Shown: one piece after another, positions 1-64,000 of the stretch
Numbering within the stretch: position 1 is the first letter of the stretch
How the letters are laid out: the number at the start of each line of letters is the position of its first letter
Assembly (NCBI GenBank): GCA_019694165.1
Contig: JAIBCL010000012.1
Location: forward strand, 1 to 64,000
DNA: 64,000 nt
Reading direction: 5' to 3'
Origin: Verrucomicrobiaceae bacterium
GTDB lineage: Bacteria > Verrucomicrobiota > Verrucomicrobiia > Verrucomicrobiales > Verrucomicrobiaceae
Notes under the pieces: model-generated
The model's input: only the letters and a program-made list of their open reading frames with translations
What the model was told of the DNA's origin: nothing
Databases searched by the model: none
Position numbers and translations under genes: made by a program

Positions 1-2
1 CC

Positions 3-1385
3 ATGACGACCTTCGGCGGCACCAGCGGCGGCAATGTGACGATCTCCAGCGTGATCTCCGGCGCCGGTGGATTCACCAAAAGCAACGCTGGCACGCTCAC
101 GCTCTCGAACTTCACCAACACCTACACTGGCGGCACTGTGCTGAATGCAGGCGAAGTGGCTTTCCCCGCCGGTTCCGGCACCGCGACACCGCACTTCGGC
201 ACCGGCCCCCTCACCGTGAACAGCGAGGCGACGCTCCACACGAACCGCAGTTTCTTCAACAACAGCGTCACGCTCAACAGCGCCACCGTCGTCACGGGCA
301 ACAGCTTCGAAAGTCTGCTCGCCGGGCCAGTAACGCTGAATGGCATCACGACGTTTAGTTTTGGCACCACGGGCGGTTTTCGAATCACCGGCAACATCAG
401 TGGCACCGGTGGCTTCACGACCACCGGCACCACCCAGTGGACGCTGACCGGCACGAACAGCTACACCGGTCCCACAACCATCCAGGCTGGCACGCTGCGC
501 TACTCCGCCGCAGCCGCTGTCGGTCCCGGCGCGATCAGCATCGCCACCGGTGGCAAAGCGAACCTCAACTACACCGGCACACGGTCCATCGCATCACTCA
601 CGCTCGGCGGCGTGCTGCAACCCGCAGGCACCTACGGCTCGAATGCGTCCTCCGCCGCGAACAAGAGCGATACCTACTTCACCAGCACCGGCGTCGGCGT
701 GCTGAATGTGCTGCTCATTCCCACCACCACCGCCGTGACCAGCAACCTCACGCCCGCGATGACCGGGAACGCCGTCACCTTCACCGCCACCGTGACCGGA
801 GGCACGCCAACCGGCAACGTCACCTTCTTCGACGGCCCCACCGCCATCGGCACCAGCCCTTTGAACGCCAGCTTCCAAGCCACGCTCACCCGTTCCACCC
901 TCACCGCTGGCACTCACACCATCACCGCACAGTATCTCGGCGACCCCAGCCACGCCACGAGCACCTCCGCAGGCTTCACGCAGGTTCTCATCCTCTCTGC
1001 CTTCGACACCTGGGCCACATCTCAAAGCCTCACGCTCGGCGTGAACGCCGGCCCACTCGACGACCCCAATCACGACGGGCTCTGCAACCTCCTCGCCTTC
1101 GCCCTCGGTGCCTCACCAACAACCTCCTCCGTCGCCGCATTGCCCAAACTCACCCGGACCGGCAACACCTGGACCTTCGAATACGACCGCAACGACCTCT
1201 CCCTCGGTGTCACCACCCAGATCGTCGAATACGGCAGCAACCTCACCGGCTGGACTCCGATCACGATTCCCGCGACGACCTCCGGGTCCGTCACAATCAC
1301 TCCAGGCGTGCCCAGTGATCACGTCACCGTCACCATTCCCATGAGCGGTGGTAGTTGCTTCGTGAGGTTGAAGGTGATGCAGTAG
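3..1385 (+). CDS. C-terminal part of a giant autotransporter-associated beta-strand repeat protein
   Basis: The reading frame is open from the window edge, so the true start almost certainly lies upstream and the first Met is not a supported start. About the first 230 residues are Gly/Thr/Asn-rich beta-strand repeats of the autotransporter-associated type, with units resembling GxGGFTKxxxGTLTLSxxNTYTGGT. Next comes a bacterial Ig-like domain of the Big_3 type at about residues 240-330, containing GNVTFFDG and AGTHTITAQY. The last 125 residues carry DDPNHDGLCNLLAFALG and end in FVRLKVMQ, the tail module shared with other secreted proteins in this window. No autotransporter barrel is present. 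It is probably an exported surface or matrix protein; its ligand is unknown. It converges on the toxin gene downstream. Confidence 0.8.
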   Translation: MTTFGGTSGGNVTISSVISGAGGFTKSNAGTLTLSNFTNTYTGGTVLNAGEVAFPAGSGTATPHFGTGPLTVNSEATLHTNRSFFNNSVTLNSATVVTGNSFESLLAGPVTLNGITTFSFGTTGGFRITGNISGTGGFTTTGTTQWTLTGTNSYTGPTTIQAGTLRYSAAAAVGPGAISIATGGKANLNYTGTRSIASLTLGGVLQPAGTYGSNASSAANKSDTYFTSTGVGVLNVLLIPTTTAVTSNLTPAMTGNAVTFTATVTGGTPTGNVTFFDGPTAIGTSPLNASFQATLTRSTLTAGTHTITAQYLGDPSHATSTSAGFTQVLILSAFDTWATSQSLTLGVNAGPLDDPNHDGLCNLLAFALGASPTTSSVAALPKLTRTGNTWTFEYDRNDLSLGVTTQIVEYGSNLTGWTPITIPATTSGSVTITPGVPSDHVTVTIPMSGGSCFVRLKVMQ

Positions 1386-1421
1386 CCAATCAATGCGACG
1401 CTGGTGAACCGGTAGCCCCGC

Positions 1422-1892
1422 TCACCGAAGCAAGGCCATCAGTTCATCCGATATCCAAAAACCGGCAACATCACGAAGTTCCTGTCCGACACTCGCGGGA
1501 TCAGAAAGAATGCCACGTCTGCGCGCCTCCAGCAGAACCCCCACCAGGCCTGTGCAGGTGAGGCCAAGGCGTTTTGCGGCATTGCGTCCACGGCGTTCAT
1601 CCATCAGGAGCACGTCGGCTTTGACCTCACGGGCCAGCACGATGGCTTCGGATTCGCCAGCACCCAGGTCCTGTCGCAACAAGTTCACGAGCTGCATGTC
1701 TTGAACGGAGCGATGCTCGACCCAAGAGGCAGAAGCGATACCCGCAGCACCAGTCTTCTCTGGATGAGTGGCTGTCACCTCCTGCCACACCGCCTCGGGC
1801 AAGATGAGCAAGCCAAAGAGATCGTGGAGCAATTCGAGCCTGCCTACTCTACAGAGTGCAATCAATGGCGACGAGTCCGCGACGACAATCAT
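1422..1892 (-). CDS. PIN-domain toxin-like protein, DUF3368 family
   Basis: This 156-residue protein has the PIN-fold acidic residues expected of a metal-dependent RNase: Asp6 in the opening VVADSSPLIAL, Glu80/Glu82 in GAGESEAIVLA and Asp98 in LLMDERRGR. The length and the VLLMDERRGR motif fit the DUF3368 branch of VapC-like toxins. It starts 6 bases after the end of the UPF0175 gene, so the two are probably co-transcribed with the antitoxin first, the usual order. The inferred role is RNA cleavage when the antitoxin is lost; the RNA target cannot be read from sequence. The catalytic residues look intact. Confidence 0.82.
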   Translation of the reverse strand: MIVVADSSPLIALCRVGRLELLHDLFGLLILPEAVWQEVTATHPEKTGAAGIASASWVEHRSVQDMQLVNLLRQDLGAGESEAIVLAREVKADVLLMDERRGRNAAKRLGLTCTGLVGVLLEARRRGILSDPASVGQELRDVAGFWISDELMALLR

Positions 1893-1898
1893 GGCGGC

Positions 1899-2153
1899 TC
1901 AGTGCGGCAGGTTCGCGAGAGTTGCGGCATCTTCCAGCGCATCCTCCACGCCATAGTGCGAACCCACCTCTCGAACCGCAAGCTGGCTCTGAAACACTCC
2001 CACCGGCAACTGTGCAAACTCAGCTGCCTTGCCCAATGACAGACGATCCAGCCGGAACAGCAAGATCGCGAGTTCGAGCCTGACGTCGTCCAACGTCATG
2101 CGCGCACTCGCAAGCGCTTCGGCAGGGATGTCGAGACTGAGGGTTGCGTTCAT
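1899..2153 (-). CDS. UPF0175 family antitoxin-like protein
   Basis: This 84-residue protein has an N-terminal strand (ATLSLDIP) followed by a helical segment, with LAILLFRLDRLSLGKAAEFAQLP resembling the UPF0175 core where a short helix-turn-helix-like stretch is predicted. UPF0175 proteins are commonly found directly upstream of DUF3368 PIN proteins and are regarded as their antitoxins. The 6-base spacing to the PIN gene supports translational coupling. The likely role is to bind the toxin and repress the pair's own promoter. No operator was identified upstream. Confidence 0.75.
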   Translation of the reverse strand: MNATLSLDIPAEALASARMTLDDVRLELAILLFRLDRLSLGKAAEFAQLPVGVFQSQLAVREVGSHYGVEDALEDAATLANLPH

Positions 2154-2362
2154 GGGGGCAATGCTAGTGCGAATCCCTGGTCAGTTCAACACTGCCTTCA
2201 ACCACGACCACCTGGTCGGCCAGGGTGGTGAAGACCGAGCACTTGCGAACGAAGGAGAAGCAGATCATCGCGCGCTGCCCGATGCTGGAGGTGACGTAAT
2301 CGGGCCATTCCTGGCCCAAGTTGAACTGGTTCCCGACACGGGCCTGGAATGGCCTGATTACT

Positions 2363-2496
2363 TGAGCCAGTTGCAAGACTACGTGAAGCGAAACTGCTGA
2401 GTCGTAATGAGGGCGTCTCGCCCTCATTGTTTCGTGAGGGCGAGACGCCCTCACTACGATTTCCCTCGGCAATGAAGTAGTTTTGCAACTGGCTCA
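2363..2496. repeat. Nested inverted repeat, REP/MITE-like
   Basis: Two concentric inverted repeats occupy this gene-free stretch. The outer arms, 2363-2382 and 2477-2496, are 20 bases each and match with one mismatch. The inner arms, 2408-2426 and 2435-2453, are 19 bases and perfectly complementary across an 8-base loop; the pairing can extend outward to about 25 bases with one mismatch. Inner arms are GC-rich (GAGGGCG core). No transposase gene is adjacent. The structure suggests a small non-autonomous mobile element or REP-type palindrome. The rest of the 2154-2525 gap shows no convincing gene. Confidence 0.8.
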
Positions 2497-2525
2497 CTTC
2501 ACTCCATTTTGCGATCCACAATATC

Positions 2526-3893
2526 ATGACGATCCGACTTTGTTTTCCCGCCATCGTTGTCGTCCTTGTATGCACGCTTCGCGCGGAGGGCCTCAAGCCG
2601 AATTTGCCAACTGAGGCAGCTCAGGGTTACACACTCGCGTGGCACGATGAGTTCGATGGCGACGGATTGCACAAGGCGGAGTGGAACCTCCGCACGGGCG
2701 AGCGCTTCGCGTCGATGAACACGCCGAAGAATGTCTCCGTGGCCGATGGCAAACTGCGCATTGCCTTGAATAAGGAGAAGGCGGGCAAGGCGGACTACAC
2801 CTCGGGTGGAGTGATCTCGAAGCGGGAGTTCAAATACGGATGCTACGAGGCGCGGTTCAAGTCGCCGCCTGGCGAGGGCTGGCACACATCATTCTGGCTG
2901 ATGAAGAACAGCGGCGGACAAACGGGCAGCCGTCAGGAGATCGACATCTGCGAGCACGACTCGAAGGACATGATGAGCTACGGCGCGAACCTGCATGTGC
3001 ATTTCCCGAAGCATGAAGGCATCGTGGGCCGACGCATCGCGACGCCGGATCTGAGTGCGGAGTTTCACACGTGGACGAGCGAGTTCACGCCGCGCGAGAT
3101 CAGGCATTACTTCGATGGCAAGCTGGTGGCGGTGAAGCATGTCGAGTCCTTACAGCACGATGTGATGAGCGTGTGGCTGACGACGGTGGGCTGGGCAAAG
3201 TTGCCGTGGAGCAGCAAGGAGAAGATCGATGACACGAAGCTGCCGGCGTTCGCCGATTTCGAGTATGTGCGATTCTTCGAGAAGCCAGGCGTCGAGAACG
3301 AAGCACCGCATTCGCCGCAGACGATCATCGTCTATGGCGACTCTCTGACCGAGGGCGGCGCGCTGCCGAAAGATCAGCGCGATCAAGCGTGGGTGAAGAT
3401 CGTGGAACGCGAGTCGGGCGGCACTTTGAAGATGATCAACGAAGGCAAAGGCGGTCGCGCCACGGGCGATGGCAAGCATGACTTCGACAAGATGACCGCG
3501 CGCCAGCCACGCGCGGACAAACTCGTCATCGCGCTCGGCACCAATGACTCGCGTGACCTCAAAGACGGCAGCGTGGCGAAGGCCGTCGAGAATGTGCGCT
3601 ACATGATGGATCGCGCGCGGCAGTGCTACGGCGCGCTGCCGATCCTGCTGGTGGGGCCACCGAACCTGAACAAGTCCGCGCTCGGCCCCACGAAGCCAAT
3701 CGCGAACGAACGCGAGGCGCAGTTGAAGGCGCTGGGAGCCGCGTTCGAGGCGCTGGCGAAGGAAAAGCAGTGCGATTTTGTGAGCTTGTTCGGCGTCGTG
3801 CCCGAGCAGACGATGCTGAAGGACGGCGTGCATCCTGATGCGACTGGCAATGCGGCGATGGCGAAGGTGATGATGAAGAAATTGGTTCCGTGA
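2526..3893 (+). CDS. Secreted GH16 glycoside hydrolase fused to an SGNH/GDSL hydrolase
   Basis: The 455-residue protein starts with a short signal-like segment (residues 1-20). Residues about 35-255 form a GH16 laminarinase/agarase-type jelly roll with the catalytic signature EIDICE (nucleophile Glu138, Asp140, acid/base Glu143). Residues about 265-455 form an SGNH esterase domain: GDSLTEGG at 271-278 (nucleophile Ser273), a block II Gly near 309, GTND at 338-341 and DGVHP at 433-437 with Asp433/His436. All catalytic residues of both domains appear intact. The combination suggests a beta-glucan or galactan endohydrolase coupled to removal of acyl groups, acting outside the cell. The exact glycan cannot be assigned by eye. 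It may continue the secreted-protein run that follows on the same strand. Confidence 0.87.
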   Translation: MTIRLCFPAIVVVLVCTLRAEGLKPNLPTEAAQGYTLAWHDEFDGDGLHKAEWNLRTGERFASMNTPKNVSVADGKLRIALNKEKAGKADYTSGGVISKREFKYGCYEARFKSPPGEGWHTSFWLMKNSGGQTGSRQEIDICEHDSKDMMSYGANLHVHFPKHEGIVGRRIATPDLSAEFHTWTSEFTPREIRHYFDGKLVAVKHVESLQHDVMSVWLTTVGWAKLPWSSKEKIDDTKLPAFADFEYVRFFEKPGVENEAPHSPQTIIVYGDSLTEGGALPKDQRDQAWVKIVERESGGTLKMINEGKGGRATGDGKHDFDKMTARQPRADKLVIALGTNDSRDLKDGSVAKAVENVRYMMDRARQCYGALPILLVGPPNLNKSALGPTKPIANEREAQLKALGAAFEALAKEKQCDFVSLFGVVPEQTMLKDGVHPDATGNAAMAKVMMKKLVP

Positions 3894-3985
3894 ACGATTT
3901 GGGAACTAGCGGCACGAGCTGTCGGATCATGATTTTGCTGGATTTCACACCCCTCGTTCTCCGATGATGTCCGAACTTCGCACTC

Positions 3986-6900
3986 ATGCATCGCTCTCAT
4001 TCAATAACCCGACGGCTTGTCGCTACGTGCGTTGCTTGTTGCCTTGCGGCTGATGCGGCGGACGTGTTCGTCTCGCCTTCGGGCAGTGATGCATCGGATG
4101 GCTCGCTGGCGACGCCTTATTTGACCATCCAGAAAGCGCTGTCGGTGGCGATGCCGGGGGATTCGGTGAAGCTGCGCGCGGGGACGTATAGGGAAATCGT
4201 GAATGCGGCGCGCAGCGGCACGGCGGGGAGTCCGATTGTGATCGAGAACTACAATGGCGAGCAGGCGGTGATTTCGGCGCTGGATATGGTTTCGGGTGCG
4301 TGGACGGCGCAGGGTGGCGGGATCTTTGAGACGACGGTGGCGGGCGCGCGGCCGGCGACGTTTTGGACCACGCCTGGTGTCTCGCCAAATGGCACGAGCA
4401 TCACGGATGCGGCGGGTTCGCTTCGGATGACGGTGGTGAATGAGGCGGCGAATCAGAGCGCGTCGATTCGCAGTTCAGCGTCGAGCGCAGCATGGGATTT
4501 CTTTTCCAAGGCCGTGACGTGGAAGGTGCGCGGGCTCAGCGCGACGAGCAGCGGGACGACAGTGATGCCGGGGGCGAATATGAATCTGTATCTGTCGATC
4601 ATGGGCGCGGCGAACAACGGGTTTGCCTCGGAGGATGCGGTGAATGTGCAGTATCGCGGCGACGGACGGCTGGCGCTGAACTTGAAGAAGAACACGGTCA
4701 ACAGCTGGGGCACGACGGCGCATGTGACCACGGATGCGACGGTGAATGGCTACGATCTCACGATGGGGCCGGCGTCGGGTGGCGCGGTGCCTTACACGTT
4801 TACAGTGAAGCGTGCGGTGGGTGGGGATGTAGTGTTCTCAGGTTCGTGGACGATCTCGCAGTCGGAGTGGACGGATGGCGGCACGGGCAGCACGTCGTAT
4901 TTCGGCTTGTTCGCGCAGGAAGGTGTGACGACGACGGATGTGACGCAGAAGTTCACCATCGGCATCGACTCCTACACGGTGAGCAGCGGGGCAACGACAT
5001 TGCTGCGCGATGAGTTTGATGATGGCGATGTGCCGACGGTGACGGAGTTCCCCGCATCGCTGACGAGTTCGCTCAGCTCAGGCTACGATCAGGTGTTTGT
5101 CGATGGTGTGATGCAAGACGAGGCGCGACTGCCAAACAAAGGCGCGGGCACGCTCATGGCTCCGACGACGGCGAGCGTAACGGTGACGAATGCGAGCGCG
5201 GGGACGAACCCGAACACCATCTCGAGCACGGCCTTCGGCGGCAAGGCGACGAACTTCTTCGCGGGTGCTCGTTTCGTGGGCGGCATCGGCGTGAAGTGGT
5301 CGTGGCAGAATGCGGTGATTGCGTCGAGCGCGGGGAATCTGCTCACCGTTGATCCGGCGACGAAATCGACCTGGTGGTGGCCGGATTACACGGGCACGTC
5401 GAACAGCTCGGACACAGGCACGGGGTTTGTTTATGGCTTGCTCTCGCTGCTCGATGCCGATGGGGAGTGGTTCCTCGATCAACCGACTTCGACGCTTTCG
5501 CTGCGCATCACGGGCGGCGCTGATCCGACGAGTCATGTGGTGGAGATCAAACGACGAAACTGGTGCGTGAGTGTGAACGGCTCCGACTACATCACGGTGC
5601 GTGGTTTGAAGACGATCGGCGGAGCGATCCGGCTCAATGGCACGGGCAATGTGCTGGAAAACTGCGAGGCGGTGCATCTGAGTCACTTCATGGTGTGGAC
5701 GAATGGAAGCTCTAGCAGCGGCGGTCGCGCCGAGGGCGGTGGCGTGGTGGTGAGCGGCACGGGGAATGTGGTGCGCGGTTGCACGATTCATGACACGGCG
5801 GGCTCCGGCATCCAGACGAGCGGCACGGGGCATCTGCTCACGCGCAACACGCTCTACAACATCGACTACTCGGGCACCTACGCCGCGCCTCTCGCGCTCG
5901 CGGGCGAGGACATGACGGCGACGTTCAACACGATCCACGACTCGGGACGCGATGGTGTGAAGCCGACGGGCGGAGGGCTGACACTGATGTTCAACGACGT
6001 CTCGTATGCAGGCCGGCTCGCGCACGATCTGGGCTGCATCTACACGTTCGGCGCGGATGCGTATGCGCTGTCGGGCCGGCGCTCGCGCATCGCCTACAAC
6101 TGGGTGCATGATCGCGGCGACACGACGGACTCGCTGAGCAAGGGCATCTATCTCGACAATGGCTGCCGCAACTTCGTCGTCGATCACAATGTCGCGTGGG
6201 GCCTCGGCTCCAGCTCCACCGATGGCGCGCTACGGATGAACTCGCCGAACTTTGGCCATGTGCTGTATCACAACACCGTCATCGGTGCCGGAACCTACAA
6301 CGACGGCACCTACACCTCGTATCCGGACGTCACCACGTTCGGCGGCTACACCTTCACCGATGCCACGCATGGCATGGACATCGTGGGGTGGAACAATCTC
6401 AAGGTGCCGGATGCGGGCACGGGCGCAGCGTTCGAGAACTTCGCCGCGCAAGACTTCACGCCAAAGGCCGCTGCGAGCTACGCGGACAAACGCTACGTCT
6501 CGGCCATCGCGGTGGTGAATCCGCCGGCCAGCGGCGGCAATGTCGAGTGGATCAAAGCCGCGGGCGATACCAACACGAGCAACAGCCTCATCTCGGTGCT
6601 GATGAGTTCACCCACGTCGCCCTACTTTTATCGGGAAGCCTACGGTCATGGACAAGGCGTCGCCGGCATCAATGCGTGGGTGCCTGATGGCAAGCCAGAC
6701 AGCGGTGCCTATGAGCGTGGCGTGTCGCGTTGGGTGCCGGGCGTGAGTGGATGGGAAGGGATCAAAGCCGACACGCCGCTCGGCATCGGTGCGCGCACCG
6801 CGATGCTGCAAGGTGTGCGCGTGTCGGTGGACACGGCGAGCGCGACGAACGTGCGCGTCTATTACGGCACCACTGACGGCGGCACGAATGCGGCGGCGTG

Positions 6901-8995
6901 GAGCAATGTGCTCGATCTCGGCACGGCGGCACCGGGTGACGTGATCTCGGTGTTTCGTCCGGCGCTCGCGGACCTCACGCCGGGAACGACGTATCAGGCG
7001 CGGTTCTTTGCCAGCAATGCGAGCGGTGACGCTTGGAGCGATGTGCAAACATTCACCACCGCTGCCTCGCTGACATGGGATGCGGGCGGTGGAGCCAGCA
7101 CCGGCATCAGCACGAACACGAACTGGCAAAGCGATCCATTGCCCGATCTCGCTCACGGCGGTGAGATCGCGACCTTCGGAAGCGCGGGCAGCACGGCGGT
7201 GATTGATGCGTCCGTGTCGCTGCTCGGCATCGTCATCAATCGCGACGCGAACTTTGCCATCGCCGATGGTGCAGGCTCGATCACACTCGGCAGCGCAGGC
7301 ATCACCGTCACACTGCCGACCACGACCGCACGAACGCACACGATTTCGGAAAACACGCTCACACTCGCCACTGATCAAACGTGGCCGGTGACGAACAACA
7401 CGGGTGCCGCCAACTTGAACATCTCAAGCAGCATCGGCGACGGCGCGGGTGCGTTTGGATTCACGAAGACCGGCAGCGGCACCGTCACGCTCAGCGGCAG
7501 CAGTGACTTCGATGGCGCGGTGAATGTGAACGTCGGCGTGCTCGCGATCACGCATAGCAACTCGCTCGGCAGCAGCACAGGCACCACGACCATCGCCGCC
7601 ACGGGCAGCACGACCACTGGCGGGCAATTGAAATTCAGCGGCGACATCACTACGGCGGAGAACATCATCATCACCGGCACCACGGAGGCAGGCAGCTTCC
7701 TGCGAGCCATCGACAGCACCAGCGGAACGAACACACTCAACGGCAGCATCACACTTGTCGGCACTGGCCAGGTGCGCCTTGGCCCTGCGACAGGCACCTT
7801 GCAGATCAATGGGAGCATCACACGTAGCGGCACTGATGTCGGTCCGCTGATGCTCGCGCCTGCGACTGGCGCGACGGTGATCATCGCTCAGCCGATCGAC
7901 ACGAATGGCTCGCAGTTCAACGTCACCGGCGGCGGCACCGTTGTGCTCAATGCGAGCAGCACCGATCTCGGCGGCACGACCATCTTCTTCGGCGCGAGCA
8001 GTCCGAACGGCCCTGTGCTCAAACTCGGCGTCAACGACGCCCTGCCCACCACACGCAACGTCACGCTCGGCACCAACTCCACCACCAACGGCGCGGACAA
8101 AGGCACGCTCGACCTCGCGGGCTTCAACCAAACCATCAACGCCCTCATCGGCACGCAAGGCACCGGCACCACGCCGTCCGCTGCGAGCACACGCCGCGTC
8201 ACCAACAGCGTCGCGGCCACCACCAGCACGCTCACCGTCGGCAACGGCAACGCCAGCAGCACCTTCAACGGCCTCATCGAAGACGGCGCGGGCAAGGTCG
8301 CGCTCACGAAAGTCGGCACCGGCACGCTCACGCTGCCCACCGCCAACACCTACACCGGCGACACCACCGTGACCGGTGGCAGCTTGTCGCTCAGCACCGC
8401 CAGCCTCGCCGCCACCAGCGCCGTGAATCTGAGCACCGGAACCTTCTTGAACCTCAACTTCGCCGGCACCAACAACATCACCACACTGCGCATCAACGAC
8501 CTCGCTCAAGCCCCCGGCACCTGGGGCAGCCTCACCAGCAGCGCCACGAACAAAACCGCCCTCGTCACTGGCACCGGACTCCTCAATATCACCGCCCCAC
8601 AACCCGCCTACGACGCCTGGGCTTTGGCATCCGGCCTCGACAACAGCACGACCGCCAAAGACGCCTCCATCACCGCCGACAGCGATCACGACGGTGTGAG
8701 CAACTTGATGGAGTATGCGACGAAGATGAACGGCAACGCGAGTGACACTGTGCCGCAATCCGCGACGAAGAACGGCAGCGTAATCGACTTCATTTACACC
8801 AAGAACAAAGCCGCCACCGATGTGACCTTCATCGTCGAATGGAGCGATACGCTCGGCAACGACTGGAGCACCGCTGGCGTGAGTGCGCCGACCATCCTCA
8901 GCGACAACGGCGTGACGCAGCAGATCAAAGTGACGGTGCCTGCGGGCACGGGGGTAGCGAAGCGCTTCGTGCATTTGAAGGCTACGAGGCCCTGA
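3986..8995 (+). CDS. Giant secreted right-handed beta-helix protein with Fn3-like domain, beta-strand repeats and conserved tail
   Basis: The 1669-residue product has a signal peptide (about 1-25) and then a polysaccharide-lyase or glycosidase-like beta-helix beginning DVFVSPSGSDASDGS. The helix resumes after a roughly 245-residue insertion (about 121-364) at YDQVFVDGVMQ and runs with coil motifs such as GNVLENCEAVH to about residue 900. A fibronectin-III-like domain (about 925-1027) follows, then autotransporter-associated beta-strand repeats (about 1030-1540). The C-terminal 130 residues contain DSDHDGVSNLMEYA and end in KRFVHLKATRP. That tail is nearly identical in places to the tail of the next gene. 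No translocator barrel is seen. The beta-helix suggests binding or cleaving an acidic polysaccharide, but no catalytic residues were identified. Confidence 0.82.
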   Translation: MHRSHSITRRLVATCVACCLAADAADVFVSPSGSDASDGSLATPYLTIQKALSVAMPGDSVKLRAGTYREIVNAARSGTAGSPIVIENYNGEQAVISALDMVSGAWTAQGGGIFETTVAGARPATFWTTPGVSPNGTSITDAAGSLRMTVVNEAANQSASIRSSASSAAWDFFSKAVTWKVRGLSATSSGTTVMPGANMNLYLSIMGAANNGFASEDAVNVQYRGDGRLALNLKKNTVNSWGTTAHVTTDATVNGYDLTMGPASGGAVPYTFTVKRAVGGDVVFSGSWTISQSEWTDGGTGSTSYFGLFAQEGVTTTDVTQKFTIGIDSYTVSSGATTLLRDEFDDGDVPTVTEFPASLTSSLSSGYDQVFVDGVMQDEARLPNKGAGTLMAPTTASVTVTNASAGTNPNTISSTAFGGKATNFFAGARFVGGIGVKWSWQNAVIASSAGNLLTVDPATKSTWWWPDYTGTSNSSDTGTGFVYGLLSLLDADGEWFLDQPTSTLSLRITGGADPTSHVVEIKRRNWCVSVNGSDYITVRGLKTIGGAIRLNGTGNVLENCEAVHLSHFMVWTNGSSSSGGRAEGGGVVVSGTGNVVRGCTIHDTAGSGIQTSGTGHLLTRNTLYNIDYSGTYAAPLALAGEDMTATFNTIHDSGRDGVKPTGGGLTLMFNDVSYAGRLAHDLGCIYTFGADAYALSGRRSRIAYNWVHDRGDTTDSLSKGIYLDNGCRNFVVDHNVAWGLGSSSTDGALRMNSPNFGHVLYHNTVIGAGTYNDGTYTSYPDVTTFGGYTFTDATHGMDIVGWNNLKVPDAGTGAAFENFAAQDFTPKAAASYADKRYVSAIAVVNPPASGGNVEWIKAAGDTNTSNSLISVLMSSPTSPYFYREAYGHGQGVAGINAWVPDGKPDSGAYERGVSRWVPGVSGWEGIKADTPLGIGARTAMLQGVRVSVDTASATNVRVYYGTTDGGTNAAAWSNVLDLGTAAPGDVISVFRPALADLTPGTTYQARFFASNASGDAWSDVQTFTTAASLTWDAGGGASTGISTNTNWQSDPLPDLAHGGEIATFGSAGSTAVIDASVSLLGIVINRDANFAIADGAGSITLGSAGITVTLPTTTARTHTISENTLTLATDQTWPVTNNTGAANLNISSSIGDGAGAFGFTKTGSGTVTLSGSSDFDGAVNVNVGVLAITHSNSLGSSTGTTTIAATGSTTTGGQLKFSGDITTAENIIITGTTEAGSFLRAIDSTSGTNTLNGSITLVGTGQVRLGPATGTLQINGSITRSGTDVGPLMLAPATGATVIIAQPIDTNGSQFNVTGGGTVVLNASSTDLGGTTIFFGASSPNGPVLKLGVNDALPTTRNVTLGTNSTTNGADKGTLDLAGFNQTINALIGTQGTGTTPSAASTRRVTNSVAATTSTLTVGNGNASSTFNGLIEDGAGKVALTKVGTGTLTLPTANTYTGDTTVTGGSLSLSTASLAATSAVNLSTGTFLNLNFAGTNNITTLRINDLAQAPGTWGSLTSSATNKTALVTGTGLLNITAPQPAYDAWALASGLDNSTTAKDASITADSDHDGVSNLMEYATKMNGNASDTVPQSATKNGSVIDFIYTKNKAATDVTFIVEWSDTLGNDWSTAGVSAPTILSDNGVTQQIKVTVPAGTGVAKRFVHLKATRP

Positions 8996-9124
8996 CGAAG
9001 TGCCGGAGTAGGCAGATTTTGCCGCCTGCGGTGTAGTTTTGGGCATAGACACTTTTGAGTCGTTCCGGCAAAATAGAAAAAGCGAAAGCACGAGCGTCGT
9101 GCGTTCCCTCAACCACCTCGCTCT

Positions 9125-12100
9125 ATGTCCCGCGCATTGCTTCTGCGTCTTGCCGTCGTTTTTCTGACCTGCATTCTTGCGGGGCTCTGGTGGAAGTCGT
9201 GGCAGTCGGAGGAGGACAAAGGTTCAGCCGCGGAAACTCGCGCGGAAACGCCGTCAGCACATCCTTCGGGCGCGGCACCTACTTCTGCAGCGAGCACTGC
9301 TCCCGTCGTCCAGCCGCCGCGCGTCATTCCGCTGGAGCCGGAGGCGAAGGAAGTGATTCAGGCGCTACGGCAGGACGTGCGATGGGAAGCGGCGATGCCG
9401 GAGCCGGCGTTTGCGGGGTTTCGGGCTTGGACGCGGGAGTTTGCGAAAGCGAAGACACCTGACGAAAGAGCGGCGCTGATGGCGCAGGGGCTGGAACTGG
9501 CCCAGCAGCGGCGGAATGAGCTGGTGGACTTGATCGACAAGGATCCGAAGCGGGCGCTGGAGCTGGCGGTGCCGGTGGCGGTGAGGAGGGGGCTGCCTGC
9601 GGACATTGCGGCGCTGATGGAGGAGCGTGTGTCGGGGCGCGGTGATTTGGAAGTCGTGGCGGCGATTCCGGCGGCGGGAGCGACACTGACTGTGCGGCCG
9701 GTGGAGCGCACGGTGCGGATGAAGGACGGGCGCGAGTTCGAGGCCTTCACCTATGGAAGGCGCGAGCTGGTGCCGACGCGTGCGAACCTCGCGATCCAAG
9801 GCATCGCTGTGGATGGGAAACTGGCGCTGACGGAGTTGCCGGGGCGCATCCTGGAGCCGGTGGAGGTGGCGGATTTGAATGCGAAGAATCAGGTGTGCCC
9901 GACTTCGGGCTTGGTGACGAGCACGACGGGCGAGCAGGTGGTGGTGGACTTTGATAGCAGTGATCCGACCTTTTTCTGCGGACCAGCTCATGCGCTGAAT
10001 GAATTGGTGGCGGCCGCTGAGGGCGATGCAGCGCTGAGCGGCGGTGTGATCGCGCAAAGCGCGAGCACGGAGGGCGCGAAGTCGCTGCTCATCATCCGCG
10101 TGGATTTCCCCGATTTCCCAGGTCAGGTCGTCAATGATACGACGCTGACCAACCTGATCGCCAGCATGGGCTCGCATTGGGCGGAGATGTCGGCGGGCAA
10201 GATGTCGTGGGCGGCGTTTGGCGCGGGCTCAGACATCACGCCGACGCTGCGGCTGCCGAACGGCTACGCGAGCTACACGGCTTTCGGCACGATGATCGCC
10301 GCTGCGCGCACGGCGGCGGCGGCGGCGGGCTACAACTACACGAACTACACGCATGAAGTCGTCGTCACCGCGAGCAAGCCGGTGGTGAGCTTCGGCGGTG
10401 TGGCCTATGTCGGCGCGCGCGGCGCGTGGCTGGCGAATTCGAGCTGGACGCTGGGCACGTGCAGCCACGAGGTGGGGCACAACTTTGGCCTCAATCACTC
10501 GGGCTATTGGAACACCACCGACGGCACGGTGATCGGCGCTGGTGAGGCAGTGGAATATGGCAATAGCTTCGATCAAATGGGCAGCGGCGGCAGCACGACG
10601 AATGCGCATTTCGGAGCGAGGCAGAAAAACTACCTCGACTGGATCGTGGATGCGGATGTGGTGAAGATCACGACCGATGGCTCGACCACGACGCGTATAC
10701 GCGCCTGCGACAAATCGGCCGCAGTCGGCAAACGGGCCGTCGCCGTGGATCGCACCGGCACGAGCAATGATTACTGGGTCGAATACCGGCAGAACTTCGC
10801 GGCTGGGAAACCGTGGTTGAAGGACGGCGTGCTGCTGAACTGGGGTGATGTGACCATCAGCAACATGAAGCCGCTGCTGCTGGATAATGCGCCAGCGACG
10901 GGCACGCTGGACGACTGCACGGTGCTGATCGGGCGCACGTTTTCTGACACAGCGGCCGGCATCCACATCACGCCGTTGCTGCGCGGCGCGGATGCGGACG
11001 GCACGTCGTGGGTGGACGTGCAGGTGAACCGCGGCGCGTTTGCGGGCAATCTGAAGCCTTCCGTGACGATGTCGGCCTCCAATTTGAATCCAGCGGTGAA
11101 TGGGAGCGTGAACTTCACGGCGACGGCCACTGACCCCAATGGCGACACGCTCGGCTACTGCTGGGACTGGGGTGACGGGACGTTCACGGCGAACAACAGC
11201 AGCACCGCTACGAAGAGTTGGAACTCCTCCGGCACTCGCACGGTGCGCTGCTATGTCACGGACATGAAGGGTCTGACGACGACCGGTCAGGTGCTCATCC
11301 AGGTGGGCACCAGCACGACCTTTTTCATCCAAGGCATCGTCAAAACGACCGCAGGAGCACTGGTGGAGAATGTGGTCGTCAGAGCGGACGCCACACACTC
11401 GGACACGACAGACAGCGAGGGCTATTACGCGATCACGGGCCTGAATGCGGGCACCTACACGATGACCGCCACAAAGACCGGCCTCTCCATCCAGCCGGAT
11501 GCCGCTTACTTCACGAATCCGGTCACGGTCGGCCCGAACAAGGTGGACATCAATTTCACCGCACCGCCCGGATCACCCTATTTCGCCACCATGAAGGCTG
11601 GCCTGCTCGATCAAGGCTCGAACACGGGCGCGGTGATTGTGCCGGTGAGTGATGCTGACACGCCGGTGACGAGCATCACGCTCACGGGCACGTCTTCAAA
11701 CACAGCGATCATTCCGGATGCCAACATCGTCTTTGGCACGGTAGGCACGACGGTGCGCACGGTGACGGCGACCGCCGCCAGCAGCACGGTGAGCGGACCG
11801 GTGAACATCACGATCACAGCCACTGATCCCGAAGGCGGCACGAACAGCTACGTGTGGCCGGTGACGGTGAATGCGAAGCCGGTGAACACGGTGACGACCA
11901 AGACCACGCCGGAGAACACGCCCATCGATATCGACCTGCGCACCTTCGTCGCGGATGATCTCACCGGCGACGATCAGATACACTTTGAGCTGTCACGCGC
12001 TCGCGATGGCGTGGTGACGCTGCTGCCGGACGGCCACACCGCGCGCTTCACGCCCGCGCCGAATTACAATGGCGCTGCATCGTTCCGCATGACCACGCGC

Positions 12101-15100
12101 GACTACTCGCTGGGGCCGCGTCTGCTGTTTCTCTATGACTTCGCTCCGCCGGATGTCTCGACGGATGCGAAGAGCACGGACCAGTCGAACTTCAATCGCA
12201 CCGGCACGCTGGACACGGGCGGTGCGGGCGGTGAATACGCTTACGCGGGCGATGTGCCCGGCGTGATGGCGCCCTGGAGCACGCAGTCGCTCAGCCTGAC
12301 GGGAGACATCAATGGCGGCGCACGGCTGCGTCGCACGCTGGCCGCCACAGACATCGATTACAATGACGCGGACTGGTCTTTCTCCACCTGGGTGAAGCGC
12401 ACCGCGAACGACACTGAAGACTTCGTGATGCATCTCGGCAGCGGCGACGGTCACGGCACGGAGGCGGAGCTGGAGCTCTTTTTCTCGGCCGGGAGTGACA
12501 CGCTGCGGCTGCAGAAATGGGGATCGGGCGGTCTTGAGAAAGAAATCGTCGGCCCGAATGTGAGCGTCGGTGAGTGGCACCACATCACGCTCACCTATGA
12601 CCGCACTGCCACCGCCACCGGCACCTTCGCGCTGTATGTGGACGGCTTTTCGTATGGCAGCGTCGCCTCCGTGGCCATGAATGTGAGCCAGTCCGCTGCG
12701 TGCATGATCGGTGGACACAACAGCACCAGCGCGAGCCTTGACCGCTGGTTCGATGGCGTTATTGCGGACGCACAATTGCAGAGCGGCATCAATGGCCGCG
12801 CGGAGATCTGGGGACTGGCTCACTTCGCCTCGCGTCATTACAATGGCCTGAGCGTTGCATCGACGGTGAACGTCACTGTCACCGGCACGAACCAGCCGCC
12901 CGCGATCACTTCGATCCCCGATGTGTATGTGCCCGTCAGCACCGATTCCAGCCCGGTCGCCTTCACGTTGTCCGATGCCGAGACGGAGGCGCGCAATGTC
13001 ACCGTCACGGCATCGTCATCAAACACCGCGCTGATTCCCGTTTCCGGCATCACCATCAGCGCCGCTCCGGCGTGGACCAGCGGCGACATCGGCGGGGTGG
13101 GAGCTGCGGGATCGCTCACGGAGGATCACGGCACCTTCATCATCGGCGGCGCGGGCGCGGACATCGGGCCTGCCACAGGCGATGAGTTCCGCTGGGTGCG
13201 GCAGGATTTCTCGGGCGATGCGGAGATCATCGCGCGCGTCGAGAGCATGGATCACTCGAACGCCGACTCGAAAGCCGGCGTGATGATGCGCGACTCCTCG
13301 GCGGCGGCGACCACGGCGACTTCGCCTTATGCGCTGGCGTGCGTCACGCCGAGCGGTGGCGTGTCATTCCAGTATCGCGCCACCGACTCCACGGCTGCCG
13401 TTGTCAAAGCCACGATCAATGGTGTCGCCGCGCCGTGCTGGGTGCGACTCGTGCGCAGCGGAAGCAATTTCACCGCCTTTTATGCCATCGACACCGATGG
13501 CGTGGCTGGCCCGTGGCTGCCCATCGGCACCGCCCAGGCCATCACTTTCCCCGCAACCACCAACTCCATCGGTCTCGCCGTGACGAGCAAGGTCGACGCC
13601 ACGGTATGCACCGCCGTGATGGGCAATCTCGGCGGCACTGTGAAGCTCGGCGGCGAGCGCACGTTCACGATCACACCGACTGCCGCCGCGTCTGGCTCCT
13701 CCATCGTCACGCTCACCGCGAACGATGGCGGCACGACCGCCACGCGCACCTTCAACGTCATCGTCGATGGCGCACCGCCGAGCACGACCGTGTGGAATGC
13801 CACGACAACGGGCAGCACACTGAACTGGAGCTCCGGCGCGAACTGGACCGGCGGCGTGCCTCCGCCGAACAGCCGCTTCTCCACCGCGGAGTTCTTCACC
13901 GGTCAAACATTTGCCGCGGGCACGATCACCTCGAACAACGACACCGCTGTCGGTCACGCTTTGAATGTGCTCACCCTCGGCGGCACCGGACCGACGACCG
14001 GCACGACAACGATTTCTATCACCGGCAATCCGATTCTGCTGCGCCGCGAGACGAATCTCTTCCCAGTGATCAATCTCACCGCGACCAACGGCACCGGCCT
14101 CACTTACAATGTGAGCGCGCCGGTCACGCTCGATGACAACACGACCGCGCAAGGCACTGGCACCGCCACGTTCATCTTGAGCGGCGGCGTCAGCGGCGCG
14201 GGCGGCCTGACGAAGACGGGATCGAGCAGGCTCATCCTCGCCGGCGACAGCACCTATCTCGGCAGCACCACGATCAGCGCGGGCACCTTGCAGATCGGCA
14301 ACGACGGCGCCACGGGCACGCTCGTGCCAGGCGATGTGATCGACAACGGCGTGCTGCGCTTTGACCGCACCGGCACGGTGCTAGTGCCCAATAACATCAG
14401 CGGCACCGGCAACGTCACGCTCGACTGCCCGGTCGGCGCGGGCACCATCGTGCTCAGCGGCAACAACTCCTTCACCGGTCCGGTCACCGTCACCTCCGGC
14501 GCGCTGCGCATCACCAACAGCACCGCGCTCGGCACCACGCTCCCGGCGGCGAACAAAAACGTCAATGTCAGCAACGGGTCCGCAGGCAACTGCCAGTTCC
14601 GCCTCGACGGCAGCGGCGGCTCCATCGACATCCCGGCCAGCATCCGCTACGTCACGAGCAATTCGAGCGGCGCGATCTTCAATGAATTAGGAAGCAACAT
14701 TCTTCGAGGCAATATTACCTGCGCTGCTGGCGGCGGAGACACCAAGATCATCGTCACGCTGGGCACGCTGACACTCGAAGGAAACGTCGCGCCCAACACC
14801 ACAGCCCGCACATTCATTCTCGGCGGTGCGGGCACGGGCATCAGCAGCGGCATCATCAGCAATGGCACAGGGATTCAAACGCTGGCGGTTACGAAAGCAG
14901 ACGCGGGCACGTGGACCGTATCGGGGACAAACACCTACTCGGGCACGACAACGGTCAACACGGGCACCTTGAAACTCGGCAGTGCAGGAGCGCTGGGCCA
15001 CGGAGGCATCATTTTCGGCGCGGCCACCGGCGGCACCACGGTTTCAGCCGGTGCCACTCTCGATCTCAACGGACAACAAGGCATCAATGAAGTGCTCACC

Positions 15101-16585
15101 ATTCGCGGGATCGGCGTCGGCAGCGCGGGCGCACTCGTGAACAACAGTGCCAGCCCGGCAAGTATCGCAGGCGGCGTTGTATCGTCCCTTTCAACGACCG
15201 CTGGCGGCACGCACAGCACTGTGCCCACGGTCACCATCAGCGGCACGGGCACCGGGGCCACCGCGACAGCCAGCCTCGGTGTGACCGCCGCCAGCTTCAC
15301 AATCAGCGGCGGCACCACGGTTTATTCCGCTGCACCGACCGTCGCCATCACCGGCGGCGGCGGAGCTGGCGCCACTGCGACTGCCGTGCTCACCGGCGGC
15401 GTGGTCAGCGGTATCACGATCACCAATGCAGGCACCGGTTTCACCACCGCACCCACGATCGCCTTCAGCGGCGGCACCGTCACCACGGCAGGAACCAATC
15501 CAACCGGCACCGGCAACGCCACCAATTTCACCGTGAACGGCATCATCGTCACCAATCCGGGCAGCGGCTACACCAGCGCTCCAACCGTGACCTTCAGCAG
15601 CGGCACTGGCACCACGGCCACCGCCAATCTCTCGGTCGTCATCATGGCTGCAAACACGACGATCGGCGGCACAGGCGACATCTCGATCAATGCCGACATC
15701 AGCGGCAACTTCGCCATCACCAAGGCCGGCACCGGTGCTCTCACCATCAATGGCAGCAGCAATACGAGCACCGTAACGGTCAACACAGGCAGTCTTCGCG
15801 GCACAGGTAGTTTCACAGGCGATGTGGCGATCAACGGCGGCACGCATGCACCCGGCAACTCACCCGGCATCATGACCGCGAGCGGCGCTTACACCCTCGC
15901 AGCCGCTGCCACTCTGCAAATCGAGATCAACGGCACCACACCCGGCTCACAGCATGATCAAGTCGGCGTCGGCGGCACGGTCACACTCGCCGGCACGCTC
16001 GATCTCATCGCCGCGCCCGCTCTCGCCGCCAACTCGACCTTCACCGTCATCAACAACACCGGCGCTGGTGCGGTAAGCGGCACTTTCTCCGGCAAACCGC
16101 AGAACGCCGAGTTTTACGAAGACAACCAATGGTGGCGCATCACCTACACCGGTGGCACCGGCAACGACGTGGTGCTCACGCGCATCACCCCAAGTGCCTG
16201 GCAAACCTGGCAGAGCACGAACTTCGGCACGAACGCCAACAACCCCGCCATCGCTGGCGATCTCGCCGATGACGACAAAGACGGTGCCTCCAACCTCCTC
16301 GAATACGCAACGAAGATGAATCCTTCCGCCAACGATACCTCGCCGCAGTCCGGCACGACAGACGGCAGCGTGATTGAATTCATCTACACGAAGAACAAGT
16401 CAGCGACCGATGTGACCTTCATCGTCGAGTGGAGCGACGAGTTGAGTGCCGCAAGCTGGAGCACCAGCGGTGTGGGTGCGCCGACCGTTCTTAGCGACAA
16501 TGGCGAAACGCAACAGATCAAGGTCACCGTGCCAGCGGGGACGAATGCGCGGCGCTTTGTGCGTCTGCGGGTAACGCGGCCTTGA
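9125..16585 (+). CDS. Giant secreted metzincin-like metallopeptidase mosaic
   Basis: This 2486-residue protein begins with a membrane or signal segment (about 8-24). The peptidase region (about 300-640) carries HExxHxxGxxH at His448, Glu449, His452 and His458, and a Met-turn at Met485 (FDQMG), so zinc peptidase activity is likely. Next are a PKD domain (about 644-729, WDWGDG), a carboxypeptidase-regulatory/Cna-B-like domain (about 733-814), Ig-like and cadherin-like segments, a LamG domain (about 995-1245), a DUF1349/concanavalin-like domain (about 1314-1505) and beta-strand repeats to about residue 2340. The tail has DDDKDGASNLLEYA and ends RRFVRLRVTRP. Several domains sit inside others (see findings). 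It probably degrades protein at or outside the cell surface. It shares direction and tail with the preceding gene. Confidence 0.85.
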   Translation: MSRALLLRLAVVFLTCILAGLWWKSWQSEEDKGSAAETRAETPSAHPSGAAPTSAASTAPVVQPPRVIPLEPEAKEVIQALRQDVRWEAAMPEPAFAGFRAWTREFAKAKTPDERAALMAQGLELAQQRRNELVDLIDKDPKRALELAVPVAVRRGLPADIAALMEERVSGRGDLEVVAAIPAAGATLTVRPVERTVRMKDGREFEAFTYGRRELVPTRANLAIQGIAVDGKLALTELPGRILEPVEVADLNAKNQVCPTSGLVTSTTGEQVVVDFDSSDPTFFCGPAHALNELVAAAEGDAALSGGVIAQSASTEGAKSLLIIRVDFPDFPGQVVNDTTLTNLIASMGSHWAEMSAGKMSWAAFGAGSDITPTLRLPNGYASYTAFGTMIAAARTAAAAAGYNYTNYTHEVVVTASKPVVSFGGVAYVGARGAWLANSSWTLGTCSHEVGHNFGLNHSGYWNTTDGTVIGAGEAVEYGNSFDQMGSGGSTTNAHFGARQKNYLDWIVDADVVKITTDGSTTTRIRACDKSAAVGKRAVAVDRTGTSNDYWVEYRQNFAAGKPWLKDGVLLNWGDVTISNMKPLLLDNAPATGTLDDCTVLIGRTFSDTAAGIHITPLLRGADADGTSWVDVQVNRGAFAGNLKPSVTMSASNLNPAVNGSVNFTATATDPNGDTLGYCWDWGDGTFTANNSSTATKSWNSSGTRTVRCYVTDMKGLTTTGQVLIQVGTSTTFFIQGIVKTTAGALVENVVVRADATHSDTTDSEGYYAITGLNAGTYTMTATKTGLSIQPDAAYFTNPVTVGPNKVDINFTAPPGSPYFATMKAGLLDQGSNTGAVIVPVSDADTPVTSITLTGTSSNTAIIPDANIVFGTVGTTVRTVTATAASSTVSGPVNITITATDPEGGTNSYVWPVTVNAKPVNTVTTKTTPENTPIDIDLRTFVADDLTGDDQIHFELSRARDGVVTLLPDGHTARFTPAPNYNGAASFRMTTRDYSLGPRLLFLYDFAPPDVSTDAKSTDQSNFNRTGTLDTGGAGGEYAYAGDVPGVMAPWSTQSLSLTGDINGGARLRRTLAATDIDYNDADWSFSTWVKRTANDTEDFVMHLGSGDGHGTEAELELFFSAGSDTLRLQKWGSGGLEKEIVGPNVSVGEWHHITLTYDRTATATGTFALYVDGFSYGSVASVAMNVSQSAACMIGGHNSTSASLDRWFDGVIADAQLQSGINGRAEIWGLAHFASRHYNGLSVASTVNVTVTGTNQPPAITSIPDVYVPVSTDSSPVAFTLSDAETEARNVTVTASSSNTALIPVSGITISAAPAWTSGDIGGVGAAGSLTEDHGTFIIGGAGADIGPATGDEFRWVRQDFSGDAEIIARVESMDHSNADSKAGVMMRDSSAAATTATSPYALACVTPSGGVSFQYRATDSTAAVVKATINGVAAPCWVRLVRSGSNFTAFYAIDTDGVAGPWLPIGTAQAITFPATTNSIGLAVTSKVDATVCTAVMGNLGGTVKLGGERTFTITPTAAASGSSIVTLTANDGGTTATRTFNVIVDGAPPSTTVWNATTTGSTLNWSSGANWTGGVPPPNSRFSTAEFFTGQTFAAGTITSNNDTAVGHALNVLTLGGTGPTTGTTTISITGNPILLRRETNLFPVINLTATNGTGLTYNVSAPVTLDDNTTAQGTGTATFILSGGVSGAGGLTKTGSSRLILAGDSTYLGSTTISAGTLQIGNDGATGTLVPGDVIDNGVLRFDRTGTVLVPNNISGTGNVTLDCPVGAGTIVLSGNNSFTGPVTVTSGALRITNSTALGTTLPAANKNVNVSNGSAGNCQFRLDGSGGSIDIPASIRYVTSNSSGAIFNELGSNILRGNITCAAGGGDTKIIVTLGTLTLEGNVAPNTTARTFILGGAGTGISSGIISNGTGIQTLAVTKADAGTWTVSGTNTYSGTTTVNTGTLKLGSAGALGHGGIIFGAATGGTTVSAGATLDLNGQQGINEVLTIRGIGVGSAGALVNNSASPASIAGGVVSSLSTTAGGTHSTVPTVTISGTGTGATATASLGVTAASFTISGGTTVYSAAPTVAITGGGGAGATATAVLTGGVVSGITITNAGTGFTTAPTIAFSGGTVTTAGTNPTGTGNATNFTVNGIIVTNPGSGYTSAPTVTFSSGTGTTATANLSVVIMAANTTIGGTGDISINADISGNFAITKAGTGALTINGSSNTSTVTVNTGSLRGTGSFTGDVAINGGTHAPGNSPGIMTASGAYTLAAAATLQIEINGTTPGSQHDQVGVGGTVTLAGTLDLIAAPALAANSTFTVINNTGAGAVSGTFSGKPQNAEFYEDNQWWRITYTGGTGNDVVLTRITPSAWQTWQSTNFGTNANNPAIAGDLADDDKDGASNLLEYATKMNPSANDTSPQSGTTDGSVIEFIYTKNKSATDVTFIVEWSDELSAASWSTSGVGAPTVLSDNGETQQIKVTVPAGTNARRFVRLRVTRP

Positions 16586-16810
16586 GCTGCCGTGTGTGGG
16601 GACGGAAGTGGTTGTTGATCGAGCCGCATGCCCGGCTTGAGACGATTCCGCTGGATTGATTCGCCTGCCATCGCACGGCGCATCCGTCGATGAAAGCTGA
16701 AGAGCGGAATCAGCGATCGAAGGTTGTGCGAATGGATCAACCCAGTTCTTTTCTTCGGAGATCATGCTTTTATTCGACTCGCCGCGACCTCCCGTGCTAA
16801 ACGTCACTGC

Positions 16811-18097
<1,287 letters not shown>

Positions 18098-18199
18098 GGT
18101 GCTTTTCGCGCCGGTGCCGGCGTTCTCATCCGGCCCGTTTGCGGTTGCGGCCAGTATTTTTGTAACTTCGCGGTCGGCGACGGGGCTGCGCATGGTGTC

Positions 18200-21103
18200 A
18201 TGAAACACCTCATCTCATTCTTCCTCCGTCGTTGCGCCGTGGCCGGGATCGTCGTCGCGGCTGTATTGTCCCCGCTGGCCGCGGCTCCGGTGCCGATGGC
18301 GTATGTCAAAGCGCCGAATCTCGACAACACGGATGCGTTTGGCTTCGCCGTCGCCATCTCGGGCAATACGATGGTGATCACCGCACCAAAGGAAGACGGC
18401 AGCGGTCCGGGTGTGAATCCGCCGGACGACGACCTGCTCGCGGACGCGGGCGCGGCCTATGTTTATGTGCGGAACATGAGCGGTGTGTGGACCTTCCAGG
18501 CTTACCTGAAGGCATCGAATCCAGGGGCGGGCGACTGGTTTGGCAGCTCGGTGGCGATCTCCGGGGACACCATCGTGGTGGGGGCGCATCTCGAAGACGG
18601 CGGAGGCACCGGCGTGAACCCGACCCCGGATGAAGCGTCGGCGGACGCGGGTGCGGCGTACGTCTTCACCCGGAGCGGCGGCACTTGGGTGCAGCAGGCG
18701 TGCTTGAAGGCATCGAACACCGGTGCCGGCGACATGTTCGGTCTCGCGGTGGCGATCTCGGGTGACACGATCGCGATCGGCGCAAAGGGTGAAGACGGCA
18801 GCGGCGGCGCGGTGAACGCACCGTCGGACGATCTGCTCGCGGATGCGGGGGCCGCCTATGTGTTTACGCGCAGCGGCGGAGCCTGGAGCCAGCAGGCGTA
18901 CTTGAAACCGGCGAATCGCGGCATCTTGGACAATTTCGGCACGGCAGTCGCGATCTCGGAGGACACGGTGGTCGTGGGCGCGCCGAATGAGGGAGGCAGC
19001 GGCACGGGCGTGAATCCGGCCTCGAACGAATCCGCAATCGGCGCGGGGGCTGCCTACGTGTTCACACGCAGCGGCGGCGCGTGGAGCCAGCAGGCGTACT
19101 TGAAGGCGTCGAACACAGGCGCGGGCGATGCATTTGGGACCACGGTCACGGTCTTCGGAGAGATGGTGGTGGCCGGTGCGCCCAATGAGGACAGCAGCGT
19201 GACGAGCGGCCCGCCGGACGAACTGGCGACGAGCGCGGGCGCGGTCTATGCCTTTCTGCGCAGCGGGTCCGTCTGGTCGGCTCATGCCACGCTGAAATCA
19301 CCGAGCCCGGGCGCGAACGACTTGTTTGGGAACTCACTGAGCTTGAGCGGCAGCGTGCTGGTGATCGGCACGCCCGGAGAGGACGGCAGCGGCACGGGTG
19401 TGAATCCCGCGGTGGATGAGGCCGCGAGTGGTGCGGGCGCGGCGTTTGTGTTTCGCCACACGGGACTGGTCTGGCAGGATGGTCACTACTTGAAGGCCTC
19501 GCAGGTCAGTCTGTTCGATGGCTTCGGCGGCTCGGTTGCCGCTTCGGGGGACACCGTCATCGTCGGTGCGCAGGCGGAGGACGGCAGCGGCACGGGTGTG
19601 AATCCGCCGGCCAATGAACTCGCCAGTGACGCAGGCGCGGCGTTTGTCTTCAGCGGCATCGATGTGCCGGAGATCACTGTCGCGGCGGGTGCCACGGAGA
19701 TTCCGAGCGGCGGCCTCCATGATACGGGTGACGTGGCGATGGGGACGCAGGTGGTGATCCCGCTGACCATCACCAATGAAGGCACGGTGCCGCTCACGAT
19801 CACGGGGTCGCCGTTGATCAAAGTCTCGGGCCCGCATGCCGCCGTCTTCACAGTCCTCGCGCCGATCTACTCCAGCATCCCGGCTTATCATCTCGTGTCT
19901 CCCGCTCCAGCCACGGACAGCCTGCTGGTGAGGTTCACGGCCAGCACGCCCGGCGTCAAAAACGCGCTGCTCACGATCTACAGCAACGACTCGAACGAGA
20001 ACGTCCATACCATCCAACTGCGCGCCAATGTCGTGCCGCCGGACGTCGAGGTGTCATCACAAGGCCTGCCCATCCTCGATGGCGGCAGCAAGCAGATCGA
20101 TCCAGCCGCGGTGGGCAGCCACTCCGATCTGATCTTCGACATCGCGAATCAGGGCGGCGCCACATTGTTCTTCACTGGCACGCCCGTGGTGAGCTTGAGC
20201 GGCCCGAATGCGGACCAGTTCTCCATCGTGCAGCAGCCTGCCGTGACCTCGCTGGACGCCGGCGGCGCGACGAGCTTCACCGTGCGTTTCAGTCCCACCG
20301 GCGGCGGATTGAAGAACGCGCTGCTCACCATCGCGAGCAACGATCCGGACGAGGCCGGCTACCACATCGGCATCTTCAGTGAAGCTCCGCCGCCCGCGAT
20401 GCAGATTACGCAGGCGGCACAGCCGGTCGGCACGAGTTTCGATTTCGGCGGCGTGCTGACTGCGAGCATCACGGACAGGACCTTCGTGATCAAGAACACG
20501 GGCGGTCTCACGCTGCAACTGACGGGCACGCCGCTGCTCGGCATCAGCGGTGCTGGCGCCGCCGCCTACAGTGTCGTGACGCCGCCCGCCGCGAGCATCG
20601 CCCCCGGGGTGAGCACCAGCTTCTTGCTGCGCTTCGCGCCCACATCCGGCGGGGCGAAAACCGCCGCGCTGGTGCTGCCATCGAACGCCGATGGCGACGG
20701 GCCGCGGACCATCGAACTCCACGGCACCTCGCTGAGCTTCACCGCCGACACGGATGGCGACGGATTGAACGACGGCTCGGAATTGCAGCTCGCGGTGCTC
20801 GGCTTTGACTGGAACACCAATCAGCCCGCGCTGGTGAGCGCGCTCTTCGCCAATGCGAACCCGGCGGGCCTCTACACGCTGCCGCAGATTCAGACCCTGA
20901 ACGCCGGCACGCCCTTGCTCGCGAAAAATCCGGCGACCGGCGAGTTCACACTGACGCTCGGCTTGGAAAAGAGCACCGACCTGACGACCTTCACCGCTCT
21001 GCCGATGACCGCGCCGCAGTGCGTGATCAACACGCAGGGCAGGCTGGAGTTCACGTTCACGGTCCCCGGCAATGCGGCATTCTTTCGCGTGCTGGCGCAG
21101 TAG
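18200..21103 (+). CDS. Secreted FG-GAP beta-propeller protein with choice-of-anchor domains
   Basis: The 967-residue protein has an N-terminal signal peptide (about 1-30, ending near LAAAP). It is followed by seven FG-GAP-like repeats to about residue 490. Each repeat has a unit like YLKASNTGAGDxFGxxVAISGDTxVVGAxxEDGSGTGVNP, and seven copies are enough for one closed integrin-like propeller. Three choice-of-anchor D/ASPM-SPD-2-Hydin-like beta domains follow (about 495-855), with repeats such as GGxKNALLTIxSND. A DTDGDGLNDG segment (about 851-860) leads to the C-terminus FFRVLAQ, a distant form of the tail found in its neighbours. Function is unknown; adhesion or Ca-stabilised surface binding is the reasonable inference. 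It converges on the DUF1501 gene 34 bases away. Confidence 0.8.
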   Translation: MKHLISFFLRRCAVAGIVVAAVLSPLAAAPVPMAYVKAPNLDNTDAFGFAVAISGNTMVITAPKEDGSGPGVNPPDDDLLADAGAAYVYVRNMSGVWTFQAYLKASNPGAGDWFGSSVAISGDTIVVGAHLEDGGGTGVNPTPDEASADAGAAYVFTRSGGTWVQQACLKASNTGAGDMFGLAVAISGDTIAIGAKGEDGSGGAVNAPSDDLLADAGAAYVFTRSGGAWSQQAYLKPANRGILDNFGTAVAISEDTVVVGAPNEGGSGTGVNPASNESAIGAGAAYVFTRSGGAWSQQAYLKASNTGAGDAFGTTVTVFGEMVVAGAPNEDSSVTSGPPDELATSAGAVYAFLRSGSVWSAHATLKSPSPGANDLFGNSLSLSGSVLVIGTPGEDGSGTGVNPAVDEAASGAGAAFVFRHTGLVWQDGHYLKASQVSLFDGFGGSVAASGDTVIVGAQAEDGSGTGVNPPANELASDAGAAFVFSGIDVPEITVAAGATEIPSGGLHDTGDVAMGTQVVIPLTITNEGTVPLTITGSPLIKVSGPHAAVFTVLAPIYSSIPAYHLVSPAPATDSLLVRFTASTPGVKNALLTIYSNDSNENVHTIQLRANVVPPDVEVSSQGLPILDGGSKQIDPAAVGSHSDLIFDIANQGGATLFFTGTPVVSLSGPNADQFSIVQQPAVTSLDAGGATSFTVRFSPTGGGLKNALLTIASNDPDEAGYHIGIFSEAPPPAMQITQAAQPVGTSFDFGGVLTASITDRTFVIKNTGGLTLQLTGTPLLGISGAGAAAYSVVTPPAASIAPGVSTSFLLRFAPTSGGAKTAALVLPSNADGDGPRTIELHGTSLSFTADTDGDGLNDGSELQLAVLGFDWNTNQPALVSALFANANPAGLYTLPQIQTLNAGTPLLAKNPATGEFTLTLGLEKSTDLTTFTALPMTAPQCVINTQGRLEFTFTVPGNAAFFRVLAQ

Positions 21104-21137
21104 CAGCATGCCCGCCGGAGAACGCGGCATCCGTTTC

Positions 21138-22526
21138 TCATGCGACGACCTGCGTGATGACGTCCCCGTACACGTCCGTCAGCCGGAAGTCGCGGCCGGC
21201 ATAGCGATACGTCAGGTGCTCGTGGTTCAACCCCATGAGATGGAGGATCGTGGCGTGCAGGTCATGGACGCTCACCGGATCATCCTGCGCGGCAAAGCCA
21301 AACTCGTCCGTGCTGCCGTGCACCGTGCCGCCTTTCACGCCGCCGCCGGCCATCCACATGCTGAAGCCGTAGTGATTGTGATCACGGCCGAGCTTCGACA
21401 TGCCGCCGCTCATTTCCACGCTGGGCGTGCGGCCAAATTCGCCACCCCAGATGACGAGCGTGTCCTCCAGCATGCCGCGCTGCTTGAGGTCGCCCAGCAG
21501 CGCCGCGATGGGCTGGTCGATCTGCGCGGCGAGCTTGCGATGGTTCTCCTCGATCTTGTCGTGATTGTCCCACGGCTGCCCCGCGCCATGCCAGAGCTGC
21601 ACCATGCGCACGCCGCGCTCCAGCAGCCGCCGGGCGATCAGCGTCTGCCGCCCATGCACGCCGCTGCCATAGAGGTCGCGGATGTGCGGCGGCTCGTGCG
21701 AGATGTCGAATGCATCCGCCGCCGCCGTCTGCATGCGGAATGCCAGCTCGAAGGATTCGATGCGCGCATCGAGCCGCGGATCGACCCGGCCCATGTGGTG
21801 CGCCTCATTGATGTGGCGCAGCAGCGCGAGCTGGCTGCGCTGCGTCTGCGTCGTCGCGTGCGGGCTGCGGATGTTCTCGATCAGCCGGTCCACCGTCGTG
21901 TGCTGAGAATCGACATACGTCCCTTGAAACGCGCCGGGCAGAAAGGCCGACTGCCAGTTCTCCGCGCTCTTGATCGGCATGCCGCCGGGGCACATCGCGA
22001 TGAAGCCCGGCAGGTTGTCGTTTTCGGCGCCCAGTCCGTACGTCAGCCACGCGCCGAGACTCGGGCGCGCCTGGATCGAGTCACCGCAATTCATGAGCAT
22101 CAGGGAGGGCTCGTGATTTGGCACCTGGGCCTGCATTGAGCGGATGACGGCGATGTCGTCGATGTAAGCCGCTGTTTTCGCGAACAGCTCGCTGACCTGG
22201 ATCCCGCTCTGGCCGTAGCGCCGGAACTTGAACGGGGATGGAAATGCTGCGCCCGTCTTCCGCTCGGTGATGCGGTGGTTCGGAAGCTGCCGCCCCGCGT
22301 ATTTCTCCAGCGCCGGTTTCGGGTCGAAGGTGTCCACATGCGAAGGGCCGCCGTTGAGGAAAAAATGGATCACGCGCTTTGCCTTCGGCGCAAAGTGAGA
22401 GCCCGTGCGCGCCGAGGGCGCCGCGCCGGACGCATCCTTCTCCGCCAGCAATCCCGCCAGCCCCATCATGCCGAAGCCCATGCCCGAGCGGCGGAGAAAA
22501 TCGCGACGTGAAACGGTGAATGACAT
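21138..22526 (-). CDS. DUF1501 protein with Tat signal
   Basis: The 462-residue protein begins with a twin-arginine signal (SRRDFLRRSG, Arg7-Arg8), so it is probably exported folded. It has the sulfatase/alkaline-phosphatase-like DUF1501 signatures: FFLNGGPSHVDTFDPKP, GEFGRTP near the C-terminal third, GRDHNHYGF and HDLHATILHLMGLNHE. In planctomycetes and verrucomicrobia this subtype is usually paired with a DUF1549/DUF1553 cytochrome-like protein, but no such gene is next to it here. It diverges from the SHD1 protein gene with 113 bases between starts. The biochemical role of DUF1501 is not established; the Asp/His-rich metal-binding motifs suggest a phosphatase- or sulfatase-like fold. Confidence 0.88.
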   Translation of the reverse strand: MSFTVSRRDFLRRSGMGFGMMGLAGLLAEKDASGAAPSARTGSHFAPKAKRVIHFFLNGGPSHVDTFDPKPALEKYAGRQLPNHRITERKTGAAFPSPFKFRRYGQSGIQVSELFAKTAAYIDDIAVIRSMQAQVPNHEPSLMLMNCGDSIQARPSLGAWLTYGLGAENDNLPGFIAMCPGGMPIKSAENWQSAFLPGAFQGTYVDSQHTTVDRLIENIRSPHATTQTQRSQLALLRHINEAHHMGRVDPRLDARIESFELAFRMQTAAADAFDISHEPPHIRDLYGSGVHGRQTLIARRLLERGVRMVQLWHGAGQPWDNHDKIEENHRKLAAQIDQPIAALLGDLKQRGMLEDTLVIWGGEFGRTPSVEMSGGMSKLGRDHNHYGFSMWMAGGGVKGGTVHGSTDEFGFAAQDDPVSVHDLHATILHLMGLNHEHLTYRYAGRDFRLTDVYGDVITQVVA

Positions 22527-22639
22527 GGCGAAAAGGAGCGGGCGGACTGCCGCACCCTCAGATTACGCCGTCATGGCGCACGGACTTCCGCGCCATTTGC
22601 GGATTGACGTTCTCCGTCTGGTTTCCTACGCTCGCGGGC

Positions 22640-24070
22640 ATGAGACGGTGGATCGCGATGCTCGCCTGGCTGCTGCTCGCAGGCGCATCATCGTCCGCGC
22701 GCGAGTGGCGCAGCGCCGACGGCGCACGCACGCTCGAAGCGCGCTTCGTGGCATTGAAGGGGGGTCAGTTGTCGCTCGGCAGCGCGGATGGGAGGCCGCG
22801 GGTTTTCCCGCTCGCGGCATTTTCCGCAGCGGATCAGAAATTCGCGGCCAACGCACAGGCCATCGCCGATGCGGCGGTGAAGTGGGGGCCGCAGTCGCTT
22901 GAGATCTCCCAGGTCGTCGAAGGCGGCTGCATCTGCCGCCTCGCGTTGCCGCCGGCGAACGGCGCGCCGGCGCTGTTCAGCGGCGAGATGTTCTTCCTCA
23001 CCGGCGGAGAGGCGGCGAAGGCGGACCAGGGAGCGCAGATCAAGGGCAGGCTGCTTTTCGGGGCCGGCGGCCGCATGTATCACCCGCTGAAAGGCGGGCC
23101 ATCGCTCATCCGCGCGTTTGCACTTGATGCGGAAGAGGCGACGCAGGTTTGGATGGACACCGTCGGCACCTCGAACGGTGACGTCTCGAAACAGTCTCCG
23201 TCCGTGATGGAGCCTGCGATCGAGATCGTGACTACGCGCGGCATTGGCATCGCTGTCGGCAAGAGTGGCTTGTTCGTCATTGACGCCTCGATGACGAAGG
23301 ATGCCGGCCTGCTGGTGGTGCATCGCGATGGTGAGGACCATCCGGCAAAGGTGGTGAAGGCGGATGAGAAACTCGGCGTGGCCGTGGTGTCGTGTGTGCT
23401 GCCGGTGGAGCCGGCGCGCATCGGATCGAAGAAGCCCGCGGGTCTCGGTCAGAGCGTCTACGCGGTCTGTGCCGCTCTGAACAACACGAAGCGCGCGCTC
23501 GCCGGCTCCCCGACGGTCTCTCGCGGCGTGGTAAGCCGCATCACCGATGCACAGGCATCTGCATTCGAGCACGACGCCACCGTGGCTGCGGACAGCCTGG
23601 GCGGATTTATCGTGGGCTTGAAGGGCGAGGCACTCGGCGTCTTCTTCACGAGCCAGACCACCTCGCGTGCGCTCACGTCGAAAAAGTCCAAACCTGCCGG
23701 CGCGGCCGGCGCCGACGCGTTCGGAAAAAGCATCGGCACCGCGGCCCTGGCTGCCTTTCTAGACGGCGTGCCCGGAGCCGGCGCCTTGCGCACTTCGCCG
23801 ACCGAAACCGACATAGGAGTGGCGGCCAAGGAACTCATGAAGGGCGTCGTGCTTGTATCGGTCACTCGCGATGTGGCAAAACCACGCGTGATCGCAGCCG
23901 GCAGGACAAAGTCGAAGGCCACACCTGCCGCTGCCACCACCGGTGGAACTGCCGCTGGATGGAGCCTCAGCAAGTCCGGTACGCGCCACAACTCGACGTG
24001 CCGCTTTTACGACGCCTCCGCGCCCTGTGCCGCCACGGACGGCAAGCCGTGCAAAGCCTGCGGCGGCTGA
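22640..24070 (+). CDS. SHD1-domain secreted protein with degenerate trypsin-like domain and Cys-rich tail
   Basis: The chosen start gives 476 residues with a good signal peptide (MRRWIAMLAWLLLAG, cleavage near 20); an in-frame Met 40 codons upstream would bury it. Residues about 21-70 match the SHD1 domain (EWRSADG, then LxLGSADGRxRVFPLxxFSxAD). Residues about 190-340 follow the layout of an HtrA/trypsin domain, but the catalytic positions are replaced: DASM at 215-218 in place of the THVV-type motif, DEKLGVAVV at 242-250 without the usual Asp, and DSLGGFIVG at 318-326 in place of NSGGP. The C-terminus is Cys-rich (NSTCRFY to KPCKACGG), a likely small metal-binding or disulfide motif. It is probably a pseudoprotease with a binding role. 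Confidence 0.72.
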   Translation: MRRWIAMLAWLLLAGASSSAREWRSADGARTLEARFVALKGGQLSLGSADGRPRVFPLAAFSAADQKFAANAQAIADAAVKWGPQSLEISQVVEGGCICRLALPPANGAPALFSGEMFFLTGGEAAKADQGAQIKGRLLFGAGGRMYHPLKGGPSLIRAFALDAEEATQVWMDTVGTSNGDVSKQSPSVMEPAIEIVTTRGIGIAVGKSGLFVIDASMTKDAGLLVVHRDGEDHPAKVVKADEKLGVAVVSCVLPVEPARIGSKKPAGLGQSVYAVCAALNNTKRALAGSPTVSRGVVSRITDAQASAFEHDATVAADSLGGFIVGLKGEALGVFFTSQTTSRALTSKKSKPAGAAGADAFGKSIGTAALAAFLDGVPGAGALRTSPTETDIGVAAKELMKGVVLVSVTRDVAKPRVIAAGRTKSKATPAAATTGGTAAGWSLSKSGTRHNSTCRFYDASAPCAATDGKPCKACGG

Positions 24071-24092
24071 TGATCTTTGCCCGACGGCGGCC

Positions 24093-25034
24093 TCATGGAC
24101 CGGCGAGGTGCTTCACAAAGAATTCGATCATCTCCTGGTTCGGGTCGGTCTTCTCGTCGGCGTGGCGGATCGTGCATTCGATGCCGAGCTTGTCCATCTG
24201 CTCCTTGAGCTTGAGGCCGAAGTTGATGTGGTGAATGCCGGCGCCCGGCTTCGCATCCGGCGGCAGCGGGCCGCGCGGCTCGTTGTAGAAAGCGAACACG
24301 GGCGGATCATCCTTCGAGAGATAATTGATCGCTGACGCCCTGCGGAACATTTCCCGCGCGGCAGGCGTGTCGTACTGCTCCGACTTCAATCCGTAAAAGC
24401 CCTCGAACGCCGGATGCTTCGCCGCGGCCTCGCCGACCCATTCCTTGATCACGAAGGGATCATACGTGCTCTGCGCGCCGAAGACGGCCATGCAGCGCAG
24501 CCGCGTGGACTCGCGCTGCACGGGGTCCGAATTCTCCAGGTCGGCCATGTCATCATGAAAGCCGATCCACAGCGATGTGCCCGCGCCCGCCGAGCCGCCG
24601 GTCGCGCCGACGCGCTTCGGGTCGAGGTTCCACTCCTTCGCGTGAAGCCGCGCATACTGAATCGAGCGCGCGGAGTCCAGATAATGCGCGGGGAACGTGA
24701 CCTCGGGTGAGAAGCGGTAATTGATCGCCATCACGGAGATGCCCTTTGCCGTCAGCCCCGAGATGAGCGCGGCGCTCACGGATTCCTTGCTGCCAGCGCG
24801 GAAACCACCGCCGTGGATGTACACCACGAGAGGCGCGGGCTTGTCCGACTTCGCCTTCCACAAGTCGAGCACGTTCCGCTCGTGCGGGCCGTAGTGCTCG
24901 TTCGCGATGTCCGGCGCGATCTTCCCGCCGCGAGTGTCGCGCAGCGGATTCTTCTGCTGCGCCTGCGCACCGGACGGGAAAAGCAGCGCGGAGAGCACCG
25001 CGAGGCAGGAGATGAGGAGAGTGTTCGGTTTCAT
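24093..25034 (-). CDS. Secreted alpha/beta hydrolase (esterase-lipase/BD-FAE-like)
   Basis: The Met at [20 protein letters not shown] starts a clear signal peptide (cleavage near AQAQ, residue 25) and gives 313 residues; the in-frame upstream extension is unconserved in character. It has the hormone-sensitive-lipase type oxyanion motif HGGGFRAG (74-81) and the nucleophile elbow GGSAGAG with Ser148. The acid is unclear because the usual Asp region reads FAFYNEPRG; a His is available near the C-terminus (IRHADEKT). It probably de-esterifies polysaccharides or small acyl compounds outside the cytoplasm. It lies 89 bases downstream of the M81 gene on the same strand, so co-transcription is possible. 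Confidence 0.82.
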
Positions 25035-25123
25035 GGCGAGAGTCGTTGAGCGTCTAACGCGGCAGCCCGCGAGAAGCTGTCGCCAGACCACTTCGTTCAT
25101 CGAGTCCGTACCCGCCCGAAACC

Positions 25124-26602
25124 TCAATCCAGCGGATACACCGGCCGCTTGATCTTCTTGAAGGGCAGTGACTTCAAGTTGCTGCTGCACGGTCCGGGCG
25201 TGTCCACCCAGATCATGCGCGAGGCGATCTTGTCGTAGGCGCGGCGGTGCGCCACGGCCGCCTTGACGCCGATGACGGAAAACTTCGACGGCTCCAGTCC
25301 CTGGCTGTGCCACTGGCCGAGATCGAAAGGCGGCGTCTTCCGGGAGGTGAGCAGGATGGTCACTCCGGCGTGTTTCACCACCGCGCACGGCCCCATGTCG
25401 AACTGATCACCGTTCATCGAGGCCAGATGGCTGTTCTTGTCTTCGAGATCGAAGAGGCCGCTCCAGTGGGAAACCAGCTCCACCTCGATGATCACCGGCC
25501 CCTTGTCGAGCCTGCTGCCTTTTCCGCCGACGGGCAGCCACACCACCTCGCCGCGCTTCACCGTCCTGAGCCGCTCCACGGCCGGCGCATCGTTGATGCA
25601 CACGGCGGCATTCGGGATTTTGTGCTCGATCAGCGCGCGGAGGATGCCGGTGCCGTCGCCCGGCGCGCCGCCGCCGATGTTGTCCGACGGCTCCACCAGC
25701 ACCGTGAGGCCCGGCGGCGGCGGGTCGATGGTCCTGATCACTTCTTCGACCGGCGCATCCAGCACATTGCCCGCTTCCTTTTGCTCGATGGCGAGATCAC
25801 ACAACGCCTTCAGCGCCGTCTCCGCCGCCGCCTCGGATCCGGTGGTGGCGATGACGAAGCTCACACCAGTGTCCGCTGTGTCGGCGAAGGAAAACCCCGC
25901 GACCACATTGACCGCCCAGAAGGGTTCGTTCTGTTTTTCAAACTCACGCGCCAGATTCTCCAGCGCGCACATCGGTCCGCTGGCCGTGCCTGTGCCGGTG
26001 GGCGGCCACATCAATGGCGGATGCCGCCACACCATGCGCGGCACTTTTCCCGTCTCGAGGCAGCGCTTCAGCAGGCGCGCGGCGATCAGACCCGCCTCGC
26101 GCGCGTCCGTGTGCGGATTCTCGCGGTAGGCCACGAGGCAGTCGGCACCCTCCGCCATCCGCCTGGTGAAATTTGCATGCAGATCAAAGACGCCGAAGAC
26201 CGGCACAGACGCCGTGCCGTGCAGCCCGCGGATGCGCTCCAGCAGCTCGCCTTCCACGTCGTCGAACGACTGCGAGACCATCGCACCATGCAGCACGAGA
26301 TAGATCGCGTCCACGCCCGTGCCCAGCGCCTCGGCAGAGCGCGCTTTGAACTCCGACCAGAATTGCTCGATCACGACGTCCTCCACCAGGGCGCCGGGCG
26401 TCGCCCGGTAATCCACGAGCGGGATCATCTCCCACTCCGCTTCGTCGGCAAACTCCAGCACGCCGCCAAGCGGAGACGCATCGCCCTTGCAAGCAAGCAT
26501 CTCGTCTCCCCGGCGGATGGCGAAGTCGGCCATTCCCGTGGTGCCTTCGAGGAACGTGTGCGTCTCGTGGAAGATGCCGGCGATGAGGATGCGCTTTTTC
26601 AT
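25124..26602 (-). CDS. M81 family metallopeptidase-like protein (MlrC-like)
   Basis: This 492-residue protein resembles the microcystinase MlrC/M81 family in both its N-terminal (DUF1485) and C-terminal parts. Visible motifs are GIFHETHTF at 9-17 with putative metal ligands, [29 protein letters not shown] and [15 protein letters not shown], and in the second half [18 protein letters not shown]. The start at [11 protein letters not shown] is preferred because the Rossmann-like first strand begins there. The known relative MlrC opens linearised microcystin, but most M81 proteins have no known substrate, so a hydrolase on peptides or amides is as far as the sequence goes. No signal peptide is present. 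Confidence 0.85.
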
Positions 26603-26836
26603 GGAGTGACGATGCCGCGTGGCGGAAGTGAAGGCGCGGACTCTTCCTGTGGCCGATGAAAGTGGCAATCAAAACTGCGGGAGATGCCGGGCGGAGCCAA
26701 AAGCCAAAACGACCGGCCATGGAATACGCGAAACGCACGGAAAACGAAGACGGCCGACCACGCGGCCAAGACGCATGATGAGTGGAATTCGGCGGAGAGC
26801 ATTGGCGAGGACGAGGCAGGCAGCAGACACGACGGC

Positions 26837-29188
26837 CTATCGCTTGCCCTTCAATGCCGCAGCCGTGAACCAGTCCACACCACCACCGCCGCCACCGAAC
26901 GGATTTCCCATGCCGCCGCCGCTGCTGCGATAGCCGCCGCCACCGCCTTGGCTGCGGCCCTGACCTCCCTGACCACCGCCGCCTTGCGGGCGCGGGCCGC
27001 CGTTGCCCTGCTGCTTCTTCTCGAAGTCGGGCTTCGACTTCATCGAGAGCGCGATGCGTTTCCGCTGGAGATCCACTTCGGTCACGGTGACTTGCACCTT
27101 TTGCTGCACCTTCACGACTTCATTCGCATCGCGCACGAAGTGATCGGCGAGCTGGCTGACGTGGACGAGGCCGTCCTGATGCACGCCGATGTCCACGAAC
27201 GCGCCGAACGCGGTGACGTTTGTGACGATGCCGGGGAGTTTCATGCCGACGGTGAGATCCTCCGGCTTGTTCACGCCTTCGACAAATTGGAAGACCTCGA
27301 ACTGCTTGCGCGGGTCGCGGCCCGGTTTGGCGAGTTCGTTCACAATGTCCTTCAGCGTCGGCAGGCCGACTTCATCGCTGACGTATTTTTTCAAATCGAT
27401 CTTAGCGCGCAGATCGGCGTTTTTGAGCAGATCATCGACGGTGCAGCCGACATCGGCCGCCATCTTCTCGACGAGTGCATAACGCTCCGGATGCACGGCG
27501 CTCGCATCGAGCGGATGCGCGGCATCGCGAATGCGGAGGAAGCCGGCGGCTTGCTCAAAGGCCTTCTCACCGAGTCGCGGAATCTTCTTCAGCTCCGAGC
27601 GCGCCTTGAACGGGCCGTTTTCATTGCGATATGCGACGATGTTTGCCGCGAGCGCCGAGTTCAGGCCGGAAACGTACGAGAGCAATTGCTTGCTCGCGGT
27701 GTTCACTTCCACGCCCACGCCGTTCACCGCGCTGATCACCACGTCGTCGAGACTGCCCTTGAGCATGTTCTGATCGACATCGTGCTGATATTGGCCGACG
27801 CCGATAGCCTTCGGATCGATCTTCACCAGCTCCGCGAGAGGATCAGCCAGACGACGAGCGATGGAGACGGCGCCGCGCACCGTGACATCGTGATCGGGGA
27901 ATTCCTCGCGAGCGACATCGGAGGCAGAGTAAACCGACGCGCCGCTTTCATTCACCATGATGACCGGAATCGTCTTCGGCAGGCCGATCTTGTTCACGAA
28001 CATCTCCGTCTCACGGCCCGCCGTGCCATTGCCGATGGCGACCGCTTCGATGTGGAAACGCGACACGAGATTCGTGATCAGCGTCTTCGCGTGCATGAGG
28101 CTGTTGCCTTCGCCGAGGAGGTAGATCACGTCGTTGAAGAGCAGTTTCCCCTGCGCATCGAGCACCACGATCTTGCAGCCCGTGCGGAAGCCGGGGTCGA
28201 TGCCGAGCAGCCGCTTCTGTCCGAGCGGTGCGGCGAGAAGCAGCTCGCGCAGATTGTCGGCGAACACCTTCACGGCTTCCGCATCGGCCTTCTTCTTCGA
28301 TTCGAGACGCGCTTCGGTTTCCATCGAGGAATTCAGCAGCCGCTTGTAGCTGTCTTCGGCCGCGAGCTTCACCTGCTGGCCGCAGGCGTGCGTGCTTTTC
28401 ACGAACATCCGTTCGAGGATGGCGATCGCATTAGCCTCCGGCGGCGAGATGCGCATCAAAAGGAAGCCTTCCTTCTCGCCGCGACGAATCGCGAGCAGGC
28501 GATGCGACGGGATGCTCTTCAGCGGTTCCGTCCACTCGAAGTAGTCGCGGAACTTCTGCGCATCCGGCTCCTTGTCTTTGCCCATGAGCGCCTTCGACGA
28601 AACCATGCCTTCCTCTTGGAAGAGCTTTCGCAAAGCAGCGCGCGCATTCGCGTCATCGCTGATGCGTTCCGCGATGATGTCGCGCGCACCAGCCAGCGCT
28701 TCGTCGGCCGTTTTCACTTCCTTCGCCTCGTCGATGAATTTCGCGGCTTCACCAGCCAGATCGGCGGCGTTGTTGGTCTGATTCGCCTCGATGAAATCGG
28801 CGAGCGGCTCGAGGCCCTTCTCCTTCGCGATGGTTGCGCGCGTGCGGCGCTTCGGACGGAACGGCGCGAAGATGTCTTCGAGCACCGTGAGCGTCTGCGC
28901 GCCGTCGAGCTTCTTCTTCAGCTCGACCGTCATCAGATTCCGCTCTTCGAGCGACTTCACGATCGCGGCGCGGCGATCATCCAGCGCGGCGAGCTGCTCC
29001 AGCCGGTCGCGAATGTTCGCCACGGCCACTTCGTCGAGTTCACCCGTGGCTTCTTTGCGGTATCGGGAGATGAACGGTACGGTTGCGCCATCGGCGATGA
29101 GTTTGGCGGTGGCGCCCACCTGGATGGGGCGCAGTTTGAGTTCGGCGGCGATGCGTTCGACGTGGGCGACGTTGATGTTGAGTTCCAT
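26837..29188 (-). CDS. tex: Tex-like S1 RNA-binding transcription accessory protein
   Basis: The 783 residues match the Tex/YhgF family length. In order they contain the helical N-terminal Tex domain (with FISRYRKEATGELDE), a YqgF/RNase H-like domain (LGIDPGFRTGCKIVVLD near residue 330), a helix-hairpin-helix region (SALAANIVAYRNENGPFKAR) and one S1 domain near 650-725 (VTNVTAFGAFVDIGVHQDGLVHVSQL). The last 45 residues are an unusual Gly/Gln/Arg-rich tail, a low-complexity RNA-binding-like extension. Tex is a cytoplasmic nucleic-acid-binding protein linked to transcription and RNA turnover. It diverges from the TolB-like gene with 184 bases between starts. Confidence 0.95.
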   Translation of the reverse strand: MELNINVAHVERIAAELKLRPIQVGATAKLIADGATVPFISRYRKEATGELDEVAVANIRDRLEQLAALDDRRAAIVKSLEERNLMTVELKKKLDGAQTLTVLEDIFAPFRPKRRTRATIAKEKGLEPLADFIEANQTNNAADLAGEAAKFIDEAKEVKTADEALAGARDIIAERISDDANARAALRKLFQEEGMVSSKALMGKDKEPDAQKFRDYFEWTEPLKSIPSHRLLAIRRGEKEGFLLMRISPPEANAIAILERMFVKSTHACGQQVKLAAEDSYKRLLNSSMETEARLESKKKADAEAVKVFADNLRELLLAAPLGQKRLLGIDPGFRTGCKIVVLDAQGKLLFNDVIYLLGEGNSLMHAKTLITNLVSRFHIEAVAIGNGTAGRETEMFVNKIGLPKTIPVIMVNESGASVYSASDVAREEFPDHDVTVRGAVSIARRLADPLAELVKIDPKAIGVGQYQHDVDQNMLKGSLDDVVISAVNGVGVEVNTASKQLLSYVSGLNSALAANIVAYRNENGPFKARSELKKIPRLGEKAFEQAAGFLRIRDAAHPLDASAVHPERYALVEKMAADVGCTVDDLLKNADLRAKIDLKKYVSDEVGLPTLKDIVNELAKPGRDPRKQFEVFQFVEGVNKPEDLTVGMKLPGIVTNVTAFGAFVDIGVHQDGLVHVSQLADHFVRDANEVVKVQQKVQVTVTEVDLQRKRIALSMKSKPDFEKKQQGNGGPRPQGGGGQGGQGRSQGGGGGYRSSGGGMGNPFGGGGGGVDWFTAAALKGKR

Positions 29189-29372
29189 GCGTGTTTTTGA
29201 AAATCGTGCGCCGGAATTAGCGAGCCGCGAAAATGCGGCAAGCGAACTTCATGCGCGCGCGAGTAATCGCTTGACGCAGAATCCGGCGGCGCGGTGTCAT
29301 CAGCGCTGCCGCCACCCGCTCCGCATGATCCAGATGGACTGGCCGGGGCGGGGCGTGTATGGCTGGAGGATC

Positions 29373-30257
29373 ATGAAGCTCTTCGTTCTGTCCGCAGTCT
29401 TCTGCATCGGCATTGGTTCCGCATCCGGCGCGACACCGCGGCTGGCTTTTGAGCGCGACAGCACCGTCTGGATCAGCGGGCTCGACGGCAAGGGCCTGAA
29501 GAAGATTGCCCGGGGTGCGCTGCCTCAGATCTCGCCAGACGGAACTCGCGTTGCCTTCAACACGATCGACCCCGATGCGAAGTCACTCGCGCGCCACATC
29601 GCCGTCGCCGACATCACATCGGGCAAGGTGACCGTCTTGAAGCAAACTCCATCCGACAACTGCTTCGGCCCCGCGTGGTCGCCTGATGGAACCCGGCTGC
29701 TGTTCAGCATCTGGCTCGACAACAACTGGCACCTTGCTGCAATCAATGCGGACGGCAGCGGATACGCCGTCGTGAAGAAGTCCGCCGGCGTTTCCGATTC
29801 CATCTACTCGCCCGCCTGGGCTGCGGACGGAAAATCGTTCTTCTGCCATGACCTCGAAGCCATCTACCGCTGCGACTTGACCGGCAAGGTGACGAAGACC
29901 TGGAAGCTCGCCGACATCCTGGAGCACGGCGGCATGAACAGCGGGGACCGCCTCTCGCCCTCCCCCGACGGCACGCGGCTGCTGATGGACGCAGACATGG
30001 ACGAGGAGCACAGCCGGGAGAACTGGGACGGCCCGCCACCCGCCGTGTGGTCTCTCGATCTTGAGGGCGGCAAGGCCGTGCGCCTGAGCAAGACCGGCCT
30101 CTTCGCCTGGGATCCGGCATGGATCGACGACGAGGAGTTCGTGTTCATCAGCCAGGGTTCGAAGGAAAAAACACCGTCGCTCTACCGTCGCGCCGTCGGG
30201 TCCGGCGGGGCAAAACTTGTCTTGAAGGACGTCCGCACGCCGAGTGTGTCACGCTGA
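29373..30257 (+). CDS. Exported TolB-like PD40 beta-propeller protein
   Basis: The start at 29373 follows a GGAGGA sequence (29365-29370), one of the few Shine-Dalgarno-like sites in the window, though its spacing of about 3 bases is short. It gives a signal peptide (about 1-20) and 294 residues. The body has PD40/TolB-like strands: ALPQISPDGTRVAF, GPAWSPDGTRLLFS, SPAWAADGKSFF, SPSPDGTRLLMDAD and a last degenerate DPAWIDDEEFVF, consistent with a small propeller in the cell envelope. It ends 23 bases before the sigma factor gene and may form an operon with it and the kinase, perhaps as a sensor or output component; that link is inference. Confidence 0.78.
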   Translation: MKLFVLSAVFCIGIGSASGATPRLAFERDSTVWISGLDGKGLKKIARGALPQISPDGTRVAFNTIDPDAKSLARHIAVADITSGKVTVLKQTPSDNCFGPAWSPDGTRLLFSIWLDNNWHLAAINADGSGYAVVKKSAGVSDSIYSPAWAADGKSFFCHDLEAIYRCDLTGKVTKTWKLADILEHGGMNSGDRLSPSPDGTRLLMDADMDEEHSRENWDGPPPAVWSLDLEGGKAVRLSKTGLFAWDPAWIDDEEFVFISQGSKEKTPSLYRRAVGSGGAKLVLKDVRTPSVSR

Positions 30258-30280
30258 TCGTCGGCCAGCATTCGCGCGTC

Positions 30281-30991
30281 ATGTCCTTCCGCGCTCCTTT
30301 TCCTCCCACTGCCTGGACCCGCGTGCTCGCGGCGCAGACCGATGCGCCGGAGTCGGATGAGGCGCTGGAGGAGATCTGCAAGGCTTACTGGCCCGCCATC
30401 TACACCTATCTGCGCGCGCTCGGCTGTGAGCGTGAAGAGGCGCGGGACTACACGCAGGAATTCCTGGCCGAGTTCATCACCAAGGGCGATCTCCACAAGG
30501 TTGCTCCGGCCCGCGGACGACTGCGCAGCTATCTCATGCAGTCGGTGCGCAATCATTTGTTCAATGCGCGCCGCGACGCCGCGCGGCAGAAGCGCGGGGG
30601 CGGCAGGCAGATCGTGTCGATGGACGAGCTGGAGCCGTTCGATGTGCCGGCGGCGCCCGATGCCGCGGATGTGTGGTTCGACCGGCGCTGGGCCTGGTCC
30701 GTGCTGCGCCGATCCATGGCGCGGATGCAGGCGCACTTCGAGGAACGGGGCCGCGGGGCTTTGTTCGATGCGCTCAAGGGCGGGCTGGCGGACCAGGAAT
30801 TGTTGAAACCTTACGCCGAGATCGGGGCTGCTCTGGGCATGACCGAAGGCCATGTGAAACTCGAAATGCACCGCGCGCGCAAGCGCCTGGCGGAAGAACT
30901 GCGCGCGGAGGTGGCATCCACCCTCGATGCGGGCGGCGACGTGGAGTCGGAGCTGCGGTATCTGCTCGGCGTGCTGGGCGGGGAGCACTGA
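30281..30991 (+). CDS. ECF-family RNA polymerase sigma factor
   Basis: The 236 residues contain region 2 (EEICKAYWPAIYTYLRALGCEREEARDYTQEFLAEFI), a linker with MDELEP, and region 4 with a helix-turn-helix (YAEIGAALGMTEGHVKLEMHRARKRLAEEL). A short C-terminal extension (VESELRYLLGVLG) is typical of the kinase-associated ECF group common in planctomycetes and verrucomicrobia. The start was chosen at MSFRAPFPPTAWTRV because region 2 follows directly and the upstream frame reads through the end of the TolB-like gene. It is followed after 4 bases by the kinase gene, which suggests the kinase controls its activity by phosphorylation in place of an anti-sigma factor. Confidence 0.9.
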   Translation: MSFRAPFPPTAWTRVLAAQTDAPESDEALEEICKAYWPAIYTYLRALGCEREEARDYTQEFLAEFITKGDLHKVAPARGRLRSYLMQSVRNHLFNARRDAARQKRGGGRQIVSMDELEPFDVPAAPDAADVWFDRRWAWSVLRRSMARMQAHFEERGRGALFDALKGGLADQELLKPYAEIGAALGMTEGHVKLEMHRARKRLAEELRAEVASTLDAGGDVESELRYLLGVLGGEH

Positions 30992-30995
30992 CGCC

Positions 30996-32897
30996 ATGCC
31001 CACGCCGATGACGGAGTCGAGCCGGGCGGCCTGTCCGAGGTGCGGCATGGAGCAGGATGAAAGCCTGCTCGTGGGCGGGCTATGTCCCGCGTGTGTGGCG
31101 CGGAACGTGAAGTCGGGACTGTTGGGTTTGCTCGATGAGGCGCCGTTGGAGAAGGAAGCGGTCGCGTTGAGCATCGACGGTTACGAGGTGCAGGAACTCA
31201 TCGGCGGAGGCGGGATGGGCGAGGTGTACCGGGCGAAAAGACTCCGCGATGGAAAAACCGTCGCGATCAAGGTCGTCGCGGGCCGCCTCACGCGTGATCC
31301 CGAGATTACGGCGCGGTTTGAAAACGAAGTCAGCGCCATGTCGCAGCTCGATCACCCGAACGTCGTGCGCGTGCTGGACCAAGGAGTGACGGCGGACGGG
31401 CGCCACTACCTGGTGAGCGAGTTCATCGACGGCTGTGATCTGCGCCGTCTCATGAAGGCGCAGCGGCTGGAGGCGGCGCGTGCGTTCGAGACATTCGACA
31501 AGGTCTGCGCCGGTATCGCCCACGCTCACGAGCGGGGCGTCGTGCACCGGGACATCAAGCCGGCGAACATTCTCGTCGGCAGCGACGGCACGGTGAAGGT
31601 GGCGGATTTCGGCCTGGCCAAGACGCTGGTGGATTCCACGCACTGGTACGGCTTCACGCAGACGCGGGACACGTTCGGCACGCCCTATTACATCGCCCCG
31701 GAGGTCACTCGCCAGGCGGGGAAAGCCGATGCGCGCAGCGACGTGTATGCGCTTGGCGTGCTGCTCTATGAGCTGCTCGCGGGCGCGGTGCCGATGGGGC
31801 AGTTCACGCCGTTGTCGCGCCGGCTCGATGTGGACCAGCGCATCGATCAGGTCATCGCCGGGGCGCTGGCGGACGATCCGGAGAAGCGCACGCCATCCGT
31901 CCCCGTGCTCGCGGCATCGGTACGCAGGATCGCGGTGGCGAGCGAGTCGCGGCACCGGCGCTCGCATGTGATGCTGCTCGCAGCCTCGGCGCTCGGCGTG
32001 CTGATGATCGGGGGTGCGCTCGGCGCGTGGGTGATGCGGGAGCGCTCGCGTCCGGCGGCAAAGCCCGGGTTTGCCACACCCGCACGAGCGACGTTGGAGA
32101 AGCCTTGGGAGAACAGCATCGGCATGAAGTTCGTGCCGTTGCCGGAGCGGCCGCTGCTCATCAGCGTGTTTGAGACGCGGGTGCGCGACTACCGTGAGTT
32201 CAGCGAAGCCGAGAATGCCGTGCTGCCCGAGTGGCGGCTCGGACTCGGCAATCCCCGCAGGCTGGTGCGCGGACTCAAGAGCGGCCGCGAGGACGCGGAC
32301 GAGCGCAGCGAGAAGATCTCAACCTGGGACGCGCCCGGTTTCCCGCAAACACCCGATGATCCGGTCACCGGCATCGATCTGGTGGACGCGCGCTTGTTTT
32401 GCGCCTGGCTCACATGGAGGGAGCGTCAGGAAGGCCGCCTCTCCGGGCAGCACACCTATCGTCTGCCGCGTGAGTCCGAGTGGATCGAGATCGCCGGTCA
32501 TGACACCACCGCGTGGCAGCGCGAGGATGCCGGAGCGCAGGCGAACTTCGCCGGCGTCGAAGTCGCCGATGTGCAGCCATGGCCGGCAGACGCCCTGCAC
32601 TTTGAGCGGCGCGATCCATTTCCGCGCACCGCCCCCGTCGGCAGCTTCAAGTCGAACGCGCTCGGGCTTTTCGATCTCTTCGGCAATGTGGCCGAGTGGG
32701 TGGACACGCCCGCGCCGGACAGCGCGGGCGATGGCAGCGCGGTTCTCTACGGCCTGCGCGGCGGTTCATGGGCCACGGGGCAGGCGCGGCAGGCACGGCC
32801 TGAGTTTCATCTCGGCACCCGGCCGGGACGGGCGCAGGCGAACTTCGGCTTCCGCATCGTGCTGGACTTGGAGGCACGCGAACCGGCGAAGGATTGA
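30996..32897 (+). CDS. Membrane Ser/Thr protein kinase with extracytoplasmic FGE-sulfatase-like domain
   Basis: The 633-residue protein starts 4 bases after the sigma factor stop. It has an N-terminal zinc-ribbon-like motif (Cys13, Cys16, Cys30, Cys33) and a Hanks-type kinase (about 62-315) with GGGGMGEVY, Lys92, HRDIKPAN (Asp186) and DFGLAK (Asp204), all intact. One transmembrane helix follows (about 324-347). The outer part (about 370-630) matches the formylglycine-generating-enzyme/SUMF family (NSIGMKFVPLP, GLFDLFGNVAEWV, LRGGSW, NFGFRIV), but the Cys pair needed for sulfatase activation is absent, so it is probably a ligand-sensing domain. The inferred role is signal transduction to the adjacent sigma factor. 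Confidence 0.88.
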   Translation: MPTPMTESSRAACPRCGMEQDESLLVGGLCPACVARNVKSGLLGLLDEAPLEKEAVALSIDGYEVQELIGGGGMGEVYRAKRLRDGKTVAIKVVAGRLTRDPEITARFENEVSAMSQLDHPNVVRVLDQGVTADGRHYLVSEFIDGCDLRRLMKAQRLEAARAFETFDKVCAGIAHAHERGVVHRDIKPANILVGSDGTVKVADFGLAKTLVDSTHWYGFTQTRDTFGTPYYIAPEVTRQAGKADARSDVYALGVLLYELLAGAVPMGQFTPLSRRLDVDQRIDQVIAGALADDPEKRTPSVPVLAASVRRIAVASESRHRRSHVMLLAASALGVLMIGGALGAWVMRERSRPAAKPGFATPARATLEKPWENSIGMKFVPLPERPLLISVFETRVRDYREFSEAENAVLPEWRLGLGNPRRLVRGLKSGREDADERSEKISTWDAPGFPQTPDDPVTGIDLVDARLFCAWLTWRERQEGRLSGQHTYRLPRESEWIEIAGHDTTAWQREDAGAQANFAGVEVADVQPWPADALHFERRDPFPRTAPVGSFKSNALGLFDLFGNVAEWVDTPAPDSAGDGSAVLYGLRGGSWATGQARQARPEFHLGTRPGRAQANFGFRIVLDLEAREPAKD

Positions 32898-32953
32898 CGC
32901 CGGGCCGGCATGGCTGGAACCCGCGGCGTGACGATTCCGCTCCGCCGTTCCCG

Positions 32954-34585
32954 TCAGGGTTTTGGCCTTGGCTTTGGCTCTGCCGTCGGTTTGGAAGCCG
33001 CACTTGCGCGCAGGGCCTCAAACGTCCCGCCGCCCTTCCTGGCGGCTTCCACGTAGATCGACATGGCCTTGAGGTTTTTCACGAACTCCCCGGCGTCGAT
33101 CAGGTCTTGCACCAGCCACACGCCGGTCTTCCTTTCGGCCGACTGCAAGGCGGCGGTCACTTTCCCGGCCTGCCCCTTTGCGCGGCTGGTCCACTTCTTC
33201 GGCGCCTCCGGAGGAGCCTGCTTGCGCAGCCATTCATCGCGCGGCATCGCGAGACGGGCCTTGAGGTCTTCCACTTCTTTCGCGAACCGTTCGTCAGTTT
33301 TGAAGCCGTAGTGCGTGGGCAGATCGCTGTCATCGAACGTGACCTCGTAGGTCTGCGCCTTGCAGTAGAGCGGCCTGTTGGTGCCGAGTTCGTAAAAGCG
33401 CGCCCAGCGTCCCCCGGGCAGCCGGGATTTCTCAAGCCATGCGATGGCGCTCGGCAGGGGCTTCACCCATTCGCCTTCGCCGGTGGCCAGCCACAGCTCG
33501 AGGAGCGCCTCGATGGCGGTGGCGCTCTCGATCGAACTGACGGCCGGCGGCTCGAACTTGCGCGCCCATACGGGGATCATCTCGTCATCATACTGCTGCG
33601 CCCATGCGGGCTGTGGCTCGGGAAGCTGCGCGAGCAGGAGGAACCGGCCGAGCTTCCGGGCTGCATCGAGGAAGCGCGCATCCTTTTCAAGTGTGTGCGC
33701 GCGGAGGAGGACGCGCATGACCGAGAGGAGATTGCCGTCGTTGAGCGTGTAGAAGCGCGTGTAGTCCACGCCGGGCCATGTGTGAGGCCATTCAGCCGGA
33801 ATCCGCGCTTTCACCACGGGCCGCGCGGGATCCGCCGGGCCGTCGTAGTGCTGCCCCCAGCCTCCGTTCGGGGCCTGCGCGGCGAGCAGTCCGTCGAGTC
33901 CGAATCTGAGCGCCGACTTCAGCCCCGCGTCGTCTTTGCACGCGTCCGTGTGCGCAAGCTCGAGAAGAAACAGCAGCGCGGAACCGGTCTTCTCGTCGTC
34001 CAGCGTGGAGGCGGCGTGGCGGCCGTTGCGCTCGGTGTCACCAGCCTCGATGTCGCGGCGGAAGTGATACTTCCGCGCCACGCGCGGATCGAAGTCAAAG
34101 TCGCTGTCCCATCCACCGGAAGCCAACTGGCACCAGATGAGCGCCTGCGCGGCTTCCTTCGCACCCTGGAGAAAAAGTCTGTCGCCTGTGACCTGCCACG
34201 CATGGAGCATCGTCAGCCCCACCGCCGGCGTGCCCGGCGGCTGCATCATGATGAGCGCGGGCGAGTCACGATCCTCGCCCTTCGCGATGCTCATGTCCTT
34301 CGGCCAGCGCCACGCGTAGCCGCCGGCAAAGGCGACATGGCTGCGGAAAAACGCCGCCGCCTTTTTCATCGCGGCAGTGACGGCCTCCGGCGCCGGGTAT
34401 GGCTCGGGTGCGGGCTTGGACTTGTCCGCTTTCGTCCGTTCGTCTGGTCCGGCTTTTGGCCCGGCGACGGGCAGGGCTCGCTGCTCGGATGATTTCTCCG
34501 GCTTCGGTGCCGCCGGATTGTCCGCGACGCCCGGTCCGGCGATGGTGACGATGGCGATCGTGGCGAGGAGTGTGCGGCGTTTCAT
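32954..34585 (-). CDS. Secreted pectate lyase, PL10 type
   Basis: Starting at MKRRTLLATIAIVTIAGPG gives a clear signal peptide and 543 residues; the upstream in-frame extension has no signal character. A Pro/Lys-rich linker (about 25-65) precedes the catalytic (alpha/alpha) toroid. Pectate-lyase family signatures include PALIMMQPPGTPAVGLTML, LLAAQAPNGGWGQHYDGP, YTLNDGNLLSVMRVLL, AVSSIESATAIEALLELW and YEVTFDDSDLPTHYGF. The enzyme should cleave polygalacturonate by beta-elimination with Ca2+. A C-terminal Lys/Glu-rich region (about 430-543), ending in a Pro/Lys repeat, is extra to the family core. It lies convergent to the kinase gene. Confidence 0.87.
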   Translation of the reverse strand: MKRRTLLATIAIVTIAGPGVADNPAAPKPEKSSEQRALPVAGPKAGPDERTKADKSKPAPEPYPAPEAVTAAMKKAAAFFRSHVAFAGGYAWRWPKDMSIAKGEDRDSPALIMMQPPGTPAVGLTMLHAWQVTGDRLFLQGAKEAAQALIWCQLASGGWDSDFDFDPRVARKYHFRRDIEAGDTERNGRHAASTLDDEKTGSALLFLLELAHTDACKDDAGLKSALRFGLDGLLAAQAPNGGWGQHYDGPADPARPVVKARIPAEWPHTWPGVDYTRFYTLNDGNLLSVMRVLLRAHTLEKDARFLDAARKLGRFLLLAQLPEPQPAWAQQYDDEMIPVWARKFEPPAVSSIESATAIEALLELWLATGEGEWVKPLPSAIAWLEKSRLPGGRWARFYELGTNRPLYCKAQTYEVTFDDSDLPTHYGFKTDERFAKEVEDLKARLAMPRDEWLRKQAPPEAPKKWTSRAKGQAGKVTAALQSAERKTGVWLVQDLIDAGEFVKNLKAMSIYVEAARKGGGTFEALRASAASKPTAEPKPRPKP

Positions 34586-34672
34586 GGCAGGCGCGTGAAC
34601 GCCATGCAGTCCGTGTTCTTGCCGTGCCCGCGGGTGCGCGGGTGAACGGCGGGCCAACGCGCCAAACACATC

Positions 34673-34700
34673 TTGCGCCGGCCATCGAACCCCGTATCCT
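34673..34700 (+). promoter_or_regulatory. Candidate sigma-70 promoter for tal
   Basis: A TTGCGC box at 34673-34678 and a TATCCT box at 34695-34700 are separated by 16 bases. The -10 ends 21 bases before the tal start, implying a very short leader. The assignment is by eye from spacing and consensus only. Confidence 0.4.
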
Positions 34701-34721
34701 TCGCGCCCCAAAAATGACGCG

Positions 34722-35678
34722 ATGAACCAGCTCGACCAACTCAAGCAGCACACCGTCGTGGTTGCCGATACCGGCGACTTCGAAGCCATGAGGGCATACA
34801 AGCCTCAGGACGCCACGACCAACCCCTCCCTGATTTTGCAGGCCTCGCAGAAGCCGGAGTACAAGTCGCTGGTGGATCAGGCAGTCGCCGAGCACAAGGG
34901 TGGGCCGCTCTCAGGCAGGGCGAAAGTGGATGCGATCATGGACCGCCTCGTCGTGCTCTTCGGTCTGGAGATTCTCAAGATAGTCCCTGGCCGTGTCTCG
35001 ACCGAGGTCGATGCGCGGCTCTCGTTTGACACGCAGGGCAACATCGACAAGGCGCGCCACATCATCGCCCTCTACGAAAGGGCGGGCATCGGCCGTGAGC
35101 GCATCCTCATCAAGATCGCCTCCACATGGGAGGGCATCAAAGCCGCCGAAGTGCTGCAGAAAGAAGGCATCAACTGCAACCTCACCCTCCTCTTCAGTCT
35201 CGCCCAGGCCGTGGCGTGCGCGGAAGGCGGCATCAAGCTCATCTCGCCCTTCGTCGGCCGCATTCTCGACTGGTACAAAAAGAGCACGGGCAGGGACTAC
35301 GCCGCCGCCGAGGACCCCGGTGTGCAGAGCGTGACCGCCATCTACAACTACTACAAGCACTTCGGCTACCAGACCGAGGTCATGGGCGCGAGCTTCCGCA
35401 ACAAGGGCGAGATCACCGAACTCTGCGGCTGTGACCTCCTCACCATCAGCCCCGCGCTGCTCGGCGAGTTGCAGGGCGCGGGCGAGATCATCACTCCGAA
35501 GCTCAACGCGGCGAATGCGAAGTCGCTCAAGATCGAGCGCATCGGCAGCGATGAAAAATCCTTCCGCTGGCTCTTCAATGAAGACGCGATGGCCACCGAG
35601 AAGACTGCCGAGGGCATCCGCAACTTCGCCAAGGACATCGTCAAGCTGGAGAAGCTCGTCGAGGCCTCGCTGGGATGA
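34722..35678 (+). CDS. tal: Transaldolase
   Basis: This 318-residue protein matches the TalB-type transaldolase family in length and sequence. It moves a dihydroxyacetone unit between sedoheptulose-7-phosphate and glyceraldehyde-3-phosphate in the non-oxidative pentose phosphate pathway. Motifs are [11 protein letters not shown] (30-40), [14 protein letters not shown] (90-103), the Schiff-base lysine Lys131 in [16 protein letters not shown], and [18 protein letters not shown]. It is the first gene of a housekeeping stretch and is followed at a distance by alaS. Translation starts at the Met of MNQLDQLK, which aligns with other family members. Confidence 0.97.
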
Positions 35679-35751
35679 CGGACTTGTGCCGGGGCAGGGG
35701 CCGTCCTTGAATCCGGTCGCGCATTCCGGAGTACTTCGTAAGGTCGGGCTT

Positions 35752-35768
35752 CGGACGCGTTGCGTCCG
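35752..35768. terminator. Short perfect hairpin between tal and alaS
   Basis: A 7-bp perfect stem (35752-35758 with 35762-35768) encloses a 3-base loop, with a weaker outer GGTC/GACC pairing. There is no following T-run, so it is at best a non-canonical terminator for tal or a leader structure. Confidence 0.3.
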
Positions 35769-35854
35769 GCGGACCCGTGTGAATCCAGCGGGCCGATGCC
35801 TGCTTTACCTTTGCGCGTCCCGGCTTAGCTTCGGCGCTTCTTTTTTCCAGCCTC

Positions 35855-38650
35855 ATGTCCGCCAAGATCCCCACCGCCGCGCAAATCCGCCAGAGCTTCC
35901 TCGACTTCTTCCGCGAGAAGCAGCACACCATCGTGCCCAGCGACAACGTCGGCTACACCAGCCGCGACGGTGCGCGCATCTTCACCAATGCGGGCATGAA
36001 CCAGTTCGTGCCCATCTTCCTCGGCGAGCGCAGCGCGGACGTGGACACCTGGCCCGGCGTCTTGCACAAAGGCCTGCCCACCCGCGCGGCGGACACGCAG
36101 AAGTGCATCCGCGCCGGCGGCAAGCACAACGACCTCGAAGACGTGGGCCTCGATACTTATCACCACACGTTGTTCGAGATGCTGGGCAACTGGAGCTTCG
36201 GCGACTACTTCAAGAAGGAAGCGATCTCGTGGGCATGGGAGCTGGTGATCGAGCGCTGGAAGTTCCCGCCGACACGCGTGTTCGCCACAATTTATCAACC
36301 TGGTGCCGGTGATCCCGCTGAGCGCGATCAGGAAGCGTGGGACATCTGGGCCGAGAAGTTCCGCAGCATCGGCCTCGATCCCGACATCCACATCGTCAAC
36401 GGCAACAAGAAGGACAACTTCTGGATGATGGGCGACACCGGCCCTTGCGGCCCGTGCACCGAGATCCACATCGACCTCACGCCCGGCGCTCCGAACCTCG
36501 ACGAAGACCGCCAGCGCGCCGGAGCCAAGCTCGTCAATGGCAGCGACGCCAGCTGCATCGAGATCTGGAACAACGTCTTCATCCAATACAACGCCACCCC
36601 GGAAGGCACCTTCGAGCCGCTCCCCGCGAAGCACGTCGATACCGGCATGGGCTTCGAGCGCGTGTGTTCCATCATCCAGGGCACGAAAAACTTCACCGAC
36701 TTCCAAAACGCGAAGATCAGCAACTACGACACCGACGTCTTCCGTCCCATCTTTGACGAGCTGACGAAGATGTCCGGCAAAACGTATGCCAGCACGCTGC
36801 CGAAGGCGAATGAGCAAGGCCACGTCGTCCCCGTCACCGAGCAGGAAAAGATCGACGTCGCCTTCCGCGTCATCGCCGACCACATCCGCACCCTCAGCTT
36901 CGCCATCGCCGACGGCATCCAGCCCGGCAACAGCGACCGCAACTACACCCTCCGCCGCATCCTCCGCCGCGCCGTGAAATACGGCCGCACCCTCGATTTC
37001 AAAGAGCCGTTTTTCTACAAGCTTGTCGATGTCCTCGCCGCGCAGATGGGTGATGTGTTCCCCGAGCTGCGCGTGAAGAAGGAGCAGATCAAGAGCGTGC
37101 TGAAGATCGAGGAGGAGGCGTTTAACCGCACTCTCGATCGCGGTGTGGCCCTTTTTGAAGACGAAGTCGCTTCGCTGTCCGACCGGTCGGACACGTCCGA
37201 CAAGTCCGACGCGAAACGCCTCAGCGGCCCCTTCGCCTTCCAGCTCTACGACACCTACGGCTTCCCGCTCGACCTCACCGAGCTCATGGCCCGTGAACGC
37301 GGCCTCACCGTGGACACCGCCGGCTTCGAAAAGCTCATGGAAGAGCAGCGCGCCCGTGCCCGTGCCGCGATGAAGAAAAACGTCGTCTCCGTCTCCGAGA
37401 TCGAAACGAAGGCCCCGACGAAGTTCATCGGTTACGACAACCTCGAAGCCGATGTGAAGGTGCTCGAAGTCGTCGAGATGAAGGACAAAACCGCCGTCGT
37501 GCTCGATGTCTCCACCTGCTACGCCGAAATGGGCGGCCAGATCGGCGATGCCGGCCAGATCATCCTCGGCGCGAACACTTTCCCCATCACCGCCACGACG
37601 AAAGTCGGCAACACCTGGCTCCACTTCCTCAGCGGCGATGAAGCGCCTGCCGTGGACTCCACCGTGCGCCTCGTCGTCGATGCGCCGCGTCGTCACGCCA
37701 TCGAGCGACACCACACCGTCACGCACATCTTGCACTGGGCGTTGCACGAGGTCGTCAGCAAGGACGCCACGCAGAAAGGCTCCAGCGTCACGCCGGACAA
37801 ACTCACCTTCGACTTCAACAGCGCCGCGCTCACCCCGCAGCAGCTCGCCGACATCGAGCGCCTCGTGAACGAGCGCATCGTCGCCAATGACCCCGTTTCG
37901 TGGAGTGAAGTGCCCTACGTCGAGGCCAAGGCCAACAACGGCATCATGGCCCTCTTCGGCGAAAAATACGGCGATCTCGTCCGCGTCGTGCAGATCGGCG
38001 GCCAGCCGCACAAGCTCGATGGTTGGAGCATGGAACTCTGCGGCGGCACCCACACCCGCCACACCGGTGAGATCGGCCTCTTCCGCCTCGTCGGCGAAGG
38101 TGCCGTCGCCGCCGGCGTGCGCCGCATCGAAGCCATCGCCGGCCTCGAAGCCTACAACGCCGCCAAAGCCGATTCTGACCTCATCAAGCAGCTCTGCAAC
38201 AAGGTCACCGCACAAGGCTCTCATGATCTGGAGAAGAAGATCGAAGCTCTCCAGCAGCAGCTCAAGGACACTGAGAAAGCCCTCAAGTCCGCCCAACAAC
38301 GCGAAGCCGCAGGCCGCGCCAAAGACCTGCTCACTAAAGCCGAGAACACTACCATCATCGCCAATCTCGGCGACGTGGATGCCGATTACGCCGTGGCCGT
38401 GAGCGATGCCCTGAAGAGCACGTTCAACGGCATCGTCGTCCTCGCCACCACCGGCGGCGGCAGTGTCGCGTTGATCGCCAGCGTCGCCAAAGACCACCAG
38501 GCGAAGGTGCAGGCTGGCAAGATCATCCAAACCATCGCGCCCATCGTCGGCGGCAAAGGCGGCGGCAAGCCGGACTTCGCGCGTGGCGGCGGCAAGGACG
38601 TCTCGAAGGTCGATGCCGCCCTCGCCGAAGCGCGGAAGCTCGTCGGTTGA
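35855..38650 (+). CDS. alaS: Alanyl-tRNA synthetase
   Basis: AlaRS charges tRNA-Ala and edits Ser/Gly mischarging. Its 931 residues exceed the roughly 875 usual in bacteria. In order: the class II catalytic core (GMNQFVPIFLGE, LDTYHHTLFEMLGNWSFGDYF, TGMGFERV), the editing domain with HHTVTHILHW and CGGTHTRHTGEIG (zinc ligands), a coiled coil (about 795-830) and a DHHA1-type C-terminal domain ending GGGKPDFARGGGKDVSKVDAAL. An in-frame low-complexity patch, LSDRSDTSDKSDAKRL near residues 440-455, comes from a palindromic 9-base repeat and has no counterpart in typical AlaRS. A weak promoter-like pair (TTTACC at 35804, TAGCTT at 35826) lies just upstream. Confidence 0.97.
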   Translation: MSAKIPTAAQIRQSFLDFFREKQHTIVPSDNVGYTSRDGARIFTNAGMNQFVPIFLGERSADVDTWPGVLHKGLPTRAADTQKCIRAGGKHNDLEDVGLDTYHHTLFEMLGNWSFGDYFKKEAISWAWELVIERWKFPPTRVFATIYQPGAGDPAERDQEAWDIWAEKFRSIGLDPDIHIVNGNKKDNFWMMGDTGPCGPCTEIHIDLTPGAPNLDEDRQRAGAKLVNGSDASCIEIWNNVFIQYNATPEGTFEPLPAKHVDTGMGFERVCSIIQGTKNFTDFQNAKISNYDTDVFRPIFDELTKMSGKTYASTLPKANEQGHVVPVTEQEKIDVAFRVIADHIRTLSFAIADGIQPGNSDRNYTLRRILRRAVKYGRTLDFKEPFFYKLVDVLAAQMGDVFPELRVKKEQIKSVLKIEEEAFNRTLDRGVALFEDEVASLSDRSDTSDKSDAKRLSGPFAFQLYDTYGFPLDLTELMARERGLTVDTAGFEKLMEEQRARARAAMKKNVVSVSEIETKAPTKFIGYDNLEADVKVLEVVEMKDKTAVVLDVSTCYAEMGGQIGDAGQIILGANTFPITATTKVGNTWLHFLSGDEAPAVDSTVRLVVDAPRRHAIERHHTVTHILHWALHEVVSKDATQKGSSVTPDKLTFDFNSAALTPQQLADIERLVNERIVANDPVSWSEVPYVEAKANNGIMALFGEKYGDLVRVVQIGGQPHKLDGWSMELCGGTHTRHTGEIGLFRLVGEGAVAAGVRRIEAIAGLEAYNAAKADSDLIKQLCNKVTAQGSHDLEKKIEALQQQLKDTEKALKSAQQREAAGRAKDLLTKAENTTIIANLGDVDADYAVAVSDALKSTFNGIVVLATTGGGSVALIASVAKDHQAKVQAGKIIQTIAPIVGGKGGGKPDFARGGGKDVSKVDAALAEARKLVG
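37177..37212 (+). repeat. Four 9-base palindromic tandem units inside alaS
   Basis: Four consecutive 9-base units of form GTCSGACNN occupy 37177-37185, 37186-37194, 37195-37203 and 37204-37212. The first two together make a perfect 16-base palindrome (37177-37192). The array keeps the alaS frame and encodes an SDxSDxSD peptide between the editing-side helix and the FQLYDTYGFP motif. Confidence 0.85.
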
Positions 38651-38860
38651 GGGAACTGCCGAAACGTCTTCCCATTCGCACCGTGAGGCGCGCATGTGTC
38701 GATTGACCGCTCGCCGCTTGTCCTCCTCGTTTACCCGGCGGCCGGCACAAGCGTTGCCCGGTGCTGCCGTGTCCGTCGTGAACAAAAGCTTCCGCCGTGC
38801 TGGATTTGCACTTGGCGATGCGACGGGAATCCGGTACGCTGCCTCCGCATCGTCAAAAAC

Positions 38861-39124
38861 ATGATCGAACTCGAAGTCTATGCCAAAGGTCTCCGCAAGG
38901 AGCAGCACATCATGGAACTGCGGAACCAGATGGATCTTCTGCCTCGTGTCAGGTACAAGATCGACACGAATCATGATCTGGTGTATTTCGAGATCGACGA
39001 TCCGCGGGAGGTGTCCTTCCGTCAGCTCAACGACTTGTTCACCCATATCGGCCTGATCCCGCGCTTCGTCGGCCAGATACCCGACACGCTGCGGCAGGGT
39101 GACGAGACGATGCGGCTCGCGTGA
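38861..39124 (+). CDS. Small conserved-looking protein of unknown function
   Basis: The 87-residue product starts MIELEVYAKGLRKEQHIMEL and ends QGDETMRLA. The pattern of two strands and two amphipathic helices (beta-alpha-beta-beta-alpha look: IELEVYAKGL, VRYKIDTNHDLVYFEID, SFRQLNDLFTHIGLIPRFVG) suggests a small ferredoxin-like or HMA-like fold, but the metal-binding CxxC is absent. No family is recognised. A possible promoter (TTGGCG at 38812-38817 and TACGCT at 38835-38840, 17-base spacer) lies just upstream, so it may be transcribed separately from alaS. The Smr gene begins 67 bases later on the same strand. Confidence 0.65.
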   Translation: MIELEVYAKGLRKEQHIMELRNQMDLLPRVRYKIDTNHDLVYFEIDDPREVSFRQLNDLFTHIGLIPRFVGQIPDTLRQGDETMRLA

Positions 39125-39191
39125 GGCTGTTGCAGGATCACAAGATTGCGGCGATGGCGGGACGGGGCATCATGCAGCGATCATTGTGCCG

Positions 39192-39554
39192 ATGGCTGAT
39201 GCCGCCAACCCCTTCGACGATGAGCCGGTGGAGATACCCGTCACCGGCGAGCTGGACCTTCACACGTTCCGCGCGGGCGAGATCGCCGATCTGCTGCCCG
39301 GGTACTTCGAGGAATGCCGGAAACGCGGCATCCTGACCGTGCGCGTCATCCATGGCAAAGGCACGGGCACGCTGCGCGCGGGAGTACATCGGCTGCTCGA
39401 CACGCTGCCGCAGGTGGCGTCATGGACCTGGCCCGCGGGTGCTGCCAGCGGCGGCTGGGGTGCCACATGGGTTTTCCTGGCCGGCATGCCTCCCGACGGG
39501 CAGCTCCCGGGCTGCGGCGCGGCTCCGGTACATCCCCCGGACAGGCCGGAGTGA
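39192..39554 (+). CDS. Smr-domain protein
   Basis: The 120-residue protein has the Smr signature motifs LDLH (21-24) and HGKGTG (54-59), followed by LRAGVHRLLDTLPQVASW. Stand-alone Smr domains of this length are related to the C-terminus of MutS2 and often have nuclease or nucleic-acid-binding activity; here either is inferred only. The start at MADAANPFDDEPVEI was chosen because it leaves the usual short acidic lead-in before the domain. The C-terminal 25 residues are Pro/Gly-rich and unlike the family core. It converges on mdh with an 8-base gap. Confidence 0.85.
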   Translation: MADAANPFDDEPVEIPVTGELDLHTFRAGEIADLLPGYFEECRKRGILTVRVIHGKGTGTLRAGVHRLLDTLPQVASWTWPAGAASGGWGATWVFLAGMPPDGQLPGCGAAPVHPPDRPE

Positions 39555-39562
39555 AGCACGGT

Positions 39563-40552
39563 TCAGGAGATCAGTCCGAGCGCCTTTACCGCGGCTTGTT
39601 CGTCCTTGAGTTCGGCTTCGGTGGCCTTGATTTTCTCCTGGGAGAATTCGTTGACCGGCACGCCCTGCACCACTTCCCACTTCTTGCCGTCAGTCTTGAT
39701 CGGGAAGGAGAACATGAGGTCCTTGTCAATGCCGTAGCTGCCGTCGGCACACACGGCCACGCTCGTGAAGTCGCCGGCCGGAGTGCCGCTGTGAAGCGTG
39801 CGCACCGTGTCGATGGCGGCGTTTGCGGCCGAGGCGGCCGAGCTGAGGCCGCGTGCCTTGATGATGGCGGCGCCGCGCTGCTGCACGGTGGTCAGAAACC
39901 CGCCTTTCAGCCAGTCGTGATCCGGGATCGCGTCGGTGACCGGCCTGCCGCCGATCTTTGCGTTGAAGAAATCAGGATACATCGTCGAGCTGTGATTGCC
40001 CCAGATGGCGAGATTTGTGACGGAGGACACGGGCGCGCCGGCCTTTTGTGCGAGCTGGCTCTTGGCACGGTTTTCATCAAGGCGTGTCATCGCGAACCAG
40101 CGGTCGGCGGGCACGTCTTTGGCGTTGTTCATCGCGATAAGGCAGTTGGTGTTGCACGGATTGCCGACGACGAGCACCCGCACGTCGGCGGCGGCGTTCC
40201 TCTGGATCGCCTGGCCCTGGCCGATGAAGATCTTGCCGTTGATGTTCAGCAGGTCCGCGCGTTCCATGCCGGCCTTGCGCGGCACGCTGCCCACGAGGAT
40301 GGCCCAGTTCACGCCCTTGAAGCCCTCGTCGAGGCTGGAAGTCGCGGTGATGCTGTTCAGGAGCGGAAACGCGCAGTCGTCGAGTTCCATCACGACACCG
40401 CCGAGCGCCGGGAGCGCGGGTTCGATCTCGATGAGGCGCAGGTTTACCGGCTGGTCCGGCCCAAAGAGCGCGCCCGAGGCGATGCGAAACAAGATGGAAT
40501 AGCCGATCTGGCCTGCGGCTCCGGTGACTGCAACGGTGATGGGGGGATTCAT
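39563..40552 (-). CDS. mdh: Malate dehydrogenase
   Basis: This 329-residue protein oxidises malate to oxaloacetate with NAD in the TCA cycle. It shows the nucleotide-binding [10 protein letters not shown] (10-19), the RxxR-loop-like [24 protein letters not shown], the [10 protein letters not shown] segment and the catalytic His in [12 protein letters not shown]. It belongs to the cytosolic-type (LDH-like MDH 2) branch. It diverges from rpsU, with the shared 246-base intergenic region holding an rpsU promoter. No irregularities were seen. Confidence 0.96.
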
Positions 40553-40735
40553 GGCGGACGACGATTTTGAAAGTGGACCGCGATGGTGGCGAGTGCCGCA
40601 GGAGCTGCAACTTGATTTGCATGCCGCTCCCCAGGCAAGATTCGGAAAATGGCGGACCGGTGGAAGAGGAGCGACGCGGAGCCGGACGCCGGTCCGTGCA
40701 CTTCGCAGGCCATCCTGGCGACCCGGACAAACCAG

Positions 40736-40763
40736 TTGACGAAAGCAGGCCCGCTCCTAGAAT
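40736..40763 (+). promoter_or_regulatory. Sigma-70 promoter for rpsU
   Basis: TTGACG at 40736-40741 and TAGAAT at 40758-40763, 16 bases apart, are close to consensus. The -10 ends 35 bases before the rpsU start. This is one of the clearest promoters in the window. Confidence 0.65.
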
Positions 40764-40798
40764 GGCGGCCCGTTTTTCAAACCCATCTCCAATCTACC

Positions 40799-41038
40799 AT
40801 GCCCGAAGTCCAAGTCAGAAAAGGCGAGCCAGTCGATCGCGCGCTCAAGCGTCTCAAGACCAAGCTGGAGATGGAAGGCATTCTTGAGGAGGTGCGCCGT
40901 CTGCGTGCCTATGAGACTCCGGTGCAGCGCACCCGCCGCAAGGCGCGTGCCACCGCGAAGCGCGGCAAGATCCGTTTTCGTTTCTCGCTGCACAAGCCGG
41001 GGGAGAAGCCCGCGGAGGCAGCTCCTGCCACGGCCTGA
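40799..41038 (+). CDS. rpsU: 30S ribosomal protein S21
   Basis: The 79-residue, very basic protein begins MPEVQVRKGEPVDRALKRLK and continues with ETPVQRTRRKARATAKR, matching bS21. S21 joins the small subunit near the anti-Shine-Dalgarno region during initiation. It is slightly longer than many bS21 proteins because of a C-terminal Ala/Glu/Pro-rich extension. The start codon lacks a recognisable Shine-Dalgarno sequence, as for most genes here. It is monocistronic, facing the sulfatase gene. Confidence 0.93.
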   Translation: MPEVQVRKGEPVDRALKRLKTKLEMEGILEEVRRLRAYETPVQRTRRKARATAKRGKIRFRFSLHKPGEKPAEAAPATA

Positions 41039-41056
41039 GTGAACGGGATTTCGCCG

Positions 41057-41075
41057 GCCGCTTCGGGAGAGCGGC
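41057..41075. terminator. Hairpin between convergent rpsU and sulfatase genes
   Basis: A perfect 6-bp stem (41057-41062 with 41070-41075) with a 7-base loop lies in the 72-base convergent gap. No T-run follows on either strand, so a termination role is only plausible. Confidence 0.3.
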
Positions 41076-41110
41076 AATCGTGAGCGCCCCGTAGTCGGCG
41101 GCCTCGCCGG

Positions 41111-44100
41111 TCAGTTTACCGTGAATCCATTCGTGATCGTGCGCAGCACGCCGGTGGAGCTGCCGAAGCGCACGCTGACATTGCGTGTGGTCTGGGCCGC
41201 GGCGGCGTCGATGGTGAAGGTGGCGGTGACGAGCGTCTGGCTCGGGCGGGCGAAGCTGCTCGTGGTGATGCCCGTGCCGGCGTTGATGGAGAAAACGGTG
41301 GCGTTCGTCGGCGGCAGCGATGGCGTGAGATTCGGATCGAGTTCGATCACCACATTCACCACCGTGCCGCGCGCGCCATTGTTCGGCGTCACGGTGTTTG
41401 GCCCGCCGCCGGTCACGGTGCTGGCGGTGAAATAGGTGCCAGCCGCGCCGTTGCGATCATAGGTGGCGAGCGCGGTGCGCGTGGTGCGGTAAAAACGCGC
41501 ACTGCGGCCGATGGCTCCGGCGGATTCGACCGCGCTCACGGTGTCGTCACCCGCGGCCGTGATATCCGGTGTCAGCGCGGTCCATGTCGTGAGATCGGGC
41601 GACGCCTGGACTTGATACGTGCCGCCCTGCACGCCGCTCCAGGTGAGCGTCACGTTGCCATTGTTGATCGCCACGGACCCCGCCGTGTCCGATTTGAACG
41701 GCCCGCCAATGAAGCTGGTGGTCGTGGATTCGCCGATCGAAGTGACGGCGCCACCGGTTGGGTCGCCGTAGAATTGCCGGCCGGTGGTGTAGGGGAAGGT
41801 GGGCGTGCCGTTCGATGTGATCGTGGTGAAGTAGGCCCATGTGCCCGAAGGAAACTCCGGCGTCACGCAGAAGCGCGCATTTTGCTCGTTGAGATCAAAG
41901 TCCGTGCCCATCGTGAAGCCGAGGTCGCCGAGGAAGTCGTAGTCTTCAATGTAGTGGCCGGGCAAAAAGCCGGCGCTCACAGCCGGGCCGTATTGCGTGG
42001 CCAGCAAAGTCGCGCTGCGATTCTGCACGCGCGCGGCCCACGCGGGCAAAGTGGTGCGGCCCGTGCTGCTCAAGTTTGTCGTGCCGCGCGTGCCGTCGCG
42101 CAGAACAAATCCGCTGACCATGCGCCGCACACCGCCGGTGGCGCTGTTGGGATTGCCGTAGCCATTTGGCCCATAGACTGGCAGGCCATCCGCCGCCCAC
42201 GCGACGATGGGCGAGTGCTTCGTTATCGGGCCGGTGCTTTCCGTGTAGGTGTTCGTCGTCGCATTGTAATCGACGTGATCGCCGAGCTGGTGGCGGAGTC
42301 CGAAGGGCTGCGCGTGGTAGTGGTAGTTGTTCCCGGCCTGATGAGCGAAGGCCGGATCAAAGGTGACGCTCTCATTGTGATACGCATCGCGATTCCAGAT
42401 GCCGTCGCCGGTGAATGAGCCGCCGGGCGTGGCGTCGGCAGCATTTGCCGTGGAATACGAGAACGCATCGCGGCAGTCGAACATCGACACCCCATTGACC
42501 ATCCGCCCCGTCGCGCCCAGGCCCGTGCCGACCTTCGTCGCTGGAATCACCGGCGTGCGCGGAAAGCGGAACATCGTCGCCGTGTTCCCTGGATAATTTG
42601 GAAACAGATTCGTCTTCGCCGCATTCAGATACCACGGCCCCATGATGTGGCTCGCGAGGCCGGTCGTGTGGATGTAAACCCAGCTCGTCGAGTAATCGAT
42701 CTGCTGGATGTCCGAGTAGGCCGGCGTGGTCTGCACACCCGCGCCGCGATTCCACGTCGTCACCGGCGTCTGCGCGCTCTGTTCCGTGAGTGTCGGGTAG
42801 ATGCGTGCATACTGGCTGCTGTTGGCCGTGAACCACGACGAGAGCAGCGGCTCGTTCGGCACCCCGGTCGTCGAGTAATTCGGCAGCTTGCCTTTCAGCG
42901 CCGCGTATGCCGACTGCGCGGCAGCCGTGATGCTCGTGCCGAGAAGATTCGTCGTCTGATTCGGATCCGCGACGGTGTTGTAGAGTTCCTCATGCCCGTC
43001 GTCATATTGCAGCAGCGACCAGCCCGCCGCGTCAGTGAGCACGCGACCCGATTGTGCCGTGGTGAAGTCGGTGCCAAACAACTGGCTGAAGGCCGTGCGC
43101 TCGATGTCCGTCGTGTTTTTCAAAATGGGCATCAGGCTCTTCGAGTCGAGCGGATTGGCCGCAGGCTGCGTTGCGCTCACGCTGATGCCCGCGAGGTCGA
43201 GAATCGTTGAATACAGATCGACAACATTCACCGGCGCCGTGCTGTCGCGATTCGGACTCACGACAGCAGGACCTGCGATGATCATCGGCACGCGTGTGCC
43301 GCCTTCGTAGAGCGACTCCTTCGCGTGCGCGCTCGTGTAAGGCGTCTGGATCACATTGGATGGCGTGCCGTTGTCGCCGATGAAGATGACGTTCGTCGTC
43401 GCGAGATTTACGTTCGTCAGCACGCGGCCCACTTCCGTGTCGAGCGCCTGACATGCCGCCTCATACATGCTGCGATTCGTCGTCGGCGTGCCGTAGGTTT
43501 GGAGATTTGATGGCGGCACATGATACGGCGCGTGCGGAGCATTGAAGGCCGCCCACGCGAGCCACGGCGTGCCAACGGGTCGTGACGTGATCCACGAGAT
43601 CAAGTCATTCGCCGTGTCCGTCGTGGCATACGTTGTTGAGGTCGAGGTGACGTTGTTCGTGATCTTGGTCCAATTGTAGTAGTCCGGCAGCGCCCCGATG
43701 ATCGTGCCAGCGAAGTGCGGCCAGCCGCCGATCGTGCGCGGCGTGTCGTTCGTGCCCGCGCCGGAGTTCAGATGCCATTTGCCAAACATCGCGAGCGAGT
43801 AGCCGAGCCCCGCATTCGCGGCGAACGCCTCCGGCAGCGTGAACTCGGACGCCTGGAGCTGCGGGCTGGCCGCTCCCGTGAGCTGCATCCCGATCCCTGT
43901 GCGAAACGGCAACCGTCCCGTGAGGATCGATGCCCGCGTCGGCGAGCAAGTCGGCTGCGCATGCGCGTTCTTGAAAAGCACGCCGCTGTTCTTCAGCGCC
44001 GTGATGTTTGGCATCGGCGGCAGCGAAGCACCCGCGCTCGCCGTGAGCGGGAAACTGTCGCTGCCAAAATCATCCGCGATGATGACGAGGATGTTCGCCG

Positions 44101-44188
44101 GCTGCGCAAGTGCGACGGAAGCGGCCGGCAAGGCCGCTGCGAGCATGTGGGAGGCGAAGCGTAATGACTGCACGAGTGTCGTCTTCAT
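41111..44188 (-). CDS. Secreted sulfatase with YHYH domain and C-terminal beta domain
   Basis: The 1025-residue protein has a signal peptide (about 1-29). The N-terminal type I sulfatase (about 31-480) has metal ligands in IIADDFG (Asp39, Asp40) and the formylglycine site CSPTRASILTGR (Cys81), so it needs a maturation enzyme encoded elsewhere. A YHYH domain follows (YHYH at about 622, then HSPIVAWAADGLPVYGPNGYG), which is unusual to find fused to a sulfatase. After it come a TYQVQASPDLTTWTAL strand-rich segment and a last IPT-like beta domain ending in TNGFTVN. It probably removes sulfate esters from polysaccharides or mucin-like substrates outside the cytoplasm. It lies 211 bases downstream of kdpE on the same strand. 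Confidence 0.85.
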   Translation of the reverse strand: MKTTLVQSLRFASHMLAAALPAASVALAQPANILVIIADDFGSDSFPLTASAGASLPPMPNITALKNSGVLFKNAHAQPTCSPTRASILTGRLPFRTGIGMQLTGAASPQLQASEFTLPEAFAANAGLGYSLAMFGKWHLNSGAGTNDTPRTIGGWPHFAGTIIGALPDYYNWTKITNNVTSTSTTYATTDTANDLISWITSRPVGTPWLAWAAFNAPHAPYHVPPSNLQTYGTPTTNRSMYEAACQALDTEVGRVLTNVNLATTNVIFIGDNGTPSNVIQTPYTSAHAKESLYEGGTRVPMIIAGPAVVSPNRDSTAPVNVVDLYSTILDLAGISVSATQPAANPLDSKSLMPILKNTTDIERTAFSQLFGTDFTTAQSGRVLTDAAGWSLLQYDDGHEELYNTVADPNQTTNLLGTSITAAAQSAYAALKGKLPNYSTTGVPNEPLLSSWFTANSSQYARIYPTLTEQSAQTPVTTWNRGAGVQTTPAYSDIQQIDYSTSWVYIHTTGLASHIMGPWYLNAAKTNLFPNYPGNTATMFRFPRTPVIPATKVGTGLGATGRMVNGVSMFDCRDAFSYSTANAADATPGGSFTGDGIWNRDAYHNESVTFDPAFAHQAGNNYHYHAQPFGLRHQLGDHVDYNATTNTYTESTGPITKHSPIVAWAADGLPVYGPNGYGNPNSATGGVRRMVSGFVLRDGTRGTTNLSSTGRTTLPAWAARVQNRSATLLATQYGPAVSAGFLPGHYIEDYDFLGDLGFTMGTDFDLNEQNARFCVTPEFPSGTWAYFTTITSNGTPTFPYTTGRQFYGDPTGGAVTSIGESTTTSFIGGPFKSDTAGSVAINNGNVTLTWSGVQGGTYQVQASPDLTTWTALTPDITAAGDDTVSAVESAGAIGRSARFYRTTRTALATYDRNGAAGTYFTASTVTGGGPNTVTPNNGARGTVVNVVIELDPNLTPSLPPTNATVFSINAGTGITTSSFARPSQTLVTATFTIDAAAAQTTRNVSVRFGSSTGVLRTITNGFTVN

Positions 44189-44399
44189 GGGCTGATGATG
44201 GCAGATCGAAACTTACAAGACCATGAAGGCCACGGTTTTTCTTCACCAACGGCGGAATTCGACCGTCTGCCGGGGGAGGCCGCCAATTTCCCCATTTCTG
44301 ACATCATGGGCCGGTGGTCCACGAACGCGAGGGGGCGAAGTGCGATTGGCTTCATCGCCTGCGCGGGAGCGGGGTGCCACGGCCCCGCCGCGGATCCTC

Positions 44400-45065
44400 T
44401 CAAGCCTGCTCCAACCGGTAGCCGATGCCAGGCTCGTTGATGATGCTCACACCGCGACAGCCGAGCTTTTTCCGCAGGTGGTTGATGTGAACGCGCAGGC
44501 CCTCGCCGGGGTCGCTGGCCTGGCCTGGCCACACTTGGTTCACGATCTGGTTTTGCGTGACGATGCGGCCCGCGTGCTCGGCGAGCACCTTGAGAAGCGC
44601 AAACTCCGTCGGCGTGAGCTTGAGCGCCTCATCGCCGATCTGCGCCTCGTGATGCAGCAGATCGACCTTGAGCGGACCGGCGGTGATCTCAGGCGTGTGG
44701 CGCGGCCCGCGGCGGCGCTGGATGACATCCAGCCGCGCGAGCAGCTCCGCGCTGCCGAAGGGCTTCGTCACATAGTCGTCGGCGCCGATTTCGAGCGCCT
44801 GCACCTTCGTGGCTTCTTGATCACGCACGCTCAAAATGAGCACAGGCACGTCGCTCCACTCACGGAGGCGTTTCAACACCTCAATGCCGCCGAGCCCGGG
44901 CAGGCCGAGATCAAGCAGGACGACATCGGGGCGATGAAACGCGGCCTCTTGCAGCCCGCGCTGGCCTTCGTGAGCCTCGTGCACCTCATAGCCGCGGGAC
45001 TCCAGCAACATGCGCAGCAGGCGGCGCATCTGCTGCTCGTCATCGATGATGAGGGCCTTGCTCAT
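44400..45065 (-). CDS. kdpE: KdpE-like OmpR-family response regulator
   Basis: The 221 residues form a receiver domain (acid pocket Asp8/Asp9, phospho-acceptor Asp52, Lys101) and an OmpR-type winged helix (LTPTEFALLKVLAEHAGRIVTQNQI, LRVHINHLRKKLG). Similarity to KdpE is strong in both halves. It overlaps the upstream kinase gene by 4 bases (ATGA), so the two are translationally coupled. No kdpFABC genes are present; its likely target here is the kup gene of its own operon or a remote potassium regulon. Confidence 0.88.
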   Translation of the reverse strand: MSKALIIDDEQQMRRLLRMLLESRGYEVHEAHEGQRGLQEAAFHRPDVVLLDLGLPGLGGIEVLKRLREWSDVPVLILSVRDQEATKVQALEIGADDYVTKPFGSAELLARLDVIQRRRGPRHTPEITAGPLKVDLLHHEAQIGDEALKLTPTEFALLKVLAEHAGRIVTQNQIVNQVWPGQASDPGEGLRVHINHLRKKLGCRGVSIINEPGIGYRLEQA

Positions 45066-46168
45066 GGCTTGCGGGTCTTGACCGGAAGGCTGAAGAGAAA
45101 CTCCGCGCCGCCGTCCGGGTGGTTGCGCACAGAGATGTCACCCTTCATCGCGCGCATCAAGCCGCGTGAAATGGCCAGGCCGAGTCCGGTGCCGCCTGGC
45201 GGCGCTCCCGGCGCGCGGGCGAACTTCTCAAACATGTGCGCCTCCATCTCGGGTGGCAGACCGGGGCCGTGATCGCGCACGCGCAGCTCGAGCGTGTTGT
45301 CCTGCGTCAGAGCGGCGCGCATCTCGATCTCACCGTCCGCCGGCGAGTGCTGCGTGGCATTGTGCAGCACGTTGGCGAGCGCCTGCGCGAGCAGGCGGCT
45401 GTCGAGCTTCAGCAGCGGCAGGTTTTCGGCGCCCATGATCCGCAGCCGATGCGGCGAAAGCTCGCGTTGGAGGGGCGTGGTGGCTGCGTGCAACACGTCG
45501 TCGATCTCGCACCAATCCGGCGCGGGCTTTACGGCATCGGATTCCACGCGGGTGATTTCGAGAAAGTTCTCCACGATGCGCTGTAGCCGTCGCGCCGCGG
45601 TGTCGATCTCCGCGGCGAAGGGGTTGGAGGTTCCAAGTCCATCGAGCGCGGTGCGGATGATGGTGATGGGAGTCTTGAGTTCGTGGGAAACGCTGTCGAG
45701 CAGCGTTCGATGGAGCCGCTCGCATTCGGCGGCGAGTTCGGCGCGATGCCTTGCATTGATGAGTTCCTCTCGCTCGCGGTGCGTTCGCTCCAGGGCGGCC
45801 TCGCGCTCGCGCAACCGCGTGATGAGGTGCCCCATGCTCAGCGCCACGACGAAGAACAGCGCGAACATCACCACGTCCTCCGGCTGTTCGATGTGGAAGG
45901 TGAAACGGGGCGGGATGAAGATGAAGTTCCACACCAGCGCGCTCACCACGGCCATCGCCAGAACCGGTCCGCGATTCCAGCGTGTGCCCGCCAGCACGAT
46001 GGCGAGCAGGAACACGAGCGCGGAGAACATCGATCCCGTATAAGGCAGCAACACCCAGCACGCCGAGGCCAGGACAAAAAGGATCGTCAGCCCCCAACTG
46101 AACTGCCCCACCACATGCACTGGCACGGGATCGCGGGCGGGGCTGTTGCTTGAGGTGTTTGCGTTCAT
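45062..46168 (-). CDS. Short KdpD-like sensor histidine kinase lacking the N-terminal KdpD/Usp domains
   Basis: The 368-residue kinase matches only the C-terminal half of KdpD. It has a DUF4118-type four-helix membrane region (about 25-115, with FIFIPPRFTFHIEQPEDVVMF) and a dimerisation domain with the phospho-His in DSVSHELKTPITII (His162). The ATPase domain shows ANVLHNATQHSP, RDHGPGLP and GGTGLGLAISRG. The roughly 400-residue N-terminal KdpD and Usp domains, which in E. coli read cytoplasmic signals such as potassium, are missing. It starts 6 bases after the kup stop and overlaps kdpE by 4 bases. It probably signals potassium status through the membrane part. Confidence 0.87.
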   Translation of the reverse strand: MNANTSSNSPARDPVPVHVVGQFSWGLTILFVLASACWVLLPYTGSMFSALVFLLAIVLAGTRWNRGPVLAMAVVSALVWNFIFIPPRFTFHIEQPEDVVMFALFFVVALSMGHLITRLREREAALERTHREREELINARHRAELAAECERLHRTLLDSVSHELKTPITIIRTALDGLGTSNPFAAEIDTAARRLQRIVENFLEITRVESDAVKPAPDWCEIDDVLHAATTPLQRELSPHRLRIMGAENLPLLKLDSRLLAQALANVLHNATQHSPADGEIEMRAALTQDNTLELRVRDHGPGLPPEMEAHMFEKFARAPGAPPGGTGLGLAISRGLMRAMKGDISVRNHPDGGAEFLFSLPVKTRKP

Positions 46169-46174
46169 GGCGGC

Positions 46175-48118
46175 TTATATCTCCACTTGTTGCCCAAGTT
46201 CGATCACACGCCCGACCGGAATTTGAAAATACGTCGCAGGTTGTTGTGCGAGCTTGCTGGCGAAGGCGAACATATGCTCGCGCCACCGCGCCATTCCGGG
46301 GGCCTTGCCGGGGACGATGATCTCGCGGCCGAGGAAGAAGGTGGCAGTGTCCGCGTCGGCATCCAGTTCGTGGCTGGCGCACTGGCGCAGGAGACGCGGG
46401 ACATTGGGCTTTTGCATGAAGCCGTAGCGCGCGGTCACGCGCCAGAAGTGATCGCCGAGCTTCTCCACTTCGACACGACGGCTGGGAGGGACCCACGGTT
46501 CGTCTTCCGTCATGATCGTCAGGAAGATCACGCGCTGATGGATGGCCTGGTAGTGCTTCAGGCTGTGCAGCAGTGCGACGGGCGTGCGTCCTTTGGTGCT
46601 GGTCATGAAAATCGCAGTGCCGGGAACCTTCACCACCCGCCCCCGGGCGAGGCTTTCGATCAGCATTTCCTGGGAGATCGAAGTGCGCTCCATGGCGGCG
46701 CGCACGAGACGGCGGCCGGTGGCCCAGGTGGTCATCATCAGGAAAACCAGCGCACCCACGGCCAGCGGGAACCAGCCCCCGTCGAAGAACTTGACGAGAT
46801 TGGCGCCGAGGAAGGCGACCTCGACCAAGGCAAAGCACAGGCACAGAGGCAGCGTCTTGTGCACCGGCCACCTCCAAAGATGCCGCGCGGCGAAATAGAA
46901 GAGGATGGTGGTGATGAGCATGGTCATCGTCACCGCCACGCCATACGCCGCCGCGAGATTTGACGACGTACGGAAGGCCGCGACGAGCACCAGGCAGGCG
47001 GGCATGAGCAGCCAGTTCACAAGCGGGATGTAGATCTGGCCGCGCGCATGCTCGGAGGTGTGGCGGATGCTGATGCGCGGCAGATAGCCGAGCTGCACGG
47101 CGCTGAGCGTGAGCGAGTAGGTGCCGGTGATGAGCGCCTGCGATGCGATGACCGCCGCGGCGGTTGCGATCAACACCAGCGGCAGCACGGCCCAACTGGG
47201 GGCCATTTGGAAAAGCGGTGAATCCGCCAGCTCCGGCTGTTTCATCAAAAGCGCGCCCTGGCCGAGGTAATTGAGCGCGAGCGCCGGAAACACGAGCGCG
47301 AACCAGCCGCGACGGATCGGGCTGGCGCCGAAGTGGCCCATGTCGGCATACAAAGCCTCGCCACCGGTCACGGCAAGGAACACGCTGCCGAGGATGACAA
47401 AGCCCGCGTGGCCGCCGTTGGTCAAGAAGTGCCATCCGTGCCATGGATTGAACGCGGCGAGGATTTCCGGCCCGCGCATGAGCTGCGACAGGCCGAGCAT
47501 CGCGAGGCTCACAAACCACAGACCGGTGATCGGACCGAAAAAGCGGCCGACCTTCGCGGTGCCGAGGAATTGCACCGAAAACAGCACGATGAGAATCACC
47601 GCGGTGATGCCGATGATGAGCCACTGCATGTGGTGATTCCAAGCTTCCGCATCGAGTGCGTCCGCCGGCGCCTCGCCGAGCAGTCCGCCGTCCTTGAGGC
47701 CCTCCACGGCACTGAGCACGGAGATCGCGGGCGTGATGATGCCATCACCGAACAACAGCGCCGCTCCGGACAGCCCCAGCAGCACCGTCACGGCGCGGCG
47801 CTTTGTCGATTCATCCATGCTGTGCGACGCCAGCGCCATGAGCGAGAGCACGCCGCCTTCGCCCTTGTTGTCCGCGCGCAGGATGAAGACGAGGTACTTG
47901 ACGCAGATGAGCAGGATCAGCGACCAGAGCACCAGCGAGACAACGCCAAGAATGTGCTCGTGGGAGGCAGTGATGTGGTGCGGACTCCGCGGGCTGAAGC
48001 ACTCCTTCAGTGTGTAGATCGGGGAGGTGCCGATGTCCCCAAACACCACACCGAGCGCCGCAACGACGAGCGTGGTGGTGGACAGCTTGTGGAGACCGGG
48101 CTTGTGGGCGTCGTTCAT
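46175..48118 (-). CDS. kup: Kup-type potassium transporter
   Basis: The 647 residues match KUP/HAK/KT potassium uptake proteins. The signature GVVFGDIGTSPIYTLKECF is at about 19-37, and about twelve transmembrane segments precede a C-terminal cytoplasmic domain (about 460-647). It is the first gene of an operon with the short KdpD-like kinase and KdpE. That arrangement suggests the two-component pair regulates, or responds to, potassium uptake by Kup rather than by the Kdp ATPase. No leader riboswitch was recognised in the 82 bases upstream. Confidence 0.95.
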   Translation of the reverse strand: MNDAHKPGLHKLSTTTLVVAALGVVFGDIGTSPIYTLKECFSPRSPHHITASHEHILGVVSLVLWSLILLICVKYLVFILRADNKGEGGVLSLMALASHSMDESTKRRAVTVLLGLSGAALLFGDGIITPAISVLSAVEGLKDGGLLGEAPADALDAEAWNHHMQWLIIGITAVILIVLFSVQFLGTAKVGRFFGPITGLWFVSLAMLGLSQLMRGPEILAAFNPWHGWHFLTNGGHAGFVILGSVFLAVTGGEALYADMGHFGASPIRRGWFALVFPALALNYLGQGALLMKQPELADSPLFQMAPSWAVLPLVLIATAAAVIASQALITGTYSLTLSAVQLGYLPRISIRHTSEHARGQIYIPLVNWLLMPACLVLVAAFRTSSNLAAAYGVAVTMTMLITTILFYFAARHLWRWPVHKTLPLCLCFALVEVAFLGANLVKFFDGGWFPLAVGALVFLMMTTWATGRRLVRAAMERTSISQEMLIESLARGRVVKVPGTAIFMTSTKGRTPVALLHSLKHYQAIHQRVIFLTIMTEDEPWVPPSRRVEVEKLGDHFWRVTARYGFMQKPNVPRLLRQCASHELDADADTATFFLGREIIVPGKAPGMARWREHMFAFASKLAQQPATYFQIPVGRVIELGQQVEI

Positions 48119-48200
48119 GACACCGTCAGGCTCCGTGAAACAGGCTCCGGTGCCAGTGAAGGGCGGGAGGAGGCGCGTTAAGAAGGTGTTAATGCGGCTT

Positions 48201-51200
48201 TCACTTCACCACCACCAGCCGCATGTAGCGTCGTGGATGCGCGGCGTTGGTGATTTGGAACTGGTCGCGCACTTCCACGGTCCGCGTCGCTCCGCTGCCG
48301 GTCTGCACCACGCCGGCTCCGCTGGCGAGCACGGTGAATGCAGCGCCGTTGATGCTGCTGGCGAGGTCGGTCCACGGGCCGGTGAGGCTGTCTGCGGCCT
48401 GCACGGTCATGGTGATGTCGGTGTTTGCGAGCGTGCGTGTGAAGACGAGCGCGAGCTTGTTGTTGCCGATGGCAGCCTGCGGCAGCGCCGTGGTGGCGCC
48501 AGTGTTGGGATTTCCGCCGAGGGCGTATTCGAGCAGGTTCACGATGCCGTCGCGGTCTGGGTCGGCGAGATCGCCGGCGATGGCGGAGTTGGTCCAACTG
48601 GAGCCGAAGTTCGCTTGCAGCCAGTCGGTGTTCGGAGTGTCGGGCGTGACGGTGAGCACGAAGGTGTCGCTGCTGGTCAGCGTGCCGTCGTTGACGTTCA
48701 GCGTGACGGTGGCGGTGCCGTTTTGATTCGCGGCGGGCGTGAGCGTGATGGTGCGGCTCAAGCCGCTGCCACCGAGCGTGATGCCGCTTTGTGGGAGAAG
48801 CGTGGTGTTCGATGACGCGGCGCTGACGGCCAGCACGCCGCCGGTCGTCTCGGCATCGTCGATGGTGAAGGACAGCGGGCCGGTGCCGAAGTCTTCGACG
48901 ACGGCCACGTCGGCCACGTTGCTGATGACGGGTGCGTTGTTTGCCACATTGATGATGGCGGCCAGCTCGGCGGGACTCAAGGCGTGGTCGTAGAGGCGCG
49001 CTTCATCGAGATGGCTGCGGAACCAGAACTGCGTGGACATGGCACCTGCGTAGATGAGTGCATCATTGGCGAAGTCGGTGCGGATCGTGCCGGAGGCGAC
49101 CTGGATGCCATTGCGGTAAAGAGTGGCCGTGCCGTTGAGACGGTCCACGACGGCGGCGACATGCTGCCAGCGGTCAAATGCGATGGTGCCGGTGGCGGAG
49201 GCGGCATTTGCACCTGCGGTGCCGTTGCCCGTGGCGAAGAGCAGCTTGGCATCGCCGGTGTTGAAGGTGTTCACGTAAAAGCGGAAGCCGCTGGTGGTGT
49301 TGCCGCCGGCGGAGTTCGCGAGGACGGTCTGGATTTGCGAAGTGCCGGACGGCACATGGATCCACGCGCAGGCAGTGAAGGCATCACCGACCGGCACGGT
49401 GGAAGTGGTGGCGGCGCGTTCGCTCGTGCCGTTGAGCTGGAGCGAGCGCGAGCCTTGCTGCTTGAAGGTGGCAAAGGTCGCCGTCCCACTGTGAGTGAGA
49501 TCACGGCCATTGCCCGTGGTGTCGCCGAGGTTTCCGTCGAAAGGCCAGCGTGCGAGCGCGCCGCTGACGCCGTCCGCCGGCGTCACGGTGAGCGTGAAGG
49601 GATCGCTCGCGGTGAGGCCGCCCGCGTCGGTCACAGTGATGGTGATTGTCGCCACTCCGTGTGCGCTGGCATTGGGCGTGACCGTCACGGTGCGGCTCGT
49701 GCCGCTGCCGCCGAAGACGATGCCGCTTTCCGGGACGAGCGCGGTGTTGCTGGAGCTGCCGACGAGCGTCAGGTCCGCCGCGGGAGTCAGGGCATCATCG
49801 ACGGTAAAGGCGATCGCGGTGGTGGCGGAGCCTTCCGTGATGGTCTTCGCCGTGATGTTGCTGATCGAGGGCGGATCATTCCAGAACAACGTCGTGGTGG
49901 CGGCCGTGGACGTCTCCATGGCAGCGCTCACCGTCTCCACTTCGATGGTGGTGGATGTCTCCGTGCCCGCGCGGTCCACTTCGGGCACGAAGCACGCATC
50001 CTTGCTCGCGGCCCAGAGCCAGGTGCGCGAGCTGTCGGTGTTGCGCCGATACACGTTGTAGCTGCGGACGTTCGTCGATGCGGAGGGCGTCCACCGCACA
50101 CGCAGGGACTTGCGCGTGCTGCTCACGTCGTAGGCATTCTCGATGGTGACGCCGCTCGCGGCCGCGGGCGCGGTCAGCGTGCCATTGTAAAAGGCAAGCT
50201 CGCCGAACTGCATCGAGTAGCTGCTGACGGTGCCTGTGGCCGTGGGATCAAAGCGGAAGCCGATGGCTCCGACGTTGCGTCCGGCATAGGCCGTGAGGTC
50301 GATGATCTTCGTGGACCAGCCGGTGCCGGCGCGATTGCCGAAGGCGATGTATTCCCAGGTCGTCGGCGCATCGGTGAAGGCGAGCGCGAGCTTGAGGTTC
50401 GTCGCCGTGTTCGCGTCGTTGTCCTTGTAAACGACGCGCAACGACGTGGTGGCGGTGACACTGAGATTCGCCGCGTAGAGTTTGAGATCATTGATGGCAT
50501 CGAGCGTGCCGCTCACCTTCAAACAACTGCCGCCGGTGTAGGCGTCATTCCACAACCACGCGGGCGTCAGCGGCGTGGCGCTGGTGGTTTCCACGATCCA
50601 TTGCCAGCTCGGCAGGATGTCCTGCGTGGTGAGATTGTGCCAGTTGAAGGTCACTCCCGCCGAGTCCAGCGCGGGACGCACGAGCACACCCTTCCACCAG
50701 AAGCGGTTGCCGTGGCCGACATTGAAGCTCGTCACAAACGGCGCCGAGCGCACCGGCGTCCACTCCTGGACATAGTGCGCGATGCCTTCCCAGTCGCTCG
50801 TGCCCGCAGTGCCCGGCGTGTTTGCCGGATTCTCATTCGGACCGCTCCAGAACTGGCGCTCCCTCTGGTAGAAGACGGTGCTGTCGTTGTTCGACTTGTC
50901 GAAGGTCCAGTTCGGCTGGTAGAGGCCCACGGAAGCCTTGTGCGCCACGCCCGTCGGCCAGACGTTGGCCCAGTTCACCACCGTGTTGAAGCCGTCTGCC
51001 TGCACGTCGATGCCGAAATACACGTCGAACGGACTGCGTGAGAGCGAGGTGGCCGTGCTCACGCCCGTGTTCACCTTTGCGGCGGTCCAGCCGAAGTCCG
51101 CGAAGAACGAATCGCTCACCAGCGTGGCACCGTCCTGGAAGAAAGCGTCGTTCGCCGTGTTCAGCGTGTCCTGCCATGTGACGGTGCCGCTCTCGGTCAT

Positions 51201-51893
51201 CGCGTCATACCACATGACTTTCAGGGCGGAGTTCGTGTGGATGTATTTGATGAAATTCCTCACCTCCGTGGCGAGCGCGGCATCACCACCGTCCGTCTCC
51301 TGATTGATGAACCAGCCGTCGAAACCGCACCAGTTCGCGATCTCGATCAGCTTGTCCGCGATGACGTAGTTCGAGCCGCTCTTCTGCACGAGCGCCTGCA
51401 CCCACTCGATCTTCCCGCCGAAGGCCGTGGGCGGGAAGAAGATGTTCCCGAACACCGGCACGCCGCTGCGGTGCGCGGTGTCGATGAGGGTCGGATTCGG
51501 CGCGAGCACGATGCCCGCGCCCGCGGAGCCGCCCCACATGACGAGCTGGTTCACATACTGCCAGTGCGCGAAGGCGTAGTAGTCGAGAAAGGCCGCTGTC
51601 TTCTCGCCCTGCGCAGGGTTGTTGTTCGCCGCGTGGAAGGAGGACAGCGCGGTGACACCGCCTTCGCCGCTGCGTGCGTTGGCGTTGACCTTGAAGGCTG
51701 CGTTCCGTCCCCGCGCCGCGAGCGCAGTGCCGCTGCGCATGTAGGGAGCGTCGGGGTCCGATGCGATGCTGTAGTTCAGCAGGTAGGCCGGATCAGTGTC
51801 CTTTAAATGCCACAACCCCGCCCACGGCTGCCCTGGCACGGCAGCACGCGCGACGGCGACCATCAGGATGAAAACGGTGAGGATGTAGCGCAT
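48201..51893 (-). CDS. Secreted GH85 endo-beta-N-acetylglucosaminidase with Ig-like and LamG domains
   Basis: The 1230-residue protein has a signal peptide (about 1-17). The catalytic GH85 barrel (about 20-400) has the family motif FDGWFINQET, with the stabilising Asn197 and the acid/base Glu199. It should cleave the chitobiose core of N-glycans by substrate-assisted catalysis. A jelly-roll ancillary region and an Fn3-like domain (about 590-680) are followed by an Ig-like repeat (about 690-790), a LamG domain (about 795-1000) and a second Ig-like repeat (about 1005-1105). The tail has DPDRDGIVNLLEYALGGNP and ends RRYMRLVVVK. The two Ig-like repeats are uninterrupted and are useful references for the interrupted one in the metzincin protein. 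Confidence 0.86.
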   Translation of the reverse strand: MRYILTVFILMVAVARAAVPGQPWAGLWHLKDTDPAYLLNYSIASDPDAPYMRSGTALAARGRNAAFKVNANARSGEGGVTALSSFHAANNNPAQGEKTAAFLDYYAFAHWQYVNQLVMWGGSAGAGIVLAPNPTLIDTAHRSGVPVFGNIFFPPTAFGGKIEWVQALVQKSGSNYVIADKLIEIANWCGFDGWFINQETDGGDAALATEVRNFIKYIHTNSALKVMWYDAMTESGTVTWQDTLNTANDAFFQDGATLVSDSFFADFGWTAAKVNTGVSTATSLSRSPFDVYFGIDVQADGFNTVVNWANVWPTGVAHKASVGLYQPNWTFDKSNNDSTVFYQRERQFWSGPNENPANTPGTAGTSDWEGIAHYVQEWTPVRSAPFVTSFNVGHGNRFWWKGVLVRPALDSAGVTFNWHNLTTQDILPSWQWIVETTSATPLTPAWLWNDAYTGGSCLKVSGTLDAINDLKLYAANLSVTATTSLRVVYKDNDANTATNLKLALAFTDAPTTWEYIAFGNRAGTGWSTKIIDLTAYAGRNVGAIGFRFDPTATGTVSSYSMQFGELAFYNGTLTAPAAASGVTIENAYDVSSTRKSLRVRWTPSASTNVRSYNVYRRNTDSSRTWLWAASKDACFVPEVDRAGTETSTTIEVETVSAAMETSTAATTTLFWNDPPSISNITAKTITEGSATTAIAFTVDDALTPAADLTLVGSSSNTALVPESGIVFGGSGTSRTVTVTPNASAHGVATITITVTDAGGLTASDPFTLTVTPADGVSGALARWPFDGNLGDTTGNGRDLTHSGTATFATFKQQGSRSLQLNGTSERAATTSTVPVGDAFTACAWIHVPSGTSQIQTVLANSAGGNTTSGFRFYVNTFNTGDAKLLFATGNGTAGANAASATGTIAFDRWQHVAAVVDRLNGTATLYRNGIQVASGTIRTDFANDALIYAGAMSTQFWFRSHLDEARLYDHALSPAELAAIINVANNAPVISNVADVAVVEDFGTGPLSFTIDDAETTGGVLAVSAASSNTTLLPQSGITLGGSGLSRTITLTPAANQNGTATVTLNVNDGTLTSSDTFVLTVTPDTPNTDWLQANFGSSWTNSAIAGDLADPDRDGIVNLLEYALGGNPNTGATTALPQAAIGNNKLALVFTRTLANTDITMTVQAADSLTGPWTDLASSINGAAFTVLASGAGVVQTGSGATRTVEVRDQFQITNAAHPRRYMRLVVVK

Positions 51894-51938
51894 GATTGTG
51901 ACGCAGATTCAGACGGCGGACTTCCTCCGCGTGTGACT

Positions 51939-52052
51939 TCACGGTGCAGCCACGACAGTCTTTCCGCCGACCACTGTCATCCTAGGGTTTATGCCTTTGA
52001 TCTCGTCGGCACTCGACATGAAGCGGTCGCGATCATTGCCAAACTTGATGAA
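51939..52052 (-). pseudogene. C-terminal remnant of a YtcJ-like amidohydrolase
   Basis: The minus-strand peptide contains DRDRFMSSADEIKGINPRM and MTVVGGKTVV, which closely resembles the last about 35 residues of YtcJ-type amidohydrolases (a DRDLxxxPADEIKxIxPxxTxVGGKVV pattern). The upstream coding part is not recognisable, so it is read as a decayed fragment. It sits 45 bases before the GH85 gene. Confidence 0.5.
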
Positions 52053-52190
52053 AGATGATTGACGCGTTGGCTGCAGTTCCAGTATTCTCCGCTCCTGCTC
52101 ATCGAAAAATGCGACCAAAAAGACGTCCTCGGGTTTTTGGTGGCTGTCGCGTGACATCCTCGAATCTCTTTTTCAACCCCTATCCAAGTT

Positions 52191-55100
52191 ATGCAAACGC
52201 AAACTGTCCGCCCCGCCCGCCTCGCCTCTTGCATCATGGCCTGTTTCATGACTCTGTGCGCGACCAGTAGCGTGTTCGGCATCACGGATCTTCTGAAGTG
52301 GCCGGCCGGCCAGGTGCCGGTGGGGCAGACGAACGGGCCGGACCAACTGGACGACATCTGGCAGGGACTGTTCAATGCGTGGGCGCTGGCACCATCCGCG
52401 GATGAGGACAATGACGGGTGCTCGAATCTGGTGGAGTCCATCGCGGGCACCAATCCGTTCTCGACCACTGATTGCCTCAAGGTGGGGAATACGGTGATCA
52501 CCGGCGGCAATGTGATCTTCACGGTGAAGGCCGAGGCGGGGAAGAAGTACCGTGTGCTGAGCTACGACACGCCGAACGGGGCGTCCACGGTCGTGTCGAT
52601 GACCTCCCCGGTGGCTGCGACGCAGTGGATACCGACAACGAACCAGGCCACGGCGAACATCGTAATCACCAAGCCGGCGAACACGCGGAAGTTTTACCGG
52701 CTGGAGACCAGCGACGTGGACACGGACGGTGATGGTGTGACGGACTGGGCCGAGCGCCGGATTGGCCTCAATCCCAATGCGACGGACAGCGACCTCGACG
52801 GCGTGCCGGACGGCACGCTGGTGAGCAGTGAGCTGCAAATCCCGGACACGGTGACCATCAGCGCCACGAAGTCCATCGCCGCCGAGGATCCCCTCGATCC
52901 GGGCGAGGTGACCATCACGCGCACGCGCAAGCTGCTGCCGATGACGGTGAATTATTCTGTGACCGGCACGGCGAGCACGCCTACGGATTTCACCGCCGCG
53001 CCGTCCGGCACGTCGGTCGCGCTCCTCGCTGGCGAGACGAGCAAGGTCATCGCGATTACACCGGTACAGGATTCCGCAGCGGAAGCGGGGGAGTCAGTGA
53101 CGGTGACTCTGACATCCGCCACGACCGGATCGCTGCCGAATCCGACCATCGGCTCGCCAAGCAATGCGACGGTGATCATCAACAACTCGACGGCTGCGAC
53201 GGGCACGGGCTTGAAGGCGCGGTATTATGACACGTCCAGCAGCACACAGGCGGATGCGGCAAACTTCGGTCAGTTGTCGAACGGCGGCTTTGTCTATACT
53301 CGCAACGGCAGCACACCCTACACCGGGAGCACGATCGTCGTGCCCACCACCTACAGCGGGCCGCCGGCCCTGGCGGTGGGCAATCAGGTGAAGCTCAGCT
53401 TCAATGGCGGCGGGCTGGACGGCAGCGCGTTCGACAATCAGGTCTATGCCATCACTGCGGTGAATCCGGGAGTGAGCTTCACCGTGGGCATCTCCGGCGC
53501 GGGACTGTCAACGGTGTCGAGCTACACGAATCAAACGTGCAGCTTCAGCATCCAGAGCTTCCCGCATCCGGGCGTGGTGGAACGCATCGAGGCGGTGAAC
53601 TTCGACTGGCAGCATGGCACGCCGAATGGCGCGGTGATCCTGCCGAACAATTCGGCGGACAACTATTCCGACACGTTCGAAACCTTCCTCAATCCGACGA
53701 CGGCGGGCAGCTACGTCTTCCAGCTCGATGCGGACGACAAGGCGCGGGTGCTGGTGGATCTGGACCTCAGCGGCACCTTTGATCTGCCGCAGGAGCTGGT
53801 GGTGGAGCACAACTGGAACGTGCCGGGATCGGATCCCGTCGGCACGTTCAAGCAGGGCTTCTCGCTGGCCGGGGCCGCCACCACGGCGAACAGTCCGGTC
53901 ATCTCCGTCCCTTCGACGACCGGGCTGGCAGTCGGCATGGCGGTGAGTGGCACGGGATTGCCGACGGGCGAATTCATTACGGCCATCGGTTCGGGACAGA
54001 TCACTGTGACCACGGGCACGAATGTCACCGCCCAGGCCAGTACGACGCTCATCTTCACGCCCGTGATTACACTTGCCGTGCCCGGCACCCCGGCGCAGCG
54101 CTACAAGATGCGTGTGGAGCATGTGGAGACGACGGGTGATGCGCGCTGCCGCCTCCAGTGGAGCGTCAATGGCGGCACCTTCGCCAACATTCCGCAGGCC
54201 AATCAATTCACGCACACGCAGGCGCTGAACTACAGCTTTTCGGGTGCCAATGCGGTGATCATCCCGACGGGCGGGCACAGCCTCACCGCCGGCGGTTCCG
54301 TGTCGCTAGCATTCTCCACGGGTGTGCTGTCCACGCCGGGGACCAGCCTCGGGACCCATACGGGGAACTACACCATCAGCTCTGTCAGTGGGTCCGGGGT
54401 GGTCACCGTCGCCGGGGCATCGACCACGGCCGGGAGTGCTACCGTCACGGTGCCATCGACTGCCGGTCTGGTGGTGGGCATGGCGATCACCGGCACGGGT
54501 CTGCCCGCCAATGAGTTCATTACGGCCGTTGGATCCGGCAATATCACGGTGACGACTGGCACGGGGGTGACGGCTCAGGCCAGCACCACACTCACGGCCA
54601 CGAGCACCTTTGTGGTGCCGATCACCGCCTTCTCTGTCCCGGTTTCCGGCGCGGCGACGACGGCGGGCAGTGCCATCGTCAGCGTGCCCTCGACGGCTGG
54701 CCTGGCAACAGGGATGGCGATAAGCGGCACCGGCCTGCCGGCTAATGAATTCATCACGGCGATCACCCAGTCCACGCCGACGCAGCCGGGTCTGCTCACG
54801 GTGACAACATCCACCGGCATCACTACGCAGGCCAGCACCACGGTAACCGCGGTGCTTCCTGCAGGTCCGGTCACCGGTGCAGGCTTTGTGCAGAACATGA
54901 CGACGAGCACTACAACCGGTGTCTTCAATCTCAGTTACCCAAACACGACTTTCACCGGCTCGCCGGGCCGTATGGCGGTGGATGCAGCGGTGACCACGGG
55001 CAACAACGGCCTTTGGAACTCAGGCACTCCGGACGGGGCGCTCATCGCCGCCGACACCTTCTCCGCCCGGTGGACGGGCCAGGTGCAGCCGCAGTTCAGC

Positions 55101-58100
55101 GAGGAGTACACCTTCGTCGTGCAGGCGGATGACGGCTGCGCGCTGTGGATCAATGGGCAACCGCAGGTTTTGAAAATGTATCCCTCGGCCTCCACCGGCG
55201 GCAGCACTTACACTTACAATGCGACGACGGGTGACCTCACGTTGAACTATTCGGGCCTGGCCACCGTGGCGGGCAGCTTCGTCGTGGGCGAGACGGTCCG
55301 CCTTGATCCGACGAGCGGGAATCTGAACCACAATCCGACGACGGTGCCCACCTACACTTATGATCCCACCACGAATCTGATGGTGGTGGATTACACCAAT
55401 TTGGTTCCTCCGGCCTCCGGCGGCACGCGGACTGCGGGCAGCTACGTCGTCGGCGAGACCGTGGAGTTGGACCCGACGAGCGGCAGTCTGAATTCCCTTT
55501 CCCTGCTGCCCTACACGATCACGGCGGTGTCGGGGAACACATTCACGGTGAATGCCGGCTCGCTGACCTTCAATCCGACGTTGAGCATCGTGAGCATCGC
55601 CACGGGAGCGGCGTGCCAGATCACGACGGCGACCAATCACAACCTGACCACCGGTGCCCAGGTGAGGATCTCATCGGTCAGCGGGGGCACCTTCTCACCT
55701 GCGATCAATGATCTGTGGACCGTGACGGTCACCGCTCCGAACTCTTTCACTGTTGCCTCGAATTGCACGGTCGCCCCCACGTCGGGCACGGGTACTGTGG
55801 CCGCCTCGGGTAACATTACCGTGAGCGACAACCGGAATCTGGTGATCACCAGCACGCCGACGACCACAAGTTTCGTCGTCAACATCGGCACGGGCAAGTA
55901 CGCCGACGCCAGCACGGGCAACATGAACGTGGACATCGTGAACAAGTCGCTCAAGGACTGGGCCTCGAACACCAACGAGCGCTATGCGCGCATCCCGATG
56001 ACAGGCGGTCTGCGCTATGACATCCAGCTCGACTACTACGAGTCCTCGAGCGCGGCGCGCTGCCTGCTCTCGTGGTTCAGTGCCAGCCAGCCGAAGCAGA
56101 TCATCCCGGCGGAGCGCCTGTATCCTTCGACGGGCGCCATCCAGCCGCCGGCGAGCACGACGCCGACGGATGCCGTGGCGCTGGTGGGCGGGGCCTTCTC
56201 GCTGCCTGTGACGGGTGACAATGGCTCGACGCCCACCGTGAGCGGTCTGCCGGCGTGGCTCAATTACAGTGGCGGCGTGCTCAGCGGCACGCCTCCTGCG
56301 GGTACGGCGGGCACCTACCAGATCATCGTGACGACGACCGGTTCCGCCGGCACGGGCACCTCGGTGATCAATCTCGTGGTGCAGGAGAACGCCGGCAATG
56401 TCACCCGCGAGATCTGGTCGGGGGTCAGCGGCACCACGGTGGCAGGCATCCCCACGAGCACGGCTCCGTCGCTCACGGGCACGCTTAGCACGCTCGAGTC
56501 GCCGTCGAACTACGACGACAACTACGGCGAGCGCCTCCGCGGCTACATCACCGCACCGGTCACGGGGAACTATTACTTCTGGATCGCTGCGAGCAATGCG
56601 GCCGAACTCTGGATCGCCAACGACGACGACTCGGTGAACACGTTCCGCCGTGCATACGTGACGACCGGCACCAATTCGCAGGAGTGGAACGCCGCCGGTG
56701 AGACGAATCAGAAGTCCGGCTGGCTCGCGCTGGAGGCAGGGAAGCGCTACTACGTCGAGGTTCTCCACAAGGCGGGCGTTGGCAGCGATAACCTCGCCAT
56801 CGGTTGGTCGAAGCCCGGCCAGTCCACCGCCGCGCCGAGCGAGGTGGTGCCGTCTTATGTGCTCTCGCCCTATGTCGCCCCCGCCCCTGGTGCGACACAG
56901 GGCACGTTGTACATTTCGACCATGCTGGCTCAAGCGGGTGCTGTAACCAATGGGGTCGGCACCGCGACGTTGCGCGTGAGCGGGGACGAGTCGGTCGCTT
57001 ATCTTCGCTTCTCTTACAGCGGGTTGACCGGGTCGCTGACATCCAAGCACATTCACGCCGACCCATATCTGAGCCACCCCGCTGGCGAGATCATCTATGA
57101 CATCGACACACCGGACACACCCGGTGACGGGTTGATCACCAATCCGAGCGATCCGAACTACGGTGCCTACAAGTGGACGATCGCCGCCCGCGGAACCTAT
57201 TCAGCGGCGGAGATACGTGAGATCATCAAGGAAGGGAAGACCTACATCAATCTGCACACCGGGATGTATCCGAATGGCGAGATTCGCGGGAATTTCACTC
57301 TCTCCAACGGCACGCGCACCTTTACCGCGCCGCCTGCACCGCCAGCGTGGACGGATGACAGCAACACGGACGCCGGTGCAGTGCGCTTCCTCACGCAGGC
57401 GAGCTTCGGCGCGAACATCGCGGAGATCGCGGCCTTGAAGGGCCTCGCGCCGTCCGGCACCACCAACTCACGCTACGAAACGTGGATCAACAACCAGTTC
57501 GCTCTGTCCGCGACGCCGCACCTGAGCGAAGTGCTCGCGCGCGAGATCGCGGACGTGTTCGGCTCCTTTGACGTGAAGGTGGCCTACGACACCTGGTGGA
57601 AGACATCCATGACGGCGCCGGACCAGCTTCGCCAGAAGGTGGCCTTCGCGCTGAGCCAGATCCACGTCGTGTCCGGCAGCGGGCCGCTCGAGGACAACTC
57701 GCGGGCCATCGCGGACTTCTATGACACACTTGCGACCAACGCCTTCGGTAATTTCAGCGACGTCCTCACCGGCACTACCCTCACGCCGGGCATGGGCCGC
57801 TACCTCGACATGCTGCGCAACGACAAGCCCGACATCGCCGTGGGCCGCAGCCCGAACGAGAACTATGCGCGCGAGATCAAGCAGCTCTTCTCCATCGGCC
57901 TCTACCGCATGTGGCCGGACGGTACGCTGATGCTCAGCAAGGACGAAGCTCCGATCGACACCTACACGCAGCGCGAGATCGTTGGTTTGGCCCATGTATT
58001 CACCGGGTGGGAATACGGCTACGACGGTGCCTACCGCACTTCATTTTCTGCCAGTGCGGACTGGACGCGGCCCATGCGCGAGGTGCCTGCCCGCCACTTC

Positions 58101-60188
58101 ACCGGCACCAAGCGCGTGCTGAACAACGAGGTCTTCCCCGGCCTCACTTCCGTGGGCGGCCAGCCGCTTGATCCCTACGCCACGCATCTGAGCACGCAGT
58201 ACAACGATGCCACCTACCAGGCCCTGCCTGCGCAGGAACTGGCCGCGGCGCACGCCATGCTCTTCAATCACCCGAACACCGGCCCCTTCATCTGCCGTCA
58301 GCTCATCCAGCGCATGGTCACGAGCAATCCCTCGCGCGACTACCTCTATCGCGTGGTGCAGAAGTTCAATGACAACGGCTCCGGTCTCCGCGGCGACATG
58401 AAGGCCGTCATCAAAGCCATCCTGCTTGATTACGAGGCGCGCAGCCCGGGCATGATCACCATCCCCGCCTTTGGCAAGCAGCGCGAGCCCGTGCAACGCG
58501 TGACCAATGCCGCCCGCGCGCTGCGCCCGGCCGGCGTCACTGGTTCCTATGCGCAGAGCGGCACGAACGTCATCACCATCACGACAACCACGCCGCATCT
58601 GCTCACCGCCGGGAACAGCGTGTTCCTCGAATTCACCGACACGACCGGCGATCCGGCCAAACCCGCGCCTACCACCGGCACCTACAGCGTCGTTAGCGTG
58701 ACGGATGGCACCCACTACACCATCAACGCGCCCGGCTGGATGGGCGGCACCTACAGTCAGACCGCCGGCAACAACTTCATCACTGTGACGATGAGCGGCC
58801 ACTGGCTGCCGGGCACCAATGGCAGCCAGCCCAGCCTGCCGTCTGCCAATTTCGGGCAGGCCTATTTCGATTTCATCACCAACGCCACCGGCACACTGCC
58901 GGCTGACGGCATCCGCACCACGACCTCATCCACATCGTTCGATACGCCGAGCGGCGTTGGCAATGTGTCGGGTTCCACGTTCACCATCCCGGCTCCGGAC
59001 ACCACGGCACGCAGCGGAAATGTGGCGATCTCCCGCTTCCCCAGCAGCTACTCCTGCACGGGCCGCAACGGCGTCATCACCATCGACACCACCTACTCCA
59101 GCGCGGGCGCATTCGGGACGATGGCGGACCACCATCTCTCCGTGGGCGACCAGGTCTTCCTCAATTTTATGAACTCGCGCGACACCACGTCCTTCAACGA
59201 AACCTCGACGGAGAACGACCTCGTGTACACCATCACCGACATACCGGACCCGAACACCTTCACCGTGCAGGCGCGCGACGCCGCGAATGCGGCGATGGCC
59301 AGCGACAACCAGGTGACCGTCTTCCCGCTCAAGGCCCAGCCCCTCACCCGCAGCGGCAACATCAATGCCCGGCCCTCCACGTTTACGATGGACAACACGG
59401 ACACCGACCTGGCGCAGACGCCGCTGAACTCGCCCACTGTCTTCAATTACTTCCTGCCGGACTACAAGTTCGCCGGCTCGCTCGCCTCCCAGGGCATCAC
59501 CACGCCGGAATTTCAGCTCACGTCGGAGACCACCGTCATCCGCCAGGCGAACTTCTTCCACGCAGGCGTCTTCAATCCGAACAGCACCACCGGCTACAGC
59601 AGTTTCAAGAATGGCACAAATGCCATGGTCATGGACCTCAGTCCGTGGATGGGCACCACTTTCCCGCTGGCCAGCGATGGGCTCGGCCTGCCGTCGGACA
59701 CAAACAAGGCGTGGACTAGCAACGCCAACCTGTCGACGTTGATCGATCACTTCAATACGCTGCTCCTCGCGGGCCAGCTTCCGGCGGCGGCTAAGACCAC
59801 CATCGTCAACTACCTGAACACTCCCATCAGCGCGATCACGGTGAGCAATCCTTGCTCCATCACCACAGCTTCTGCGCACGGTCTGGTCGATGGTGACAGC
59901 ATCACCATCAGCGGTGTGACCGGCGGCACGTTCCGCAACTCGGCAAACTCCGCCAACGTCTCGATCAATCAGGCCTTCACCGTCACCGTTACGAGCGCGA
60001 CCACCTTCACACTGAACATCACCGGTGGCATTCGCTGCACCAGCACGGCCGGGCTTATCCTGACCAGCGCTTATTACTCGCCGATCGCCTACACCGACTC
60101 CGGGCCGACAGCCACGCAGATTCGCGACCGTCTGCGCAACGTCCTGCACTTGATCCTCACCAGCCCCGATTACGCCATTCAAAGGTAA
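52191..60188 (+). CDS. Giant DUF1800 protein with Calx-beta, PA14, CHRD and inserted beta modules
   Basis: The 2665-residue protein has a signal peptide (1-30), an N-terminal Asp-rich DEDNDGCSNLVE segment, a DTDGDGVTDWAERRIGLNP repeat and a Calx-beta domain (about 217-335). Three PA14 domains begin near 340, 945 and 1402. A CHRD domain (about 1572-1707, SKHIHA and NGEIRGNF) precedes the DUF1800 domain (about 1729-2665), identified by PDQLRQKVAFALSQIHVVS, NENYAREIKQLFSIGL, VFTGWEY and the terminal LHLILTSPDYAIQR. PA14-1, PA14-2 and DUF1800 are each split by small beta modules (see findings); PA14-3 is intact. The next gene is its usual DUF1501 partner. PA14 and CHRD suggest carbohydrate binding at the surface; the function of DUF1800 is unknown. 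Confidence 0.85.
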   Translation: MQTQTVRPARLASCIMACFMTLCATSSVFGITDLLKWPAGQVPVGQTNGPDQLDDIWQGLFNAWALAPSADEDNDGCSNLVESIAGTNPFSTTDCLKVGNTVITGGNVIFTVKAEAGKKYRVLSYDTPNGASTVVSMTSPVAATQWIPTTNQATANIVITKPANTRKFYRLETSDVDTDGDGVTDWAERRIGLNPNATDSDLDGVPDGTLVSSELQIPDTVTISATKSIAAEDPLDPGEVTITRTRKLLPMTVNYSVTGTASTPTDFTAAPSGTSVALLAGETSKVIAITPVQDSAAEAGESVTVTLTSATTGSLPNPTIGSPSNATVIINNSTAATGTGLKARYYDTSSSTQADAANFGQLSNGGFVYTRNGSTPYTGSTIVVPTTYSGPPALAVGNQVKLSFNGGGLDGSAFDNQVYAITAVNPGVSFTVGISGAGLSTVSSYTNQTCSFSIQSFPHPGVVERIEAVNFDWQHGTPNGAVILPNNSADNYSDTFETFLNPTTAGSYVFQLDADDKARVLVDLDLSGTFDLPQELVVEHNWNVPGSDPVGTFKQGFSLAGAATTANSPVISVPSTTGLAVGMAVSGTGLPTGEFITAIGSGQITVTTGTNVTAQASTTLIFTPVITLAVPGTPAQRYKMRVEHVETTGDARCRLQWSVNGGTFANIPQANQFTHTQALNYSFSGANAVIIPTGGHSLTAGGSVSLAFSTGVLSTPGTSLGTHTGNYTISSVSGSGVVTVAGASTTAGSATVTVPSTAGLVVGMAITGTGLPANEFITAVGSGNITVTTGTGVTAQASTTLTATSTFVVPITAFSVPVSGAATTAGSAIVSVPSTAGLATGMAISGTGLPANEFITAITQSTPTQPGLLTVTTSTGITTQASTTVTAVLPAGPVTGAGFVQNMTTSTTTGVFNLSYPNTTFTGSPGRMAVDAAVTTGNNGLWNSGTPDGALIAADTFSARWTGQVQPQFSEEYTFVVQADDGCALWINGQPQVLKMYPSASTGGSTYTYNATTGDLTLNYSGLATVAGSFVVGETVRLDPTSGNLNHNPTTVPTYTYDPTTNLMVVDYTNLVPPASGGTRTAGSYVVGETVELDPTSGSLNSLSLLPYTITAVSGNTFTVNAGSLTFNPTLSIVSIATGAACQITTATNHNLTTGAQVRISSVSGGTFSPAINDLWTVTVTAPNSFTVASNCTVAPTSGTGTVAASGNITVSDNRNLVITSTPTTTSFVVNIGTGKYADASTGNMNVDIVNKSLKDWASNTNERYARIPMTGGLRYDIQLDYYESSSAARCLLSWFSASQPKQIIPAERLYPSTGAIQPPASTTPTDAVALVGGAFSLPVTGDNGSTPTVSGLPAWLNYSGGVLSGTPPAGTAGTYQIIVTTTGSAGTGTSVINLVVQENAGNVTREIWSGVSGTTVAGIPTSTAPSLTGTLSTLESPSNYDDNYGERLRGYITAPVTGNYYFWIAASNAAELWIANDDDSVNTFRRAYVTTGTNSQEWNAAGETNQKSGWLALEAGKRYYVEVLHKAGVGSDNLAIGWSKPGQSTAAPSEVVPSYVLSPYVAPAPGATQGTLYISTMLAQAGAVTNGVGTATLRVSGDESVAYLRFSYSGLTGSLTSKHIHADPYLSHPAGEIIYDIDTPDTPGDGLITNPSDPNYGAYKWTIAARGTYSAAEIREIIKEGKTYINLHTGMYPNGEIRGNFTLSNGTRTFTAPPAPPAWTDDSNTDAGAVRFLTQASFGANIAEIAALKGLAPSGTTNSRYETWINNQFALSATPHLSEVLAREIADVFGSFDVKVAYDTWWKTSMTAPDQLRQKVAFALSQIHVVSGSGPLEDNSRAIADFYDTLATNAFGNFSDVLTGTTLTPGMGRYLDMLRNDKPDIAVGRSPNENYAREIKQLFSIGLYRMWPDGTLMLSKDEAPIDTYTQREIVGLAHVFTGWEYGYDGAYRTSFSASADWTRPMREVPARHFTGTKRVLNNEVFPGLTSVGGQPLDPYATHLSTQYNDATYQALPAQELAAAHAMLFNHPNTGPFICRQLIQRMVTSNPSRDYLYRVVQKFNDNGSGLRGDMKAVIKAILLDYEARSPGMITIPAFGKQREPVQRVTNAARALRPAGVTGSYAQSGTNVITITTTTPHLLTAGNSVFLEFTDTTGDPAKPAPTTGTYSVVSVTDGTHYTINAPGWMGGTYSQTAGNNFITVTMSGHWLPGTNGSQPSLPSANFGQAYFDFITNATGTLPADGIRTTTSSTSFDTPSGVGNVSGSTFTIPAPDTTARSGNVAISRFPSSYSCTGRNGVITIDTTYSSAGAFGTMADHHLSVGDQVFLNFMNSRDTTSFNETSTENDLVYTITDIPDPNTFTVQARDAANAAMASDNQVTVFPLKAQPLTRSGNINARPSTFTMDNTDTDLAQTPLNSPTVFNYFLPDYKFAGSLASQGITTPEFQLTSETTVIRQANFFHAGVFNPNSTTGYSSFKNGTNAMVMDLSPWMGTTFPLASDGLGLPSDTNKAWTSNANLSTLIDHFNTLLLAGQLPAAAKTTIVNYLNTPISAITVSNPCSITTASAHGLVDGDSITISGVTGGTFRNSANSANVSINQAFTVTVTSATTFTLNITGGIRCTSTAGLILTSAYYSPIAYTDSGPTATQIRDRLRNVLHLILTSPDYAIQR
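53868..54059 (+). repeat. 64-residue beta module, copy 1 (inside PA14-1)
   Basis: The encoded segment has the pattern VPSTTGLAVGMAVSGTGLP, then EFITAI, then ITVTTGTNVTAQAST. It interrupts the first PA14 domain between its VGTFKQGFS and VITLAVPG parts. Confidence 0.75.
54411..54602 (+). repeat. 64-residue beta module, copy 2
   Basis: Exactly the same length as copy 1 and very similar (VPSTAGLVVGMAITGTGLP, then NEFITAVGSGNITVTTGTG). It follows a different module of the HxLTAGGSVSLAF type at about 54262-54410. Confidence 0.75.
54645..54854 (+). repeat. 70-residue beta module, copy 3
   Basis: A third copy (VPSTAGLATGMAISGTGLP) with six extra residues after EFITAI. It lies 42 bases after copy 2. 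Confidence 0.75.
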
Positions 60189-60258
60189 ACGGAGGCACCT
60201 GCCCGCATCGCCGCCGCCAACCCATCCGCACCCCTCACTCAGAGAGATACACACCGCC

Positions 60259-61884
60259 ATGAATCCGTTCCTCAAAGCTCCAAACATCCTGACCCGCCGC
60301 AGCTTCCTCCGCCAGAGCATGTATGCCGGCGCCGGCCTCTCGGCGGCATCGAACGCGATCCGCGACCTGCGCCTGATCAATTCAGCGATGGCCACCCAGC
60401 CGGCGCTCACGGGCTACAAGGCGCTGGTCTGCGTCTTCCTCAGCGGCGGCAATGATTCGAACAACTGGATCGTCCCGACGGACGCGACGACCTTCGATCA
60501 ATACACCACCATCCGCGGGAATCTCGCGCTGCCTTCCTCATCGCTGCTGCCGATGTATTCCACTGGAACCACGCCGTATCAGGACAGCGACGGGCACACC
60601 TTTGGTTTTCACCCCTCGGGAGCCCGGCTTCGCACCTTGTTCGGCGAGGACAAGCTCGCTGTGCTCTTCAATGTAGGTACCCTCGTCCGCCCGACCACTC
60701 GTGCGCAGTACAATTCCGGCCTCGCCGCCTACCGTCCGCCGCAGCTCTTCTCGCACAGCGACCAAGTCACCCAGTGGCAGACCTCCATTCCGGATCAACC
60801 GCCGTCCACCGGCTGGGGCGGCCGCGTGGCCGATCTGGTCAACGGTCCGGCCAGCAATCCCTCGACCAGCATTTCCATGTCCGTATCCGTCGCGGGATCG
60901 AATACTTTCGAGGTGGGCAACCAGATCGCCCAGTATCAGGTCTCGACTTCAGGTGCCGTGGTGCTCGCCGGCACTCTTCCAGGATCTACCACGGCTGACC
61001 CGCTGATCGCCGGCACCGGTGCACGCGCGCGCGCCCTGCAGGCGATCAACAATCTGACGCCTGCTCAGTCGGGCATAAACAACCTCCAGCGCGCCGCCCT
61101 TGCCGACGTGACCAAGAACGCCATCGCCAAGGGCGAATTGCTCAATACCAACATCGCCGCTTCGCTTGACCCCACTGATGCCCCGGCCGGCGGCTACACC
61201 AACGCGCAGCAGACCGCCGGTTTCGCGGCCGGGCAGACCTTCAAGTGGAACACGGGCCTCACCGGCATCTACAATACCTCCATGACCGGCTTCACCGACG
61301 GACTCGGAGGCTTCCCGAACACCACGCTCGGCACGCAGTTGAAGATGGTGGCGCGACTGATCAAGGCTCGCGGCGCAGGCGGCTTCAACATGAAGCGCCA
61401 GATTTTCTTCTGCAACGTCGGTGGCTACGACACGCACACCTCGCAGGTCTCCGTGAACGGCACAGACCAGCCCACGAATGCGAACGGCGCGCACTACAAG
61501 CTCCTTGCCGAGGTGAACGACTGCATGTTCGCCTTCCAGCGCGCCATGGAGCAGCTCGGAGAGTCGAGCAATGTCACGGCCTTCACCGCCAGCGACTTCT
61601 CCCGCACGCTGCCCACCAACAGCCAGGGCAGCGACCACGGCTGGGGTGGCCACCATATCATCGTCGGCGGTGCCGTGAAGGGCGGCCAGACCTACGGCCA
61701 CCTTCCGACTTTCGCAGTGAACGGGCCGGACGACACCGGCCTCGGCCGCTGGATTCCCACCCTCGCCGTCGATCAGTACTCCGCCACGCTCGCGAAGTGG
61801 TTCGGCGTCGATGCCTCCGAGATGGCGAACATCTTCCCGAACCTCGGCCGCTTCTCGTCCTCTGACCTCGGCTTCATGCTTTGA
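60259..61884 (+). CDS. DUF1501 protein paired with DUF1800
   Basis: The 541-residue protein begins with a Tat-like signal (LTRRSFLRQSMYAGAGLSAAS, Arg13-Arg14). Family motifs are ALVCVFLSGGNDSNNWIVP, FCNVGGYDTHTSQ, FTASDFSRTLPTNSQGSDHGWGGHH and IVGGAVKGGQTYG. It differs from the planctomycete-type DUF1501 at 21138-22526 and belongs to the type that follows DUF1800 genes in many Gram-negatives. It starts 70 bases after the DUF1800 stop and is presumably co-transcribed. The pair is widespread and exported, but its biochemical role is not established. Confidence 0.9.
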   Translation: MNPFLKAPNILTRRSFLRQSMYAGAGLSAASNAIRDLRLINSAMATQPALTGYKALVCVFLSGGNDSNNWIVPTDATTFDQYTTIRGNLALPSSSLLPMYSTGTTPYQDSDGHTFGFHPSGARLRTLFGEDKLAVLFNVGTLVRPTTRAQYNSGLAAYRPPQLFSHSDQVTQWQTSIPDQPPSTGWGGRVADLVNGPASNPSTSISMSVSVAGSNTFEVGNQIAQYQVSTSGAVVLAGTLPGSTTADPLIAGTGARARALQAINNLTPAQSGINNLQRAALADVTKNAIAKGELLNTNIAASLDPTDAPAGGYTNAQQTAGFAAGQTFKWNTGLTGIYNTSMTGFTDGLGGFPNTTLGTQLKMVARLIKARGAGGFNMKRQIFFCNVGGYDTHTSQVSVNGTDQPTNANGAHYKLLAEVNDCMFAFQRAMEQLGESSNVTAFTASDFSRTLPTNSQGSDHGWGGHHIIVGGAVKGGQTYGHLPTFAVNGPDDTGLGRWIPTLAVDQYSATLAKWFGVDASEMANIFPNLGRFSSSDLGFML

Positions 61885-62472
61885 ACAGAAGCTGTCCTGA
61901 CGGGATCGAGATGTGACGTCGTGACTGCGATCCACACGGCGTCACACGGTGCCTTCCAAGTTCCGACGAAGTATTCAGCCGCGAGTTTTGCGTGGAAGTG
62001 TGCGACCTGTTTTCCGGGGTGTTCGCATGGATTTCACTCTGGAGCGGTTCTGTGCGGTGGAGACTGAAACAATGGTGAGGTGAAGAAGGGTCGCGCGCCA
62101 TGCACGGCGTTGGCCGTGTTCGTCTCCCGGAGCGCAACGCCCTTGGCCCACGGAACTGCGCCGTGGGTGCCCGTGCGATCTTGACTGCGCTAGCACGCCC
62201 GACGTCGAACGGAGGAAGTGAAACAGCCGCGGTGATGTGTGCAGAGGCTCGCTCTTGCGTTCTTGGCTGTTTGCTCGGTCCGCCGATGCGCTGCTTTTGG
62301 CAGCTTTGCAGTTCGCGGCATGAAGTTACAAGTTTCTTATAATTATAACAAAATCATTGACTCTATTTGTTGCATTTGCTATAAATACCACATTCCGATG
62401 CTTCTGATGTGCCAGTTGGCTTTCGGCTTCTTCGGATCAAACACAAACAAACAACAGCCCAATACCAAAACC
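61885..62472. other. Long intergenic region with hairpin and AT-rich promoter island
   Basis: No convincing gene was found here. A 7-bp perfect hairpin lies at 62147-62167 with a 7-base loop, and a weak inverted repeat at 61912-61946. The stretch from about 62325 to 62400 is sharply AT-rich compared with its surroundings. It contains a perfect 12-base palindrome, TTATAATTATAA, at 62337-62348, just upstream of a strong promoter. The transcript would have a leader of about 80 bases before the pilin start. Confidence 0.7.
62357..62385 (+). promoter_or_regulatory. Strong sigma-70 promoter for the first pilin-like gene
   Basis: TTGACT at 62357-62362 and TATAAA at 62380-62385 are 17 bases apart, and a TG at 62377-62378 gives an extended -10. 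The palindrome at 62337-62348 lies 8 bases upstream of the -35 and could be an UP element or operator. Confidence 0.72.
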
Positions 62473-62883
62473 ATGAAAAACACTAAACTGAATCTCAAGA
62501 AGGCCGCCACTGCCGGCTTCAGCTTGATCGAAATGCTCGTCGTGATCGCCGTTATCGGTGTGATCGCCGCCATCGCCATCCCGAACATCGGCAACATCAA
62601 CAGCAGCGCCATTGACTCGGCCGGTCAGCGCAATGCGCAGTCCGTCGCGTCGGTTTACAGCGCCGGCCTGTCCGCTGGATGCCCTGTGGCGTCCGACTTG
62701 AACGATGCTCTTGCCAAGGTCGGCAGCGGCACTTGGGCGCCTGAGAGCGGAGCGTTCTCCGGCAGGGTCTTCCTCGTGCCGAACCTTCCGGCCGATCCGA
62801 GCGACGGGTTCACCGCCATGATGAGCCACCTCGACTGGGACGCCGCCAACAAGTACGTCAAGTACTTGCAGGTAGCTCCGTAA
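62473..62883 (+). CDS. Type IV pilin-like / pseudopilin protein 1
   Basis: The 136-residue protein has a class III leader of 15 residues with cleavage predicted before Phe16 (AG|FSLIEMLVVIAVIGVIAAIAIP), Glu at mature position 5 (Glu20) and a long hydrophobic helix. The short C-terminal domain (about 45-136) has a single Cys and matches no known pilin closely. The start at MKNTKLNLKK follows an A/C-rich leader without a Shine-Dalgarno. It has the strongest promoter in the window and may be an abundant subunit. The pilus or secretion machinery is not in this window. Confidence 0.88.
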   Translation: MKNTKLNLKKAATAGFSLIEMLVVIAVIGVIAAIAIPNIGNINSSAIDSAGQRNAQSVASVYSAGLSAGCPVASDLNDALAKVGSGTWAPESGAFSGRVFLVPNLPADPSDGFTAMMSHLDWDAANKYVKYLQVAP

Positions 62884-63110
62884 CTCGAGCGGGCAGACTC
62901 TGCCAGTGCTGCGGCGGTGCCGGAGTGCGGGTGGATATGCCTGAGATTCGCGGAGGATTGCTTGTCATAGGGGCCGCATAGTGAAGGCCGGAGCGGCCTC
63001 CGCGAACCACCAAACAGCTTCCCCGCTGGTGCCAGTCATGTGTGCCAGCGGGGATCGCGTTTCAGAACAGGTTCAGTTCTCCAAACACTCGACCGGTATT
63101 CGATTTCAAC

Positions 63111-63614
63111 ATGAAAACATCACGCAAGAAGCGCACGAGGCCTTTCCACGGTGGCTTCACCCTCGTGGAAGCCGTCATCACCATCGCCGTGGTGGGCATC
63201 ATGGCATCGCTAGTCGTCAGCGGCATGACGAACCTCTCGCGCGATTCCCAGCGAATCGTGGGCCGGCAGCAGCAGGCTGCGGTGCAGAATGCGATCAACG
63301 CCTGGGTCATGAGCAAGACACGGGTCGAGAGTTCGCCCGGTGTCTTCACCTCCCAGGTCATGAGCATCAATGACATCCGCTCATTGTACAACGGGCAGTC
63401 AACGGCCAAAGGCAAGTTCGAGACCTTCCTCGCCCCTAATGCAACCACCGGTCTGGGCGGCTTTCTCGACGTGACCACCTCGGACCACATCAAGTCATAC
63501 ACGACAAACAACCAGCAGTTGAAGACCTCGGCGCTCGACCTGGCCAAACAGCATTTGGAACTGCCCACATGGACGGCAGGTGCCTTCCCGAAGGTGGACC
63601 TCGTCAACGACTGA
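63111..63614 (+). CDS. Type IV pilin-like / pseudopilin protein 2
   Basis: The 167-residue protein has a basic leader (KTSRKKRTRPFHGG), predicted cleavage before Phe16 and GFTLVEAVITIAVVGIMASLVVS with Glu20. The start at MKTSRKK was chosen because it gives a normal-length leader; an earlier in-frame Met 23 codons upstream would not. The soluble part (about 55-167) has no Cys pair and no recognised subfamily. It lies 227 bases after the first pilin gene and 54 bases before the third. It is probably a minor pseudopilin or pilin. Confidence 0.85.
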   Translation: MKTSRKKRTRPFHGGFTLVEAVITIAVVGIMASLVVSGMTNLSRDSQRIVGRQQQAAVQNAINAWVMSKTRVESSPGVFTSQVMSINDIRSLYNGQSTAKGKFETFLAPNATTGLGGFLDVTTSDHIKSYTTNNQQLKTSALDLAKQHLELPTWTAGAFPKVDLVND

Positions 63615-63668
63615 CAACAGCCATCATCCCGGACTTCCCCTCCCCAAAAAAAAGCATTTTCGCATAAC

Positions 63669-64000
63669 ATGAAACCGCCTCCGTCACCGTCCCATGCAGC
63701 CGCCTCCAGGTGGGGGGGATTCTCCTTCGTCGAGATGCTCGCTTCCGTGGCCATCATCGGCATCATTGCCTTCCTCGCCATACCCTCGATCTCGAAAATG
63801 AGGGAGGACAGCGAGAAGAATCTGGCCATTTCCAGGGCTGAGGCGCTGAACATGGCGCAGTCCACCATGGTTCAGGTGAAAGGCCGCACCCAGGCTGATC
63901 TGGACTGGAGAAATGCCGCCACCAACGACGCGAAGTATGTGCTTCTCCAGCCCTACTTGAGCTACGCGGAGAGCACCCTGGCTGCCTATCTGCCTTCCGG
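63669..64000 (+). CDS. Type IV pilin-like / pseudopilin protein 3, cut by window end
   Basis: The first 110 residues are visible. A 17-residue leader ends WGG, followed by FSFVEMLASVAIIGIIAFLAIPS with Glu22 at mature position 5. The next region is helical (REDSEKNLAISRAEALNMAQ), as in the alpha-1 C half of pseudopilins. The gene runs off the right edge. Three pilin-like genes in a row on the same strand suggest one operon for a pilus or type II-like apparatus. Confidence 0.85.
   Translation, partial: MKPPPSPSHAAASRWGGFSFVEMLASVAIIGIIAFLAIPSISKMREDSEKNLAISRAEALNMAQSTMVQVKGRTQADLDWRNAATNDAKYVLLQPYLSYAESTLAAYLPS

What the first reader, a model, noticed from the sequence alone, without database searches (positions are those of the whole stretch)
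52191..60188. Repeated beta modules inserted inside PA14 and DUF1800 domains
In this protein, PA14-1 is split at about 53290-53580 and again at 53868-54063. PA14-2 is split at about 55165-55950, between WINGQPQV and LKDWASN. DUF1800 is split at about 58540-59400, between VTNAARALRP and DLAQTPLNSPTVFNYF, and at about 59830-60100. The inserts are of two kinds: the GLAVGMAVSGTGLP module (three copies overall, two of exactly 64 residues) and an FCCH-like module with an HxLxxGxxVxL...YxIxxVxxxxFTV pattern (about seven copies). PA14-3 is uninterrupted, which gives an internal control. Repeated in-frame insertion into folded domains, not between them, suggests a spreading or mobile protein module.
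Basis: partly seen in the sequence, partly recalled or inferred. Interest (0 to 1): 0.75.

Follow-up and report, generated by a model that had tools for sequence, protein, structure and literature searches.

The report
Beta modules nested inside folded domains
In a large, likely secreted bacterial protein, recognisable domains are interrupted by small modules predicted to be made of beta strands, some set inside other modules; related species carry or lack the same modules at the same spots, so the modules likely spread by duplication and exchange of gene segments rather than as a jumping element.

Summary

Presence and absence is sharp. G copy A (inside PA14-1) occurs in the window and 3 of 62 other homologous proteins. 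G copy B, inside an F module, occurs in 8 of 63. Two orthologues lack the F module of PA14-1. Two paralogues in the same genome have FCCH-type modules at a third DUF1800 site.

"Mobile element" is not supported: no terminal or target repeats, saturated synonymous sites. Insert segments conflict with the host tree more often than host segments (8 of 23 against 3 of 36 tests). Best reading: modules gained by duplication or from a family-wide pool and passed between orthologues by segmental recombination, at a few tolerant loops. A new variant of known nested domain insertion.

The parts
52191..60188 (+). Host gene, 2665 aa: TSP3, Calx-beta, three PA14, CHRD, DUF1800
53307..53540 (+). F1 module inserted in PA14-1 (aa 373-450); absent in orthologues L133 and L134
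53865..54056 (+). G module copy A (aa 559-622) inserted in PA14-1; present in the window and 3 of 62 other proteins
54237..54401 (+). F2 module, first part (aa 683-737), linker between PA14-1 and PA14-2
54408..54599 (+). G module copy B (aa 740-803), nested inside F2 before its last strand
54600..54641 (+). F2 module, last strand (aa 804-817)
54642..54851 (+). G module copy C (aa 818-887), linker; the widely shared copy
54960..55163 (+). PA14-2, first part (aa 924-991, profile 15-80)
55197..55553 (+). F3 and F4 tandem modules inside PA14-2 (aa 1003-1121)
   Evidence: F3-F4 hhalign 98.4%
55569..55805 (+). F5 module inside PA14-2 (aa 1127-1205), predicted FCCH fold
55956..56111 (+). PA14-2, second part (aa 1256-1307, profile 92-145, weak)
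56496..56834 (+). PA14-3, uninterrupted (profile 37-142)
57384..58532 (+). DUF1800 host, helical first part (aa 1732-2114)
58533..59369 (+). All-beta insert 1 in DUF1800 (aa 2115-2393; modules F7, F8, F9)
59370..59819 (+). DUF1800 host, helical middle part (aa 2394-2543)
59820..60080 (+). All-beta insert 2 in DUF1800 (aa 2544-2630; module F10, predicted FCCH fold)
60081..60185 (+). DUF1800 host, last helices
60259..61884 (+). Downstream DUF1501 gene; DUF1800-DUF1501 pairs are known
   Evidence: pairing described in PMC5122149 (passages)

Best explanation
Domains of this protein are interrupted at a few loops by modules with a predicted FCCH fold (F) and by a second, predicted beta module (G), some set inside other modules, and these inserts likely spread by duplication and by recombination of gene segments between orthologues rather than by transposition. 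Shown: the insert positions in sequence, their presence and absence among orthologues and paralogues, the match of two modules to FCCH in predicted models, and significant tree conflict between insert and host segments. Inferred: each module folds on its own with its ends close together, so the host tolerates it; new copies come from copies in the same gene or from the pool of G modules in giant proteins of the family; the carrier is homologous recombination of the flanking host sequence. Inferred and untested: the modules enlarge a secreted, surface-exposed glycan-binding or adhesive protein that works with the DUF1501 partner.
Against: Tree conflict is not confined to inserts: the CHRD segment rejects two clades and one DUF1800 segment one. 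Segments are short (71-153 columns), so some conflict may be model error. The source of copies A and B is unresolved: the G tree has 66 columns and 53 of 92 inner branches under 80 support. Synonymous sites are saturated in the pairs compared, so no event can be dated or its DNA break points read. PA14-1 and PA14-2 are modelled poorly (mean pLDDT 58.7, pTM 0.29), so 'inside the PA14 fold' rests on sequence for those two. Not every F pair is detectably related (F3-F5 0.7%). No experiment shows the function of DUF1800 or of the inserts.
Confidence: 0.62

Rival explanations
1. The inserts are ancestral parts of one large protein and the empty sites are secondary losses.
For: F1 absence in L133 and L134 is one change on the host tree and could be a loss. 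Copy A needs 2 changes and could be one gain with many losses. L027 and L029 have a few extra residues at site A that could be a scar.
Against: Of 62 loci L036-L097, mostly other phyla, 58 lack both DUF1800 inserts. Copy B and copy D are one change each on the host tree of loci. Paralogues use a different DUF1800 site.
Confidence: 0.2
2. A dedicated mobile DNA element (MITE-like, as in Rickettsia palindromic elements) inserts the G module in frame.
For: G copies sit at four sites in this gene family (A, B, C, D) and in unrelated giant open frames; copies A, B and D mix in one part of the G tree, with weak support.
Against: No terminal inverted or direct repeats above shuffles at A, B or C. Copies A and B agree at only 14 of 33 fourfold sites though 72% identical in protein. 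The copies compared begin and end with similar beta-strand motifs (read by eye), as a protein unit would.
Confidence: 0.06
3. Tree conflict in the insert segments reflects alignment error and convergence in T, S, G and V rich sequence, not recombination.
For: Several inserts show lower identity between clades than hosts do, and segments are short.
Against: The eight insert rejections at p<0.01 differ by 42-81 log units, and one agrees with shared insert content: the eight rows that carry G at site C form one side of a branch in a tree built without the G columns.
Confidence: 0.12

Closest known systems
FCCH domain of ubiquitin-activating enzymes (Pfam E1_FCCH PF16190)
   Different: No E1 adenylation (ThiF) domain found here; modules are repeated, tandem and nested in PA14 and DUF1800 hosts.
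Nested domain insertion as surveyed by Schaeffer et al. 2026 (PMC13114784; abstract and passages seen)
   Same: One domain interrupts another; recursive nesting is described there, up to six levels.
   Different: The terms PA14 and ubiquitin-activating do not occur in that main text. Here orthologues with and without each insert, and tree conflict, show insertion as a process.
Rickettsia palindromic elements (PMC10969869; passages seen)
   Same: Repeated in-frame additions inside unrelated proteins.
   Different: No terminal repeats and no DNA-level conservation found among copies A, B and C.
BACON tandem repeats of crAss-like phages (PMC6949934; abstract seen)
   Same: Small domains gained by duplication or by horizontal transfer of separate domains.
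   Different: Described there as tandem repeats in phage tail-associated proteins; here modules lie inside other domains of a bacterial protein.
Phage virion beta modules (tail proteins of T1 and FCWL1; endosialidase)
   Different: Bacterial protein with DUF1800; no link to a phage in the window was tested.

Membership tests
E1_FCCH fold (PF16190) | Sequence match above Pfam cut-off | tested here: met
   33.7 bits for the whole protein, cut-off 29.5, two stretches; F10 and F5 alone reach only 24.8 and 20.4, and the other modules scanned gave no match
E1_FCCH fold (PF16190) | FCCH beta-barrel fold | tested here: met
Ubiquitin E1 enzyme | Adenylation (ThiF) domain in the same protein | tested here: not met
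   none among eight Pfam families at E up to 1
DUF1800 (PF08811) | Pfam match above cut-off and partner DUF1501 gene | tested here: met
   215.2 bits against 26.1; DUF1501 89.9 bits against 27 next door
PA14 (PF07691) | Pfam match above cut-off | tested here: met
   96.7 bits against 24, three stretches; PA14-3 alone 41 bits
MITE-like mobile element | Terminal inverted repeats and target duplication | tested here: not met
   longest exact matches 5-6 nt around the borders of A, B and C, not above shuffles, p 0.23-0.67; borders are known only roughly
MITE-like mobile element | Copies similar as DNA in one genome | tested here: not met
   fourfold sites agree 14/33, 11/29 and 10/36 among A, B and C; other G copies in the genome were not compared as DNA
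G module in a known protein family | Match to a curated family | tested here: inconclusive
   none in Pfam above cut-off, none in NCBIfam; weak PHROG match phrog_17105, E 4.2e-5, function unknown

The most novel reading that the evidence does not exclude
Two beta-module families behave as protein-level insertion cassettes: they enter folded domains, and each other, at tolerant loops, and recombination swaps them between species, so that one gene family records a natural domain-insertion experiment with empty, single, tandem and nested states. A G sub-lineage occupies three host sites (A, B and D), as a spreading unit would.
Probability: 0.3. Interest if true: 0.72.

Novelty: new variant of a known kind. 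Interest (0 to 1): 0.52.

Why it matters
Domain insertion is usually seen as a finished, ancient state. Here one gene family shows empty, filled, doubled and nested states at the same sites in related bacteria, so the steps by which a folded domain accepts another can be ordered and tested. It also gives DUF1800, for which no solved relative was found by sequence, a confident predicted helical fold with its inserts marked.

Tried and rejected
Homology of G and F: hhalign at most 24%. The 97.7% for F5 against G is an artefact, because the F5 alignment held the G row of L028; repeated without it, 3.0%.

Phage or plasmid origin of G: tblastn of copy A against phages and of copy B against plasmids gave no match at E 0.01. 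With the whole protein, one phage record matched, over PA14-2 only.

Solved relatives by sequence: none for the DUF1800 or G alignments below E 0.1. Foldseek gave no hit at E 0.001 for either model. In the VIA-align listing the helical core of DUF1800 drew no clear row; this does not exclude a known fold.

The anchor measure gave 1,370 aa for L142, probably a wrong anchor, and 354 aa for L138, L139, L218 and L219; L027, L208 and six of the 63 database proteins were not measured.

Literature: the seven searches showed no paper on these insertions in their listings. Searches for 'PA14 domain' with 'domain insertion' and 'split', and for Verrucomicrobia with the autotransporter repeat phrase, found none; the FCCH search listed ten of 398 papers.

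Full report
What is there. The ORF at 52191-60188 encodes 2,665 aa. Pfam gives TSP3, Calx-beta, three PA14 stretches, CHRD, E1_FCCH and DUF1800; a DUF1501 gene follows. The nearest named relatives are Verrucomicrobiota MAGs, several labelled Verrucomicrobiaceae or Prosthecobacter. PA14-2 is cut between profile positions 80 and 92 by about 265 aa, the second half matching weakly (E 0.075); PA14-3 is continuous.

Module families. F profiles match each other, for example F5-F10 99.6%, F3-F4 98.4%, F7-F9 96%, though some pairs score low (F3-F5 0.7%). G is not detectably related to F (at most 24%). G has no Pfam family. Two such stretches that I read have autotransporter-like beta repeats (the label is mine, from recall).

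Empty and filled sites. DUF1800: of 62 loci L036-L097, 58 match the host model in one piece through both sites; three are matched only to position 401-431, past the first site, and L038 is split. The anchor distance at the first site is 40-57 aa in 34 of 35 measured there, 294-342 aa in the orthologous loci measured, 272 and 265 aa in the more distant L031 and L035, and 537-636 aa in paralogues; at the second site it is 117-150 aa empty and 219-247 aa filled in loci, with 176 aa in L132b and L144. Paralogues L127 and L128 of the same genome carry FCCH-type modules at a third site, model position 251. PA14-1: L133 and L134 lack F1 cleanly. Copy A is in the window and L208 among the loci aligned, and in 4 of 63 database proteins; P0001 is the window itself and P0011 matches L208 at this site. 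Copy B, nested in F2, occurs in 8 of 63 proteins, twice in one. The 63 were found with a query holding three G copies, so they are not a frequency sample. Copy D, in PA14-2, occurs in L028, P0014 and P0047.

History. On a host tree of 32 rows, changes are A 2, B 1, C 3, D 1, F1 absence 1; seven or eight rows lacking the region, outgroups included, were not counted. That tree has long branches (L031, L145) whose place is unsure. In a tree of 22 rows from the linker segment without G columns, the eight rows with copy C form one side of a branch (support 98), although L208, L027 and L029 lie elsewhere by host; grouping those three with L136 is rejected (p 3e-5). The PA14-2 insert segment of L133 joins L019 and the window, and grouping it with L134 is rejected (p 6.6e-4). 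Testing four host clades over nine host and six insert segments, 8 of 23 insert tests and 3 of 36 host tests reject at p<0.01 (Fisher p 0.015; one insert test could not be run for lack of rows). Host conflicts are in CHRD (two) and DUF1800 (one). In the G tree, C copies stand mostly apart while A, B, D and giant-protein copies mix; support is weak.

Mechanism. No terminal inverted or direct repeats at A, B or C. Copies A and B share 72% of residues but 14 of 33 fourfold sites; the DUF1800 host of window and L018 agrees at 42 of 113 fourfold sites, so it is saturated too. This argues for old events and selection on protein, not a recent mobile element. I infer duplication plus segmental recombination, at loops that tolerate a module.

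Function is inferred only: an N-terminal signal-like stretch (read by eye, not tested), PA14 and Calx-beta point to a secreted adhesive or glycan-binding protein. DUF1800-DUF1501 pairs beside chitin synthase genes, and a twin-arginine motif in DUF1501 proteins, are described in PMC5122149 (passages).

Noticed in passing
62239-63998 (+): Three consecutive ORFs with pseudopilin-like starts (FSLIEM, FTLVEA, FSFVEM) downstream of DUF1501; read by eye.
   Followed up: no
48201-51893 (-): A GH85 glycoside hydrolase with Laminin_G_3 and Ig-like domains lies just upstream on the other strand.
   Followed up: no
L029:4223-4225: The orthologue's frame is broken by one stop inside its G copy at site C; real or assembly error not known.
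   Followed up: no
window aa 1591-1730 (CHRD), 56961-57380: The CHRD segment also conflicts with the host tree (two clades rejected), so exchange is not limited to inserts.
   Followed up: partly
L027 and L029, site A: Both have about three extra residues where the window has copy A; possibly a deletion scar.
   Followed up: partly
G031:C1, about 243-260 kb: Three large DUF1800 frames lie close together on one contig.
   Followed up: no
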